DNA of 55,853 bases, from IMG/VR virus record IMGVR_UViG_3300025128_000049, positions 1 to 55,853 of that record, one strand, 5' to 3'. The notes beneath the pieces were generated by a model. It ran no database searches. It saw nothing but the letters and a program-made list of their open reading frames with translations, and was not told where the DNA came from. Within the stretch, counting starts at the first letter, position 1, and each line of letters begins with the position of its first letter. Made by a program: the position numbers and the translations under genes. Of this stretch, positions 1 to 55,853 are shown one piece after another. This DNA is from a virus.

Positions 1-51
1 GATTTACTTACTCTTGCGTGCGACGTAAGGCATGATACGAGAGGATTCGGA

Positions 52-452
52 GCATACCGCAACAGCATACCGCAAAAGCAAACCGCGTAGGGGAGAGGTG
101 TATTTGATACGACCAACCACATGGGTGGGGAATCCAAAGCGGTGCAAGGGCTGGCGTTGATGTTAAGGCGTAGCCGCGCAGTATAGCGGTTTTGTTGTAG
201 CCTTGACCCTTAGCAAACGAGCGTATATGGGTGCATAGTGCGAGCGTAGTGCCGTCTTGCGGCACACGCGAGAGGCACACCGCTTGCGGGTGTGCCGGTC
301 ATATGAGCGCACGAAAGCAGTAGCATACCGCAAGCATACCGCAGGGCATACCGCAAGATGGTGTGGAAACTGCACCGCCGCAGTGGGGCATACCGCAGGG
401 CATACCGCAGCCTTAGCCGGAGCAATAGGGCATACCGCAATAGCATACCGCT
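52..452. repeat. Iteron-like direct repeats, GCATACCGCA
   Basis: The 10-base unit GCATACCGCA starts at 52, 65, 323, 334, 346, 388, 400 and 430, with a ninth copy matching 9 of 10 bases at 443 and a degenerate copy near 78. Within clusters the copies are spaced 11 to 13 bases, close to one helical turn, and several are preceded by GG. All are in the same orientation. Such an array could bind a protein cooperatively along one DNA face, as iterons or packaging sites do. The role is inference. Confidence 0.85.
274..296. repeat. Inverted repeat (8-bp stem hairpin)
   Basis: GGCACACC at 274-281 is the exact reverse complement of GGTGTGCC at 289-296, with a 7-base loop between. It lies between the two clusters of GCATACCGCA repeats. 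No T-run follows it, so a simple intrinsic terminator is not supported; it may be a structural element or protein site in the putative origin/control region. Confidence 0.6.
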
Positions 453-524
453 CTATAGTCACACACAGCGCTGGAGAAAATTTTCACAAAAACAGATAAT
501 CCACGCGCAAGCGACTTTGTTTCA

Positions 525-546
525 TTTATCAATCGTTTATCCATCG
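525..546 (+). promoter_or_regulatory. 11-bp tandem repeat upstream of first late gene
   Basis: TTTATCAATCG (525-535) is followed directly by TTTATCCATCG (536-546), identical at 10 of 11 positions, in an AT-rich stretch 35-56 bases before the GTG at 581. TTTAT-type tracts resemble archaeal TATA elements, and a tandem pair could be an operator. Promoter function is inferred only from position and composition. Confidence 0.35.
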
Positions 547-580
547 AAACGTCAAAGAGGTTGACCGCTTTCCGTCATTC

Positions 581-2113
581 GTGAGTGCAGTGGAGCCTAT
601 CGACAGTGCATTCGATATTCTGAAGGCTCAGACTACGTTAGACCAATGGGGAATGAAGCCAAAACCAGTGCCGAGAAGGGACAATAAAATTTTTGAAAAA
701 TTAGAGAGGTTTCGTCGCTACGATGAGGTTCCTAACTCGGTAAAGATGCATTTGTTACCCAAAAATCACGACCATTACCCTCACGAGTTCGCAAATGAGA
801 TGGATGAACTAAAGACATTTGCGCCTTGGGGGTTCAATGAGCAAGGGAGGCCAGCAGAATCTCCCGCTCTCAATCTCTTTGATGATGAGGCTCACCCTAT
901 CACATCGCAAGGTGACGGTTTGTCGTTCTCAGTGACTCAGGACCATATTGACGCACAAAGCAATGAAAAAGCAAAGGAATGGGCAGAAAGGCTACACAGG
1001 CTTAGAGGGAATGAAGAGCGGATTTCGTATCGCTCACCGACATCTAAACAACGGAAGGAATGGTTTGGTGAAGATGGCTTACTTCTTACACCTCAAGAAA
1101 AATGGTATCTAAGAGACCAACCAGTATCGAGAACTCTTCCTGAACAAGATGCTCATCTGGAAGATTTGGCTAACAGAAGAGAGCAGTCTCTCCGTGCTTA
1201 TAATGCGGGGCAGATAACGCATGATGAGATGGTTAGTAACAGTTGGAAGTTCAATCCCGATAACAATTGGAACAAGTTAGAAAACTTAGGATTTAGCGAA
1301 AATAGGAAACTACCGACGCATTATGCTATGCCTTTTAGTCCCATTCTCAATCCAGAGACTTCTCGTGATACCATTTTACCTGAGCATGATTGGAGTCTCG
1401 ATAGGACTACTGGTTGGGAGGGCGTGGAACCAGTTAGCGCTTTACGATATATGAGGCCCGAACATGCGACGGATGCGCAAAAACGGGGAATTAAAGGGCG
1501 CGAAATGCATGAAGATGCTCAGATGTGGGAGCACGAGCATGACCCTCGCAGAGGAGATTATGGCAAGAGGATGCCTTTTGATGTGGGACCGCAGGTCCAG
1601 ATAGGTGATTCGACTTATCATGACGAAGAAAATCCTTATCTTGGTAATTTTATGGCCCCTGCACCACTAATTGATGATGGAGGACTCCGTGACTCATCGA
1701 AGGAAAAAACAGACCGTGTAAAGCCAGTGGGCTTTGGAGGAAGCGGGAGTGAGGACAGTCAATGGGTAGGAGTAAGAGGAGACCCGTCTAAAATGACGGG
1801 GCAATTTGCTAACACTGGGCATTCTGCAGAAGGAGCAGAGGCCTATATTGAGGGGGATTTTCCACCAGAGCAACTTGTTACTGGGGGTGTGCCGAGAAAC
1901 TGGATACCGGGTTTTTATGGAAACAAACGAGAGTGGGGGCATTTACCAAATGCATTTATTCAAGGATTGATGCCTGATGGTGCAGCAGACAACATAATGG
2001 GATGGGAACAGAGAGATGGGATGTATACCTTCTATGATAAGAATCGCAACCACGTGCTGGGACCGATTTCCAGAGATGATATGGCTGAGAGATTACCCGG
2101 AGGCTTCCAATGA
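581..2113 (+). CDS. Tagged putative virion-internal protein, 510 aa
   Basis: I do not recognise the main body of this protein. It starts at a GTG and its residues 5-15 read E-P-I-D-S-A-F-D-I-L-K, a version of the tag found at the start of many proteins here, followed by A-Q-T-T. The rest is soluble, charged and rich in aromatic and proline residues, with no membrane segment. The C-terminal half has glycine/aspartate-rich stretches and ends overlapping the next gene (stop and start share ATGA at 2110-2113). The tag suggests it is a head-packaged cargo protein cleaved after Lys15; that is inference. No good Shine-Dalgarno lies at normal distance before the GTG, so the gene may be read from a leaderless or distant promoter. 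Confidence 0.8.
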   Translation: MSAVEPIDSAFDILKAQTTLDQWGMKPKPVPRRDNKIFEKLERFRRYDEVPNSVKMHLLPKNHDHYPHEFANEMDELKTFAPWGFNEQGRPAESPALNLFDDEAHPITSQGDGLSFSVTQDHIDAQSNEKAKEWAERLHRLRGNEERISYRSPTSKQRKEWFGEDGLLLTPQEKWYLRDQPVSRTLPEQDAHLEDLANRREQSLRAYNAGQITHDEMVSNSWKFNPDNNWNKLENLGFSENRKLPTHYAMPFSPILNPETSRDTILPEHDWSLDRTTGWEGVEPVSALRYMRPEHATDAQKRGIKGREMHEDAQMWEHEHDPRRGDYGKRMPFDVGPQVQIGDSTYHDEENPYLGNFMAPAPLIDDGGLRDSSKEKTDRVKPVGFGGSGSEDSQWVGVRGDPSKMTGQFANTGHSAEGAEAYIEGDFPPEQLVTGGVPRNWIPGFYGNKREWGHLPNAFIQGLMPDGAADNIMGWEQRDGMYTFYDKNRNHVLGPISRDDMAERLPGGFQ

Positions 2114-2625
2114 TTCCTTTCGACCAAGCGTGGGCCTTGCTGAAGGAGAGCGGTCCTCAACTCAATGACTTTGAGATGAAACCACCTGAGGGTTATCAGG
2201 ACTTTAGGGTAGCCTACGATAATACGAAGTCTGGTAATTTCCCAGCAGTCAGATATGGGAATATGGAATACCCCACAGGCTCTAACATCAACCTGAGTTC
2301 TATGGCCACTTTGGGTCACTCGAAAGACGAGGAGGGGAACTTGACTCCGCAAGGTGAGATTGACTTGGGTTCTAACTTGGGTAGAGTCGGTAGGCACGAA
2401 GCAGTTCATCAAGCGGTTCACCCTATGCTTGAGTCTCTTGGCTTCAAACGTGGGCGATTAGCGACACCTGAGCAAAGAGAGGCGTATAGCAGGGCAACAG
2501 AGTATGCTGCTAATCTTTTGATGCATAATGATAAGGATAGAGCCTATGAGGAATTGAGAAGCCATCCTGTGTTTGAAGATGATGAGGATATAGCGAGAAT
2601 CGCAGATAGGGTGGCGATTCAATGA
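2110..2625 (+). CDS. Tagged putative zinc metallopeptidase (HExxH)
   Basis: The 171-residue product begins M-I-P-F-D-Q-A-W-A-L-L-K, the clearest form of the shared N-terminal tag (cleavage predicted after Lys12). Downstream, residues 96-100 are H-E-A-V-H, a zincin signature HExxH, inside a helix-like stretch containing a further histidine at 104. This is the minimal motif of many small metallopeptidases and peptidase-like toxins; a third metal ligand cannot be assigned with confidence. It overlaps both neighbours by four bases (ATGA), so it is translationally coupled in a run of five tagged genes. I infer a cargo enzyme that is packaged and possibly injected. It could instead be a structural protein with a chance HExxH. 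Confidence 0.7.
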   Translation: MIPFDQAWALLKESGPQLNDFEMKPPEGYQDFRVAYDNTKSGNFPAVRYGNMEYPTGSNINLSSMATLGHSKDEEGNLTPQGEIDLGSNLGRVGRHEAVHQAVHPMLESLGFKRGRLATPEQREAYSRATEYAANLLMHNDKDRAYEELRSHPVFEDDEDIARIADRVAIQ

Positions 2626-3107
2626 AACCCTTCGACCGAGCATGGACTTTGCTAAAGGCACCTGTTGTAGACACTCCGCTTGATAACTTACAGATGGTCT
2701 ATAACGAAAATCCCAATGATTTTCCGAATAAAATTGGTAGTGGTAGAAATCATGTTATGCATAGACCTTGGGGTGGGTTTCAAGCAAAGATTGAGCATAT
2801 GACGCCAAATGAGTATTTCGATGCTATGAAAAATACTCCCGAAGGCTATCGATACTCTGAACCTCTCAACCATGATTGGAATGCTGAAAGAAGATGGGGA
2901 AAACACGAAGGAAGTGAAGACTACATCAATCAAGTGGCTGATAGATTGAGAAGTGGAGAAGAGCAACATATGGAGATACCTGAGTTAGAATACGGCGCAG
3001 AAGAAAAAATTTCCCATCAAGAGGGTGGGCATCGTATGGAAGCCCTACGTCAATTAGGTCACGGAAACCGACAATTCCCAGTAATGGTGAGGAGGATTCA
3101 ACAATGA
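2622..3107 (+). CDS. Tagged protein with ParB/Srx-like domain
   Basis: The 161-residue product begins M-K-P-F-D-R-A-W-T-L-L-K (tag, predicted cleavage after Lys12, next residue Ala). The C-terminal part (about residues 117-157) has the arrangement of a ParB/sulfiredoxin-type fold: a hydrophobic strand around I-P-E-L-E-Y, then E-G-G-H-R-M-E-A-L-R-Q-L-G (134-146) and a closing P-V-M-V strand. The G-H-R-x-E-A core corresponds to the nucleotide/phosphate-binding GxHR motif of that family. In phages this fold occurs in nucleases, kinases and partition proteins, so the exact activity is open. It overlaps both neighbours by four bases. Packaging in the virion is inferred from the tag. Confidence 0.7.
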   Translation: MKPFDRAWTLLKAPVVDTPLDNLQMVYNENPNDFPNKIGSGRNHVMHRPWGGFQAKIEHMTPNEYFDAMKNTPEGYRYSEPLNHDWNAERRWGKHEGSEDYINQVADRLRSGEEQHMEIPELEYGAEEKISHQEGGHRMEALRQLGHGNRQFPVMVRRIQQ

Positions 3108-3751
3108 AACCCTTCGACCAAGCGTGGCTTTTGCTGAAGTCCGAATTTCTCCTTGATTCGGAAGAGAGCCCGTTTAAGGATGAGATAGAACACTATCCGT
3201 TGCCTATCCGAGATTTTTCACCGGGCTTCTATAACGCCGATGTAACAGGTAATTCGGTAGGTAGAGTCAATTTAGCACATAGAGGTTGGCCCAATAAGGC
3301 GGGCGATTATGAGGGCGTAGATGGTCGTTTTGGGATAAACTATGACCCCAAGATTGATGATTTTAGAAATACCAGTTGGGATGCTTATGACAAGAAATAT
3401 GACCAACCTTTGATGGAGAATGTTATAGATGCATCCGCTCATGAAAGCACCCATGAGGCTATACAGAATACACCTGAGATGATTAGTGCTTTCAAAAACG
3501 CATACGCGAGTCTTAAACAAGGGGATGTTAAGCCTATGGTTCAATTACAGTTAGTCCATGAACTAATGGCTTCAAGGCATGACCCTGCCGAGGCTTTGAG
3601 GCATCCGTTGTCTACGGTGAGTCATTCTCATGAATGGGGGAAAGCGCGTGATGATGAAAGACTGAAAGTAAAGAATCCTGCCGCAGACTCATATCGTCAA
3701 TACCGGCGTGAGGAAGAGGAGCGGATTAAAAGAGGTGGTTTTAGATGGTGA
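3104..3751 (+). CDS. Tagged putative zinc metallopeptidase (HESTH)
   Basis: This 215-residue protein starts M-K-P-F-D-Q-A-W-L-L-L-K (tag; predicted cleavage after Lys12, then Ser). Residues 113-117 are H-E-S-T-H, an HExxH zinc site in a helix, and a later Q-L-V-H-E-L-M-A helix around residue 150 offers an acidic third ligand, as in gluzincin-like small peptidases. It has no close sequence likeness to the other HExxH protein two genes upstream outside the tag, so the two look like independent cargo enzymes rather than a tandem duplication. The C-terminus is rich in Arg/Glu. It overlaps the next gene by seven bases. Protease activity and virion location are inferred. Confidence 0.7.
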   Translation: MKPFDQAWLLLKSEFLLDSEESPFKDEIEHYPLPIRDFSPGFYNADVTGNSVGRVNLAHRGWPNKAGDYEGVDGRFGINYDPKIDDFRNTSWDAYDKKYDQPLMENVIDASAHESTHEAIQNTPEMISAFKNAYASLKQGDVKPMVQLQLVHELMASRHDPAEALRHPLSTVSHSHEWGKARDDERLKVKNPAADSYRQYRREEEERIKRGGFRW

Positions 3752-4182
3752 ACCCCTTTGACCAAGCATGGGCTGTGTTGAAGATGACTGTAGAAGAATC
3801 TCGACAAACTGAGTTAGGTGAATATCATCCTGATTTTCCAAGTTCTTATGGTCCTGTGAATTATTATCACGGCACAACTGTGGGACCAGCGTCGAGAATC
3901 AACTTTGAAGGGTTGAAACCAGCAGAGCCTTGGTATAACACTCAATTCGACAAACACCCCAAGGGGATTTATGGGACCGATGATTTAGAGGAGGCCGGTG
4001 ATTACGCAAGTATGAGAGGGCGAGACAGGAATCAGAGCGGGCGAGTATTCGGAATAAGAGGTGGTGCTCCTGAAATCCCAACTCCAAGTGAGACGATGGA
4101 GGGTAATGTTCGATTTAATGAGGAGATACCAAGGCAGTATATCACTCCGATGCCGATTCCTCTAAATCAAAAGACAGTCTAA
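3745..4182 (+). CDS. Tagged ADP-ribosyltransferase-like protein
   Basis: The 145-residue product begins M-V-N-P-F-D-Q-A-W-A-V-L-K (tag, Lys13). After a short linker it shows a compact ADP-ribosyltransferase-like pattern: Y-Y-H-G-T-T at 40-45 (the H-G-T of the NAD-binding strand in KptA/PARP-type folds), an E-G-L-K-P at 55-59, I-Y-G-T-D-D-x-x-x-A-x-x-Y-A at 75-88, and E-E-I-P-x-x-Y-I at 126-133, where this superfamily has its IPxx(Y)I strand. At about 105 residues it is a minimal domain. T4 Alt is a known precedent for an ADP-ribosyltransferase packed in a head and injected, which fits the tag. Catalytic activity is not shown; a tRNA-phosphotransferase-like role is an alternative. Confidence 0.72.
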   Translation: MVNPFDQAWAVLKMTVEESRQTELGEYHPDFPSSYGPVNYYHGTTVGPASRINFEGLKPAEPWYNTQFDKHPKGIYGTDDLEEAGDYASMRGRDRNQSGRVFGIRGGAPEIPTPSETMEGNVRFNEEIPRQYITPMPIPLNQKTV

Positions 4183-4191
4183 GTCCGTTTT

Positions 4192-5034
4192 ATGGACTTC
4201 AGCATTTACGAAGTGGGACCGAGAGACGGATTACAAAGTAGCGATACTATTACATCTACTCATAAGAAAGTAGAACTCATCAAAAAGATAGCACAAGCGG
4301 GTATAGACAAGATTGAAGTCGGCGCTATGGTGAATCCTGATAAGGTTCCAAATATGGCTGATAGCGAACTGGTTTTCAGTAGAGTGGCTTGGCTGCAGTC
4401 TCAATGCGAATTAGGAATGCTCGTTCCAAATAGAAAGGGTGTAGAAAGAGCAATGAATGTGGGCGTCACTCAATACAATGTCTTCTTTTCACCGTCTGAT
4501 TACTTCAATACGAGAAATCACGGAAGAACCATGTCTCATATCTTCACGTCTTATTGCCATGCTCTTGCTGATGTTCCGAAGGACAACATCAGAGTATATC
4601 TCTCCACTTCTTTTGGTTGTCCTATTGCAGGCGAGATTCCAAGAAACTTAATGGAGAAGGCGCTCGATTGGGCAGATACATTAGGCTCTACAATTGTTCT
4701 ATGTGATACGGTCGGCAAGGCTAATCCTCCTCTTATCACCAAAACGATGGCTTGGACAGAAGAGTTAGACGCTAAGATTGCCCTTCATCTCCATCATGGT
4801 AAGAGAAGAGGCAGAATGAAGGATAATCTGAGTGCTGCTTTCGATTGTGGCGTGGAACAATTTGATTCTTCGATTGGAGGAATGGGTGGTTGCCCATTCA
4901 TACCGGGGAGCGGTGGAAATCTCGCTACTGAAGAATTAGTGATGTGGGGAGAGAAGGAGAATCTGGATTGTGGCGTCTCTCTAAGTGACATGAAGCCGCT
5001 CATCAACTACGTAGATAAGGCCATTAAGGTCTAA
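4192..5034 (+). CDS. HMG-CoA lyase family protein (viral AMG)
   Basis: The 280-residue product matches the 3-hydroxy-3-methylglutaryl-CoA lyase branch of the HMGL/DRE-TIM aldolase family over its full length. Visible hallmarks are V-G-P-R-D-G-L-Q at 8-15 (catalytic Arg11 and metal ligand Asp12), V-P-N-M-A-D at 52-57, L-V-P-N near 77, F-G-C-P at 141-144, H-x-H at 199/201 (metal ligands), G-G-C-P at 232-235 (the catalytic cysteine loop) and N243/E247 in G-N-L-A-T-E-E. The family splits HMG-CoA into acetoacetate and acetyl-CoA. One oddity is that the usual H-D-T-Y-G after the HxH is replaced by H-H-G-K-R-R, so substrate or activity may differ. It has no tag, no clear Shine-Dalgarno, and ends overlapping the convergent minus-strand gene by four bases. 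It looks like an auxiliary metabolic gene taken from a host. Confidence 0.85.
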   Translation: MDFSIYEVGPRDGLQSSDTITSTHKKVELIKKIAQAGIDKIEVGAMVNPDKVPNMADSELVFSRVAWLQSQCELGMLVPNRKGVERAMNVGVTQYNVFFSPSDYFNTRNHGRTMSHIFTSYCHALADVPKDNIRVYLSTSFGCPIAGEIPRNLMEKALDWADTLGSTIVLCDTVGKANPPLITKTMAWTEELDAKIALHLHHGKRRGRMKDNLSAAFDCGVEQFDSSIGGMGGCPFIPGSGGNLATEELVMWGEKENLDCGVSLSDMKPLINYVDKAIKV

Positions 5035-5663
5035 GCGCTTACTCCAATTTGTCCAGTAGTCGTGCCGGCTTTGGAACGTGCTTGTTGGGATACTTGCTGG
5101 ATTCTGTCTTGCTCTGCTGCCAATTCTTGTTCTTTTCGTGCTTTTCGATTATTCAAAGCCGATAAGCCAGTATATCCTACGCCTATTGCAGTTGCGGGTT
5201 TTATTACTTGCATTGTGGCTTCTTTGGCTGCTTCTCTTGCTACTTCGCCTCTATCTGCAGCACCAGCGCGGTCTACAATGGTGGAAGTTTGTGAGCCTCT
5301 TGCTTCCTCAAATCCAGCACCGCCTCTCATCCAAGGTGCAGCGCCTTCTCCACCAGCGTCTCCTACGGGGTCTCTGTAATTCTCAGGCAGATTGAAATGT
5401 TGTCTTGGTGTTGGTGTTGGTGTTGGTGTTGGTGTTCCTGCTGAAGATGCAGTTGCAGACGATGCTCCTGTTGTCGCTCCTGTTGTCGCTCCTGCTGTCC
5501 CTGCCCGCCCGGCATTGAATGCTGACATAGCATCGTCGGCAAACTTAGATGCGCCTTGGGCGACTTTACTTTGTCCGATTTTAGACGTAAGGCCACCTAA
5601 ACCCCCCATTAGCCGCGTAACCAATGGAACCGCTGCTGGACCTGCCTTACGTATTACATCCAT
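5031..5663 (-). CDS. Minus-strand tagged Ala/Gly-rich protein
   Basis: This is the only gene I support on the minus strand. I place the start at 5663 because the product then opens M-D-V-I-R-K-A-G, the I-R-K-A form of the tag also seen at 13878 and 18139; the frame stays open to 5771. The roughly 210-residue product is Ala/Gly/Thr-rich, with a Thr-Pro run encoded by a six-base repeat near 5404-5438, an amphipathic region, a short hydrophobic segment near V-I-K-P-A-T-A-I-G-V-G-Y and a charged, coiled-coil-like C-terminus. In composition it resembles the 18139-18744 protein. It converges with the HMG-CoA lyase gene (stops overlap). Plus-strand frames across it read as low-complexity. Inversion of a tagged structural gene is likely. 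Function unknown. Confidence 0.65.
   Translation of the reverse strand: MDVIRKAGPAAVPLVTRLMGGLGGLTSKIGQSKVAQGASKFADDAMSAFNAGRAGTAGATTGATTGASSATASSAGTPTPTPTPTPRQHFNLPENYRDPVGDAGGEGAAPWMRGGAGFEEARGSQTSTIVDRAGAADRGEVAREAAKEATMQVIKPATAIGVGYTGLSALNNRKARKEQELAAEQDRIQQVSQQARSKAGTTTGQIGVSA
5404..5438. repeat. Hexanucleotide repeat encoding Thr-Pro run
   Basis: GGTGTT (plus-strand reading) is repeated about five times in tandem here. On the minus strand it encodes the Thr-Pro run in the middle of the Ala/Gly-rich protein. Such a tract is prone to slippage and probably forms a flexible linker. Confidence 0.7.
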
Positions 5664-5839
5664 TTTTAGAACGAGGATTAGAGGTGTGGCAGCCGGGAGC
5701 CCACCATCAGTCACAAAGGAAGAAGGGGGAGAAGAGACTGCGACCATACCCTGCGAACCTCTCGACGCCACGAATAGGTGATGAAGCGCAATGTATTAGA
5801 CATATCGCAGTTGTCGCGTAGGCATAGGCGGCCGTATCT
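5664..5839. other. Divergent intergenic region
   Basis: This stretch of about 175 bases separates the minus-strand gene from the next plus-strand gene, so promoters for both may lie here. I see no strong TATA-like element or hairpin. The minus-strand frame remains open up to 5771, so a longer N-terminus for that gene is possible, but it would bury the tag. A short plus-strand frame from 5781 is not supported by composition. Confidence 0.4.
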
Positions 5840-6112
5840 ATGTCGGAAAACATACCCATCAATTGCGCCATGTCTCTTTTGAAAATGGGCAACTCCGCCA
5901 ATGCTGCGATGATGCACGACCTTCCTTCATACATGGAAGAGGCTCTCAATCAGAAGAAAAAAACGCGTAACGATGCTCGAAAGAAGAAAGACAAGGCCGC
6001 GAAACTTCGTCAAGCAGTAGACGACCATGAGGAAGACGCCAGCGTAATTGACTATTATCGGCAAAATCATCCTGAGTGGTTTGGTGCATTTAGAGGCGGT
6101 GGCGGCGAATGA
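5840..6112 (+). CDS. Small tagged Lys-rich protein, 90 aa
   Basis: The N-terminus reads M-S-E-N-I-P-I-N-C-A-M-S-L-L-K-M, a diverged copy of the shared tag (x-I-x-x-A-x-x-L-L-K) with predicted cleavage after Lys15. A strongly basic helical stretch follows (about 35-55, rich in Lys/Arg), then an acidic helix and a glycine-rich end. I do not recognise a domain. The basic helix would suit DNA or capsid-interior binding. It overlaps the next gene by four bases (ATGA at 6109). Confidence 0.7.
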   Translation: MSENIPINCAMSLLKMGNSANAAMMHDLPSYMEEALNQKKKTRNDARKKKDKAAKLRQAVDDHEEDASVIDYYRQNHPEWFGAFRGGGGE

Positions 6113-6765
6113 AGTTCGACCCGCGTTCAAAGAGTGGAAAACCCAGCATCGCTATCATGATTGGCGTCAAGCCTTCAAAGAAGGATGACAAGAAGAAGTA
6201 TGGCGGTGGGCCGGATATGAAAAAGGGTTGGGAGAACATTAACCATCGAACTATTCCTTTTTCATTCGATAATCGCTCACAGAGAGATACAGTCAAACCA
6301 ATCGACATGAGTGAACATATACAAGGCGACCCAACAAGGCCATTCGGTCGCTCTATGGAACCGGGCGAGCCTCTTATTGATACGAAAAGCGGAAAAAACG
6401 TAGATACCAATAATCCTCGAACCCTAATGCCCCGTCATCCAGCCCAATATAGCATAGAAGAGGGCAGACACTATGCTCAAGAAGGTGGAGAAGGAGAAGG
6501 AGAAGTAGACCCAGAGTCTCTACAAGAAAGCAATCCTGAACTATTCGAGATGGATGACCCACGATGGAAAGACAGAGAACCTGCACCAAAGGGTTACGAA
6601 CGTGGTAGAGATGGAAGACTTCGGAGAGTTTCCTCAGATGAGGGTAGAAGGCCATGGTCGGCAGATGACGTTTCTAACCTCTTAGCACGAGCCAAAGGTA
6701 ATGATTCCATAGCCATGAGCATGGATAACCCGATGTCAGCAGCATGGGGTCTTCTAAGGGGATGA
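6109..6765 (+). CDS. Basic protein with tag-like motif at its C-terminus
   Basis: This 218-residue protein is of unknown function. The N-terminal third is basic (R-S-K-S-G-K-P near residue 6; K-P-S-K-K-D-D-K-K-K-Y around 22-32), the middle is Glu/Gly-rich. Its last residues are D-N-P-M-S-A-A-W-G-L-L-R-G, a close match to the internal tag N/E-P-M-D-I-A-F-Q-L-L-K-D, but ending in a TGA at 6763-6765. The next gene starts two codons later in the same reading frame, so the two ORFs look like one tagged polyprotein interrupted by a stop. Either a nonsense mutation split them or the C-terminal tag is itself functional. Confidence 0.7.
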   Translation: MKFDPRSKSGKPSIAIMIGVKPSKKDDKKKYGGGPDMKKGWENINHRTIPFSFDNRSQRDTVKPIDMSEHIQGDPTRPFGRSMEPGEPLIDTKSGKNVDTNNPRTLMPRHPAQYSIEEGRHYAQEGGEGEGEVDPESLQESNPELFEMDDPRWKDREPAPKGYERGRDGRLRRVSSDEGRRPWSADDVSNLLARAKGNDSIAMSMDNPMSAAWGLLRG

Positions 6766-6771
6766 CAAAGT

Positions 6772-8775
6772 GTGTCGTCTGTTGCTGTAAGAAAGGCTTG
6801 GTATGATTCTGTCGACTCCTTGTATGAGTATGATAGTCCCCCTAATAGTGGTGAAAACACTCGCCAGACTAAACTTTACAATTTCGACCCACGAATGGCC
6901 CATCCAAAGTATGGGGAAGATTTAGCAGCAATGCGGGCTACCGATGAAGAAGTATTGGGAAGTGGGCTGAAACCTACATCGCAACCTCGCCACAATATAG
7001 AATGGGAAGAGGGAGTAAGTGAATTACTCGGCTCTAATCCTCGTTATCCAGATGAGGAGATGCATGAAGTCACACATCATGGTGTGAAGTATTTGATGAG
7101 GCCAGATGGAAAAGTTCAGTTTCCAATTAAAGAAGGAGACAAAGGAGTGTGGCTTGCTCGACCTACTGAATCAGATGCAAGTCCCGGAGGATTGTTTACA
7201 CACAGAGACGCTGATAAATTAGTTTTTGTTCGAGGTAAACCTGAGTCATTACGGGGGATGGGAAGAGCATATGAGCGAAACAGCGATGAGGCGCGAGAAA
7301 ATGTGGCAGAGATGTTTCTTCAACGAAAGAAGCCAATAGACCCAGACAGACTTGTTCAAGTGCCTATACCTAAAGATAAGCAAATGTGGCAAGTTTTGAG
7401 AGATTTGGGACTTACGGGAGGAACAGATAAGCATGGCCGAAGTAAATGGGGTAGTAAGATACCAATTAAGAAGAAAATGCCCTTGCGTAATCTATTGACT
7501 GGTATCTCTTCTCTCAAACCATCATTTGAATATCAAGGAAATTTTGCTGGGCGTCCAATGGGGTTAGTATCATACGATAGTTCGCAAGGGATTGGTCGCA
7601 GGTCATTACCATTCTATCAACGGACAGGTCGTGGTGGTAGTGAGTCGGGAGCAAAGGCAGGGCAATGGGCGCCTTTTCATGGGATTGATGTTGAAGGGCA
7701 ACACTTCGGCGACAAGGATTGGTTCGTTAAACCAAACAAAGGGTTAGGAGACCAATATGATGAATCTGCAGGTAAACGATATGGTCATTCTCGCTTACAA
7801 GGTCTTGGAGAGTGGTTAGATGCTAATTCGCCTGAGTTTGAAGAGCGACATATAGATAATGGGCGCACTGCCAATCAATGGATGATAGACAGGAATGCAG
7901 AATTTATGGACCCATCTGCATTAGGTCATGCATCACCTACTCCTGAAAAAACTACAGGTCGCGCAGAGGGATTCAAAATGGGCGAACCAATGGACATAGC
8001 CTTCCAATTGCTCAAGGATGATTCAGACGAGAAATTTGACTTTGGTCGTTTCCGGGACAAAGACTACAGATACGAGCAGACTTATGGAGATTTGAGAAAC
8101 AATCAGGAAGTCCCGATGAAGGACGCCAGATTTGGACCTTCCAGCGATAGGCGAGACCAAAGAACAGCGGAAGAAAAGAGAAACATCATCGATAACGTGG
8201 ATAGATTGCAGCACGAAGAGTTTAATCACCGTCTTCAGTTGGGAAATTATCTCACTCGTCCACATGGTGATATGAGCAATGAGAAGTTAAGAGAAAGACT
8301 TGCGACGGTGAGACCTTACGTTCTTGATGCTGAAGGTAGAATAGCCCCTGTTCCACATGAACGCTTTCATCCTAATTCCAGTCCTACCAGATGGACATTG
8401 GAACGAGAAATGAATTTAAGAGAATTAGAATCGCAACCTACGACATTCTATGAAGAAAATCCGTTTTCAGAGCAATTTCAAGATATCCACACAGGAGAAC
8501 CAATGGACATAGCCTACCAGTTGCTCAAAGACCGCAAGTCGCCGGAGGCTTGGGCACACAAGTTGGAGTATGATAAGCAATATCAGAAGAATCCAAAGAG
8601 AGTCAAGTATCGTGAGCAATTGAACGCAGAGCGTAGGAAGCGCGGCATATACGGCAAAGGCGGTGGAGATGTTAGCCATACTCAAGGTGGAAAACTCACA
8701 TTAGAGAATCCAAGTAGCAATCGAGCGAGGCACTTCAAGGGGAAGGGCACGCTTCGGAGAGTGAAGGTGAAATGA
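6772..8775 (+). CDS. Tagged polyprotein-like virion protein, 667 aa
   Basis: The GTG start at 6772 has AAGGGG about nine bases upstream and gives V-S-S-V-A-V-R-K-A at the N-terminus, like the I-R-K-A tag. Two internal tags divide the protein: G-E-P-M-D-I-A-F-Q-L-L-K at 404-415 and G-E-P-M-D-I-A-Y-Q-L-L-K at 575-586, each followed by Asp. Cleavage would yield segments of about 400, 171 and 81 residues. None has a domain I can name; the first is globular in composition, the last is very basic (Lys/Arg-rich). Each internal Met also follows a purine-rich Shine-Dalgarno-like stretch, so internal initiation is an alternative to processing. The ORF is in frame with the upstream gene across a single stop. 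Confidence 0.75.
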   Translation: MSSVAVRKAWYDSVDSLYEYDSPPNSGENTRQTKLYNFDPRMAHPKYGEDLAAMRATDEEVLGSGLKPTSQPRHNIEWEEGVSELLGSNPRYPDEEMHEVTHHGVKYLMRPDGKVQFPIKEGDKGVWLARPTESDASPGGLFTHRDADKLVFVRGKPESLRGMGRAYERNSDEARENVAEMFLQRKKPIDPDRLVQVPIPKDKQMWQVLRDLGLTGGTDKHGRSKWGSKIPIKKKMPLRNLLTGISSLKPSFEYQGNFAGRPMGLVSYDSSQGIGRRSLPFYQRTGRGGSESGAKAGQWAPFHGIDVEGQHFGDKDWFVKPNKGLGDQYDESAGKRYGHSRLQGLGEWLDANSPEFEERHIDNGRTANQWMIDRNAEFMDPSALGHASPTPEKTTGRAEGFKMGEPMDIAFQLLKDDSDEKFDFGRFRDKDYRYEQTYGDLRNNQEVPMKDARFGPSSDRRDQRTAEEKRNIIDNVDRLQHEEFNHRLQLGNYLTRPHGDMSNEKLRERLATVRPYVLDAEGRIAPVPHERFHPNSSPTRWTLEREMNLRELESQPTTFYEENPFSEQFQDIHTGEPMDIAYQLLKDRKSPEAWAHKLEYDKQYQKNPKRVKYREQLNAERRKRGIYGKGGGDVSHTQGGKLTLENPSSNRARHFKGKGTLRRVKVK

Positions 8776-8876
8776 AAGATACTGTTTGTATATTCTGCTT
8801 GGCTTATCGAAGATTAGAGACTTGCAGTAGAAATGGGGAGTTTTGCTGCTATTGTGGCAATTATCAGAAATTGTAG
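8772..8876 (+). CDS. 34-aa zinc-ribbon microprotein
   Basis: A 34-codon frame starts with an ATG overlapping the previous stop (ATGA) and has AAGGTGA just upstream. The product has C-I-F-C at residues 6-9 and C-C-Y-C near 25-28, two knuckles of a treble-clef or ribbon-type zinc site, with a conserved-looking spacing and no other domain. The overlap, ribosome site and four paired cysteines support it as real despite its size. It is likely a small regulator or a virion component; the role is unknown. Confidence 0.6.
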   Translation: MKDTVCIFCLAYRRLETCSRNGEFCCYCGNYQKL

Positions 8877-8877
8877 G

Positions 8878-8902
8878 AAGAATCAACAGTCCGATGATTC
8901 TT
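8878..8902. terminator. Perfect 8-bp inverted repeat, possible terminator
   Basis: AAGAATCA (8878-8885) and TGATTCTT (8895-8902) are exact reverse complements around a 9-base loop, just after the microprotein stop and before the 33-base gap to the next gene. It is the clearest gap in a long run of overlapping genes. The following sequence is only moderately T-rich, so it may end or attenuate transcription of the first tagged block, or be a protein site. Confidence 0.4.
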
Positions 8903-8935
8903 AATGTCCGTCTATACAATTAGATATTATTCTCT

Positions 8936-9625
8936 ATGTTTAGACAGGATAAAGGAATAATCGGAAAAGTAATGCTTAAGATGACCTCCTTAGTGGACAG
9001 GGGCGAGGTCACAAAGATGAGCGACACAGACGAGATGAAAATGACAGGGCTAATTCTGTCCCAATCTGCTTTAGTGGGGGTAGCAGTTGGGGTATACGCT
9101 TCGGGACTATGGTTACCGGGAGGTGCTAATACGGATTCTACGATAAGTGGAATGACGTATGCGATGGGCGCGTTAGCAGTGCAAACGATTGCATACTATC
9201 TGTTCAAGATGTTCTTTGAACAAGGTATGAAGGAAAAGGTGCAAATTGCTGAAATGCAGAGACAAAGGCAGAATCAGTTCAAGCAACAGCAATTTGGCTT
9301 TGAGCAAAGAAGGGCAGATTTAGAATTGAGAGTGCAAGAGTTACAGTTAGAAAATGAATTGCGTATATTGCATGAGAATCCTGAGAGAATCACACCCGGC
9401 TATAACAACGGTAATATCGGTATAGGAATACATGGTGATTATCACAATACCTTCAATCCCGGCGTGCCTTTGCATAATGCAGACAATGAGGTGCCGTTGA
9501 ATCTCGGTTTGAGTGATGCACAGAGGATGGCAGACGCTTTGGGAACAGCACCTCCCCCTCCTCCGGGTATGCGATTGAAGAAGGATGGCACCCCAGACCT
9601 TAGATACAAGCCGCCTTCACAGTGA
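8936..9625 (+). CDS. Two-TM membrane protein with coiled coil
   Basis: The 229-residue product has two hydrophobic segments (about 36-60 and 72-94), then a long Gln/Glu/Arg-rich coiled coil (about 95-148) and a Pro-rich tail containing six consecutive prolines. An alternative start is the ATG at 9017, with GAGGT upstream; starting at 8936 adds a leader containing G-K-V-M-L-K-M, loosely like the I-R-K tag. No family is recognised. It is followed by another membrane protein and a small GTPase, suggesting a membrane-associated module. Confidence 0.7.
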   Translation: MFRQDKGIIGKVMLKMTSLVDRGEVTKMSDTDEMKMTGLILSQSALVGVAVGVYASGLWLPGGANTDSTISGMTYAMGALAVQTIAYYLFKMFFEQGMKEKVQIAEMQRQRQNQFKQQQFGFEQRRADLELRVQELQLENELRILHENPERITPGYNNGNIGIGIHGDYHNTFNPGVPLHNADNEVPLNLGLSDAQRMADALGTAPPPPPGMRLKKDGTPDLRYKPPSQ

Positions 9626-9629
9626 TTAT

Positions 9630-9917
9630 ATGGTGCTACCCGGACAATTGATACCAAGTCCCTTGCGAATCTTTCGTAATGTGCAAGATGATTCTGTAGA
9701 GGAAACTCTCAGAGCGATGCATCTTGCTAATACTGTGGATAATACCTACGAGTGGGGAATTGGATGGATAAGAACGATTATTATTTCTCTCATTGTCGCA
9801 TTAGCCGTGTCTGCTACTGAGTCAAATAGTGATTTCAGCCTTTGGGAATCTACAGTCGAATGGTTCTATGAGAAAGTCAGAAACATAGGACAAGGTATTA
9901 TTGATTGGGCAAGTTGA
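9630..9917 (+). CDS. Single-pass membrane protein, 95 aa
   Basis: I start this gene at the ATG at 9630 rather than at 9585, because the longer form overlaps the previous coding sequence heavily. The product has one strong hydrophobic segment (about residues 47-62, I-I-I-S-L-I-V-A-L-A-V) between an amphipathic N-terminal part and a Trp/Glu-rich C-terminal helix. No family is recognised. It lies directly between the coiled-coil membrane protein and the small GTPase, and may anchor or partner either. Confidence 0.65.
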   Translation: MVLPGQLIPSPLRIFRNVQDDSVEETLRAMHLANTVDNTYEWGIGWIRTIIISLIVALAVSATESNSDFSLWESTVEWFYEKVRNIGQGIIDWAS

Positions 9918-9923
9918 TATTCT

Positions 9924-10631
9924 ATGGTGGGCGGAGGAAGCGTCCTTGTAGGCGTTGCCTTATGGGGCAAGCAAATTTGGAATAACTGGAAACCGAGAAA
10001 AGTCGGTATCTACGGAGCGAGTATGGTCGGTAAGACCACTCTCGACAAATACATGACTACTCCCGGTGAGATGGAAGATATACCAATTGAAGATAGGACA
10101 GAGCATTACAAACTATTGACCAAGTATCTATTGCCTAAACCAACGAGAAAGAGGATTCGTTGGGAAGGAGAGAGAAGGGTCATTCATTCGACTGATATGG
10201 GCGGCCAAGAGCGATTTTGGAACTTATGGATTGATGATATGGTGAATAGACAGTGTGAGTATGTAGTATTCATGTTTGATGAGCGAGCGTTTAGGGAAGG
10301 AGCGTTAGACCAGATAGGCGGATTCAGGTTTCTTGTAGACTCAATAATCAATCGAAATTATAGATACCGAAATTGGAAGAGTTGGAGGAGAGGTAAGAAG
10401 TATGTTCCTCGACTCGTAGTCTTGATTGCTAACAAAGCAGACAGATACTTTGACAATCATGCTGCAACGTTATGGCAACAAGGAAGAATAGGCGAACACA
10501 AGATATTCGACCCCTTCCGTGATGACCTTATTAGGCTTCAAAAAGCAGGTATACCAACCAAGCGCAATTTCATGGCGACACGTATAGGATGGAACGTAGA
10601 GCCCGCTTTATTGGAAATGATTGATTATTGA
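9924..10631 (+). CDS. Ras/Arf-like small GTPase
   Basis: The 235-residue protein has the ordered motifs of a Ras-superfamily GTPase: P-loop G-A-S-M-V-G-K-T-T at 31-39, switch II D-M-G-G-Q-E at 91-96 with the glutamine that activates water in Ras/Arf proteins, and N-K-A-D at 170-173 for guanine recognition. A hydrophobic, glycine-rich N-terminus (residues 3-20) may insert in or lie on the membrane. An Arg/Lys-rich insertion sits around 147-160. Its neighbours are two membrane proteins upstream, consistent with a membrane task such as remodelling, assembly or exit, but that is inference. Small GTPases of this type are rare in viruses; capture from the host is likely. Confidence 0.85.
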   Translation: MVGGGSVLVGVALWGKQIWNNWKPRKVGIYGASMVGKTTLDKYMTTPGEMEDIPIEDRTEHYKLLTKYLLPKPTRKRIRWEGERRVIHSTDMGGQERFWNLWIDDMVNRQCEYVVFMFDERAFREGALDQIGGFRFLVDSIINRNYRYRNWKSWRRGKKYVPRLVVLIANKADRYFDNHAATLWQQGRIGEHKIFDPFRDDLIRLQKAGIPTKRNFMATRIGWNVEPALLEMIDY

Positions 10632-10674
10632 CCTCGTAAGTGACCTTTTTGAAGTAGATAGGAGTCGGAGATAT

Positions 10675-10851
10675 ATGGCGAAGGGGAGTTCCACCACATC
10701 TTTGGTATCTACAGGAGGTAGTAATTCTCTCAGAACTACCATTCCGATGTGGATTGTGGAACAGTTCGATTTGAAGGCTGGAAGTAAGATAGATTGGTCT
10801 TTACAGGTCGAAAACGACGCAATGACTATCTTAGTGACCCCACAGGAGTGA
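10675..10851 (+). CDS. AbrB/SpoVT-type transcription regulator
   Basis: I use the ATG at 10675, preceded by GGAG, giving 58 residues; a longer open frame begins at 10621 but overlaps the GTPase. The body (S-L-R-T-T-I-P-x-W-I-V-E-Q-F-D-L-K-A-G-S-K-I-D-W, residues 18-41) is a typical AbrB swapped-hairpin DNA-binding domain as found in many archaeal single-domain regulators and antitoxins. No toxin partner is adjacent. It probably binds DNA as a dimer and may control this gene block or host genes. Confidence 0.85.
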   Translation: MAKGSSTTSLVSTGGSNSLRTTIPMWIVEQFDLKAGSKIDWSLQVENDAMTILVTPQE

Positions 10852-10855
10852 TACA

Positions 10856-11809
10856 ATGGTGATGAATTACTGGCAACAACCCAATCAAAATCTTGCACAA
10901 GTAAATGATGCTACGTTGATGGCTCTCTCGCAGCAGGGAAATCCCGGCTTTACCCATGCTATGTTAATGGAACAAGCGGCCGCACAACAGCAAATGCAGA
11001 GAATGGCAACGGAGAAGAACTTAGAAGTTCCTAAAGTGAACTTCTACCCATCACGTCATGCTAATCCAGTAAAGGCAAGAAAATCTGATATTAAGCAAGC
11101 ATACAAGTTATTGAAACCCACGAAGCGTTCTATTCTTGACCCGCGAAGATGGGGTTGGAGTAATTACAGATATACCAAGGACACATCAATGTGCTGCGTA
11201 GACGGATGTAACGTTATGGAATTGATTCAACATGATAACCTATATGCGCGTATAAGCGATGAAGATAGCGGTAAGACTCTATGGGAATTATATTGGAAGA
11301 ATCCAGTTACTGGAGAACCGGAGGCATTTGTCGCTCGTGAAGGAGTTACAAGTGGTAGAAAACTAAGAGCAACATATTGTCCTGAGCACCTCCATCTCTA
11401 TCATCTCCTTTGTAAGTGGGAAGAAGAGGAGGAACGCGAGGCTGAACTTCGACCAAGTCGATTCCGCGATAAAATCAAGAGGGGAGTAAGCATTGTTACG
11501 GTGCCGGTTGCGGCAGTAACAGGAGCCCCAACTGGACCAATTCATCCTTTAATTACAAAATATGAGCCATTCTTCGCTGAAGTTTCTGCAGATGCGAGGA
11601 AGACAAATGGTATTACAATGCTGCATTATTCTAATCCTGTGACGGGTGAGAATGATATAACTACGATTACCTTTGATATGAGGATGTTTCAACAGGAACT
11701 CATCGAAATGTCTCGACCTACACAGGCATTCCAAGATGTTCTCAACCAACAGGCTCAAGTCATGCAGCCTCCCCCATTACCACCAGAGATAGCGCAGGAG
11801 GTTCAATAA
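10856..11809 (+). CDS. Unknown protein with Cys cluster and internal tag
   Basis: The start at 10856 follows CAGGAGTG. The 317-residue product has a Gln/Met-rich N-terminus, then S-D-I-K-Q-A-Y-K-L-L-K at 77-87, resembling the shared tag, and a middle region with C-C-V-D-G-C followed about 60 residues later by C-P-E-H, which could bind zinc. A hydrophobic stretch and a Pro/Gln-rich C-terminus follow. I cannot name a family. It overlaps the next gene by one base (TAATG). If cleaved after Lys87 it would release an 87-residue leader. Confidence 0.65.
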   Translation: MVMNYWQQPNQNLAQVNDATLMALSQQGNPGFTHAMLMEQAAAQQQMQRMATEKNLEVPKVNFYPSRHANPVKARKSDIKQAYKLLKPTKRSILDPRRWGWSNYRYTKDTSMCCVDGCNVMELIQHDNLYARISDEDSGKTLWELYWKNPVTGEPEAFVAREGVTSGRKLRATYCPEHLHLYHLLCKWEEEEEREAELRPSRFRDKIKRGVSIVTVPVAAVTGAPTGPIHPLITKYEPFFAEVSADARKTNGITMLHYSNPVTGENDITTITFDMRMFQQELIEMSRPTQAFQDVLNQQAQVMQPPPLPPEIAQEVQ

Positions 11810-12474
11810 TGACATTCGGACAACCACCAGTAAGTAGTGGACTGAGCCTCAATTTGAGTCAATCTGGTGCGCCGATGACTAACGGTTACGCGGCTTCTGC
11901 TGCTGCACCAGCCTATTCTGGCTATGCTGCACCCAGTCAAGGTTGGTATGGAAGCCAACAACCCAGTGCAGGACAAGCAATGTTTGCAGGTCTCACAGGG
12001 CAAGACCCTTACAATCAACAACCAATTATGCCACCCAGTGAAACGGAGATTCTAATGACAATGTTAGACCAGCAGTATTCTGTTGAGAGATTTCTTGCAT
12101 CTCCTCTCTTTCCACAATTACTTGAGATAATCAGCGCCATAACTACTTTTTCCGTATTAAACGTCCTGAAAGGAGCATCTTACGATTTTGATGAGGATGC
12201 TGGCGTATTCTCTTTCAATACTACTTCGTTACCTCCAGAACTTCAAACAATGAGTGCTGAAAACGTCTTGGCTCAAGTTACAGCAATGAACGGGCAATTA
12301 ACGCAACTCATTAGTCAAGCAGACCAAATTAAGATGCAAACTATGCAGAATGCTGGTAATAGTATACTTCAAGCACAACTCGCTAATGCTATGGCTAATC
12401 CCGGTATGATGACGGGTGCCGCAGAAGCGGGTGGTTCCTTCTTGAGGAACTTCATTACTGGAGGTAGAGTCTGA
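11809..12474 (+). CDS. Unknown Gln/Ala/Pro-rich protein, 221 aa
   Basis: The N-terminal 75 residues are low-complexity (Ser, Ala, Tyr, Gln, Pro, Gly). The central part is helical with a hydrophobic face around F-P-Q-L-L-E-I-I-S-A-I-T-T-F. The C-terminus is Ala/Gly/Met-rich with many Asn/Gln. It is sandwiched with one-base overlaps between the Cys-cluster protein and a small membrane protein, so the three are probably made together. No family is recognised; a virion or membrane-complex structural role is plausible. Confidence 0.6.
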   Translation: MTFGQPPVSSGLSLNLSQSGAPMTNGYAASAAAPAYSGYAAPSQGWYGSQQPSAGQAMFAGLTGQDPYNQQPIMPPSETEILMTMLDQQYSVERFLASPLFPQLLEIISAITTFSVLNVLKGASYDFDEDAGVFSFNTTSLPPELQTMSAENVLAQVTAMNGQLTQLISQADQIKMQTMQNAGNSILQAQLANAMANPGMMTGAAEAGGSFLRNFITGGRV

Positions 12475-12737
12475 TGATGGGAGGAGGAAGCGGCATGGGC
12501 GGAATGGTGCCAAGGCAGATAGCCGATATGAGCATGCACATGCTTGCACCCAAGAGGCAAGTTGTTGTGGATATGGTGATGGTTCAACTCATCAGTGCTA
12601 TCCTAATTTTTATGGGAATTTTAACTTTCAAGAACGCTGAAATTTCACAAGTAGAGATGTCGATGTATATGCTTGGGGTTTTTATCTCATTTATTCTTCT
12701 CACTTCAATCTACCAGCGTATTACGCGCTCTCTCTAA
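12474..12737 (+). CDS. Small two-TM membrane protein
   Basis: The 87-residue product has a Gly/Met-rich N-terminus and two transmembrane helices (about 35-52 and 63-80) joined by a short acidic loop, ending in a basic tail. The topology is holin-like, but many small viral membrane proteins look this way and no endolysin is adjacent. It overlaps the previous stop (TGATG). A lysis or membrane-complex role is only a suggestion. Confidence 0.6.
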   Translation: MMGGGSGMGGMVPRQIADMSMHMLAPKRQVVVDMVMVQLISAILIFMGILTFKNAEISQVEMSMYMLGVFISFILLTSIYQRITRSL

Positions 12738-12740
12738 GCA

Positions 12741-13457
12741 ATGCTGATTAAGCACGTAGTATTCCGCTTATGCATGGTTGAGCGTAAGCCAGTCGTAAAG
12801 AGGTCATGTGCCTTTTGCCAAATCGAGGAGCGAGGGGTGCTCGAAGAGGCTCTTACGAATGGCGAAATGTCATGTTCGCAATTGGATAAAGACATGGGTT
12901 GGAGAGCCAATACTGCGGACCGGCATTTTCGTAATCACATGGGGCAATACCACATGGCTGCTAATCCGTCTTGCATTATTTGTTCAAGTGAAAGCAGAAG
13001 TGAATATGAGGAACGTTTCTTCTCTGATGGGTCAGAATCAGATGCGATAGCAGAAGAGTTAGGAATCAAGGAGAGCACTGTGTATCATCACATGAAACAC
13101 CACTTTCAGCCGTTGGTTCAACGTTCGGCGGCGACTGAGGTCGCAATTACAGTCGGAAATGAGATTACCGTGCTTCGAGGGAACGTCGAAAGATTAAACT
13201 CTAAACTTACGGAACTCATGGATGAAGGGGATGTGCATGAGGATGGATTTGTGAGAAAAGCCGTCTCTCTCCATAAGGAAGTCCGCGAGTCTATCAAGGA
13301 TTTAACCAAGGTGCAAGACCAATGGGGCACTATGGGTGATGGCACGCAAGTTAATCAGACCATTAACATTCTACAGGTTGAACTGGCAAAAGAGAGTCCA
13401 GAAAGTTGGAAACGTATTAAGACAAAACTTCAAAGTGAAGCAGGTGAAATACCGTGA
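12741..13457 (+). CDS. Putative terminase small subunit / HTH protein
   Basis: The 238-residue product has two similar N-terminal modules, each with a Cys pair (C-A-F-C near 23-26; C-I-I-C near 77-80) followed by a helix-turn-helix-like segment ending in paired His residues (R-H-F-R-N-H; Y-H-H-M-K-H-H). A long coiled region and a C-terminal part with D-G-T-Q-V-N-Q-T-I-N follow. Repeated DNA-binding modules plus an oligomerising region suit a small terminase subunit, but TerL lies 5 kb downstream, so the assignment is tentative. A second start at 12774 is possible; neither has a clear ribosome site. Confidence 0.5.
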   Translation: MLIKHVVFRLCMVERKPVVKRSCAFCQIEERGVLEEALTNGEMSCSQLDKDMGWRANTADRHFRNHMGQYHMAANPSCIICSSESRSEYEERFFSDGSESDAIAEELGIKESTVYHHMKHHFQPLVQRSAATEVAITVGNEITVLRGNVERLNSKLTELMDEGDVHEDGFVRKAVSLHKEVRESIKDLTKVQDQWGTMGDGTQVNQTINILQVELAKESPESWKRIKTKLQSEAGEIP

Positions 13458-13876
13458 TACCCATTTCGGACCTTATGCAAGTAAATCATCCGGGGTATCG
13501 GGTATTCTGTATGGGTCATAATATGCGTGAAGTGCACTATCCTGTATTTTTGGATTATTGTGTAAACGTATGTGAGAGATTCAGGTTTTACGCTCATCAA
13601 CATAATGGTTCAGTAATAGTCGAAAATAGCATTATGCAAGTCATAGAGTGTCTCAAGAATATAGATGAGACAGATGAGCCGGAAGAAGTGTTCCCGCTTA
13701 GAGAGCAGATTCGTAACTCATGCTATGAGTTCAAGATGCATTGTGATGAAATGGGGAGTAAGTTTACTCGACCCGATGCCATTACAGAGTTCTACGATAG
13801 AATCGCAGATTTGGTTATAGATGTAACATTCACATATGCGGGCGTAGAAAACCTCTATGAAAACAAGGAGGCATAA
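13454..13876 (+). CDS. Unknown protein, 140 aa
   Basis: The GTG start overlaps the previous stop (GTGA). The product is mostly helical in composition, with several Cys and His residues (C-M-G-H, C-V-N-V-C, M-H-C) but not in a canonical zinc spacing, and no membrane segment. I do not recognise it. The position, coupled to the HTH protein and just before the tagged 13878 gene, points to a packaging or assembly role at most. Confidence 0.6.
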   Translation: MIPISDLMQVNHPGYRVFCMGHNMREVHYPVFLDYCVNVCERFRFYAHQHNGSVIVENSIMQVIECLKNIDETDEPEEVFPLREQIRNSCYEFKMHCDEMGSKFTRPDAITEFYDRIADLVIDVTFTYAGVENLYENKEA

Positions 13877-13877
13877 T

Positions 13878-15746
13878 ATGGGCAAGATTCTGATTCGTAA
13901 AGCACAGGGAACCATGGGAATGGGAACTGGGTCAGACTTGCGGATATACAATCCGAGAAGTGAATCTTCGACGATGTTTCGTCACAATCATGAAGATGAG
14001 GATAGTGTGCACTCCCCAGAAGATGGGAAATATCGTGATGAGAGAACAGCCAAGAAAAAGAAAGAGCGAGAGGATAGGGCTGCTGAATTGAAAAACATCA
14101 AACACATTCCTATCAAAACCACTGATTTACATGAAGATGAGGACGTGGATGAGGATTTAGAACCGACCAAGTTTGACAGGGAACTCGAACCTTCTCTCAT
14201 GACTGGAACTCATGGGAACTTCGGCGCCATGACAAGTATGGCAAATCAAGCGAGAGGGCCGGGTTTTGCTGGAGGTCATGCTTTTGCTATGGGAGAGGCA
14301 ATGGATATTGCATTCCAGTTGTTGAAAAGGCAAACGACTTTGCCCGGTTACGACAGAGAACATGTAGAGGAGATGGTATCTCCAGAGAATAGTAATATCT
14401 GGATTGCTGCTAAACCGGGAAACGAGGAAATCTCATCTGAGCAGTCCAGCAATCTATCAGATGCAATGCTTCGAGAACTTGCTACACTAAATCGTAATCA
14501 CGGACCCTTCTCCATAACAAGTGCAACGGGAAATAGTGGCGAATGGGGTGTGGAGCCATCATTTATGCTGACTGGAGTATCTGAAAAGACTCTTCCTCAT
14601 ATTCACGAATTAGCAGATAGATTCGGCCAACAAAGTATAGCGATATCTGATGCAGATAGTGAAGCGGCCAGATTTGAAACTCCTCAAGGAAATGTAACTG
14701 ATGAGTTTACAAGTATGGGTTTTAACCCAAATGCAGAGTATTCCACAGACTTTCCTACCGGTCAAAGGTTAGAGTTCAAGAAGAGCGTCATGGTTCTCAA
14801 GAGAGATGAGAGGCTGGGATTTGTTGGAAGAAAACCAAAGAGGGCAAAGGGCGCTAAAGCAAGGAAAGATTACAGGGAGAGAAGCCGTCAATGGCGACCT
14901 TCGACTGGTGAGTTCAAACGGCCACCCGGCGGTATGACTCCCAGTAGTGCTACTGGAAGAAGGGCAAAGTCACGGATGCGAGGTATCAAGAGCGGTAAGA
15001 AGACCGGATTGAGTAGGGCTCATCTTGCTGTAGAGATGTCACACCGTGGTGTGAAGACTAAGCAACCTAAGTCGAAAGACCCAAGGGCATACAGGCAATA
15101 TATGGGACAGCAAGAAGCGAGAAAGCGACTTGGTAATGTTAGAACAGTGCACGCTACGCCTGCGAGATTTGGAGCACGTTCCTATCGAGCCGGTCCGACT
15201 GGTGCCGGAATGTTGCAGAGTCAGTTGCCGGGACAGGCTGCAGCCGCAAGACAATCAGCCATGAGACGGATAAGGCCACCTCGAATACCATCAGTAAGAA
15301 TGCCATCGGTTCCTAACATTTCTGGCGGTGCTCCGCCGAGCCCTCCAATGAGTGTAATGGGACAAGGTGGCGGGCAAGTAGGAGTGGGGATGCCCAAACT
15401 ACCGACTGCGACAGTGCAGGGGGCAGGTCCGGGAATGGTAATGACTGGCAAAGTGGGAGTAGGTAGTGATTTGCAGAAGCGGGGACTATCATACTACGAC
15501 ATGGCCGAACTTCGGCAACTCGTCAATGATGCTCGAAGAGCGATGAAGCGGAAGGAGACTAAGAAAAAGGGGAAGGGAGACAGAGACACAAGTGGTGCAG
15601 GAAGTAACTTACCCAGACACAACAATGCCCCGTCTAAGGAGACAACCAATCCGACAGGTGGCACGGAGGATTTGAAGAACGACGCGAGGACTTTCGGCAC
15701 TAATCCCCTCCACCATCTAACAGGTAGAGGAGGTAGAACTCCATGA
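13878..15746 (+). CDS. Tagged polyprotein with highly basic central region
   Basis: I choose the ATG at 13878 because AAGGAGG lies just upstream. The 622-residue product opens M-G-K-I-L-I-R-K-A (I-R-K-A tag), has an internal G-E-A-M-D-I-A-F-Q-L-L-K at 139-150 and V-M-V-L-K-R at 304-309. The last site would release a strongly basic segment (about 309-440, with G-R-K-P-K-R-A-K-G and many more Arg/Lys clusters), then a Pro/Gly/Met-rich linker and a charged C-terminal helix region containing D-L-Q-K-R. The 151-308 segment looks globular but unknown. The basic piece would suit DNA condensation in the head. Processing and role are inferred. Confidence 0.75.
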   Translation: MGKILIRKAQGTMGMGTGSDLRIYNPRSESSTMFRHNHEDEDSVHSPEDGKYRDERTAKKKKEREDRAAELKNIKHIPIKTTDLHEDEDVDEDLEPTKFDRELEPSLMTGTHGNFGAMTSMANQARGPGFAGGHAFAMGEAMDIAFQLLKRQTTLPGYDREHVEEMVSPENSNIWIAAKPGNEEISSEQSSNLSDAMLRELATLNRNHGPFSITSATGNSGEWGVEPSFMLTGVSEKTLPHIHELADRFGQQSIAISDADSEAARFETPQGNVTDEFTSMGFNPNAEYSTDFPTGQRLEFKKSVMVLKRDERLGFVGRKPKRAKGAKARKDYRERSRQWRPSTGEFKRPPGGMTPSSATGRRAKSRMRGIKSGKKTGLSRAHLAVEMSHRGVKTKQPKSKDPRAYRQYMGQQEARKRLGNVRTVHATPARFGARSYRAGPTGAGMLQSQLPGQAAAARQSAMRRIRPPRIPSVRMPSVPNISGGAPPSPPMSVMGQGGGQVGVGMPKLPTATVQGAGPGMVMTGKVGVGSDLQKRGLSYYDMAELRQLVNDARRAMKRKETKKKGKGDRDTSGAGSNLPRHNNAPSKETTNPTGGTEDLKNDARTFGTNPLHHLTGRGGRTP

Positions 15747-18139
15747 TTTACTCATCTCCTCAACTCCTCAAGGCTCTCCTCATTAGGAAGGGCGATGGCA
15801 ACTATCTACTCTATGGCGGGCAATATCAAGTTCAAAGATATCCGCCACCAGAGGCTCATTTTGAAGACCCTACCAAACCAGATATTCCGGCTTTTGCTCA
15901 CACTGGTGGTCATGGGGAGAATGATTCCGGTCACCCCGGTATAGGTCACGTGATAAACGGCACATGGGTGAAGGGAGACCATGGAGAAATGGTCTGGCGC
16001 GATGACTCTGGTAGCGAATATCTACATGGTATTGATGGCTTAATCAGGGCTGTTGGAAGTGAGTTTGCTAAGAGAGGCATAGAAGCCAATCCAAAGGACG
16101 TAATTCAGAAGAGTATTGAAAGACACAATATGGGAAGAGCAGAGAATGACCAAGTTCCTCATATTGATAGCGAAGAGTGGAGAAAACTTCACATGTCTCA
16201 TTTCAATGAAGGCGGACCTGTTAGAGGTAAAGATGGTCAATTTATCACTACCCTCTCGAATGGTCTTAAGCACGCTAAAGAACATTGGCTTGGGAGATTT
16301 ATGGAATCATACTATAACCCTATGCACAAAGAACTTGGAGCGGAAATGGCCGCAGTAGGCCATGAAAATCCCAATAGACACAGTTGGATAAAGCAGCCTT
16401 ACGTTAAGCCACATAGGTTGTCTTTTGCAGTCAATCCCGATGGAGAATTACAACCTGCTGGAGGGTCAGCCGGACACGGCGACCTCAAAGGAGGAACGAC
16501 GCTTCCCCAAAGAGATGTCCAAGGACATAAGCGAAGAGGATTAGTATCTGGTGAGCCGGAGTTCCAAAACATATCGGCTTGGGGGCTTGGTGGAATAAAG
16601 GCGCCAACCTATTATCTCAGGCAACCGTATGGCAACCAAAATCCAGTGAATATAAATCCACAAACTAAGGCAAGTTTCATGCATGAACTGATGCAAGCAA
16701 TGGGAAGTAGCCCAGAGGCACTTGCTAACAACACCATAGTGAATAGTGCTGGAGCAAAGGAGTTCATCAGTAAATTACCAAACAATTTGTCGATACCAGT
16801 CGAAGGAAGGAACCGGTCATTGAAGACTCTTCTGCAGGCTGGCCCAGCAGGTTGGGAGAAGATATACGGCTCTCTATCAAACGTAGTAGCATTCCAAGGT
16901 ATGTTTGGTGAGAACAAGAAAGGAAGACGAGATGCAAATGGAAAGTTGCTGGGAAGCACAATCGGAAAGAAGAATCTAATCTACGGCGAGAGATATGGAG
17001 ATACTGCAGAAGAAGGGCAAGGAATCGACAAGTTTCTCGGACAGTCAGCCAGAATAGGAGGACAACATGTATACAGGACCGAGGCCGGTCGCGGTCTCAG
17101 CACACATGACCGTGCAAAAGACCATTACAGTCATATTCTTCTTGCTGCCGCACAGGGCATCCCGCACCATGAGGATGAATTATCTCCAGAGGAACTGGTT
17201 GCTAATGGTATCAAACTGATTGATAATGAACAAGAAAGGGCACAGATACCGAGATTAAGAAAGGTCATGGGGGTGCTCGGTAATACGATAATGATTGCCA
17301 GAGGAATCGAACCTATGGAAATACCCGACCAAGAAACATTGCGGAATATGCCGATGTTTACAGGTCACGACCTCCAAGGAGGAACTCACGAAGACCCGGC
17401 AATGCTTGGTGTCCCGGACCATATAAGATTAGCAGAAACAACTGCTCTTCCAATAGATACAGAATCTCGCATTACTCCACATAATACTCCAGCATCAAAA
17501 CCTCAAACAATAGCAGGAGCGCCCGTTAGACCCGGTGCTGCTGAAATGCTTCACGGAGGAGGCCAATCGGCTGCAACTGGGCCTCCTCCACCTAATCCAT
17601 TCAATATCCCCGGTGCCACTGTTACTCGAACGCCGGCAGACCCTTCAATTGCGGGAACTCGATTTCCGGTAAACCCAACTACACCGGGTTTAACTGAAAC
17701 ACAACAAGCAAGAGCGAGATTAGGTAGTGCCCCTATGGAAAGGGTAAGAGATTTCATGGCACAACAAGCAATACCAACCTCTAACCTACAAAGAGTGCAA
17801 GAGTTTCAGCAGACTTATGGAGACCCATATCAAACTCGGCTTTCTGATTTTGACCCGCGCGTTCTGACGCGGAAGTCGGATAATCTGGTCAATGTGGTAG
17901 AGACGATACAGATAGACGATGCTATGAGCGATATGGCAATAATGAAGCATGTCCCTACGAGAAAATTAGACGAGCGGTCGATAACAGATATCTTGCTTAT
18001 TGCTAAGAGAATGGATATTTCACCAGTAGATGTTCGCACGATACTCAATACCAAAGGCGATTGGGAGCGTATTACCAAGACCTATGGCTATGATGAGGAT
18101 GCCATTAAGGTGGTTAAGGTTTCATTTGGAGGGATTTGA
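15743..18139 (+). CDS. Large tagged virion protein, 798 aa
   Basis: The N-terminus M-I-Y-S-S-P-Q-L-L-K-A-L-L-I-R-K-G holds both tag endings in series (Q-L-L-K-A at 7-11 and L-I-R-K-G at 13-17). A long globular region rich in His, Gly and aromatic residues follows, then a Pro/Ala/Thr-rich linker (about 590-650). A further L-T-R-K-S near 712-716 precedes a compact helical C-terminal domain that alternates D-I-L-L-I-A-K-R and D-V-R-T-I-L. No family is recognised. It overlaps both neighbours by 1-4 bases and sits just upstream of the small Gly-rich protein and TerL. Location in the head is inferred. Confidence 0.7.
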   Translation: MIYSSPQLLKALLIRKGDGNYLLYGGQYQVQRYPPPEAHFEDPTKPDIPAFAHTGGHGENDSGHPGIGHVINGTWVKGDHGEMVWRDDSGSEYLHGIDGLIRAVGSEFAKRGIEANPKDVIQKSIERHNMGRAENDQVPHIDSEEWRKLHMSHFNEGGPVRGKDGQFITTLSNGLKHAKEHWLGRFMESYYNPMHKELGAEMAAVGHENPNRHSWIKQPYVKPHRLSFAVNPDGELQPAGGSAGHGDLKGGTTLPQRDVQGHKRRGLVSGEPEFQNISAWGLGGIKAPTYYLRQPYGNQNPVNINPQTKASFMHELMQAMGSSPEALANNTIVNSAGAKEFISKLPNNLSIPVEGRNRSLKTLLQAGPAGWEKIYGSLSNVVAFQGMFGENKKGRRDANGKLLGSTIGKKNLIYGERYGDTAEEGQGIDKFLGQSARIGGQHVYRTEAGRGLSTHDRAKDHYSHILLAAAQGIPHHEDELSPEELVANGIKLIDNEQERAQIPRLRKVMGVLGNTIMIARGIEPMEIPDQETLRNMPMFTGHDLQGGTHEDPAMLGVPDHIRLAETTALPIDTESRITPHNTPASKPQTIAGAPVRPGAAEMLHGGGQSAATGPPPPNPFNIPGATVTRTPADPSIAGTRFPVNPTTPGLTETQQARARLGSAPMERVRDFMAQQAIPTSNLQRVQEFQQTYGDPYQTRLSDFDPRVLTRKSDNLVNVVETIQIDDAMSDMAIMKHVPTRKLDERSITDILLIAKRMDISPVDVRTILNTKGDWERITKTYGYDEDAIKVVKVSFGGI

Positions 18140-18744
18140 TGGGGAAAGTTCTGGTCATTAGGAAAGCAGAAGCAACGTCTGCCGTTAGCGGTGGCGGTGG
18201 CGGTGGTGTAGGAGTCGGATTGGGCGGAGGTGGCCTGATGTTTATGTTGGGCGGAGGTGGCTCAATGGCTCCAGATAGTAAGAAGTTCATAGATATGTTT
18301 GGAGAGATTGGGAGCGAGAGTCACGATAGAGCAGTGGCTATGCAAAAATTAGGAAGGAGAATGCGATACGGCGCCGCAGGATTAGGTGCATTCAATGCAC
18401 TCTATAATCAGACTTCAAGCGGTCAGCCGGGAATTGGGAGTGCCATGGCGACCGGTGCGATGGGTGGATATGCTGGAAGTGCTGGTGCAGAAGATTGGTT
18501 TGCACGGAACGCCGAGAAACAGGCACAAGCACGAAATTGGTTTGGGGGAAAATTGAGTAGGACGGCGCTGGCACCTCCTACTCCTGATGAGAAACTCGAT
18601 GCTGCTGCTCGTGAAGCATTTGCTGCGCCAATCGAACCGGCAATGGACTCCCTGAATAATGCCTCGGGCAACATGTATACAGGACAACAAGAAACTCCCG
18701 ACCAGATAAGGGATAGAGATACAAGGAGGTTCGATTTCTCATGA
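18139..18744 (+). CDS. Tagged Gly-rich small head protein
   Basis: The ATG at 18139 overlaps the previous stop and follows GGAGGG. The product (about 201 residues) opens M-G-K-V-L-V-I-R-K-A, the I-R-K-A tag, followed by a very glycine-rich hydrophobic stretch, a helical region, another Gly/Ala-rich segment and a charged tail. Its composition resembles the minus-strand protein at 5031-5663. It is coupled to TerL by a four-base overlap. The glycine-rich hydrophobic zone could associate with membranes, as in proteins ejected to form a channel, but this is inference. Confidence 0.7.
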   Translation: MGKVLVIRKAEATSAVSGGGGGGVGVGLGGGGLMFMLGGGGSMAPDSKKFIDMFGEIGSESHDRAVAMQKLGRRMRYGAAGLGAFNALYNQTSSGQPGIGSAMATGAMGGYAGSAGAEDWFARNAEKQAQARNWFGGKLSRTALAPPTPDEKLDAAAREAFAAPIEPAMDSLNNASGNMYTGQQETPDQIRDRDTRRFDFS

Positions 18745-20219
18745 GTAATGAGCAGATGGACGCCTTCATCCTGAATATGGATAGAGAGATGTGCAAGAAG
18801 TCATTCAAGTATTTCTTCGTAGATATCCTTGGTTTCCTATACAATCATCATCATGACGATTGGCGGAAGGGATTAGAAGAGTCACAATACTACTGCGTGA
18901 AAGCATCTCGTGACCACGGTAAATCCGTCTTCTTCATGTCTTATGCGTTATGGCTTGCTGCATTCAATCCCGGCAAACACGTTATGGTTTTCTCTCACTC
19001 ACTTGAGCAGACGCTTGAGCATATGAGGTTCATTCGCAATCTGATAGAGGAAAATGATATTCTTAGACATTTGAAGCCAGAGGGCAAGCCTTGGGCGAAA
19101 TCTTACTTCGAGTTTTCTAACGGTAGCCGTATGATGGCAAAGTCAGTTGGTGGAGCAACTCGTGGATTCCACCCCGACATAGTGGTATGTGACGATATTC
19201 TCTGGGGAACGACTGCTTCTGAATTGGCTAAGACGGCCGATTGGTTCTATGGTGTTCTCCTTCCGGTTCTTCACCACACGAGTAAATTGATGATGGTTGG
19301 CACACCATTTAGTTACAATGACTTGTATGCAGAATTGGAGCAGAAGGATACATTCAGAGTGGAGACTTATCCAGCAATAGATGCTGAAGGAATTGCTCTT
19401 TGGCCTGAGCGTTGGGATTTAGAAGCCTTAGATTCGAGGCGCATGTCGATGCCTGCAATTCAGTTTACGCGAGAATATCTCTGTGAGCCTATTCACGATG
19501 TGGCAAGTATGTTTCCGTTGCCCTTGTTGGAACAAGCAAGAGATACTGATTTAGTTTTGTTAGACAGGGCCGAAACTAATTACAACGAAGAAGGAGAAGC
19601 AGATGGCGTTTTCGGACAGCACTTCATAGGTCACGACCCTGCGATAGCGTCTGATAAAAATGCTGATTTTACTGCGATGACGGTTATGCGTATCAAACCC
19701 GATGAGGAGAAGAAGGAGATAATTCACGTCGTTCACGAAAGAGGAATGTCCTCAGTAGCACAAAAGAGAATGATGGTGATGCTCAATAGTAAGTTTCAGC
19801 CCGAACTTATCGAACTTGAGGGAAACAACTTCCAAAGAATGCTTGAGCAAGAGATGAGAGAACTTAGGGCGGATATGCCTATTCGAGTATTCATGACTAC
19901 GCGCACGCGTAAGGAGAGTTTGTTCATGTCTCTTCTTCTTGCATTTGAGCAAGGGCACATTAAAACTCCATATGGCGATGAGAGAAGTAAGAAATATACT
20001 CATACTCTTGAGCAGGAACTCAATCGTTTCGGTATGCAGAAGAGTGGTAAGTTAGAGAGCGTAGGCGTGCACGATGACTTAGCGATGAGTATAGCACTCG
20101 CAAATTGGGCATCTAAGGAGTTTAAGGGAAGTGTAATGCTCTTGGATGATTATATGCCCGGTTTCGATAGTTGGGTAAGTGGGGATGGCAATAATACAGG
20201 GAGTTGGATGATACCATGA
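18741..20219 (+). CDS. terL: Terminase large subunit (TerL)
   Basis: The 492-residue protein is the packaging ATPase-nuclease. The N-terminal ATPase has a Walker A variant (S-R-D-H-G-K-S, 56-62) and a Walker B with catalytic acid (D-I-V-V-C-D-D, 146-152), with a coupling-type V-G-T-P near 186-189. The C-terminal RNase H-like nuclease starts at G-H-D-P (Asp299) and ends with the acidic H-D-D-L-A-M-S motif. Length is usual for the family. It is coupled to the Gly-rich tagged protein upstream and followed by a LAGLIDADG protein and the portal, a standard packaging block. Confidence 0.95.
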   Translation: MSNEQMDAFILNMDREMCKKSFKYFFVDILGFLYNHHHDDWRKGLEESQYYCVKASRDHGKSVFFMSYALWLAAFNPGKHVMVFSHSLEQTLEHMRFIRNLIEENDILRHLKPEGKPWAKSYFEFSNGSRMMAKSVGGATRGFHPDIVVCDDILWGTTASELAKTADWFYGVLLPVLHHTSKLMMVGTPFSYNDLYAELEQKDTFRVETYPAIDAEGIALWPERWDLEALDSRRMSMPAIQFTREYLCEPIHDVASMFPLPLLEQARDTDLVLLDRAETNYNEEGEADGVFGQHFIGHDPAIASDKNADFTAMTVMRIKPDEEKKEIIHVVHERGMSSVAQKRMMVMLNSKFQPELIELEGNNFQRMLEQEMRELRADMPIRVFMTTRTRKESLFMSLLLAFEQGHIKTPYGDERSKKYTHTLEQELNRFGMQKSGKLESVGVHDDLAMSIALANWASKEFKGSVMLLDDYMPGFDSWVSGDGNNTGSWMIP

Positions 20220-20278
20220 ATAAGATAAATACGACAGAAATAGACTCAAAGAATGTAAACACTACACTTTGGACGTGA
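20216..20278 (+). CDS. Possible 20-aa leader peptide
   Basis: A short frame starts with an ATG overlapping the TerL stop (ATGA) and ends just before the next gene at 20283. It would couple translation of TerL to the LAGLIDADG protein. The peptide has no recognisable feature, and chance occurrence is quite possible; it is listed because every other ATGA overlap in this window leads into a gene. Confidence 0.25.
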   Translation: MNKINTTEIDSKNVNTTLWT

Positions 20279-20282
20279 GAGA

Positions 20283-21425
20283 ATGGGCATTTTTCCAGAT
20301 AATGGAGACGGTTGGTTTGAAGCCAATCTTGGTTTTTCAGCATCTGAATTAGTGAAGCGTCTAAAGAAAGCCAGAAGGCATAATAAACAAGATAAGGATT
20401 TCATAGATAAGGCAATAGATGATATTAGAGCGTTGAAAATTATGGAAGTTGATGCTACATTGAAGGTGCATGATTGGAGTGAACCCTATTCTGATACTAT
20501 CAAGGAATTAGGACTTACTGACCGCAATATGAAAGCACTTAGAAAGTTTGGAGAGTCAAGGAGTATTACTCTTCAAAGGGCTTGTCGCCAATGGGATAAT
20601 GCAGATAATACACTTAAGATGCTCGAAGAATATGAAGATGTATGGGGCGATTCGGAAAAGAAGACTTGGGTAGAAGCGATGGAAGCAAAGAGAGATGCCA
20701 GACTAATATGGAAGACCGCACTTCATCAAATGGAAAGATTAACCAATAAAGAGAAGGAAACACTTGTCAAGAGTGCTGAGATTCTACAAAGTAAAGGCCC
20801 AATGACAGGAAGGATGATTTTTGAAAACTTATCTGAAAAGAAGATTCTCCATAAGAGTATGACGTCCATGAAATTAGCAAAATTACTCTCAATGTATGGT
20901 GAGGAGATTGATATTATTGGAGGAGCAGGAAGAGGGACTTTTGTCAAGATGGATAAGACCGGTCTCATTATCAAAGACCCATGGGCGTATGCTGCTGGAT
21001 TCCTTGATGCCGATGGCTATATCACAATTACAAAGAGAGGTGAGCCTCGCGCTGGTTTCATAGCGACGGGGAATAGAGGCAAGATACATTGCGAACAACT
21101 GCAGAAAACCTTAGATTGCGGTATACTACAATTAGACCAAAAGGTGTATAGTGATAATCAACGTAGTCAACATCGCCTTCAATTCTATTCTAAAGCGGAT
21201 ATAGCAAAACTACTGAAAGGGGTTTTGCCATTCTTACAAATGAAAGCGACTCAAGCAAAAGCAGTGCTCGCTTTCATAGAAGAAGGAGATAGTCTGAAGA
21301 AAGACGAATTGAAGAAAGTAGTAAGGTATAGCAATTGGAGTGACGATACCAATAAGGCTAATGCCCTACTGGCCGAGTGGGGTATAGAGGCCGACCAAGT
21401 GAATAAGTGGGCGGAGGCGATTTGA
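20283..21425 (+). CDS. Winged-helix LAGLIDADG endonuclease-like protein
   Basis: The 380-residue product has an N-terminal helical region, a likely winged-helix DNA-binding part (about 155-225, P-M-T-G-R-M-I-F-E-N-L through G-R-G-T-F-V-K-M) and a single LAGLIDADG-like motif A-Y-A-A-G-F-L-D-A-D-G-Y at 235-246, followed by the mixed strand-helix pattern of one LAGLIDADG domain. One-motif enzymes act as dimers. Intein splice residues are not seen. Phages often place an HNH nuclease next to TerL to make packaging cuts; here a LAGLIDADG protein fills that slot between TerL and portal, so it may be a packaging nuclease or accessory rather than a free-standing homing enzyme. It overlaps the portal start by one base. 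Confidence 0.75.
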   Translation: MGIFPDNGDGWFEANLGFSASELVKRLKKARRHNKQDKDFIDKAIDDIRALKIMEVDATLKVHDWSEPYSDTIKELGLTDRNMKALRKFGESRSITLQRACRQWDNADNTLKMLEEYEDVWGDSEKKTWVEAMEAKRDARLIWKTALHQMERLTNKEKETLVKSAEILQSKGPMTGRMIFENLSEKKILHKSMTSMKLAKLLSMYGEEIDIIGGAGRGTFVKMDKTGLIIKDPWAYAAGFLDADGYITITKRGEPRAGFIATGNRGKIHCEQLQKTLDCGILQLDQKVYSDNQRSQHRLQFYSKADIAKLLKGVLPFLQMKATQAKAVLAFIEEGDSLKKDELKKVVRYSNWSDDTNKANALLAEWGIEADQVNKWAEAI

Positions 21426-23197
21426 TGGCAGATGAAGAAGAAGGAGGAATACGCGGATTCCTAAGAAGAGTCTCGGCGCCATTCAGAAGTCGAACTACGC
21501 CAGAACCGCAGATGCCCCTCTATACTACCGGTATACAGGAACCAGTCTTAGCGCAAGGTATTACACTACCCGCGCTATATGCGGTCACGCACGAGAATCT
21601 CATACTGCGAACAGTCATTTCTAAGTTAGCGCAGGAGATATTCAGACGAGGCTACTATTGGGAAAAGAAGTTTCAGCACAAGTGTATGGACTGTGGTGAG
21701 GAATATAAGAATGAAGTAGAACAATGTAATCTATGTGGCGGGCAACTGAAGACGCCAGATGTAAATCAACTAATCTATCCTAAATGGCTTCTTGAGCAGC
21801 AAAATTCGATGGAACAGAACTTCATGCACATAATGGCTGAGATTGAGAAAGACCTCAATATAGTGGATGATGCATTCTTGATTTGCGTTAAGGAATACTT
21901 CGTAGACCCTGAGACATCAGATATGAAGTTCTATCGAGTAAAGGAAATCATCAGAGGCGACCCGATATTCATGAGAATCATCTCAGATAAGCGCGGAGTT
22001 CGTGGTGGTAGATACAAGGTATGTCCTCTCCATCGTGACCAAGTTTCCTATCCCGGACAAGACGAGAAATGCCAAGTCTGTGGAAATAACATGCAGGAAG
22101 CCCACTATGCCAATATGGCAGGAAGTGGGAAGACACAGTATTATCTGGAAGGAGAGGTTCTCCATATCAGTAAATACAATCCATCCAAGTTGTATGGTAA
22201 GAGCCCAGTTAATACCATGTGGCGACAAGCCATGACTTTGACGGCAATGGATAATTACATGTATACAGCATATCAGAAGAGAAGGAGTCCGAAAGGAATC
22301 ATATCTGTTACCACTGATAATCTTGAATCAATGAAGTCATTTTGGAAGACTGTTGATGAGAAAATGGAGCGTGACCCACATTACATACCAAAAGTTGGCA
22401 TAGAGAGTCAGACTGGAAGAGGTGGAGTGAATTGGGTTAAGTTCATGGACACTCTTGAGGAAATGCAGTATATTTCAGTTAGAGATGAGATGAGGAATCG
22501 TATAGCCGCTTTCTTTGGTGTAAGTAGCATTTTCATGATTGATAGTGGTAAGAGTGGTGGTTTGAATAACGAGGGAATGCAGATTCTTGTAACTAATCGG
22601 GCTGTCGAGTTCGGTCAGAAGGTTTACACTGACGTGCTTTTCCCTCGTATGCTTAAAGAAATGGACGTCACAGATTGGAAACTCACTCTCTATCCTAATG
22701 AGGAAGAGGATGAAATTACTCGTTTGCGACGAGACGAAATGGAAGTAAATCTTGCTCAGAGAATGATGATGCTTGGCTACAAGCCCGAACTCATGGAGGA
22801 AGGAGACAGAGATATACGCTTTACTTATCGTCAAATGGACCCTCAACAGGATGGAGCGCCACCAATGCCGCCCGGAATGGCACCGCCGCAAGGAATGCCG
22901 CCCGGCACTGGAATGATGCCTAATGGAATGATGTCGCCGGGAATGGCACAACGTGGAGGAATGCCGCATGGAGGAATGCCACCCGGTATGCCACTCAATC
23001 AGGTAATGCCGCCATCACAACCCGGAGGAGAGGGAATGGGAATAAGAACGCCAAGAGGACCAGCCTCGCCACAAAGCCGAACATCTTTTGGTATAGGCTC
23101 CCCTGTTTCATCAGTTCAACAGAGGGGACCACAGAACTCATTAGCGCAGGATAATAGTCGTGCGCTGCTAAACGCAAGACGAATAAAGGGCGCGTAA
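21425..23197 (+). CDS. Portal protein with two zinc ribbons
   Basis: I start at the ATG at 21425, overlapping the previous stop. The 590-residue product has the layout and position of a portal: an N-terminal arm, a clip/stem region with aromatic and charged residues, and a long hydrophobic-amphipathic core before a C-terminal disordered tail that is extremely Gly/Met/Pro-rich (about 475-560). Two zinc-ribbon knuckle pairs are inserted: C87/C90 with C101/C104, and C200/H203 with C216/C219. Zinc ribbons in a portal are unusual and may stabilise the wing or bind packaged proteins or DNA. Function as portal rests on position, length and overall pattern. Confidence 0.8.
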   Translation: MADEEEGGIRGFLRRVSAPFRSRTTPEPQMPLYTTGIQEPVLAQGITLPALYAVTHENLILRTVISKLAQEIFRRGYYWEKKFQHKCMDCGEEYKNEVEQCNLCGGQLKTPDVNQLIYPKWLLEQQNSMEQNFMHIMAEIEKDLNIVDDAFLICVKEYFVDPETSDMKFYRVKEIIRGDPIFMRIISDKRGVRGGRYKVCPLHRDQVSYPGQDEKCQVCGNNMQEAHYANMAGSGKTQYYLEGEVLHISKYNPSKLYGKSPVNTMWRQAMTLTAMDNYMYTAYQKRRSPKGIISVTTDNLESMKSFWKTVDEKMERDPHYIPKVGIESQTGRGGVNWVKFMDTLEEMQYISVRDEMRNRIAAFFGVSSIFMIDSGKSGGLNNEGMQILVTNRAVEFGQKVYTDVLFPRMLKEMDVTDWKLTLYPNEEEDEITRLRRDEMEVNLAQRMMMLGYKPELMEEGDRDIRFTYRQMDPQQDGAPPMPPGMAPPQGMPPGTGMMPNGMMSPGMAQRGGMPHGGMPPGMPLNQVMPPSQPGGEGMGIRTPRGPASPQSRTSFGIGSPVSSVQQRGPQNSLAQDNSRALLNARRIKGA

Positions 23198-23210
23198 TTC
23201 AAATAGCATC

Positions 23211-23220
23211 GCGTATACGC
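23211..23220. promoter_or_regulatory. 10-bp perfect palindrome GCGTATACGC
   Basis: In the 40-base gap after the portal gene, GCGTATACGC reads the same on both strands. It lies 18 bases before the chosen start of the next gene. A short operator or promoter element is possible; the length is too small for certainty. Confidence 0.3.
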
Positions 23221-23237
23221 AATAGGCAGTGAAGACC

Positions 23238-23579
23238 ATGGACCTCATCAAAATGCACCCAATGGCGCGAAAAATGACAGCCCACAATGAAGAACTTGCG
23301 AAAGCAATAGAAGATGGTAATGCAGATGTCGCAAGACAGCATATTATGGAGATAATCAAGTATGCAAGCACTCTTGAGGACGACCTTCTTATGGCTGTAA
23401 AGAAAGGAGAGGATGAAATAGTAACGCCCGATAACTCATGGCAAGTTATGAAGTTCAATCAATCTGGTGCAAACTTCGACCCTCAGTATCGTGACAATCA
23501 ATTACCCGGAACCATCTTATCAGCAAGAAATAACCATGTTATGAAAAAGGCAAGGGGAACTTTCGGACGAAGGGTTTGA
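23238..23579 (+). CDS. Small head-assembly protein, 113 aa
   Basis: I prefer the ATG at 23238 over the GTG at 23229. The product is helical and charged in its first 60 residues, then polar, ending in a basic tail (K-K-A-R-G-T-F-G-R-R-V). No tag and no known domain are seen. Its place between portal and the scaffold-like protein suggests a head-assembly accessory; unknown otherwise. Confidence 0.6.
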   Translation: MDLIKMHPMARKMTAHNEELAKAIEDGNADVARQHIMEIIKYASTLEDDLLMAVKKGEDEIVTPDNSWQVMKFNQSGANFDPQYRDNQLPGTILSARNNHVMKKARGTFGRRV

Positions 23580-23588
23580 GGCGATATA

Positions 23589-23936
23589 ATGGAAGAAGGA
23601 GACGCAGGAAAACTCATGAATACTCTCATCTCTAAGATGGAGAGTATGGATAATGAGGTTCAGACGCTAAAGGCAGAGAATCTTATTCTCAAGAGAATGA
23701 TGGATAATCCCAAAGTTCTCCTACGTAAGGCAGGTTTTGTCCCTTTCGGCACTCCTCTATCAGAGGATGTTGAAGTGGATGCATTCAGAGCAGATGTGCA
23801 GACTGGCGGACTTCTCAAGGCAGAGGCAGACTCCTCTGACCCAGATAAGTTTAGCAATACTGAGATTCACGAAATGAGTTGGGATGAGATACATGATATG
23901 GCAGACCAACATAGAGAAGTAAAGGAGATGTATTGA
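23589..23936 (+). CDS. Scaffold-like coiled-coil protein with two cleavage motifs
   Basis: The 115-residue protein has an N-terminal coiled coil (about 8-42), then V-L-L-R-K-A (43-48) and G-L-L-K-A (74-78), both tag-like ends followed by alanine. Its C-terminal region E-M-S-W-D-E-I-H-D-M-A-D is nearly the same as the C-terminal M-S-W-D-E-V-H-Q-L-A-D of the protease-scaffold gene at 30110. This shared C-terminal element looks like a capsid- or core-binding signal, so I infer a scaffold or core protein that is destroyed on maturation. It overlaps the next gene by one base. Confidence 0.7.
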   Translation: MEEGDAGKLMNTLISKMESMDNEVQTLKAENLILKRMMDNPKVLLRKAGFVPFGTPLSEDVEVDAFRADVQTGGLLKAEADSSDPDKFSNTEIHEMSWDEIHDMADQHREVKEMY

Positions 23937-24259
23937 TGGTAAAACCAAGATATGAAGAAACCTCGTCCGAGGTCCAAGAATTATTGATGAAAGCAATTGC
24001 ACTTGAGAAGCGCATAGATGAGGCAGAGATACAGAAATCATCTCACCATCCAGAAACTACTTTTGATACGAGACCGGGTGGCGTTCAATTCATGGCAGAG
24101 AGTGGAGGACAAACTTACAATGCCTTCTATAACACAAATCAATCACTTCTTGATTCCGATGATGTCGCTAATAAGGGAGCATCCAGTGAGAGCATAAATC
24201 TTGATAATACTCCAATGAAGAACACCCACGACACCGTAAACAGGCTTGTCGAGGGATGA
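23936..24259 (+). CDS. Small virion-associated protein, 107 aa
   Basis: The ATG at 23936 overlaps the previous stop (TGATG). The product has V-Q-E-L-L-M-K-A near residue 13-20, a loose match to the tag end, then an amphipathic helix and an Asn/Ser/Asp-rich tail. No domain is recognised. It is translationally coupled to the scaffold-like protein and to the microprotein that follows. Confidence 0.6.
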   Translation: MVKPRYEETSSEVQELLMKAIALEKRIDEAEIQKSSHHPETTFDTRPGGVQFMAESGGQTYNAFYNTNQSLLDSDDVANKGASSESINLDNTPMKNTHDTVNRLVEG

Positions 24260-24390
24260 GTGTGACCAAAGTTGCTGTAATCAAAGGCGTCATAGATTCT
24301 ACATCATGTAGAACATGCGGCGCTACTCCCAGCGAGGGGTGTAGGCGACAACAAGGATTACCCATAGAACAATGTCCAATGAATGGGTGA
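24256..24390 (+). CDS. 44-aa zinc-ribbon microprotein
   Basis: A 44-codon frame starts in an ATGA overlap with the preceding stop. The product has C-R-T-C at residues 18-21 and two further cysteines at 29 and 40, enough for one zinc site, and no other feature. The overlap and the cysteine spacing support a real gene, similar in kind to the 34-residue zinc-ribbon protein at 8772. Role unknown. Confidence 0.55.
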   Translation: MSVTKVAVIKGVIDSTSCRTCGATPSEGCRRQQGLPIEQCPMNG

Positions 24391-24404
24391 TAAGGTGATG
24401 ATGC

Positions 24405-27400
24405 ATGAGAGAAGGTCCAATGGATGTCTATCTGCGTCATCGTTCTGAATTACTGAAGGCCATATACGACGGCACCGACCCAGAGCAAGAGGTCGGTGAC
24501 TATGTTATTTCCACGATAAATCTGGAGAATCACGGTATAGAGTTTCATTCTACATCAGAAGACGAACTCTGTCAGGGGTTTAGTTCCGATTTTCTAAAAG
24601 CAGAAGAGGGCAGAAGCAGCCAACCATTCGCATCATGGCGACCTGCTTTTCATATGGAAATGGGGACACGTCATCCTTGGCTTCAACGAATAAAGATGGC
24701 CTTTGATAAGAACGATAACGATAGATTCAATTTTCCCTTATTTACTGAGAAGAGGAAGGGGGAAACCCATTCGCAGTTTATGGAGAGAAATAAGATACCT
24801 ATCAGTATGAAGCACGGCCTCTGGCCGGAAGTTCTACCATCGAGAACGAGGCCTGTAAGGGAGAAAATCGAAGATAAGGATGGGTTAGCGCGTTGGGTTG
24901 AGACAGGAGTCGAAACCGAACCAGAAGAGAATTATACTGACGTCAATCCTTTTGATAAAAGAGTGCACCCATTAAGGAGGATTCGCGCTGATACTGGTAA
25001 ACCAGAATGGGAACAGATGCTTAGGGAGTTCTATTTAGGTAAGAATAAATGGGCCGAGAAGGTAGCAAACGCGGAAAAGAAGCATAGAGCACATTGGAAG
25101 AAAGATGCAATTGGAGACGGCTCTAAGGAATATGATACGCAGACTATCTACGATTCTGTTCCTGATGGGAACTTCTCTTTCTTAGGTGGAGATGATGGGC
25201 ATGAAAGTGAATTTACTAACCATCTTCATGGATTACGATTGAGAGACTTCGAGAGATGGAAGAATGGAACTGGTGATTGGGGAGGTTTCAATGAAGAAGA
25301 TACCGAGAAGCACAAAGATAGAGTCAAAGCGCTGGACAAAGAAGGCAAGGACTTGGAAGAGGAGCATTTCAATGATAGGATGGAGAAATTACTCAGTAAT
25401 GATATTACTCCTATAACCTACAAACCAGAGGATAGTAAGAGCATCTATGAGGAATGGGACAAAAAGGGAATAGAATCATTAGCAGATATGACCAAAGTCC
25501 ATGCTCATGGAATGGGGCATTCGACTTTGATGAGAGGATTGGAGTTCCTTTCTCCAGAAGAGAGGACTATTGCGATGGAGCATATGGCAACACATGGCAC
25601 AGACGACCCAGAACACCAATACATTGACCTTGATGATGGGCATCGTCTTTCTATGGCTCGCATAAAGCAGACAAAGAAGCAAAGGCAAGAAGGAGAGATG
25701 CATTGGTTTCAACGTGCCAGAATGCATTCGGGCGCTAATGTGCCGGAGCATAAGGAAACGCCGCACGATTCATTCATACATGGAGATGAAGGCATGATTG
25801 CTGGCACTTTGGCTAATACACTCGTCAAAGATGATGGCATCCATGAGGGCGAACCATATCAGTATGTGAGACACGCGTCTGGGGAGATAGATATGGATAA
25901 GAAACCAAAACAGATGTATGATAAGACCGCATTAGAGCATGTGATGGAAAAACTCGAAGAGGCCTATGAAGGAGATGGCCTCTTAGAGTATGGTAAGGAT
26001 AGGGTAGATGCAAATGACTTACCTATCGGTAAGGCCAAGAATCTTCCAAAGTTTAGTGAGAGAGATATAGAAGACATTCAAAGCGCTTTATCAGAAGGGA
26101 AGGATGCAAAGGAGGCATTGAGCGAAAAACTCACAAATAATAGTCACATTGCTTTGGGAACAGAGGGATTTCTGGATTTAATGGGTTGGAATCGTGATTT
26201 AACTGAAAGGCACAAGAGCCATCCCCTCTTTAGTGGGAGAAGAGAGCCTTTGATTAACAAGTCTATCATGCGAGGTATTCTCAAAAATCTAAAGCACGCA
26301 ACTGGTCTTTCGCTTAGTGCAAAACAGATGAGGTCAGCAATGGGAGCACATATCGTTAATCATGGACCAAAGTCTGAAGACATTTCTGATGAAGAGCGAG
26401 AACACTACTTAGATGTTGAAGGAAGGCTCAAGGGATTAGGATTTCCACAAGGTAGGCGCATATTTGCGCATAGAGGAGGGCTTGGAAGAGAACTTTCAAC
26501 TTATGTGGATATGATGCATGATTTTCATGCCGATGATATTGATTGGAATAAGGGAGAGGGAATATCGTCAGAGTTAGGAGACAGAGAACAAGAGGGGTCT
26601 GGAAAAGTTATTCCTAATAACGATACGTTGGGACTTTGGGCACGTGCTCATCCTCATTTCCTTCCTTATGGGCAGAACTACCACGATACTCCACATGGTA
26701 TTATGTCTATGACTGATACAAATACTCACGCATTACACAGGATAGGAACTGCAAGACACCCCGGAAGAAATATCAAGACGAACAGTTCACAATATCTTTC
26801 GACTCGCAGTCCTTACTTTATGGCTCGATTTATGCACGAAAACCCATCTCCACAGAATTTTGTAATGGAAACAAAGAACCTAACTACAAGAGACCTCATG
26901 GCTCATCATTTCAATTCTCATAATTTTGCTACTATGACTAATACAGCAAAAGAATGGAAGGAACCTCCTTCAAAATACAAGAAAGATAAGGATGGCGAAC
27001 TCGTGCTTGACAAAGATGGCGAGCCGATATTATCAAACCGCAAGGGATGGACTGATGAAGAGATAGCACGAAGAGTGCAGCCGGGAGATTATGGAATAAG
27101 AAGAGTAGCAGCATTAGCGCGTCTACAAGCCCACGCCAATGGCAGGCGTAACGCTTTTGGTAATCCCGGTGAAAGAATGCATACGACCTTGAAAGATTTA
27201 GAGGATAACCCAAGTTTCCGAGCATCTCCCGATATGGATGCAATGGATTACTTAGCAGAGATGCCTCACTTCAAAGGCTCAAATATCCAAGATAGGCTTG
27301 ACCCCGGTTTATTGGATGAGTTGGAAGACTTCAATGTCATACTCGATGAGATGAAGTCGAAGAATCCTCCAGAGGAATTGCCTGCAGACCATCCAATAAT

Positions 27401-30074
27401 GAGACGATACGACAATCTCATGGCGAAGTTCAACAAGGTATACGGGGATGAGATAACACATACCACAAGGGGTGAATATGGTGGAAGGCAAAAGCAAACG
27501 AAATATGGTTGGCGTGATAGAGACGAGGATGTTATGCGAGGCGACAAAAAGGCTGTTACTAATTATGCTCGTGATGTCTTAATTCCAGAAGTTCTCAAAG
27601 CCCATCCTTCTGCATATCATCCGACCAATCCTAAAGCGCTTGCTAATGTTGCCGCCACACTACAAGGCGCTATGAGGAGTATCTACAAGAAAGGGGGAGG
27701 AGGTCTTACTACTCCCGCTGCTTGGGTTCGACCTTCTGGCTCAAAAGACGCATTAGATGCTCCAGAGAGAGTTTCATCAGATGAGCAATATAGATTGGCC
27801 TCTTTGATGCGGCAAGGTGAAGTCGGAAGCAAGATAATTGGTGATGAGTCAATACATATGATTCTGAAGAAACTCGGTTTACCAGACGATATGCCTCATC
27901 GTAAACACGTAAAGCATATGATGAAGGTGCACGGCGGTGATTTTACTGCTGCTACTCTCGGTCAATTAGCAACGGCAGGAATAGAATGGCAGTCGAATTA
28001 CGAGAAGGACGAGAGGGGGAAGTTTGCTCTCGATAAGGATGGGAAGAAAATCCCGGCACCGTCGGTATATGGGAGTTTGAAAGGGAAAGATATCCACACT
28101 GTCTTAGATGATAAACTCCAAGAACTTCAGGAGAGTTATCCGACTTCGGCAGCAACTGGACGCGAGAGCACCGAATATCAAGTAAAGCAACGCGCTTTAC
28201 GAAGTGCATGGGATAAATCCCACGAGGGTCATACTGCATTAAGAGGAATTAGGAATGTTGTGAATCTCCAACCTGACTCATTGAGGGGCTATGGATTAAC
28301 CTTCCAATCTTCTCCTAACTACAGTAGAAAGAATCCAATGACGGCACAAAAGAAGGTCTTAGGCGAGCCTTTGGGAGATAGAGAATTATTGTTCTCCCAC
28401 AAAGACAAGACTGGTGATAAGAGAGATTTAACTGACATGAAGAATATAGCAAACAGCATTATTGTATTCGATGAGGGGGCATTACAAGGAGAAACACTTC
28501 AAGCCAAATTTGACCCTTTTGAGGGAAAGAAAGCGGTAGGATGGTATAATGATGTCCCAATCGAATCACATGATAGCGGAGAAGGGGCTATTCCTCATGA
28601 CCACTATATTAGTGGCGGCATGGATGATGGCTATCTGATTACACCAGAAATAGGAATTGAACACGATGAAGACGATAACATCGTTGTAGGCACTAATGCT
28701 ACTGAAGGCTATTATCACACCGTGCCATTCCAAACGTTACAGATGATGTTTCCAAACTATTCCAATGAGCATATACAAACTTTGATTGATAGCCACCCAG
28801 TTGAAGAAACGACCTTATCTAATCAACAAACTCCATCCAGTGATACGGGATATCCACCATCAGCGGATTTCCCATCTGTTAGATACAGTGAACCAATGCA
28901 TATTTCCAATCTATTGCTGAAAGACAAAGCAGAGTTGCCGAAGCAAGTTCCGCTCATTGACCCTCTTCATAGGATATTTGACATTGAAGATTTGAAGCAA
29001 TTAAGAGGATTCACTGGTGAATGGGTCGTTTCAATCCATAAGGATGGAAAAAGATGCAAAGTGCAATGCAAGAAGAATCGCGTGACTGTGTTTGACGATA
29101 GCGGTAATAAACAATCAATGAGTGAGAAGATGAGGAGTGCTTTCAAACAAATCGGAAAGAAGGATTACGTAATAGATGGCGTAATGCAAGACGGAGAGTT
29201 CTACGTTAATGATATTCTACTCTATGATGATGATGTCGTATACGACCTCTCTACGCGTGAGCGCATTAAAGTGTTAAGAGGACAGTTCGATAGTTACGAC
29301 CCTGTTTTCATACCCAGCCCGTCTGACATTAGAATTACAGATGAAGTTGGTTTGGAGAATGCAGTGAAGGAGTTGAGTAAGGAGTCTGACAAGATACTCT
29401 TGAGAGATGCAAAGTCCACATACATGAAGGGAGAAGAAAAGCACCCTAAGTGGGTTCTATTGGCAAAATCGGACATAGAGTTCCACATACCTTTCTCTAT
29501 GGAGATTGATGATAGTCACTTCATTATACATCTTCCAGAGGACTTAGTGAAATACGAGATAGTAGATGGGGAGGCAATCGAGCCAATAGCAGCAATAGGT
29601 AGTCTTACTGATTCAGATTACTCTCTACGCCTCGCTAAGAGTCTTGAGCCTTATTGGAAAATAGCATTAAGTGAGATGTTAAAGGAAGAAACCGAGATAG
29701 AGCCTGAGATAGATGAGGAGAGGATAGAGGAAGAGAGTGCTGGTATACTCAAACCAAAGAAAGATAAGAATCTGATAATGAAGCCAAACGACGTTTACAA
29801 AACGCTCATTCTCATAGAACGCGCAATAGATGCGATGGAGAAGGGATTCAGCAATTTGGCTGGAAGAGGTTTTGGATACGATGTGGGCGATGGAACTGAG
29901 AGTCCACGCGGCCCTACGAAGTTGGATAGTGAAGAGTCTTTACCGGATTGGGATATGAGAAAGCGGCCTACAGAGGACATGGAGAAACCAGAGGACTATC
30001 CCGGTAGACGGAGGAAAGCGAAGAAAAATGCCGCGCAGTCTATCGATTTAGAGGAAAGAAGCCTTGAGGATTAG
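24405..30074 (+). CDS. Giant tagged virion protein with ligase-like domain
   Basis: The 1889-residue protein starts M-R-E-G-P-M-D-V-Y-L-R-H-R-S-E-L-L-K-A (tag, Lys18), has S-D-F-L-K-A at 61-66 and E-P-M-H-I-S-N-L-L-L-K-D at 1496-1507. Most of the middle is charged, His-rich and unrecognised. After Lys1506 a DNA-ligase-like nucleotidyltransferase pattern appears: H-K-D-G-K-R at 1545-1550 where ligases have K-x-D-G-x-R, then Y-V-I-D-G-V-M-Q-D-G-E-F with D-I-L (motif III region), I-L-L-R-D-A-K-S-T-Y (motif IV) and K-W-V-L-L-A-K (motif V). The catalytic lysine position holds His1545 and the motif III glutamate is Val, so the domain is probably inactive or binds nucleotide differently. It sits next to the protease gene. 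Cleavage at Lys1506 would free the ligase-like part. Confidence 0.75.
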   Translation: MREGPMDVYLRHRSELLKAIYDGTDPEQEVGDYVISTINLENHGIEFHSTSEDELCQGFSSDFLKAEEGRSSQPFASWRPAFHMEMGTRHPWLQRIKMAFDKNDNDRFNFPLFTEKRKGETHSQFMERNKIPISMKHGLWPEVLPSRTRPVREKIEDKDGLARWVETGVETEPEENYTDVNPFDKRVHPLRRIRADTGKPEWEQMLREFYLGKNKWAEKVANAEKKHRAHWKKDAIGDGSKEYDTQTIYDSVPDGNFSFLGGDDGHESEFTNHLHGLRLRDFERWKNGTGDWGGFNEEDTEKHKDRVKALDKEGKDLEEEHFNDRMEKLLSNDITPITYKPEDSKSIYEEWDKKGIESLADMTKVHAHGMGHSTLMRGLEFLSPEERTIAMEHMATHGTDDPEHQYIDLDDGHRLSMARIKQTKKQRQEGEMHWFQRARMHSGANVPEHKETPHDSFIHGDEGMIAGTLANTLVKDDGIHEGEPYQYVRHASGEIDMDKKPKQMYDKTALEHVMEKLEEAYEGDGLLEYGKDRVDANDLPIGKAKNLPKFSERDIEDIQSALSEGKDAKEALSEKLTNNSHIALGTEGFLDLMGWNRDLTERHKSHPLFSGRREPLINKSIMRGILKNLKHATGLSLSAKQMRSAMGAHIVNHGPKSEDISDEEREHYLDVEGRLKGLGFPQGRRIFAHRGGLGRELSTYVDMMHDFHADDIDWNKGEGISSELGDREQEGSGKVIPNNDTLGLWARAHPHFLPYGQNYHDTPHGIMSMTDTNTHALHRIGTARHPGRNIKTNSSQYLSTRSPYFMARFMHENPSPQNFVMETKNLTTRDLMAHHFNSHNFATMTNTAKEWKEPPSKYKKDKDGELVLDKDGEPILSNRKGWTDEEIARRVQPGDYGIRRVAALARLQAHANGRRNAFGNPGERMHTTLKDLEDNPSFRASPDMDAMDYLAEMPHFKGSNIQDRLDPGLLDELEDFNVILDEMKSKNPPEELPADHPIMRRYDNLMAKFNKVYGDEITHTTRGEYGGRQKQTKYGWRDRDEDVMRGDKKAVTNYARDVLIPEVLKAHPSAYHPTNPKALANVAATLQGAMRSIYKKGGGGLTTPAAWVRPSGSKDALDAPERVSSDEQYRLASLMRQGEVGSKIIGDESIHMILKKLGLPDDMPHRKHVKHMMKVHGGDFTAATLGQLATAGIEWQSNYEKDERGKFALDKDGKKIPAPSVYGSLKGKDIHTVLDDKLQELQESYPTSAATGRESTEYQVKQRALRSAWDKSHEGHTALRGIRNVVNLQPDSLRGYGLTFQSSPNYSRKNPMTAQKKVLGEPLGDRELLFSHKDKTGDKRDLTDMKNIANSIIVFDEGALQGETLQAKFDPFEGKKAVGWYNDVPIESHDSGEGAIPHDHYISGGMDDGYLITPEIGIEHDEDDNIVVGTNATEGYYHTVPFQTLQMMFPNYSNEHIQTLIDSHPVEETTLSNQQTPSSDTGYPPSADFPSVRYSEPMHISNLLLKDKAELPKQVPLIDPLHRIFDIEDLKQLRGFTGEWVVSIHKDGKRCKVQCKKNRVTVFDDSGNKQSMSEKMRSAFKQIGKKDYVIDGVMQDGEFYVNDILLYDDDVVYDLSTRERIKVLRGQFDSYDPVFIPSPSDIRITDEVGLENAVKELSKESDKILLRDAKSTYMKGEEKHPKWVLLAKSDIEFHIPFSMEIDDSHFIIHLPEDLVKYEIVDGEAIEPIAAIGSLTDSDYSLRLAKSLEPYWKIALSEMLKEETEIEPEIDEERIEEESAGILKPKKDKNLIMKPNDVYKTLILIERAIDAMEKGFSNLAGRGFGYDVGDGTESPRGPTKLDSEESLPDWDMRKRPTEDMEKPEDYPGRRRKAKKNAAQSIDLEERSLED

Positions 30075-30109
30075 TCGCGGAGCATTGAAGTAGTAAAGCA
30101 ATACGTGAG

Positions 30110-31492
30110 ATGGTTAGTGTGCTCGGTAGTAAACAACTGTTCAGACATGACGATGAGTCAATCGCCATCCTCAAGGGTGGCAACGACCTCATTGTCGCTG
30201 GCTACGCAAGCGTGGAAGTTGTAGACAAGCAAGGCGACGTAATAACAAAGGAGGCATTAAAGGACGCATTTCGTAAGTTCATGGAAAATCCATCTTACAG
30301 AAACGTCCAATTAGCGCACTCCAATATACAAGTAGGCGATGTGGTTCCAAGTTACACAGATAATGAAGGGAGGTTGTGGAAAAGCGAAGTCGATGATGTC
30401 GGGATGTTTGTAGTAGTGCAACTCCGTAACGACATCGAGAAAGCCAAGGAAGTCTCAGCAGAGATTAGAAAAGGCGCTCTCAGAGGATTCAGTATCGGTG
30501 GTCAAGCGTTCAAAAGGGTTAGAAAATCAGACCCAAAAAGAGGCGACTACCAAGAAATAAGCAAACTGGAACTACACGAAATAACGATTTGTGAAAAAGG
30601 CATCAACCCCGAAGCAACATTCAGTATACTAAAAGAAGACACGGAAGTGAACAATATGACAACAGAAAACGACGAAAATGATATGACAAAACAACTGGGC
30701 GACGTTCTAACGCGCTTGGAATCACGTTTGGATGATATGGAAAAGGGCGAGAAGCCTGCTTTCCTTGAAGGTAAGGATAAGGACGATGATGACAAGAAGG
30801 ACGACAAGAAGAAAGAGGCAGCAGATACAACTGAGGAGCCAGTGGAGAAATCCAATGAGTTCTCAGACGTCATTACATCTGATTACTTGAATTGGATGGA
30901 AGACACTCTGAAGAGTGGCGGTGTGGACACAAAAGCCGCACGCGCACACTTCGATGATTTGGAAAAGGCTAACCTCGGCTCTACTCCAGAAGAGATGGAA
31001 GCACAACATCTCCAGCGAACTGGACAGGTTAAGGGACGCGCGCAGGAGGGTGGCAAGCCTTCAACTGGCGCACTCGGTAAGACTACAGGTAGTGGCAAGG
31101 TTGCGAAGTCTGACTTCATCGACCCTCGTTCACTAACAGACTCAGATATTGAGGCTGCTTACGAAGTTTACAAGGCTGCAGCCCTTGAGAATGAACTACG
31201 TGGAAGTCTCGAAGAGCAGTTCTCTACACGCTACGCGCACGAGAGAGAGGCCGAGATTACCAAGGCAGAGGCAGCAGCATTCGATGCACGCAGCCCACTT
31301 GAGTCTATCCAGAAGTCCATCGAAGCACTTGGAGAGCGCATTGATGGTTTGACTACACCAGCAGAAGAAGGAGAGGAGTTCAAGAAGTCCGAGAGCGCCA
31401 CCGGAATAGTGGTTCCTTCGACTGAGGATTTGGCACAAATGTCTTGGGATGAGGTTCATCAATTGGCCGATAAGACATTGAGCCCGGAGTGA
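30110..31492 (+). CDS. Prohead protease (S78 type) fused to scaffold
   Basis: The 460-residue protein combines an N-terminal HK97-type prohead protease with a long scaffold. Protease marks are V-V-D-K-Q-G-D-V near 37-44, L-A-H at 68-70 (catalytic His70), L-R-G-F-S-I-G-G with Ser128, and L-H-E-I-T-I-C-E-K-G near 155-164. A-I-L-K-G (K22) and S-I-L-K-E (K175), both with the tag-type ending, flank exactly this domain, as expected for self-release. The scaffold part (176-460) is acidic and Lys-rich, then helical, and ends in M-S-W-D-E-V-H-Q-L-A-D. An internal ATG at 30657 could start a scaffold-only product. It lies directly before the capsid gene, the usual order. Confidence 0.9.
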   Translation: MVSVLGSKQLFRHDDESIAILKGGNDLIVAGYASVEVVDKQGDVITKEALKDAFRKFMENPSYRNVQLAHSNIQVGDVVPSYTDNEGRLWKSEVDDVGMFVVVQLRNDIEKAKEVSAEIRKGALRGFSIGGQAFKRVRKSDPKRGDYQEISKLELHEITICEKGINPEATFSILKEDTEVNNMTTENDENDMTKQLGDVLTRLESRLDDMEKGEKPAFLEGKDKDDDDKKDDKKKEAADTTEEPVEKSNEFSDVITSDYLNWMEDTLKSGGVDTKAARAHFDDLEKANLGSTPEEMEAQHLQRTGQVKGRAQEGGKPSTGALGKTTGSGKVAKSDFIDPRSLTDSDIEAAYEVYKAAALENELRGSLEEQFSTRYAHEREAEITKAEAAAFDARSPLESIQKSIEALGERIDGLTTPAEEGEEFKKSESATGIVVPSTEDLAQMSWDEVHQLADKTLSPE

Positions 31493-31511
31493 GAATCTAC
31501 AACAAAAAATT

Positions 31512-31530
31512 AGGAGATGATGAAAAATGG
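31512..31530 (+). promoter_or_regulatory. Strong RBS of the capsid gene
   Basis: AGGAGATGATGAAAAATGG covers the Shine-Dalgarno and start of the major capsid gene. The same 19 bases, with one change, precede the decoration-type gene at 32732. The shared leader suggests matched high expression of two abundant capsid proteins. Confidence 0.7.
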
Positions 31531-32693
31531 CACGAAACTACGTAAGAACAATAACTGACATGGAGCGCTATTACTATGGCGCAGGGAACGCAATGGGGTA
31601 TTCTTACTCCGGTAGTGAACTACTCAAGGCAGACAGCCCAATGCTGTCTACCACTGGTGGAACTTACCAAGCAATTTATGGACGCAAAGTCTGGTCGCAA
31701 CTGAACCAAGAGTTCAACGCCTTCAGTATTCTACCCAAGAAGCCTTGGGACCGAAGCGGATGGCGCGTAATCACTGGTCGCCCCAATTCGGGCACTCTAC
31801 ACGGTGGAGTTGCAGAGAACGCAACACTGCCTGAGACAGTCAAGCCGACTTTCCAGCACGTTGCTGCAAAGCCTAAGACTATCGCACACACCTTTGATAT
31901 GTCCGAGACAGCGATTTTCCTCGCTGACAAGGATGATGGCCTCGGAGATATCCGCTCGGTCATGAAGGAAGAAATGGGCAAACATCACGCTGAGATGGTG
32001 AACAAGATGCTTTGCACTGATGTGGACACACCTGCCGCTAACAACTTCGAGTCCTTGGACCGAGTTACAGCAGCATACAGCAACAACGCAACTACCACAA
32101 CTGGTCTGGTTAATGGTCACGACAATCTAAGCGCTGACTCTGACCTCGACATATACAGTATCGACAGGAGTGCAAACTCATGGTCGAACGCTGAGATGAG
32201 CAACAACGCAGTGAGCAATGTCTCAACTGACAGAGTTCTTTCTCTCGACTTGATTGACGAGATGTTCCAGAAACTCTGGGTCCGTGGTGGTAACCCCAAG
32301 GTTATGCTAACCGGATATGACACACTAATGCGCCTGCAGCAACTATTGCAGAGCCAGCAGAGGTTCATGGAAGAGAAGAGAGTCACCCCCACCTACAACG
32401 GTGTAAAGGGTGTTCCGGGAATGGAAGCCGGATTTATCGTGGCTACCTACAACGGAGTCCCAATTATCCCAACCAAGAACATGCTGACGGATTCTATCAG
32501 TCGCGTTTACTTCTTAGATACAGATTACCTGCACTTTAGCACAGCAATACCGACCCAATACTTCGAGTCGGGAATTGAGACCGGCGACCCCTTCGCCATC
32601 AACAGGCTGGGTCAAGAAGGACTCTACCGAACAATGGGCGAGATTTGGACCACTTTCTTTGGGTCACAAGGAAGTCTGAGGGACTTGAAGTGA
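31527..32693 (+). CDS. Major capsid protein (HK97-fold-like)
   Basis: The 388-residue product sits right after the protease-scaffold gene and has the composition and length of a HK97-fold capsid protein: a short delta-like N-terminal region, an E-loop-like stretch with G-R-P-N-S-G-T-L-H-G, a long spine-helix region (I-R-S-V-M-K-E-E-M-G-K-H-H-A-E-M), and a C-terminal A-domain-like part. Residues 29-36 are G-S-E-L-L-K-A-D, the same ending as the tags, so removal of the first 34 residues is predicted. It lacks the long delta domain of HK97 because the scaffold is supplied by the protease fusion. Confidence rests on gene order and pattern. Confidence 0.88.
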   Translation: MARNYVRTITDMERYYYGAGNAMGYSYSGSELLKADSPMLSTTGGTYQAIYGRKVWSQLNQEFNAFSILPKKPWDRSGWRVITGRPNSGTLHGGVAENATLPETVKPTFQHVAAKPKTIAHTFDMSETAIFLADKDDGLGDIRSVMKEEMGKHHAEMVNKMLCTDVDTPAANNFESLDRVTAAYSNNATTTTGLVNGHDNLSADSDLDIYSIDRSANSWSNAEMSNNAVSNVSTDRVLSLDLIDEMFQKLWVRGGNPKVMLTGYDTLMRLQQLLQSQQRFMEEKRVTPTYNGVKGVPGMEAGFIVATYNGVPIIPTKNMLTDSISRVYFLDTDYLHFSTAIPTQYFESGIETGDPFAINRLGQEGLYRTMGEIWTTFFGSQGSLRDLK

Positions 32694-32716
32694 GGCCAGA
32701 AGGCAGGAATATATAC

Positions 32717-32735
32717 AGGAGATGAAGAAAAATGG
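32717..32735 (+). promoter_or_regulatory. RBS repeat and TATA-like tract before decoration gene
   Basis: AGGAGATGAAGAAAAATGG matches the capsid-gene leader at 18 of 19 positions. Just upstream, GAATATATAC (32707-32716) resembles a TATA box. Together they suggest independent, strong expression of the next gene, although promoter use is not shown. Confidence 0.55.
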
Positions 32736-33124
32736 CAGAAACATTAGTAGCAACAGCAGCAGGAAGCGCAGTAGCAACCCTAATCGGGGCATGGGAACTC
32801 AGAGCGGGCTCTCATGACACAACAGAATGGCTTGACGGAGCAGCAGATGTTCAATATCCGGGCGGAGGTCCGGGAACTTTCCATCCATCAAACTCCGATG
32901 GGGCGACCGGATACGACCCGGCTCCCAAGATGGCTTTATTGGACGTAACATGTGCAAGCGGCACAGCGGCAGTCACACTATCTGGTGGAATATCATCTAT
33001 CCTTATGGTAATGAGTTCCCAACAAGGTGGAACAGCAGCAGTATCTAAGGTAGCAAACACAGGGCTTGTAATCACAGTCACAGGCGCTAACGCATTGCAC
33101 AACCTAATAGTGATGTATAACTGA
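32732..33124 (+). CDS. Putative capsid decoration protein, 130 aa
   Basis: The product is Ala/Gly/Thr/Ser-rich with beta-strand-like alternation and no charged clusters, typical of small decoration or head-stabilising proteins encoded after the capsid gene. The near-duplicated leader with the capsid gene indicates that it is made in large amounts. It has no tag. The family is not identified; a head fibre or stabiliser is the best reading. Confidence 0.6.
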   Translation: MAETLVATAAGSAVATLIGAWELRAGSHDTTEWLDGAADVQYPGGGPGTFHPSNSDGATGYDPAPKMALLDVTCASGTAAVTLSGGISSILMVMSSQQGGTAAVSKVANTGLVITVTGANALHNLIVMYN

Positions 33125-33133
33125 GGTGGGTGA

Positions 33134-33601
33134 ATGCCTACCGTAACCTATGCAGGCAAGTGGTATTCTCGTGCTGGACGCGACCCATCCATAGGCGAAT
33201 GGATACGTGGAAGCAGAAGAACCGTCTCCCAATCTTGGTTGGATGAGAACAGGCATTGGTTACTCAAGGACGATTATATCATTGAGGGCGACGAAGCACC
33301 GCATTCAGATGCGGGCAATGATGGCATTCCTGACAGCCAATGGAGAAAAGCCGACATTATGGCTTGGCTCGACAATAACGGAATACCAATTAGCGGTGGT
33401 TACAAGACCAAGAGTTCTCTTCTCTCTTTAGTGGAAGAGGCTTTAAGTCCGGCCCCTGTCGAAGAGCCAGTAGTCGAAGCAGCAGAAGTTGTAGAATCAA
33501 TAGCGGAAGAACCAGTAGTGGAAGAAGCAGTAGTTGAACCAGTAGTGGAAGAGCCAGTTGTTGAGGAAGCAGTAGCAGAAGACGAAACGGAAATGGAGTG
33601 A
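33134..33601 (+). CDS. HeH/SAP-like protein with acidic repeats
   Basis: The 155-residue product begins with a short strand-rich part, then a HeH/SAP/LEM-like helix-extended loop-helix segment (about 68-102; W-R-K-A-D-I-M-A-W-L-D-N-N-G-I, then K-T-K-S-S-L-L-S-L-V-E). The last 50 residues are a repetitive Glu/Val/Pro tract (E-E-P-V-V-E units). A preceding GAGGTG supports the start. HeH/SAP folds bind DNA or capsid partners; similar small proteins occur near head-completion genes of tailed phages. A partner with a SAP domain lies at 40838. Confidence 0.65.
   Translation: MPTVTYAGKWYSRAGRDPSIGEWIRGSRRTVSQSWLDENRHWLLKDDYIIEGDEAPHSDAGNDGIPDSQWRKADIMAWLDNNGIPISGGYKTKSSLLSLVEEALSPAPVEEPVVEAAEVVESIAEEPVVEEAVVEPVVEEPVVEEAVAEDETEME
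33505..33590. repeat. Acidic Glu-Pro-Val coding repeat
   Basis: Imperfect tandem units of the type GAAGARCCAGTAGT/GTGGAAGAAG encode the E-E-P-V-V-E runs at the C-terminus of the HeH-like protein. The repeat is coding and likely variable in length by slippage. Confidence 0.55.
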
Positions 33602-33607
33602 TAAATT

Positions 33608-33883
33608 ATGGCATTTAGTAACACAACAGACACAAGAACACACGTAATGGGTGACCTAATGATGGTTACTGGAACATGGAATGCAGCAAGCGTAGACACT
33701 GGAACAATAGTCACAGGACTATCTGAGATACTTGCTGGAAACGTCATTGGTGATACCGAAGACAACACAGGTGGTGGAGTAGACGGAGCATTCGCTATCG
33801 TTACAACCGCTGCACCGGGTTCCCTAACAATAGATTGCGTCAGTGGAAACACTGGTAAGTGGTGGGCATTGGGTAAGCGCTGA
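33608..33883 (+). CDS. Small structural protein, 91 aa
   Basis: The 91-residue product is beta-rich with many Thr, Ala and Gly residues (G-T-W-N-A-A-S-V-D-T-G-T near the start) and a short basic end. Position next to the decoration-type gene suggests another minor or decoration capsid protein. No family is recognised. Confidence 0.55.
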   Translation: MAFSNTTDTRTHVMGDLMMVTGTWNAASVDTGTIVTGLSEILAGNVIGDTEDNTGGGVDGAFAIVTTAAPGSLTIDCVSGNTGKWWALGKR

Positions 33884-33900
33884 AACAGGCGGTGACCTAA

Positions 33901-34098
33901 ATGGCTAACCTAACACTAAAGTTTGCAGTTATCGGCCCGATAGCCCCGAAGGATTTTTCCACTGAGGCTAAGGCAGAAACAGCATTGGCGGCAGCATATA
34001 CTACGATTACTGATGCTGCATCTACGTCATCATTAGTGGCATCTGAGCCAGTTATTATTCTTGGAAATGTGTTTCTTGTTCTCACATACTATGCATGA
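33901..34098 (+). CDS. Small hydrophobic-beta protein, 65 aa
   Basis: The 65-residue product follows GGTGA (33890s) and is Ala/Thr-rich with a hydrophobic C-terminal strand (V-I-I-L-G-N-V-F-L-V-L-T). No domain is recognised. It is in a run of small genes between the capsid and neck modules and may be a structural protein. Confidence 0.5.
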   Translation: MANLTLKFAVIGPIAPKDFSTEAKAETALAAAYTTITDAASTSSLVASEPVIILGNVFLVLTYYA

Positions 34099-34113
34099 AG
34101 GTGGTGTTTGTGG

Positions 34114-34413
34114 ATGTCCAAGTTCGAGTTACAAACACTTGATATTGACGACATCAGCAGAGCAGCCAAGCAAAATGTTCGTGCAGACATTAAATACGAC
34201 AACCAGAAAATCAATACCGATGCCCCACTAAAGGGCATCACTAAGAAGCAGAGAGCAAGAACTTCTGATATCGCAGACATACTCGATATTGGTGCAGGCA
34301 CACGTTGTGCACACTGCGGTATGCTTCATTTCTTATGGCGAGCCACTTGTGGTGGTTGCGAAAGGCCTATGGAATATAACCTCGGAAGCCGTAATGAGGG
34401 GGCGAGGCTATGA
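34114..34413 (+). CDS. Zinc-ribbon protein, 99 aa
   Basis: I start at the ATG at 34114, which follows AAGGTGGTG, instead of the upstream TTG. The product has a polar N-terminal half and a C-terminal zinc ribbon (R-C-A-H-C near residue 66-70 and C-G-G-C about 14 residues later). It overlaps the following tagged gene by four bases. Role unknown; zinc ribbons are common in this genome. Confidence 0.6.
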   Translation: MSKFELQTLDIDDISRAAKQNVRADIKYDNQKINTDAPLKGITKKQRARTSDIADILDIGAGTRCAHCGMLHFLWRATCGGCERPMEYNLGSRNEGARL

Positions 34414-35294
34414 ATGAGTTTGACTTAGCGTGGAGTGTCTTGAAAGGACTCCCAGAACAGCAGATGGATGAGGGTGGCTATGCGAGAGTGCAGAGACGTG
34501 GAAGTTTGCCTAAGCAAATAGACATGTCAATGCGAGGTATAGGGCCAGCAAGAATGAAAAACTTTGGTCAAGAGATTAACGAATTGGCAGATAATTACGA
34601 TATTGACGAGATGATGAATCGTAATGCAAGCATGGAGGCTGCTGAATCAGAAGCCCAAGAGGAAGAAGACAGTAGATTATCAAGAGGGCAAATGCCTCCA
34701 GAGCAATATAACATCTGGCGAGAGAGGATGCATAGTATGATGCCTCAAAAGCCTGCTCCCGGTAAGGAGTTTGAGAATAGGCGCTCATGGAGTTATCATT
34801 CTGGTAGAGGAGAGAGAACACCCCTCAGTAGAGATGTTCAAGGTCAAGAGAAACTTAGCGATGAAGAGGCTTTCTACAGTGATTTAGATTGGCCGAAACG
34901 CGGTGCAAGGGTGATTACTGGTGAGCCAATGGATATTGCATTCCAATTACTCAAGGATTCTGCTAAAGCACGAGATGGTAGTCCGTTTGCCTTTCCTAAA
35001 AGAGATGACCCAAATTACAATCCATATGACCAGATGTCCCAAGACTTGTCGAATTACCCAAAACCAAGATATGGCGATTATCTGAAAAGAAAGGCCAATA
35101 AGCCTTTACCAGATTATATCACACAACAAAGGATGAACCCTATGTCTAAGGTGAATCCGAATGTTCCTGAACATTTCCAACCTCCGCCGCCTCCACCTAT
35201 GGACCCTTCATGGACTCCTGAAGCAATAGCAAGAATCAATGCTCAGAATGATAAGGCGAGAAAAGAACTTTCTGGTGAGGGTGGGGGTTACTGA
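34410..35294 (+). CDS. Doubly tagged putative cargo protein, 294 aa
   Basis: The product opens M-N-E-F-D-L-A-W-S-V-L-K-G (tag, Lys12) and carries an internal G-E-P-M-D-I-A-F-Q-L-L-K-D at 171-183. Cleavage at both would give segments of about 170 and 112 residues. The first is Glu/Arg/Met-rich and helical; the second is Pro/Tyr-rich with a proline run near the end. No domain is recognised. The internal Met also follows a purine-rich site. It lies in the neck region, far from the first tagged block, so tagged genes are scattered through structural modules. Confidence 0.7.
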   Translation: MNEFDLAWSVLKGLPEQQMDEGGYARVQRRGSLPKQIDMSMRGIGPARMKNFGQEINELADNYDIDEMMNRNASMEAAESEAQEEEDSRLSRGQMPPEQYNIWRERMHSMMPQKPAPGKEFENRRSWSYHSGRGERTPLSRDVQGQEKLSDEEAFYSDLDWPKRGARVITGEPMDIAFQLLKDSAKARDGSPFAFPKRDDPNYNPYDQMSQDLSNYPKPRYGDYLKRKANKPLPDYITQQRMNPMSKVNPNVPEHFQPPPPPPMDPSWTPEAIARINAQNDKARKELSGEGGGY

Positions 35295-35295
35295 A

Positions 35296-35625
35296 ATGAC
35301 CGCATTTGACAAGGCTTGGGCCATCTTGAAAGAGAAGAAAGAGAAACAGCACCTCCATTGGATGGGGCCGGACTACAAGAAAACCCCCGTTGGATGGATA
35401 AATGGTCATGGGCCATATATCAATCTTCACGAACATCCTGATTATCCACACGGTTTTCATCAAACCGTTTCCGGTCATGAAGAAAAAGGCCCACTACCGT
35501 GGAAGAATCATGAAATCGTAGACGGTGAAGTGCGAGAAAAAGACCGAAGCGGCCCAGTGCCCGGACTACCGGGTATGTTTTTCGATGCTCAAGGTAATTT
35601 GACGAATCAAATGGAGGGACAGTAA
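35296..35625 (+). CDS. Tagged putative cargo protein, 109 aa
   Basis: I use the ATG at 35296, giving M-T-A-F-D-K-A-W-A-I-L-K-E (tag, Lys12); the longer frame from 35239 lies inside the previous gene. After the tag come a basic stretch and a His/Pro/Gly-rich body (H-L-H-W, H-E-H-P, H-G-F-H) ending in an acidic tail. The histidines could bind metal. No family is recognised. It overlaps the next gene by one base. Confidence 0.65.
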   Translation: MTAFDKAWAILKEKKEKQHLHWMGPDYKKTPVGWINGHGPYINLHEHPDYPHGFHQTVSGHEEKGPLPWKNHEIVDGEVREKDRSGPVPGLPGMFFDAQGNLTNQMEGQ

Positions 35626-36062
35626 TGACCGCATTCAACAAGGCTTGGTCAGTTCTCAAGTATCGTCGGGGAATGCCTTACGGCCGAAAGCGCAACAACC
35701 CCGTTCAGAATACACCGGTTGAGAATACGCCGGTTGAGAATACGCCGGTTGAGAATACACCGGATGGGAATATGGGTTTAGATAGCGAAGAAGGAGGGCC
35801 ATACATGAGAACGCCTTCAACCCGAAGTGCTCTTGCCGATATTTATGGTAGAAAAGAAGGAACAATTGGTGGGCCTAATACTTCAGACTTAGCCCCCAAG
35901 TTCAATCCATTTCATCCAACATACCAATTCAATCCTTTGAGGGGTGGCGATGCTGGTAGAATGGTGACTGCTTATGAAATAGACCCAAGAATACAAGGTT
36001 ATACAAAACCTAAATCAAAACTCGACCAACCAAGAAGACCAGAAAGTGTAGGTGTTCAATAA
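35625..36062 (+). CDS. Tagged protein with VENTP repeats, 145 aa
   Basis: The product starts M-T-A-F-N-K-A-W-S-V-L-K-Y (tag, Lys12), then a Arg/Lys-rich region and a run of V-E-N-T-P repeats before a Pro/Gly/Arg-rich body. No known domain. The repeat unit is 15 bases and listed separately. It overlaps the start of the head-tail connector by one base. The 13-base opening is nearly identical to that of its neighbour at 35296, suggesting recent duplication of the tag alone. Confidence 0.6.
   Translation: MTAFNKAWSVLKYRRGMPYGRKRNNPVQNTPVENTPVENTPVENTPDGNMGLDSEEGGPYMRTPSTRSALADIYGRKEGTIGGPNTSDLAPKFNPFHPTYQFNPLRGGDAGRMVTAYEIDPRIQGYTKPKSKLDQPRRPESVGVQ
35701..35775. repeat. 15-bp tandem coding repeat (VENTP)
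   Basis: Five 15-base units run from 35701 to 35775; the middle three (35716-35760) are near-identical (CGGTTGAGAATACGC type) and the outer two are diverged. They encode V-E-N-T-P repeats and should be prone to length change. Confidence 0.8.
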
Positions 36063-37630
36063 TGCCACAAGTATTCAGTCCCGGTGAAGGCGAAACAAGA
36101 CCTCTTGACCCCACAGCAGTCGTCTACACCACAGCACAGAAAGTTGCAGACCTACTCGATATGGGGCCGCAAGATGCTGTCGCAGTCAGTGCTGACTCTG
36201 AGTCTGATAGAGTATATGTGACGGGCGCCGATTACAGAAATATCGGATTTTCAGTAGGCGATACAATTCTCATTTACAGCGATGCGCAAGCATTGGGAAT
36301 AGAGAAGACAATTACATCTATTGCCGAAGGAGGGACCAATGGAGTAGCCCTATACTTTACAGGGTCATTCTCAACTTCAGATTACCAAGCGGTAGATGAT
36401 ACATATGTGCAAAATCTGGCATCATTCACCAATGGAAGAACTCGTGGTATGACTAAGGCCAAGGTTGAGGAAGTCATTCTTCGTATGCAGGACCACATAG
36501 ACAATAGAACTCACAATGCATGGAGACCGTATCTTGTTAATGCGGAATACATCAATTTCGATACTTACAAGCCATATCGTCGTCGATACTATACTGACTA
36601 CGTCGGCACTTCTCCACTTCTCTTCAGAAATGTTCAGCAGATACTTCGATTGGAGTTGTGGCAAGGAGATGACTACCGAGAGATAGGTGCAGCAGAGGCA
36701 AGAATCACACTGCCGGACAATGTGCGAGACCTCTCCGGTTCCATAGTCGTTTCACCCGGCAATGGGAGCGTCGGTGTCCTCTCAATCGGCAGTAGCACTG
36801 CGAATTGGCGAGCAGACTTCGATAAGGCAACTTCTGCTCAGAATCTGGCTGACCTAATCAATAAAGAAGACAGAGTAGGAAAGACCGTAGTGGATTTTGC
36901 GCCTACATTTATTCTTGAGGGCAATACGGCTAATGTCGCAGTTCACAATGAGTTTCTTGCTTCGGCTAATTCCGATTATGGGACAGGCATCGTCAAGATA
37001 ACCAGTATGAGAGATACAAAGGGAGGAGAGACTTGCACAATCGTCGCCACTGATAGTGACATAGATATTAGTCAGACCAGTAGTTCAACGGCTACATTCA
37101 GTAACCTCTCTTCCACAACTATCAACGTAGATACTACAAGTGGATTTGCGGAAACAGGTGTTGTCGTTGATGCGAGTGGCGACGTCTTTCGTTATACAGG
37201 AAAAACTGCCACGTCCTTCACTGGATGTGTGATTGTAGTAGGCTCTGCTCTTTCTGATATAGCGGGGGTTCTCACTCAACACCAGTTACAGATAGACCTC
37301 CAAGGCGGTAGTTCAAGCGGAGACAAGGGCAGACTGCGAGACTGGTGGCTCGACCACGAGATGGGCATCATATACTTCAACAACTCATATCCATTCTTTG
37401 AGTGGAATGCAATCAAGACATCTTACATCTATGGTGAGCGCTATGTGGATAAGGGTATAGAGGATATCTGCACTAAGTTGGTAGCAATTGATTTATTGAT
37501 GAATGATGACCGTAGCGTTCTCATACCGGAAGGAACACAGAATGTGGACTTGGCATCTAAGATTCAACTCTATCGAGCAGATGTAGACCGCGTTTTCGCA
37601 CGATATATTGAGGTGGTCGTCTTTGGGTGA
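36062..37630 (+). CDS. Putative head-tail connector (neck) protein
   Basis: The 522-residue product begins K-V-A-D-L-L-D-M around residue 27, typical of head-tail adaptor helices, and has a long C-terminal part (Y-V-D-K-G-I-E-D-I-C-T-K-L-V-A-I-D-L-L-M) in the style of gp6-like connectors. The middle is a beta-rich insertion with Ser/Thr repeats (about 200-400). It sits between head genes and the tail-terminator-like gene, as expected of a connector. The large insertion could be an exposed collar domain. Assignment rests on gene order and the helical ends. Confidence 0.55.
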   Translation: MPQVFSPGEGETRPLDPTAVVYTTAQKVADLLDMGPQDAVAVSADSESDRVYVTGADYRNIGFSVGDTILIYSDAQALGIEKTITSIAEGGTNGVALYFTGSFSTSDYQAVDDTYVQNLASFTNGRTRGMTKAKVEEVILRMQDHIDNRTHNAWRPYLVNAEYINFDTYKPYRRRYYTDYVGTSPLLFRNVQQILRLELWQGDDYREIGAAEARITLPDNVRDLSGSIVVSPGNGSVGVLSIGSSTANWRADFDKATSAQNLADLINKEDRVGKTVVDFAPTFILEGNTANVAVHNEFLASANSDYGTGIVKITSMRDTKGGETCTIVATDSDIDISQTSSSTATFSNLSSTTINVDTTSGFAETGVVVDASGDVFRYTGKTATSFTGCVIVVGSALSDIAGVLTQHQLQIDLQGGSSSGDKGRLRDWWLDHEMGIIYFNNSYPFFEWNAIKTSYIYGERYVDKGIEDICTKLVAIDLLMNDDRSVLIPEGTQNVDLASKIQLYRADVDRVFARYIEVVVFG

Positions 37631-37928
37631 TGATACCGAACGAATAGTCTACGATGAGTGGAAAGAAGTGATTGAGAAGGAGTTCACTCAAGCAGAAACT
37701 CAAGCGGAATTACGTAAGGGCGTTATAGAAGGTTCTACGCAGTATCACGATTTAGTAAAGTCTCAAGAGGAGAATCCTGATATTGTGGATAGACGTATGC
37801 TAACTGAATCGCCTATATTGACTGAGCAGAAACTTAGGTTCAATGGTAATTCAGTATTACCAGATTGGGACGCTCATGATAAAGCAAGGAGGAAGAAGAA
37901 ATGGTTGCCACCTTCAAAGAAGGAATAG
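37623..37928 (+). CDS. Small neck-region protein
   Basis: I prefer the TTG at 37623, which follows AGGTGGT; an earlier TTG at 37608 is also open. The product (about 101 residues) is charged and helical, with a very basic C-terminus (K-A-R-R-K-K-K-W). It overlaps both neighbours. It may be a head-completion protein; no family is recognised. Confidence 0.55.
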   Translation: MGDDTERIVYDEWKEVIEKEFTQAETQAELRKGVIEGSTQYHDLVKSQEENPDIVDRRMLTESPILTEQKLRFNGNSVLPDWDAHDKARRKKKWLPPSKKE

Positions 37929-38350
37929 ATGTCATTTTGGATGTCCTCAAGGACAATTGGAATAGGGCAAATACGAGCAACTACAAGCCTATTATCATTG
38001 ATATTGCCGATGTGACGCCTGAGCGAGGTAAGCGTCTTGACCTTGATAGGTCGGACTATATTCTCGTTTTCGAGACAGCACATAACGAAGAACTACCTGA
38101 GATGCTCTACGATTTCGTCACAACCAGAATCAATATCACGGTGGATATGCGGACTACGAGAAATCGTAGGCAACTTAAGGAGATGGAAAACGAGTTGAGG
38201 CGGTGCATTCATCTGAAGAGAAAGGGCGATGGCGTTAATTTCGATAGGTTAGTATACAAAACACGCACGGATTTGTCCGATAGGAGCAAGAAATTGTTCA
38301 GAATGACCTTCCAGATAGAAGTAGTTATCTTTGCAGAACCAATCCCATGA
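37901..38350 (+). CDS. Putative tail terminator / completion protein
   Basis: The ATG at 37901 follows AAGGAGG. The 149-residue product has an N-terminal helix (I-D-V-I-L-D-V-L-K-D-N-W) and alternating strands and a helix, in the arrangement of small neck proteins such as tail terminators, right before the tail-tube gene. The fold is inferred from position and pattern; no catalytic or binding motif is expected. Confidence 0.5.
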   Translation: MVATFKEGIDVILDVLKDNWNRANTSNYKPIIIDIADVTPERGKRLDLDRSDYILVFETAHNEELPEMLYDFVTTRINITVDMRTTRNRRQLKEMENELRRCIHLKRKGDGVNFDRLVYKTRTDLSDRSKKLFRMTFQIEVVIFAEPIP

Positions 38351-38364
38351 GGTGAGAGAGAGCC

Positions 38365-40626
38365 ATGCCGTCCACAGTCTACAAGGGTGATTTAACAGAA
38401 GTGACCTTTGGTCACGAGACTGGTTTGACTTTGAATCATGGTTATGCGGGGTCTAATTTCAAGTTCACAGCATCTTTTGACCCGAATGTTCCTGCACCCG
38501 CTAATGCACCACATCAGAATCTCACTAAGGATACCAGTGTGATTGTCTTTGATAGTGGTGCGGCTAATACTCCGGTGAATAGCGGAATCCTTCGTTATCC
38601 CAATGGGATGCTTGTAGGCAGTAAGGTGACCTTCTCAATAGGTTCGACCAGTCCTAATTGGAGCACCGATGATGATTATTCTGTAACTGGTAGGACATAT
38701 ACCATCATCAAGCAGGAAGTCGCAAATGATACGAATAGCCAAAATAACAACAAGACTGAGATTACAGTCACTCCTGCGTTGAAAACGGACCATACTACTG
38801 CTGACAAAGACTCAAAGGCTGGAGATACCATGTATATTCACTCCTTCACTACGCCGACAATAGATGTCAGTATGGTTCATAATGATGCCGCTAATCTATC
38901 TGCGGAGCGTGTTCTGACTGACCAATTCGTTGGACTGGTCAGCACCATAGCCCTACCAGAGACTAAAGTAGACCTCAAGCGTTACCATGTTGTTGGCCTT
39001 GGTCGTGATGTAGCAGTGCAAGTTCCGGGTAGATATCTCAATCAAGGAGGCTCTTTCGAGTGCAACATTCACAATGGTAGATGGTTCAACTACTGCCTCG
39101 GTCAAGAGGTAGTGAAATTACATGCTAACACAAAGGAGACTGGGCAGAACACATACAATCTTCTTGGTTCAGTTAGTGCAGGCGATAATTTCTTGATGTT
39201 TGATGGAAACAGTAGTTGGCCTACGATAAATAGCGTGCAACTCGCCGTGGGCGATTACATCATTCTTGACTCTTCGACAGAGATGGTTGATGTTCAAACA
39301 TACAGAGATACTGGCGTAAATGCAACAATTTTTACAGACGCTACTTGCGATTACAACAACGACCCTACCATTACTATGAATAGCACTGCTGAGTTAATTG
39401 TCGGTATGGGCGTGTCTGGCACAGGTATCCCCAGCGGTGCAACAGTATCCAGCATAACTAATTCTACTACCTTTGAATTAAGCGCTGCTACTACTGGTGG
39501 CTCAGTTACAAATGGCACTCTAACTTTCGACCCAACATATGTTAGTGCATGGCCTAATGCAGGAGCCACACAGATATTCGATAAGGCTCTCAAAACTGAG
39601 GTTAGAAGGATAGCGGCTGTGCAACGAAATGGGGCAGAGTATTCAGTCTGGTTGGACGACTCTCTATTGTATGACCATGCAAATAATTTAGTCGTGAAGT
39701 TCGCTAAGTATCAAACAGACTCAAGCAACGGTAGTCCACATAGAGACAGTAGCACTGGCAACCTAACTCAACCCGTTGAGCATCTCTTCTTTTCTCGAAG
39801 CACAATACCATCTTTCTCAATGGAAGTGAGTATCAGAAGGCGCGATGCTGATAGCAATGAGGGAACTACAGATGGTGGAAGTGGCGATTCTAAGCAACTT
39901 ACGCGTGTTTTCCGTGGTTGTAAGGTCAAGGACTTCAGTTTGACCGCTGATACAGATGCTGCTCTAAGGCTCACTACAAACTTCGATTCTGCTCTTTGTT
40001 ATACCGATACAGGGCGCTTAGAAAGCACAAAAGGAGACAGATACGATACGCACAGGCTCTTTGAGGACACCGCTAATACTGAGGTTGAGCGAAAGAAGGC
40101 AGGTATCGAGAAGGGCACACAGAAACCGTTTATGTTCTACAATGGTTCAATAAGCGTAGCAGGAACCACATTAGGACAAGTAGTGTCCTTCACTCTAAAC
40201 GGTAAGACTGGAGTTGAGCAATTCTACACTATCAGCGGAGCAAACATAGCAGATGCGGCGACAGACCAAGTGCCCCATGCTGGAACAAGAAATCCTAAAC
40301 TCGCTGTGGAAGGTAAGACTGAGTATGACCTTGAGATGGAGATTATCGTGGATGACCCTCTTTTCTACCATAAGGTAAGGAGAGCAGTAGACCATTTCGA
40401 CGATACTGATGAGACTGCTCAAACAGATGCAGACATGATACGACTGTCTTTCGTCAAACAGGGCACTGGGGCAGACAGAGAATCTATCGACATACTAATT
40501 GATGACTATTTCATTACGGAGGCACCGCTTCCTATTCCAGAGGATAAGGGGCCAATACGCTCTGCACTCAAGATATTGCCTAAGACCTTCAAGGTCATTA
40601 GCAAGGATACAATACTACACGCGTGA
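38365..40626 (+). CDS. Putative major tail tube protein with inserted domains
   Basis: The 753-residue product precedes the chaperones and tape measure, where the tail-tube gene normally lies. The ends look like a tube protein (T-V-Y-K-G-D-L at the start; strands and E-M-E-I-I-V-D-D-P-L-F-Y near the end), while several beta domains are inserted. One, at about 323-385, has the S-G-T-G-I-P-x-G-A-x-V core and recurs in the giant tail gene (listed separately). It is long for a tube protein, so decoration domains probably project from the tail. GGTGAGAG upstream supports the start. Confidence 0.6.
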   Translation: MPSTVYKGDLTEVTFGHETGLTLNHGYAGSNFKFTASFDPNVPAPANAPHQNLTKDTSVIVFDSGAANTPVNSGILRYPNGMLVGSKVTFSIGSTSPNWSTDDDYSVTGRTYTIIKQEVANDTNSQNNNKTEITVTPALKTDHTTADKDSKAGDTMYIHSFTTPTIDVSMVHNDAANLSAERVLTDQFVGLVSTIALPETKVDLKRYHVVGLGRDVAVQVPGRYLNQGGSFECNIHNGRWFNYCLGQEVVKLHANTKETGQNTYNLLGSVSAGDNFLMFDGNSSWPTINSVQLAVGDYIILDSSTEMVDVQTYRDTGVNATIFTDATCDYNNDPTITMNSTAELIVGMGVSGTGIPSGATVSSITNSTTFELSAATTGGSVTNGTLTFDPTYVSAWPNAGATQIFDKALKTEVRRIAAVQRNGAEYSVWLDDSLLYDHANNLVVKFAKYQTDSSNGSPHRDSSTGNLTQPVEHLFFSRSTIPSFSMEVSIRRRDADSNEGTTDGGSGDSKQLTRVFRGCKVKDFSLTADTDAALRLTTNFDSALCYTDTGRLESTKGDRYDTHRLFEDTANTEVERKKAGIEKGTQKPFMFYNGSISVAGTTLGQVVSFTLNGKTGVEQFYTISGANIADAATDQVPHAGTRNPKLAVEGKTEYDLEMEIIVDDPLFYHKVRRAVDHFDDTDETAQTDADMIRLSFVKQGTGADRESIDILIDDYFITEAPLPIPEDKGPIRSALKILPKTFKVISKDTILHA
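39331..39537 (+). repeat. Shared beta domain, copy 1
   Basis: About 65 residues beginning F-T-D-A-T-C-D-Y-N-N-D-P-T and containing S-G-T-G-I-P-S-G-A-T-V-S and F-E-L-S-A match a segment of the giant tail protein at 52490-52690. The DNA also matches closely (for example around the codons for C-D-Y-N-N-D-P), so the domain has been copied within the genome relatively recently. Confidence 0.8.
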
Positions 40627-40631
40627 TTATT

Positions 40632-40847
40632 ATGACAGCATTCAACAAGGCTTGGATTTTTCTCAAAGAGTCCAGTGGCACAGGTAATACCTACGATGAA
40701 GAAGGCAAAAAGGCTCCCGGCGGTCCATATGATTGGCAAGGACTGGAGTTTGATTCACATTGTCCAAAGTGTGGTAAGGGAATCTATTGGGGCACCGATG
40801 ATTCTGCTGCTATGAGTATGATTGGGAGTTGCTTAGAATGTCTATGA
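40632..40847 (+). CDS. Tagged zinc-ribbon protein, 71 aa
   Basis: I use the ATG at 40632, giving M-T-A-F-N-K-A-W-I-F-L-K-E (tag, Lys12); the frame continues three codons upstream. After a short charged linker there is C-P-K-C near residue 47-50 and C-L-E-C at the very C-terminus, one zinc ribbon. It fits the pattern of small tagged cargo proteins, here between tail-tube and chaperone genes. It overlaps the next gene by ten bases. Confidence 0.65.
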   Translation: MTAFNKAWIFLKESSGTGNTYDEEGKKAPGGPYDWQGLEFDSHCPKCGKGIYWGTDDSAAMSMIGSCLECL

Positions 40848-41560
40848 TGCCGGCAGATTTGGAAAGAGTGCAATACTACAATCGTCATACTCATGAGGAG
40901 TATGTCTATTGGCTGCTCGAAAGATGTAATGAGCAATTAGAACACTATGGAAAGAAGGTGCCTCTTCAAACTATGATGCTCTTTGTAGGCACGAGAGAAA
41001 GCGTCGATGAGATGGTCTCAAAGAGGCTTGACCGATTTACTCTCGAAGACCCTATCGTGCCTCTCGATACAGAGAAGATTGAGGATTTCAAGCCTAAGCC
41101 TGAGCCAGAGGTGGAGCCTGAGCCTGAGCCTGAGCCTGAAGAGGTCGAAGAGAAGCCTGCATGGGTAGAAGCCGCAGAGGAAGTTCTTGAAGAAGAGGAA
41201 GTTCTTGAAGAAGAGGAAGTTCTTGAAGAAGAGGAAGAGGAAGAGGCTATGATAGTCCCCTCTGAGAGCAACCCATTTGGTGAAGTGGATTACCACTCAT
41301 GGACAGTTCGAGAATTACAGGACGAATGTAGAGAAAGAGGACTCACAATTCGCGGCACCAAGTCAGAAGTCGTTTTGCGTTTGAGGCAACACGATGAAGG
41401 AATAACAATTACACAGGAAACTGAAAGCGAGACCGAAGCCCCCTCGGAAGAGGCTGTTGAGGAAACGTCGGATGCCCCCTCGGAAGAGGCTGTAACCATG
41501 GAAGTGACTGAAAATGACAATAGTGGACAACAAGGAGAACATAGTAGCGAAGAAGAATGA
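40838..41560 (+). CDS. SAP-domain protein with acidic repeats
   Basis: The product starts at the ATG at 40838 (M-S-M-M-P-A-D-L). It has a helical N-terminal part, a Glu/Pro-rich tract (E-P-E-P-E-P, then three E-V-L-E-E-E units) and a SAP domain (about 151-185: W-T-V-R-E-L-Q-D-E-C-R-E-R-G-L, T-K-S-E-V-V-L-R-L-R), then an acidic end. SAP domains bind DNA or act in capsid and tail assembly of some phages. It resembles the HeH/acidic protein at 33134 in layout. Its end overlaps the chaperone start in another frame. Confidence 0.65.
   Translation: MSMMPADLERVQYYNRHTHEEYVYWLLERCNEQLEHYGKKVPLQTMMLFVGTRESVDEMVSKRLDRFTLEDPIVPLDTEKIEDFKPKPEPEVEPEPEPEPEEVEEKPAWVEAAEEVLEEEEVLEEEEVLEEEEEEEAMIVPSESNPFGEVDYHSWTVRELQDECRERGLTIRGTKSEVVLRLRQHDEGITITQETESETEAPSEEAVEETSDAPSEEAVTMEVTENDNSGQQGEHSSEEE
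41115..41240. repeat. Glu-rich coding repeats (EPEP and EVLEEE)
   Basis: A GAGCCT hexamer repeats at about 41115-41140, and an 18-base unit of the type GAAGTTCTTGAAGAAGAG repeats three times at about 41179-41240. Both encode the acidic tract of the SAP protein. Confidence 0.75.
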
Positions 41561-41879
41561 ACGAAGACATGAGATTGGCGTAAACCGCGATAATCCAGAT
41601 GAAAAGATGGAGGTGTGGGTGCGTGACATTTCGTTTTTCGACGTTCAAAAAGCCGCCCAGAACCTCTTTCTTGTCGATGGTGACGACGTCAAACTTGACC
41701 TCGAAGGCTATTGGAAATACGCCTTCACTAATTGGGTATTGAGAACTAACCCCGAACTCTCACCGGATGACTTAGCCAACGTTAATGCATACGTAGGGCA
41801 GCAGTTAGCCGCGCTATTACCAAAGCCAGATGAACTTGCAGAGGTGATGCAGGGGGGTTTTACGAACGCGAACAATTGA
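41514..41879 (+). CDS. Tail assembly chaperone (G-type)
   Basis: The 121-residue product is an acidic helical protein placed directly before the tape-measure gene, with a C-terminal M-Q-G-G-F around the slippery site. It is the upstream half of a G/GT-type pair: a -1 shift at 41852-41858 joins it to the next frame. Such chaperones coat the tape measure while the tail assembles. The start overlaps the SAP gene by 47 bases in another frame, so a later GTG is possible. Confidence 0.8.
   Translation: MTIVDNKENIVAKKNERRHEIGVNRDNPDEKMEVWVRDISFFDVQKAAQNLFLVDGDDVKLDLEGYWKYAFTNWVLRTNPELSPDDLANVNAYVGQQLAALLPKPDELAEVMQGGFTNANN
41852..41858 (+). promoter_or_regulatory. -1 frameshift slippery site GGGGGGT
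   Basis: The heptamer G-GGG-GGT sits with the zero-frame codons GGG (41853) and GGT (41856), the exact register for a -1 slip, and is followed by TTT. In the -1 frame reading passes GGG GGG TTT TAC GAA CGC GAA CAA TTG with no stop and enters the 41876 frame. This is the tail-chaperone G/GT arrangement of many tailed phages. Slip efficiency is not known. Confidence 0.85.
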
Positions 41880-42154
41880 GAGTTCAGCAGTTCCTTAAGA
41901 AACGGAAGATAGAATCTGCCGAAGATTTTGGACTGCAGGCTCAGTTGTTCGCCTATATCGTGGCGAAACATTACAGCATATCGCTGACAGAGGTATATCA
42001 GATGGATAAGGAGATTTTCACCCAGTCCCTTGCTTGGGCGCTCGCAATCAACGATGAAGAAGACAAGGAAAGGAAAAGGCAGCATATGCAAGACTCCACT
42101 GGAAATGAAACAGTGACTCTTGATTATTCGTTCTTAGATGGAGAGGATATCTGA
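41876..42154 (+). CDS. Tail assembly chaperone, T part (frameshift product)
   Basis: This frame continues the upstream chaperone after a -1 shift; its own TTG at 41876 is probably not a true start. The T part (about 92 residues) is helical and charged with a conserved-looking L-D-Y-S-F-L-D-G end. It stops in a TGATG overlap with the tape-measure start. G and the longer GT form are normally made in a fixed ratio. The fused product links to the slippery site at 41852. Confidence 0.8.
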   Translation: MRVQQFLKKRKIESAEDFGLQAQLFAYIVAKHYSISLTEVYQMDKEIFTQSLAWALAINDEEDKERKRQHMQDSTGNETVTLDYSFLDGEDI

Positions 42155-43068
42155 TGGCGCTGGGTGCATTACTAAACTCACTTTCTGCAGTATCGAGTTC
42201 CCTTAGTGGGATAGGCAGTGCTATGAGTGGGCTTGGAGGTATTGCATCGGGTATCGGTGGTGCACTAAAGGGCATCTTCTCTGCTGCAAAAGGAGTAGCA
42301 ATCAAGGCATTCACCAAGATTAAGGAGTTTTGGAACGAGCATCTCGCTCCTATTTGGGAGGGATTCAAGAATCTTGTTGCTCCTGTGTTCAAACTCATCG
42401 GAACTCTTTGGAGAGGGCTCGTCAAACTCATGAAAGGGGTTTGGAATGAAATCTTAGTTCCGATATGGGGAGTTTTCAAGAATATGTTTGGGTTCGCGTT
42501 CAATCTTATGACATTACAGTGGGGGAAAGCCATTGATAATATCAAGAATATCTGGGATATCTTAGTTGGCCGTCTTTCCGCCGTATGGGGCAAGGTAATC
42601 ACCCCTATCTGGGGAGGTATGAAGAGCATTGTCGGAGGGGTATTCGACGCTCTTGCTTCTGCATGGAGTAGAGTAATGGGCGTGATGAAGGGCGTTTATG
42701 ATAAGACGCTTGGTCCGGTATTCTCGTTCCTCAAAGATGGAGTGGGCGCTATCATTGATGGGTTATTGAGCATATTGAATGCGGCTAAGGATATCATAGG
42801 TGGCTCATTGGGTAAGGTCTTCAATTTTGGTAAATCAATAGTGGGTGGAGCAAAAAATCTCGTTACCGGCGGTGGCGGTGGCGGGAGCACCACAGTAGGC
42901 ACATCCGTCCAAGGCGGGGTCGTTCAAACATTCAATATCACAATAGATGTGAGTGGTGTAACAGACCGCTCAGATAAGAGAGCAATGGCACGTGAAATGG
43001 GTGACTTAATTCAAGAGGAACTCGCAAGAAGCATGGGCGGTGTGAGGCAACGTGGTAGGTATGCGTAA
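42154..43068 (+). CDS. Tape measure protein (short)
   Basis: The 304-residue product follows the chaperones and is strongly helical with Gly/Trp-rich hydrophobic stretches (for example G-I-G-S-A-M-S-G-L-G-G and repeated P-I-W-G/P-I-W-E motifs), a glycine run (G-G-G-G-G-G), then a beta-like C-terminus. This is the usual tape-measure pattern. At 0.15 nm per helical residue its full length predicts a tail near 45 nm, short for a siphovirus. Processing at the C-terminus is possible. Confidence 0.8.
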   Translation: MALGALLNSLSAVSSSLSGIGSAMSGLGGIASGIGGALKGIFSAAKGVAIKAFTKIKEFWNEHLAPIWEGFKNLVAPVFKLIGTLWRGLVKLMKGVWNEILVPIWGVFKNMFGFAFNLMTLQWGKAIDNIKNIWDILVGRLSAVWGKVITPIWGGMKSIVGGVFDALASAWSRVMGVMKGVYDKTLGPVFSFLKDGVGAIIDGLLSILNAAKDIIGGSLGKVFNFGKSIVGGAKNLVTGGGGGGSTTVGTSVQGGVVQTFNITIDVSGVTDRSDKRAMAREMGDLIQEELARSMGGVRQRGRYA

Positions 43069-44243
43069 TGCCTTCTGCTACTCCCATTAGACTTGTTCAA
43101 GAGAATGGCAATCTCATCGAGTTAGACGCTCAAGAGATGGTCCTAACCACAACAAGAAAGGTGGGCGGGTCTGCCATTCCTTTCACTGGTAGTAAGCGTG
43201 TAGGATTCGACCTTAACGTGAACCAAGCGATGATAAACATCAGAGGCATAATAGCCGACGATAGGAGTGCTGGAGCAAGCACGGCAGCATCGGCCGTGAT
43301 TAACTTCGCAAGAGGCAGTGGTTCATTTAGTGGTAGGTCATTCACAACAAGCACTAATCTCACTGCTCTATTAGGCCAGAAGTTAGAGATAACCGACCTT
43401 TCTGGCACTAAGAGATACATCACTTTCACTTCGACGGGTTCTGGTGTCGCAAGGCATAATTCAGGTAATGACGATGTTCTAATCAACCTCTCTGAGGCAG
43501 ATAGCACCGTTGTTGGCAATCTCGCCAGCGCTGTTAATACTTGTATCAATGATAGGTTCTCGGCTGCTTTATCGAGCACGGTTGTGCAGACTGCAGACTC
43601 TGTTGGTGTTGAAGATAATTGGGGCGTTTCCATATCTATGGTAGCGAAAGGAGCAGTTTCCAATAATGGCACGCCCAGATTTCTCTTCGATGGCGGCACA
43701 TCTATTTTCTACAGCCCAGATATCAACACTTTCTCAGGTGGGTCTTTGGGTAAGAAAAAGTCAGCAGGCGATAAGGCCATGGACCTCTATGGAATACTCA
43801 ATAATAGCGTAACGCAGGCTGGTAGAGTTCTCATGGGCTTGGGCATGATGGCAGGTGGGCTTGGTATAGCAGTTGCCACAGGTGGGCTTGGTATAGTAGC
43901 AGGGGCTGCTGTAGCAGGGGCTGGTATGGCAGCAATAGATAATTCTGGGAAAGAGGCAGATTACATTACAGGATTACAGATACCCTACAACTCAACCATC
44001 AAAGCGGAGGATGGGGAATTGTATACTGCAAGGAACTTTTTCATGCCCACTGGTTGGTTTGGAGTAACAGGCCCAGATAAGACTTCTGAGGGTAATGACG
44101 AACCTGCAAGTGTTACGTTTAGTCAGAGTGACAAACATACGGGCATTCAAGGCGCTGTGCAAAAATTAGACATCATGTATGATGCCGGAGAGACAGTATA
44201 CTCGTTCAACATGATATTCGCCCCCATTGATGGATTGCTATGA
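43068..44243 (+). CDS. Putative distal tail / tail-tip protein
   Basis: The 391-residue product starts as the tape measure ends (one-base overlap) and is followed by the giant tail gene, the usual place of a distal tail or tail-tip protein. The first half is Thr/Ser-rich and beta-like. Residues about 249-291 are Gly/Ala-rich and hydrophobic (G-L-G-I-A-V-A-T-G-G-L-G-I-V-A-G-A), which could insert in or lie against a membrane or pack in the tip channel. No family is recognised with confidence. Confidence 0.6.
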   Translation: MPSATPIRLVQENGNLIELDAQEMVLTTTRKVGGSAIPFTGSKRVGFDLNVNQAMINIRGIIADDRSAGASTAASAVINFARGSGSFSGRSFTTSTNLTALLGQKLEITDLSGTKRYITFTSTGSGVARHNSGNDDVLINLSEADSTVVGNLASAVNTCINDRFSAALSSTVVQTADSVGVEDNWGVSISMVAKGAVSNNGTPRFLFDGGTSIFYSPDINTFSGGSLGKKKSAGDKAMDLYGILNNSVTQAGRVLMGLGMMAGGLGIAVATGGLGIVAGAAVAGAGMAAIDNSGKEADYITGLQIPYNSTIKAEDGELYTARNFFMPTGWFGVTGPDKTSEGNDEPASVTFSQSDKHTGIQGAVQKLDIMYDAGETVYSFNMIFAPIDGLL

Positions 44244-47200
44244 CAGTAATAGGCCGCTCCAATCATGCGTTCTTCTTTGATGGCGTGAGCGATAGTATCA
44301 TTATTCCAGAAGGGCAGTTTACTGCGCTTGGTCATAAGACGCTTGATGGTGCGAGTGATGTAAGAAATATCCTCGATGAATCACCACACGGTCATCGTGC
44401 ACTAACTCCTTCATCTGGTAAGTTCTCCAATTATTTCGTCATCGAGGCTTGGATAATGCCAGATTGTGGCGGCACTGTGATAGAAAAGGAAGGACAGTTC
44501 AAACTCACCGTAGGCAATGTAGATACTCCCGGCCCTGCAGTATTCGAGGTCTTTCTCAAGGATGGTGTGAGCACTCAAAGATTTCAACTTAGCACCGCTA
44601 CTAAGCAGAGCACCAGATATGAGGGCACTGTTTATCCATCTTCTTCATATGGTGGGATTCATGATTCATATAACAGATTCACAGGTTTAACCTATGACGA
44701 TGCTACTGACTTAAATCGTAACCACAGGCCTCTACTTCACGTAGTTGCAGCAGTTAAACCGACGGCGATAGAGTTGTATGTGAATGGGTCGATTGTAGTC
44801 AGTAAAAACATTAAGGATACCAATTTTACTTTGGCTAAGTCTAATGCTCATGTGTATGTAGGTGGTAAGGGCGGCCAGTTTAGAGGCGTTATCGAAGCCG
44901 TGCATCTGAATGGAGGACTGAAGAATACTCATATTACTGGCAATACTCCATTACCAGACGGTAGCACTCAACTTCTCTATCGTTTCGAGGAGCCGATTAG
45001 TCCCATTGAGGGAATATACAATATCACCAATATAGCAACGAATAGCACTCAAGTTGGAGGGCAGTCTGTTACTATCTCGCAAATTACTCTCTCTGATGCA
45101 GAAGCGACGGCGCTTGCGAAGAAATTAACGGGGCTATCTACAGTTAGCGGTAATTATGCTTTCACGTCCTCCCCATATAGCAATGGAGATTATGAGATTA
45201 CGCAGAGCACTTCTTCTGGAACAACCATGCGAAAGATTCCTCATGTTCCATACAATATACTCGTTAATCCGGGTAGCATCAATCCGAATACTAAGATACC
45301 TAATCAAACTCCTCCAGAGAGACTCAGACTTCATAATATCAATGTAGACACTAATACTTGTCTTGTTTCCAGTATTCATCTCGATTATGGTAATTCAACA
45401 AGCGGTATTAGAGGAGTGCTTCATACATCCCGTAGCACCGATGTAGACAATCATTTCGTAGTCATAGGTGCAGACTTATTGATAGACAGCGGGACTGGAA
45501 AGCCGTATCAACCTCCTCACTTCTCTTCTCAGATGGTGGATAGAACGGGGCAGATGGTGATAGATGAGGGGGTATTCGAGTCTCATGGCTTCGTGTATTC
45601 GAGTCGAATGGCTACTACTACTTCCGACCCCGATAATCCCTATGCAGTTGTGTGGCCCACTTCATTAGATGCTGCATTTCAAATCGGACATAGTGGAAGA
45701 CACACGTTAAACCATGTTGATGGGCATGAGTTCCTCAGAATACTCCCAAGAGCCAACGATGAGATAATCGACCAACAGATAGATGGCTCGGCAGATATAA
45801 TCGACATTATGTATGATGATACTCAGAAAGGTGTCGATAAGCAGATATCTGTTAATAGCAGGGTAGACGTATACAGAGAGACTGGAAACTTCAAGATAAA
45901 CGACGTAGTTAATTCCAGCACTGTTACAGCCGCCTTCAATTCGTATCACAATACATCTTCACCCCCTGCTGGAAAGAAGAAACTCATAGCCATCGGCGGT
46001 CCTAATTTTGACTTCACTCCATTCATGCTAAAGGGGCCAGTGCCAGCATGGAAAGGCACCTTTAATGACGAAACAAGAAAATTCCATCTTCGACCCTCGA
46101 AGGAAAGCAGAGTCGCATTATTGCATGTTCCGCAATTAAGCAGCACCAATGTCAAGTTCGCTCCATATGTTGAGATTCACTACAACGCAATAGACCTTAC
46201 TGGAGCAAGCATGAGTGGAACAACTCAACCCCTATTGATGGTTGAGAAAACCGTTCCTGCTTCCGATGTGGCTACTGGTGGCGGCTCTTACATCTATGAT
46301 GCCATAATCAATGCCATAGGCTCTGGAAAGACTCTCTATTCGCCGGGCGGCTACATTGACATCGCTGCTATTGCAGAACTCTCAATGAATAGTTTAGCCA
46401 TGCCTCATTCCATGATAGGTGATGTGAGCGAAGGATATTCGGCAGATGATGAGTTAGATGAGGCTTTGACACCTGTAAACTACACTCCCAGAGCAGATGC
46501 TGACTCGATTCAGAATAGTCCACCAAAAGTGATTGTGGAATCAGTAAGTAGCACTGGAACTCATGAATCGGTATTCAATAGGATAGCATTGAACAAGATA
46601 GGCCAGAAAGTAAATCTCACAGACAAAGGATTGTATTCCAGAGTTGAGCCACACACAACAGTAGACAGTCCTTCTGCTGGAGAGTTTGATACTGCTATCG
46701 CATCGTCTTCTACGCCGATTCACGAAGTCTTTGACATCATAGACAATATCGAGATAGTGGATTCGGCCACATCAGATATGAGAATAATCATTCAACCATC
46801 TGATAGAAGGAGAACCAATCAACTGACTAACGTCAAGTCATTATTTTCCACTTCAGATGATGCGAACACAGTTTCGCTCATGTATCTCATGAGTCGCGCT
46901 CGTGTGAGAAGCATAGAAGAAACTGAGGGAGAAGGGCAGAACTTCACTACCATACGCTGTATTGGTCTCTCTGAAGCAGCGACTTCCCGTTCCATCAATG
47001 AGGTAGGTAGAGGAAGTCCAGACTCTCATATCGTCAAGGAGATAGAGCCGAACTCGCCTGTGGTAACAGTCACGCTTGGAGGACCGGGACAGGGAGCGAT
47101 GGACACAAAGCCCACGAATCAGCCAAGTATTCTTGCTCATGAGCCATATTCTTCTCGTCGTGCCTTTGCAGCAATGGCCCATAAGTTGGTGGCTAACTTT

Positions 47201-50200
47201 AGTAGCGGAGCCGATGTGCTTCATGTAAAGGCCATCAATAATGAATCTGCAGATATGCAAAGTTGGGGCACTTATGGATTCCCACGTTATGGTAGAGTGT
47301 ATCTTGCAGATGGTAGTAGCGGGAAGTATGATTCCAAGAATGGAACGACCTTCACGTTTTCATCAGGCACGCTGGGTTCGGGCGACTTCGTCTCATCGAG
47401 TGGTGTCGAATATACCTCGATGGCGAGACTGCTCAATGCTACTGGTTTCCTCAAAGGAGCAACGAGTGGAACCCCGACTCTGGAAGGTATTTTCACTATA
47501 TACAATGAACCAGACTTTGGGGAGCAGTCGAGGATAGAGAATGGTAGCACTGTGAATGACCGTATGTTCCAGAGTATGAGTGATGTTAGCCATGATTACC
47601 AATTAGGCACCCAATACGCCAGCACTCGTGCTTTAGCCGAGATACCTTTCTTCTCTCATCAGTTCTTTGACAGTGGGGTGGGCCCAGATAATGGATTCAA
47701 GATTCACATAGACGCCACTCACACTGCTCACACGTGGAATCCAAGTCCAGTAGGGAGACGACTCAAGGACGTAATGCCAGCAGACAGAGAGGCTCAATCT
47801 GCGTATTCACACGCTTTGGCTAACAGGGAATATATCAACTCGACATTCATCACAAAATGGGATGCGTCTAACAAACGTCTCTATGTGAACGATATCAATG
47901 TGTTTCCAGATGCTACTACATCGACAGGCACTTACAGAGGAGTAACGACAGCATACAGATACAGAAAGGTCTGGCTCGGTAACGGAGAGTGGGCTTGGTA
48001 TAGCGGAGTGAACACAGGTAACAAGTATCTTACCATCGTTGATGCAGAATATGGTCACACAAGTAATTTTCTTGATGGCCTTGATGTGGGCACTCCCGTT
48101 TTTGCTGGCGGAATCGGTTTTGATGATACTCTCTCCCCTCTTGCATCAGACGAGTTTACTCCATCGTCTGACTTTGAAGACAGAAGCGAGTATTACTACG
48201 ACGCAGCCAGTGTAAAAACACAGGGCGGAAATGTGGATTACGGTCTGCGCCAATATGCGAGCGCAGTGGAGTTCAAGGCTGGACCTGAGAGTAACCCCCA
48301 TGCAGAGAAGATACAGAGTGGAAGAGCAGTTGTAACGCCTCTTACCGTCTCTTCTGTCGTCTCGCTCCCCGAAAATACCAAGGCAATCGTTCTTACTTTC
48401 AGTGATGAGGATTTCAAGAAACTGCCAAATCTTGGCTATGATACTCTGGGGACCAGCAGCCTTGGTGACTTGAGATATGATATGCAGTATATGTTGGAAG
48501 GAGGCACCATATACAATTACCAATATCATGGAAACCTCAAAACGTTAGCAACCGTAGCAATTCCAGAGAACAGTATCACGCTTGTCTATCACACCTATCA
48601 AGTATCATCATATCCAACAGCAAGCGATTTGGTGGGTAAACAATTGACGCTTGCTCGTCGTAGTCGTGAGGTCTTCGGCTCTCGCATCACAGATACGATA
48701 AGTGCGGGAAATCTTGCTTATGAGGAAGTTAAAAACAATCTAATGATTGATGAAAACATCGCCATTACTGCGTATTCCTCCACAGCGAGAGCATTGGTGG
48801 AAATCACCAATCCGACTGGGATGAGTGTCAATGACCTACACGGCCTTAATGTCAAGAAGGGAGATACTATCTATTACTACATAGATGGAAGCCCCGATAC
48901 AATACGTAAGATAGGCGTTGTGACGAGCGTTACTGAGCCTCTTGCGAATGATAAACAGACAATCAATCTGAGTGTTAATACAAACGATATTCCGTCAAGT
49001 GCGAAACTGGCAGTTTGGATTGGGGACTATGAGGATAAGGATGCCATACTGAATACCTCATGGCTCAATCCCTATGCTTCGGGCGGTCTACGCAATGGTG
49101 ATACTGTGTGGGCCAACATGTCATACAACAACCCCCATGCAGTTGAGGGGCTATTCGCAAAGAGCAGGGGAGTTCTGAATGAAGCGCAGGTGTGGAAGGA
49201 GTTTAACGGAGGAAAAGGAGACTTGGATACGACTAACCCAAGAGATAGCATACCGCTTGAAAACTTCCTAATTGGAAACACCTGCCTTGAAACTGCGAGG
49301 AATTACGCACAACACGTGAACAGGACTGTGGAGGAGAACTACAAGGCGCTGGGTCTCACAGCCGCTCAAGCCCCCACTGTGGCTTACGTAGACCCATATC
49401 TGGCTGAAGATGGGCACGCACGCGTGCTTTTGTATGATACTGCGCACGATAGGGAGTTTGTAGCCTTCCAAGATATTCACATGCAGGTGCAGTCAAGCGC
49501 CCAAGCCGCTGAGATAGGCTGGCCGAAGGAAGTCGTGGAAGATGGTGGCACAAGCAGAAGCAGACTCGACAAGGTTACTGCGACATACAATGGTTCTGGG
49601 CCGAGCCCTTGGACTACACAGATAGATGTGGCTAACGGATTTCTCTCACAGAATCCTTACATACGAAGCACTCAACAATCTAAGTTCATCGAGAGCGCAT
49701 ACGCTCATGACCTTGCTAACAGGCATACACTCGATTTGCTTGAAAGTAGCACTTATGCTAATTTGACGCTTCCCGATGATGGTAGGAAGATAGCAGGCGC
49801 GAGGTTGTATGGTAAGGCTCACGGCCACCATGTCCATACGGGTTATTCGTTCGGTGGAACAGTATCTGGTCTCAGCGTCGATAACAGTGTGACTCCGAGG
49901 ACTAATGACTCTGTGGCTCTCTACAAGGTTGCAGATGGTTATCACTCATTTACCAGAATACCAGTTGATTCGTTTGATACCTTTACGAATGAACTGGTGA
50001 GACTTAGAAATGGAACGACAAACTGTTCCTTCCGCGACCCTTCAACATTCTTTGATACTCCAGATGGGACCAGAGTGATTCCCGCTTTCCTTTGTCTGAA
50101 AGGAATACGCAGCACGACACTTGACTTGTCATCTCACGAAGAGAGTAGACTCCAACATCTGCCTCAGTGGAAGAACATGGACTTCGTTAGGAGGCTTACG

Positions 50201-53200
50201 ATAGACTGCGGTGAGGTTGCTCAGAAGGATGGAGTAGTCAATACTGAGGCAGCAGCGCAGGAAATTGTGCGGTTAATCAACCAACATGCTGCTCTAAACG
50301 CTCGTTATACAGATGGTTCCGCGCACGACCCTGCGCCATTCTGGCATACCGATAACAATGACCGAGGAACTCACATGGGGTATATTCGTGCCCATATCGG
50401 CAGAGAAGTTCAGGACTTGAACGGAGATACAGGTTATACGGTAGTGATTCACAGCACAGTGCCCGGCGCTACTGGCAGGAACTTCTGCACATGGCTCGAC
50501 AATAGCACAGGACAACACCCCTATCAACCACAGTTCCTTATCGGCCATGGTGGAAGGTGGCGTAACTTCTGGGCATTGCCCGAAGAGGGTGAGGGGGAGA
50601 ACATGCATCCCGCACCATTGCCTCTGAATAAGCATGGAAGACCATTTACCCCAATCACCACATTACAGCAGTATATCACTGCAGAAGAAAGCGGAGAGGA
50701 AGTTAGAAGCGTTGCTGAGTTTGAGGAAGATAGCGTTCTTAGAGCAGTATCTGATACAGTAAGCGGAAAGAATCACAACACAATAAACAATGAATCTTTC
50801 TCGCTCAAGGGTTCATCTTCCACACTTGTGAAAGGTCTCAGAGTTGGCAGTAGAGCAACCTCTCGTATCAATTTCGGAGGACTGGTAGCCAGTGGAGTGC
50901 CCGGTTGGGCACCAGATGCTGGGATTTGGGGCTTCGGAAAGATTGGAGATACCAAGTTCAATAAGCGATACGGTTCATCTTCGGTGACATCATACAGCAG
51001 TCATGTGCCAACTGTAGATAAGTTGTCTGACGCAATAGGTAGCGGTCAATTATACGGTTTTAGGCTCAAGGACAATGTTGGTTCTGAGTCTGGTCTAAGG
51101 TTTGTATATCGGAAGATGGGTGATTCTTTCGCCAATGAGAACACCACCTTACCTTCAACAATAGAGGAGGAGGTCTGCGTTTTCTTCGATGATAGAGACG
51201 TAGCGCAAGGCGGATTTACTGTCGGTAATCACATGCACGGCACAGGAGATGCTACGGGAAGAATGGATTTTGGTGTATTGTCCATAGAATCGAGTTCGTG
51301 GAAAGGAGCAAGATGGAGAGGAGTTCGTGCTCCGAGCATTGCTGCTTACGTCGGCACGGCCGTATCGGGCACTAAAATGACGATATCGTTCCCTCCGCCT
51401 TTTGATGCTGCATTTTCTGATGATAAATTAGGATATTTGGGCTTCCCAAGAGAAAACGGTCTGATACAGATTTCGGATATTGACGGCGATGGCGACGCCG
51501 ATGTTGGTCTGACTCTCTCATACACAAGAAGGGATGGTAATGTATTCTACGGTATCACAGGTTTACCAAGTTGGACTGATACGAATTATCTCATCACTCC
51601 TGTGCTAAATTGGACTACTCTTGTCACTGACGAACTTATGGCTGCCGTAACTGCCGCCGCAATAAACGCTGGAAGGGAAGTAAATACCGAAGATGGACAT
51701 ATCTTCGATTGCACTGAGATGTATGCGGCAGACGGGCGAACTTTCGGTGAATGGGGCGTCAGCGAAAATGCTGTGCGCATTCGGGCATACAATACTCAGA
51801 AGCCGGTAATTCCTCTAAATGAGGCGTTTTCTGCTACTCTTCATCGTGACTTTGGCATTCAAGCAGCCCATCTTGAGTTCGGGGAGATAGAAAAAGCAGT
51901 GAATCCAACAGGAACAGCAGATTGGGCTTTCGGCACATCTCGTGCAGTCACAGACGCATTGATAGATGATAGCAGAGGCATAGACTGCGGTTACATCCCC
52001 TATACCCTCTTGCAGATTCGTTCCATTGCGCGCGGCCCTCATGCTAATACCGCAACACCTAATCTGGTCGATTCCAAGAATACTCCAGTCAATATCAATG
52101 AATGGAGAGAGAATCTCAAGGGTATACGGTATACGAGGTCATCCGGCGACCATATCTTACCGCATATTGATACTCCACATTCTGTGCTAAATATGGGTTG
52201 GGCATCCTTTACTCAAATGGTAGTGGATAACTCCAATGAATATCCCATAGGTTGGACGGCTGCAATAGCAATAGATGGGGGAAATGCCAATTCAGTAGCA
52301 ATAGGAGATATACTTGCCACGACGGATGGAAGAGTGATAGGAGAAGTCACTGCAACAGGTGGCTCATCTTCATTTACGATAGGGGGCGGAATCCAGACAA
52401 GATTGGCCGATAATACTATTGTAAATAGGAGACTAACTGGTTCTGCTGGCGGAGTGGATTGGCTTACAGGCGCAACACTCGGAGTAAGTTTTACAGACAA
52501 TACCTGCGATTATAACAATGACCCCACAATCACAATGGATAGCACTGCTTCTATTAGAGTTGGAATGGCAGTCTCAGGCACTGGTATTCCAACAGGAGCA
52601 TCGGTAGCAAGCATAACCGATAGCACTAATTTTGAATTAAGCGTTTCAACAACAGGTGGTAATGTATCTAACGGAACACTTACTTTCGCTCCCGCTATGT
52701 TCCACTTTATGATACCCGCTGGAAATGATTCGGGTAATATCCCATCATTCGGAGAGAAAAAGAGAGTATGGTTGAATGAGAAGGGTTCTCTTTTCGCTGA
52801 GAGTAAGAGGGGAGCAACCAGTTCAACCGTGCTTTCTTGGGACATCGAAAACGCTGAAGGTGATATAACGAGAGATGCCCCACACTGGAATAATCTTCTA
52901 TCACTTAGCAATAACAGAGATTTCGATGGACTGCGCTCCATAGGTAGTGTCTTCTCAGAACCGGTTGTATATTTCAGAGGAGGAAAAAGCAGCAGCGACC
53001 ACAGCGTGCCTCTTTACTTCGGAGGCGGATTCAGTGGCGTTACGCTCGATGTGAATGATGGCACTAATAATGACTACTCCACATTCTACACTCATCCATA
53101 CGCTAATGGTCCAACGGGAGTGGCTGGTATACAGAACGCTAACGAGATATCTACCAGTTTCGCTATGATGGACTGTAATGCTATGTTTGCCTTCTTCCCC

Positions 53201-55853
53201 GGTGCGGCTCTCTGCAACCAACACAGAGGTAGTATCAATCCACCAGCATTCAATCGAGACAATATACTCTCACCGGATTTGGGTAGAGGGGGCTCACTTT
53301 ACGCCAGCACAGGGGAGATAAAGGCCAAACCAGTTCCTCTCGTATTACGATTCACTCATCCTACGGCGCGTTATGAAGACCACGTCGATGGAGTAGATAC
53401 CGATAATAAGACGACATATATCATCTTTGGACCGGGGCAGGCATTCCCATTCACACAAGAAGTCGCAGATGCTGCTTCGGGCCACAACACACTGGAGCCT
53501 TTCTCTGGTAGAATCATCTATACTGGCAATTCTTGGGCAAGCGTGCCCTCTTTAGGCGGTTCTAACAATAAGTTCCCGAACTCGATAGTCAATGACCAAG
53601 GAAAGTATAGACCGCACTCAAAAACATACTACAATGCTACTGCTGGCTTCCATTGGAAAGCGATGGTGAATTGGGAAACTCCTGCTGGATATTGTTGGAA
53701 GAACTCGGCTAACAGTGGTAGTGCGGGCTTGTTCCAGAGACCGGAGCATGGTAGGATGTATGGTCAGTTGTTGAATGATGACTCAATACACAATGCAGAG
53801 GATTTCGAGCAAGTGCATCCTAAAATGCATGTTCCACTCATCGGTTACGGCATCACGATGGGTGCCGATACGGTATTCCATATGGATGGGGGTTTCCACG
53901 CAGGTGGGTCTTGGTTAGATAATCAGTTTACGTTTAATCCAGTTCATCCAAAGAAGAATACTCGGATTACTGGTGGTAATTCATCAAGCACATGGACAAG
54001 AGATAACCAGATTCATCCTACTGCTTTCAGAGTCGCTGGACCCCTAATGGCTACAATACAGGATTATATCGGTAGTAGCACAGATTTCTCAATTGGAAAC
54101 ACCAAGAACGAATACATCTTGATAGATGGGACAAGATGTCAGAATGGAGAAGAACTCGCAACTGTGGTAGGAGCAGCCATCAACGCTTTCCCCGGCGCTG
54201 GAGCACTCAAGAGTATGGGAGGCACTCACATGCCTTCTATGGGTAATGCAATGCGACAAGACCGCTATGGATGGGTAGATTTAGGCACTGTTGGCTCTTA
54301 CAATCATAGCACCTATCCGCAATATGTCGAAAGCGCCGTAAATGCCAGCCAAACACTATTGGAACAGATTCCCGCTTCGGGTTGGCTGAGAGTCAATACC
54401 GATGATGACAGTGAAGGGGATTCTGTGGACCCCGGTTGGGCAGTATATCACTCTCGTGACGTAATTGCTTCAGGAGGTAATTGGAAAGTAAGATTCCATC
54501 TTGCACCTAATGCGATAAGAGGCCAGACTGTATTTGAGTATGATACTACATGGGCTAATCACAAAGCAAGCAATGCAAATAGCAATCCTACGACTTTGAG
54601 TGGTAATCTGTATGTTTGGAGTAAAGCCGGAATAATGCAATTCAACAACGAAGATGTAAGTGCACGAGACCACATGACGCAAGTTCACTTCTCAGGTATA
54701 GTTGATGCAATAGACAGGACGAGGCCAGTAGGTGTGGCCGGTTGGCATGGGGAGCGGTATTCATATCTCAATAGTCTCAAGATAAGCACCAGCGTAACGA
54801 AGAATGATTCGACTACTACAGCAACCGGATATGCTGCTGGATTAGGAGCATATCATTCAATGCTGGGATTCTCACCATACGGCTCTGCTGGCTCCGTTAT
54901 GAGCACATACGGCACGGTTCCAGTAGTTGCTCCTATGCGACATAGTCCCGAAAGCACTCCTACCATCAATGGCGCAGGAGATAACCTTGATACTTACATC
55001 ACGAAGGCAAGTCTGTATACAAATTATACATTAGATGCTAATGGGCGAACGCCTGCTAATGGACAAGGCTACTTCAAGGACACAGATACTACGGATAACT
55101 CAAACCAATGGGCAAAACCCACAAATTACGAGATATCGACTACTTTACCAAAGGAACTCTCATTGCCACAGGGATTGTATAGCAATGCATTCCTCGTAGT
55201 CAGTTACAACTCTGAAAGTTCTTTGATAGCGAAGTTCGATAGAGACGCAATTACTGCTACAGGTGATTGGTTACACGTTAAGGGTGAAGGAACTGACCCC
55301 ATCCATTATGCTGGAACTACACTATGGGATGAAAGATTCCACGGTCAAGACCGCTTTATTGCGCCCGCGAATGCTGGTCCGAATGTAGAGGCTCTAATTG
55401 TAGATAGCACAACTGTTCCAACGATAGCAAATGCTTTCGCAGACAATTCCTCTGATGCTCCATTCAATGGAGATGTTGGGACATATTTCCACGGTGCAGT
55501 ATCAGATGACCTCAATCTCAAAAACGCAACACCCGGACGCGCTAAGACTGGTGATTTACTCTTCGATTTAGACTACTCTGTTGGTTCTGTGCTTCTTGAA
55601 AGTGGAGATGCGGAACGTAATGTATCTGCTAACCATCAAGATATGGACGGCACTGGATATTCCTATACCGTGAGCGGAAACTATCCTAACGAGTATTGGA
55701 TGGGGGATGTGAATGCATTTGACATGTATAAAAATTCAGCAGCGAAAAACTTCTCAGTAGAACACATAGTTTGGAAAAGAATGGATGGTGGCAATCTCAG
55801 TTTACCCACTATCAACGCACGAGGCCTTGGTGCAGTGCCGTGGATGACGAGGG
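44240..55853 (+). CDS. Giant tail-tip/fibre protein (partial, runs off window)
   Basis: The ATG at 44240 overlaps the previous stop. The frame is open to the last base of the window: over 3,870 codons without a stop, and readings at several points (about 45962, 52490, 55802) give ordinary protein sequence in the same frame. The first 230 residues resemble a concanavalin-A/LamG-type lectin domain (F-S-N-Y-F-V-I-E-A-W-I near 65-75; A-I-E-L-Y-V-N-G-S-I near 174-183), suggesting glycan binding. The remainder is beta-rich, Thr/Ser/Asn-rich and unrecognised apart from the shared S-G-T-G-I-P domain near 2751. It is likely the central tail tip or fibre and receptor binder. The C-terminus is outside the window. 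Confidence 0.8.
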   Translation, partial: MTVIGRSNHAFFFDGVSDSIIIPEGQFTALGHKTLDGASDVRNILDESPHGHRALTPSSGKFSNYFVIEAWIMPDCGGTVIEKEGQFKLTVGNVDTPGPAVFEVFLKDGVSTQRFQLSTATKQSTRYEGTVYPSSSYGGIHDSYNRFTGLTYDDATDLNRNHRPLLHVVAAVKPTAIELYVNGSIVVSKNIKDTNFTLAKSNAHVYVGGKGGQFRGVIEAVHLNGGLKNTHITGNTPLPDGSTQLLYRFEEPISPIEGIYNITNIATNSTQVGGQSVTISQITLSDAEATALAKKLTGLSTVSGNYAFTSSPYSNGDYEITQSTSSGTTMRKIPHVPYNILVNPGSINPNTKIPNQTPPERLRLHNINVDTNTCLVSSIHLDYGNSTSGIRGVLHTSRSTDVDNHFVVIGADLLIDSGTGKPYQPPHFSSQMVDRTGQMVIDEGVFESHGFVYSSRMATTTSDPDNPYAVVWPTSLDAAFQIGHSGRHTLNHVDGHEFLRILPRANDEIIDQQIDGSADIIDIMYDDTQKGVDKQISVNSRVDVYRETGNFKINDVVNSSTVTAAFNSYHNTSSPPAGKKKLIAIGGPNFDFTPFMLKGPVPAWKGTFNDETRKFHLRPSKESRVALLHVPQLSSTNVKFAPYVEIHYNAIDLTGASMSGTTQPLLMVEKTVPASDVATGGGSYIYDAIINAIGSGKTLYSPGGYIDIAAIAELSMNSLAMPHSMIGDVSEGYSADDELDEALTPVNYTPRADADSIQNSPPKVIVESVSSTGTHESVFNRIALNKIGQKVNLTDKGLYSRVEPHTTVDSPSAGEFDTAIASSSTPIHEVFDIIDNIEIVDSATSDMRIIIQPSDRRRTNQLTNVKSLFSTSDDANTVSLMYLMSRARVRSIEETEGEGQNFTTIRCIGLSEAATSRSINEVGRGSPDSHIVKEIEPNSPVVTVTLGGPGQGAMDTKPTNQPSILAHEPYSSRRAFAAMAHKLVANFSSGADVLHVKAINNESADMQSWGTYGFPRYGRVYLADGSSGKYDSKNGTTFTFSSGTLGSGDFVSSSGVEYTSMARLLNATGFLKGATSGTPTLEGIFTIYNEPDFGEQSRIENGSTVNDRMFQSMSDVSHDYQLGTQYASTRALAEIPFFSHQFFDSGVGPDNGFKIHIDATHTAHTWNPSPVGRRLKDVMPADREAQSAYSHALANREYINSTFITKWDASNKRLYVNDINVFPDATTSTGTYRGVTTAYRYRKVWLGNGEWAWYSGVNTGNKYLTIVDAEYGHTSNFLDGLDVGTPVFAGGIGFDDTLSPLASDEFTPSSDFEDRSEYYYDAASVKTQGGNVDYGLRQYASAVEFKAGPESNPHAEKIQSGRAVVTPLTVSSVVSLPENTKAIVLTFSDEDFKKLPNLGYDTLGTSSLGDLRYDMQYMLEGGTIYNYQYHGNLKTLATVAIPENSITLVYHTYQVSSYPTASDLVGKQLTLARRSREVFGSRITDTISAGNLAYEEVKNNLMIDENIAITAYSSTARALVEITNPTGMSVNDLHGLNVKKGDTIYYYIDGSPDTIRKIGVVTSVTEPLANDKQTINLSVNTNDIPSSAKLAVWIGDYEDKDAILNTSWLNPYASGGLRNGDTVWANMSYNNPHAVEGLFAKSRGVLNEAQVWKEFNGGKGDLDTTNPRDSIPLENFLIGNTCLETARNYAQHVNRTVEENYKALGLTAAQAPTVAYVDPYLAEDGHARVLLYDTAHDREFVAFQDIHMQVQSSAQAAEIGWPKEVVEDGGTSRSRLDKVTATYNGSGPSPWTTQIDVANGFLSQNPYIRSTQQSKFIESAYAHDLANRHTLDLLESSTYANLTLPDDGRKIAGARLYGKAHGHHVHTGYSFGGTVSGLSVDNSVTPRTNDSVALYKVADGYHSFTRIPVDSFDTFTNELVRLRNGTTNCSFRDPSTFFDTPDGTRVIPAFLCLKGIRSTTLDLSSHEESRLQHLPQWKNMDFVRRLTIDCGEVAQKDGVVNTEAAAQEIVRLINQHAALNARYTDGSAHDPAPFWHTDNNDRGTHMGYIRAHIGREVQDLNGDTGYTVVIHSTVPGATGRNFCTWLDNSTGQHPYQPQFLIGHGGRWRNFWALPEEGEGENMHPAPLPLNKHGRPFTPITTLQQYITAEESGEEVRSVAEFEEDSVLRAVSDTVSGKNHNTINNESFSLKGSSSTLVKGLRVGSRATSRINFGGLVASGVPGWAPDAGIWGFGKIGDTKFNKRYGSSSVTSYSSHVPTVDKLSDAIGSGQLYGFRLKDNVGSESGLRFVYRKMGDSFANENTTLPSTIEEEVCVFFDDRDVAQGGFTVGNHMHGTGDATGRMDFGVLSIESSSWKGARWRGVRAPSIAAYVGTAVSGTKMTISFPPPFDAAFSDDKLGYLGFPRENGLIQISDIDGDGDADVGLTLSYTRRDGNVFYGITGLPSWTDTNYLITPVLNWTTLVTDELMAAVTAAAINAGREVNTEDGHIFDCTEMYAADGRTFGEWGVSENAVRIRAYNTQKPVIPLNEAFSATLHRDFGIQAAHLEFGEIEKAVNPTGTADWAFGTSRAVTDALIDDSRGIDCGYIPYTLLQIRSIARGPHANTATPNLVDSKNTPVNINEWRENLKGIRYTRSSGDHILPHIDTPHSVLNMGWASFTQMVVDNSNEYPIGWTAAIAIDGGNANSVAIGDILATTDGRVIGEVTATGGSSSFTIGGGIQTRLADNTIVNRRLTGSAGGVDWLTGATLGVSFTDNTCDYNNDPTITMDSTASIRVGMAVSGTGIPTGASVASITDSTNFELSVSTTGGNVSNGTLTFAPAMFHFMIPAGNDSGNIPSFGEKKRVWLNEKGSLFAESKRGATSSTVLSWDIENAEGDITRDAPHWNNLLSLSNNRDFDGLRSIGSVFSEPVVYFRGGKSSSDHSVPLYFGGGFSGVTLDVNDGTNNDYSTFYTHPYANGPTGVAGIQNANEISTSFAMMDCNAMFAFFPGAALCNQHRGSINPPAFNRDNILSPDLGRGGSLYASTGEIKAKPVPLVLRFTHPTARYEDHVDGVDTDNKTTYIIFGPGQAFPFTQEVADAASGHNTLEPFSGRIIYTGNSWASVPSLGGSNNKFPNSIVNDQGKYRPHSKTYYNATAGFHWKAMVNWETPAGYCWKNSANSGSAGLFQRPEHGRMYGQLLNDDSIHNAEDFEQVHPKMHVPLIGYGITMGADTVFHMDGGFHAGGSWLDNQFTFNPVHPKKNTRITGGNSSSTWTRDNQIHPTAFRVAGPLMATIQDYIGSSTDFSIGNTKNEYILIDGTRCQNGEELATVVGAAINAFPGAGALKSMGGTHMPSMGNAMRQDRYGWVDLGTVGSYNHSTYPQYVESAVNASQTLLEQIPASGWLRVNTDDDSEGDSVDPGWAVYHSRDVIASGGNWKVRFHLAPNAIRGQTVFEYDTTWANHKASNANSNPTTLSGNLYVWSKAGIMQFNNEDVSARDHMTQVHFSGIVDAIDRTRPVGVAGWHGERYSYLNSLKISTSVTKNDSTTTATGYAAGLGAYHSMLGFSPYGSAGSVMSTYGTVPVVAPMRHSPESTPTINGAGDNLDTYITKASLYTNYTLDANGRTPANGQGYFKDTDTTDNSNQWAKPTNYEISTTLPKELSLPQGLYSNAFLVVSYNSESSLIAKFDRDAITATGDWLHVKGEGTDPIHYAGTTLWDERFHGQDRFIAPANAGPNVEALIVDSTTVPTIANAFADNSSDAPFNGDVGTYFHGAVSDDLNLKNATPGRAKTGDLLFDLDYSVGSVLLESGDAERNVSANHQDMDGTGYSYTVSGNYPNEYWMGDVNAFDMYKNSAAKNFSVEHIVWKRMDGGNLSLPTINARGLGAVPWMTR
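52490..52690 (+). repeat. Shared beta domain, copy 2
   Basis: Around residue 2751 of the giant tail protein, F-T-D-N-T-C-D-Y-N-N-D-P-T and S-G-T-G-I-P-T-G-A-S-V-A, then F-E-L-S-V, match the tail-tube protein domain at 39331-39537. Both positions are in the correct frames, so this is a shared protein module and not a chance DNA match. Confidence 0.8.

Follow-up and report, generated by a model that had tools for sequence, protein, structure and literature searches.

A predicted Ras-superfamily GTPase in a conserved gene cassette of magrovirus-like tailed viruses

Known viral and archaeal small GTPases and the locus

Virus-encoded small GTPases are known from giant viruses, and the Rab/Ras-type GTPase of mimivirus has been proposed to play a role in virion membrane formation (PMC11915834). 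Among archaea, ArvA of Haloferax volcanii (HVO_3014) is a small GTPase with an N-terminal helix that drives vesicle budding; its loss abolishes vesicles, and its excess increases them. The same operon encodes ArvB (DUF2073) and ArvC (a DUF2072 Zn ribbon), and the Zn-ribbon partner has been proposed to act as a GTPase-activating protein (GAP) (PMC10927574).

We analysed a 55,853-base virus record (IMG/VR record IMGVR_UViG_3300025128_000049, positions 1 to 55,853), hereafter the window, which is taken to be a fragment of a larger virus genome because its relatives reach 118 kb. An earlier note on this DNA had placed a Ras/Arf-like GTPase within a viral structural region. The location was confirmed: the open reading frame (ORF) sits at the left margin of the structural block, on the same strand as, and upstream of, the terminase, portal, head protease, and major capsid protein (MCP) genes. 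The genes of the locus are as follows.

8936..9625, +, membrane protein with one to two transmembrane (TM) segments, a coiled coil, and a Pro-rich C-terminus; conserved cassette member
9585..9917, +, small protein with a single TM segment, encoded immediately before the GTPase; in 146/149 relatives
9924..10631, +, predicted Ras-superfamily GTPase, 235 aa, ATG start (motifs, model, and conservation)
10672..10851, +, AbrB/MazE-type swapped-hairpin DNA-binding protein, 59 aa (MazE_antitoxin, 4.9e-5)
10856..11809, +, 317-aa protein with a conserved Cys/His cluster (C113...YC175PEH178xH); in 149/149 relatives
11809..12474, +, 221-aa protein whose N-terminus is of low complexity; conserved in the cassette
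12474..12737, +, small conserved cassette protein that has two TM segments
12741..13457, +, 238-aa syntenic neighbour on the downstream side, containing two helix-turn-helix-like CxxC...HxxxH modules
18741, terminase, structural gene downstream of the GTPase
21407, portal, structural gene downstream of the GTPase
30110, head protease, structural gene downstream of the GTPase
31527, MCP, structural gene downstream of the GTPase

The view in the earlier note that small GTPases are very rare in viruses holds for prokaryotic viruses; giant viruses are known to encode such GTPases. Searches of the 50,697 phage records of INPHARED by tblastn with human Rab1A, human Arf1, or the viral GTPase returned nothing. 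No mention of a GTPase was found in the parts of the magrovirus literature that were covered, and an earlier annotation may exist in other parts. Like the Rab/Ras proteins of giant viruses (Nucleocytoviricota), which head the matches to its predicted structure in a viral structure library (Foldseek; no named prokaryotic virus among the matches listed), the window protein appears to be a virus-encoded Ras-superfamily GTPase. The giant-virus proteins, however, are eukaryote-derived and recognisable by sequence, whereas in structure alignments the present family shares just 11-19% identity with the best of them, and its members are found in archaeal tailed viruses.

The viral protein resembles ArvA in consisting of one small GTPase domain, in having a membrane-type helix at its N-terminus, in the Cys/His (Zn-type) protein encoded nearby, and in its archaeal setting. 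Unlike ArvA, it is viral rather than cellular, carries an insert region of roughly 30 aa, and has a non-conserved Gln; Pfam scans detected neither DUF2073 nor DUF2072 among the cassette neighbours. Because these operon partners are absent, we do not class the viral GTPase as an ArvA. Judged by architecture and neighbours, ArvA would be its nearest functional analogue, a likeness in possible working that claims no membership, and by analogy it shows that such a GTPase device can work in a euryarchaeal membrane.

Motifs, fold, and subfamily placement

The window protein contains the G motifs GASMVGKTT (P-loop), DMGGQ, NKAD, and ATRIGWNVE; the last, G5-like motif adds to those listed in the earlier note. 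Its segments are as follows.

9933..9989, +, N-terminal helix, residues 4-22, putative membrane anchor (AlphaFold helix; hydrophobicity profile)
10014..10040, +, G1 P-loop GxxxxGKTT, residues 31-39; G31, G36, K37, T38, and T39 invariant in 149 relatives
10047..10142, +, insert particular to this family, residues 42-73, located after alpha1 and before switch I; TPGEM and RTxH are invariant
10143..10145, +, T74, candidate for the Thr of switch I (G2), placed by position
10194..10253, +, residues 91-110, G3 DxGG[QEDH] plus switch II, where conservation of the protein is highest
10431..10442, +, G4 NKAD, residues 170-173, invariant in 149 relatives
10575..10598, +, G5-like ATRxGWNV, residues 218-225; A218, T219, G222, W223, and V225 invariant

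Conservation was counted in an alignment of 149 relatives of the GTPase, all of which retain the superfamily patterns of G1 (GxxxxGK[ST]), G3 (DxxG), and G4 (NKxD). Invariance in these 149 sequences extends over the G1 residues listed above, D91 and G94, N170, K171, A172, and D173, and A218, T219, and G222, so the nucleotide-binding motifs are not a product of chance. The insert has its own invariant columns (T46-M50, R58, T59, and H61). The position of T74, which is assigned to G2 by position only, is occupied by T or S in all 94 rows of a thinned alignment and sits directly before beta2, like the P-T-x-G of Rab and Arf. Switch II (...ERFWNLWIDDMVxR) has the highest mean conservation of any segment (0.868), and D91, G94, W99, L101, W102, D105, V107, and R109 are invariant in this region. 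This degree of conservation exceeds what nucleotide binding needs and therefore suggests a conserved partner. Values of dN/dS between 0.015 and 0.20 in nine informative gene pairs indicate purifying selection.

The catalytic Gln that follows G3 is common in the Ras superfamily but is neither universal nor defining. Residue 95, at this site, is Q in the window protein, and its counts among the 149 relatives are 96 Q, 41 E, 10 D, and 2 H. On a tree of 94 rows, it changed at least 10 times, and the Q of the window is nested in a clade of mostly E. The earlier note had described all main motifs as intact, including the activating Gln; the P-loop, DxGG, and NKxD indeed proved invariant, whereas Gln 95, as judged from the alignment, is not a conserved family feature. 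These sequence data point to a deeply divergent branch of small GTPases in which the catalytic Gln has been repeatedly swapped. About one sequence in three has Glu, Asp, or His instead of Gln. Hydrolysis is therefore likely to be slow, to be stimulated by a partner, or to be assisted by a different residue (R58, H61, and R77 are candidates), and the variation at this site makes a canonical on/off switch less convincing.

An AlphaFold2 model built with 45 sequences (pLDDT 77, pTM 0.77) places the helix of residues 4-22 ahead of the Ras order of elements, and this order of six strands and five helices agrees with the Foldseek matches; the P-loop region is poorly modelled. Foldseek retrieved 1,109 PDB chains at E <= 1e-3 (best, about 1e-7), with leaders that include Rab27B, Rab1b, KRAS, Rac1, and RhoD and target TM-scores of 0.45-0.64. 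By sequence, no significant PDB match was obtained with either a single-sequence or a profile query. The best, non-significant match (E 0.26) was 8oun, a GTP-binding protein with a DxGGQ...LW pattern, which we take to be an Asgard Arf-like protein. All Pfam/NCBIfam profiles considered (Roc, Arf, Ras, Gtr1, and small_GTP) scored sub-threshold: PF08477 (Roc), the best in Pfam, matched 23 of 45 members (best E 7.5e-4, below its curated cut-off), PF00025 (Arf) matched 7 of 45 (best E 0.021, below the cut-off), and PF00071 (Ras/Rab) reached 0.068 at best, also below the cut-off. PHROGs gave weak matches to families that carry no GTPase name. Of the single reference sequences compared by hhalign, just two gave usable alignments: HRAS (probability 90) and Rab1A, whose short G1, G3, G4, and G5 motifs aligned collinearly, including the NVE segment. 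These comparisons do not rank subfamilies.

The viral family shares with Arf/Sar/SR-beta proteins a GKTT P-loop, a DxGGQxxxxxLW switch II, and an N-terminal helix before beta1; within the family, GKTT, D-x-GG, and LW are conserved, and the Q is variable. It differs from them in its sub-threshold Pfam Arf score, the insert before switch I, and a more Rab-like G5. The Gly2 used for N-myristoylation in Arf proteins is not conserved, position 2 being mostly A, T, S, D, or E. Unlike Rab and Ras, neither the window protein nor the alignment consensus has a C-terminal prenylation Cys, and unlike Roc, the viral protein has no COR domain. Thus, GKTT and DxGGQ...LW point to Arf and the G5 segment points to Rab, and neither is decisive. 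Motifs and model together indicate a member of the Ras superfamily outside any subfamily profile (Ras, Rab, Arf, or Roc) above cut-off, which upholds the Ras/Arf-like label of the earlier note at the level of the superfamily and not for Ras or Arf specifically.

The N-terminus is hydrophobic, as had been noted. The first half of the helix has a mean Eisenberg hydrophobicity of 0.67 and a moment of 0.09; the second half is amphipathic (0.04 and 0.48, respectively) and is followed by KPRK. Full-length relatives also have this helix. Its profile and the model make a membrane anchor formed by the N-terminal ~24 residues plausible, though these are short for a classical transmembrane helix; the hydrophobic stretch could instead be a short, buried helix.

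Gene cassette, virus lineage, and distribution

The gene order 8936-9585-GTPase-10856-11809-12474-12741 is kept in essentially all relatives, and the GTPase thus belongs to a cassette of fixed synteny with three small membrane proteins (8936, 9585, and 12474) and the Cys/His protein. The two membrane-protein neighbours previously proposed were borne out by the predicted membrane segments of 8936 and 9585. The AbrB/MazE-like ORF at 10672, whose MazE_antitoxin score falls just under the cut-off, lies between the GTPase and 10856 and is missing in many loci; because it is absent from part of the family, it appears to be optional and not core to the cassette. The zinc-finger-like Cys/His protein at 10856 is a candidate partner or regulator of the GTPase, and fold and profile searches with this protein (AlphaFold pTM 0.51) revealed no known fold and no recognisable GAP or guanine nucleotide exchange factor (GEF). 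The 12741 protein, which is strongly conserved and whose gene precedes the terminase, may act as a regulator of late functions or be a small terminase-like protein.

The window MCP is 33% identical to the MCPs of the haloviruses HVTV-1 and HCTV-5 (Druskaviridae), and haloviruses of this type are known neighbours of magroviruses (PMC8651126). Two further genes were sought in relatives of the window virus: family B DNA polymerase (PolB) was encoded in all 10 large relatives, and a thermosome-type chaperonin was found in 18 of the 18 large relatives tested. These chaperonins scored 335-445 bits as archaeal thermosomes versus <=61 bits as GroEL, which agrees with a previously described clade of Poseidoniales viruses that carry a thermosome (PMC5332604). 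An HK97 MCP near Druskaviridae, together with PolB and a chaperonin in relatives, corresponds to the Magrovirales type, and by these sequence relationships the window virus is best described as a magrovirus-like tailed virus of the archaeal type. On the basis of the MCP relatedness, PolB, and the thermosome-type chaperonin of its relatives, we infer Poseidoniales as the probable host, in agreement with the archaeal setting suggested earlier.

The GTPase family comprises over 200 IMG/VR contigs at about 50-97% identity (four overlapping queries gave 120, 212, 142, and 63 relatives). To assess its status as a core gene, contigs were selected by the MCP gene alone and scored by the length of sequence upstream of the MCP. 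The GTPase was present in all 20 contigs with >=21.2 kb upstream of the MCP, and the 18 selected contigs without it all end <19.2 kb upstream. A second contig set agreed apart from two contigs that reach about 20 kb upstream and three that are HVTV-1-like. The structural half of HVTV-1 contained no homologue of any cassette protein. Because all contigs that cover the locus carry the gene and those that lack it are cut short of the locus (HVTV-1-like contigs apart), the GTPase appears to be a core gene of the thermosome-bearing magrovirus-like lineage and not of its halophilic relatives. The sole matches in genome collections were two marine bacterial metagenome-assembled genome (MAG) contigs, labelled Maricaulis and Cytophagaceae, which are apparently misbinned magrovirus-like sequence because they share the synteny of the viral cassette. 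No homologue of the GTPase was detected among PLSDB plasmids.

Possible roles of the GTPase

The reading that we favour, at about an even chance, is that the GTPase serves as a nucleotide switch, tethered to the membrane, within a late membrane module of the virus that acts in assembly or exit. The N-terminal helix would hold the protein at the host membrane, on its cytoplasmic side. With the nucleotide triphosphate bound, the conserved switch II and the extended switch I/insert would bind a viral partner, for which the candidates are the 10856 protein, the cytoplasmic portion of the 8936 protein, or both, and this binding would time or power a late membrane step, such as the reshaping of membranes for exit or the assembly of virions attached to a membrane. 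The membrane-linked job in assembly or exit imagined in the earlier note therefore stands in part: membrane association is suggested by the sequence and by the membrane-protein neighbours, and a role of the cassette in assembly or exit is plausible, although nothing in sequence or fold points to exit, assembly, or the bending of membranes.

Several other explanations were weighed against this switch. The GTPase may be a morphogenesis factor, either a membrane-tethered NTP switch that initiates prohead or tail assembly at the host membrane or a virion component used for entry; we hold this to be possible, though short of probable. Its position at the left edge of the structural block and its universality in the lineage favour such a role, but HVTV-1 and HVTV-1-like contigs have a homologous MCP and no GTPase, and no link between the GTPase and capsid proteins was found. 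A rather doubtful proposal is that the protein is a counterpart of archaeal vesiculating or Arf-type GTPases that itself bends or destabilises the host membrane for lysis or exit, with the neighbouring membrane proteins as a lysis apparatus. The Arf-like GKTT and DxGGQxxxxxLW, the pattern shared with 8oun, the ArvA precedent, and the lack of a recognisable lysis gene among the window proteins scanned are in line with it; the sub-threshold Arf profile and neighbours other than DUF2073/DUF2072 speak against it.

The suggestion that the protein is a decoy for a host GTPase, i.e., an inhibitor titrating the regulators of a host small GTPase, draws on the dispensable catalytic Gln, which would be tolerable in a non-cycling mimic. 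We regard it as unlikely: the protein is highly divergent from the families compared and has its own insert, and the invariant nucleotide-binding motifs, conserved switch II, strong purifying selection, and fixed synteny of a universal core gene suggest an integral viral partner instead. Least probable by far is that a different type of P-loop NTPase, for instance an ATPase for packaging or replication, has been taken for a GTPase. Matches to the P-loops of RecA and Sak4 were weak and at chance level, and another P-loop family was rejected given the invariant NKAD and G5-like motif, the full Ras topology, and the fold matches. Neither outcome that the earlier note had named as telling against a GTPase, loss of the motifs in relatives or placement in an unrelated P-loop family, was observed.

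In eukaryotes, switches of the Ras type regulate membranes, and in euryarchaea they have a proven role in vesicle formation; the searches of catalogued prokaryotic viruses found none. The presence in the abundant magroviruses of a GTPase that is universal, syntenic, and conserved in its nucleotide-binding motifs suggests that their cycle includes a late step requiring a nucleotide switch at the membrane. We tentatively extend the late-switch reading to a dedicated membrane-remodelling machine of archaeal viruses, in which an anchored Ras-type GTPase, viral membrane partners, and a Cys/His regulator would serve exit or assembly. If so, tailed viruses would have their first example of exit or assembly driven by a GTPase, in an archaeal virus group that is among the most abundant of the ocean. 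Likely partners of the GTPase can now be named, which opens the magrovirus exit mechanism to direct test, and the known diversity of small GTPases would gain a deeply divergent branch.

Other genes of the window include an HMGL-like lyase at 4192-5034 (Pfam 7.9e-28), which matches the HMG-CoA lyase gene reported in Aoguangviridae, and an ORF at 2110-2625 with a weak hemerythrin HHE match (Pfam, E 0.004). The peptide GEPMDIAFQLLK occurs at 7990, 8503, 14301, and 34929 (with a variant at 6733) in otherwise unrelated proteins and with differing codons. In related loci, its pattern is found 44 times on the coding strand versus once on the other strand, and the peptide is possibly a virion-targeting or processing signal.
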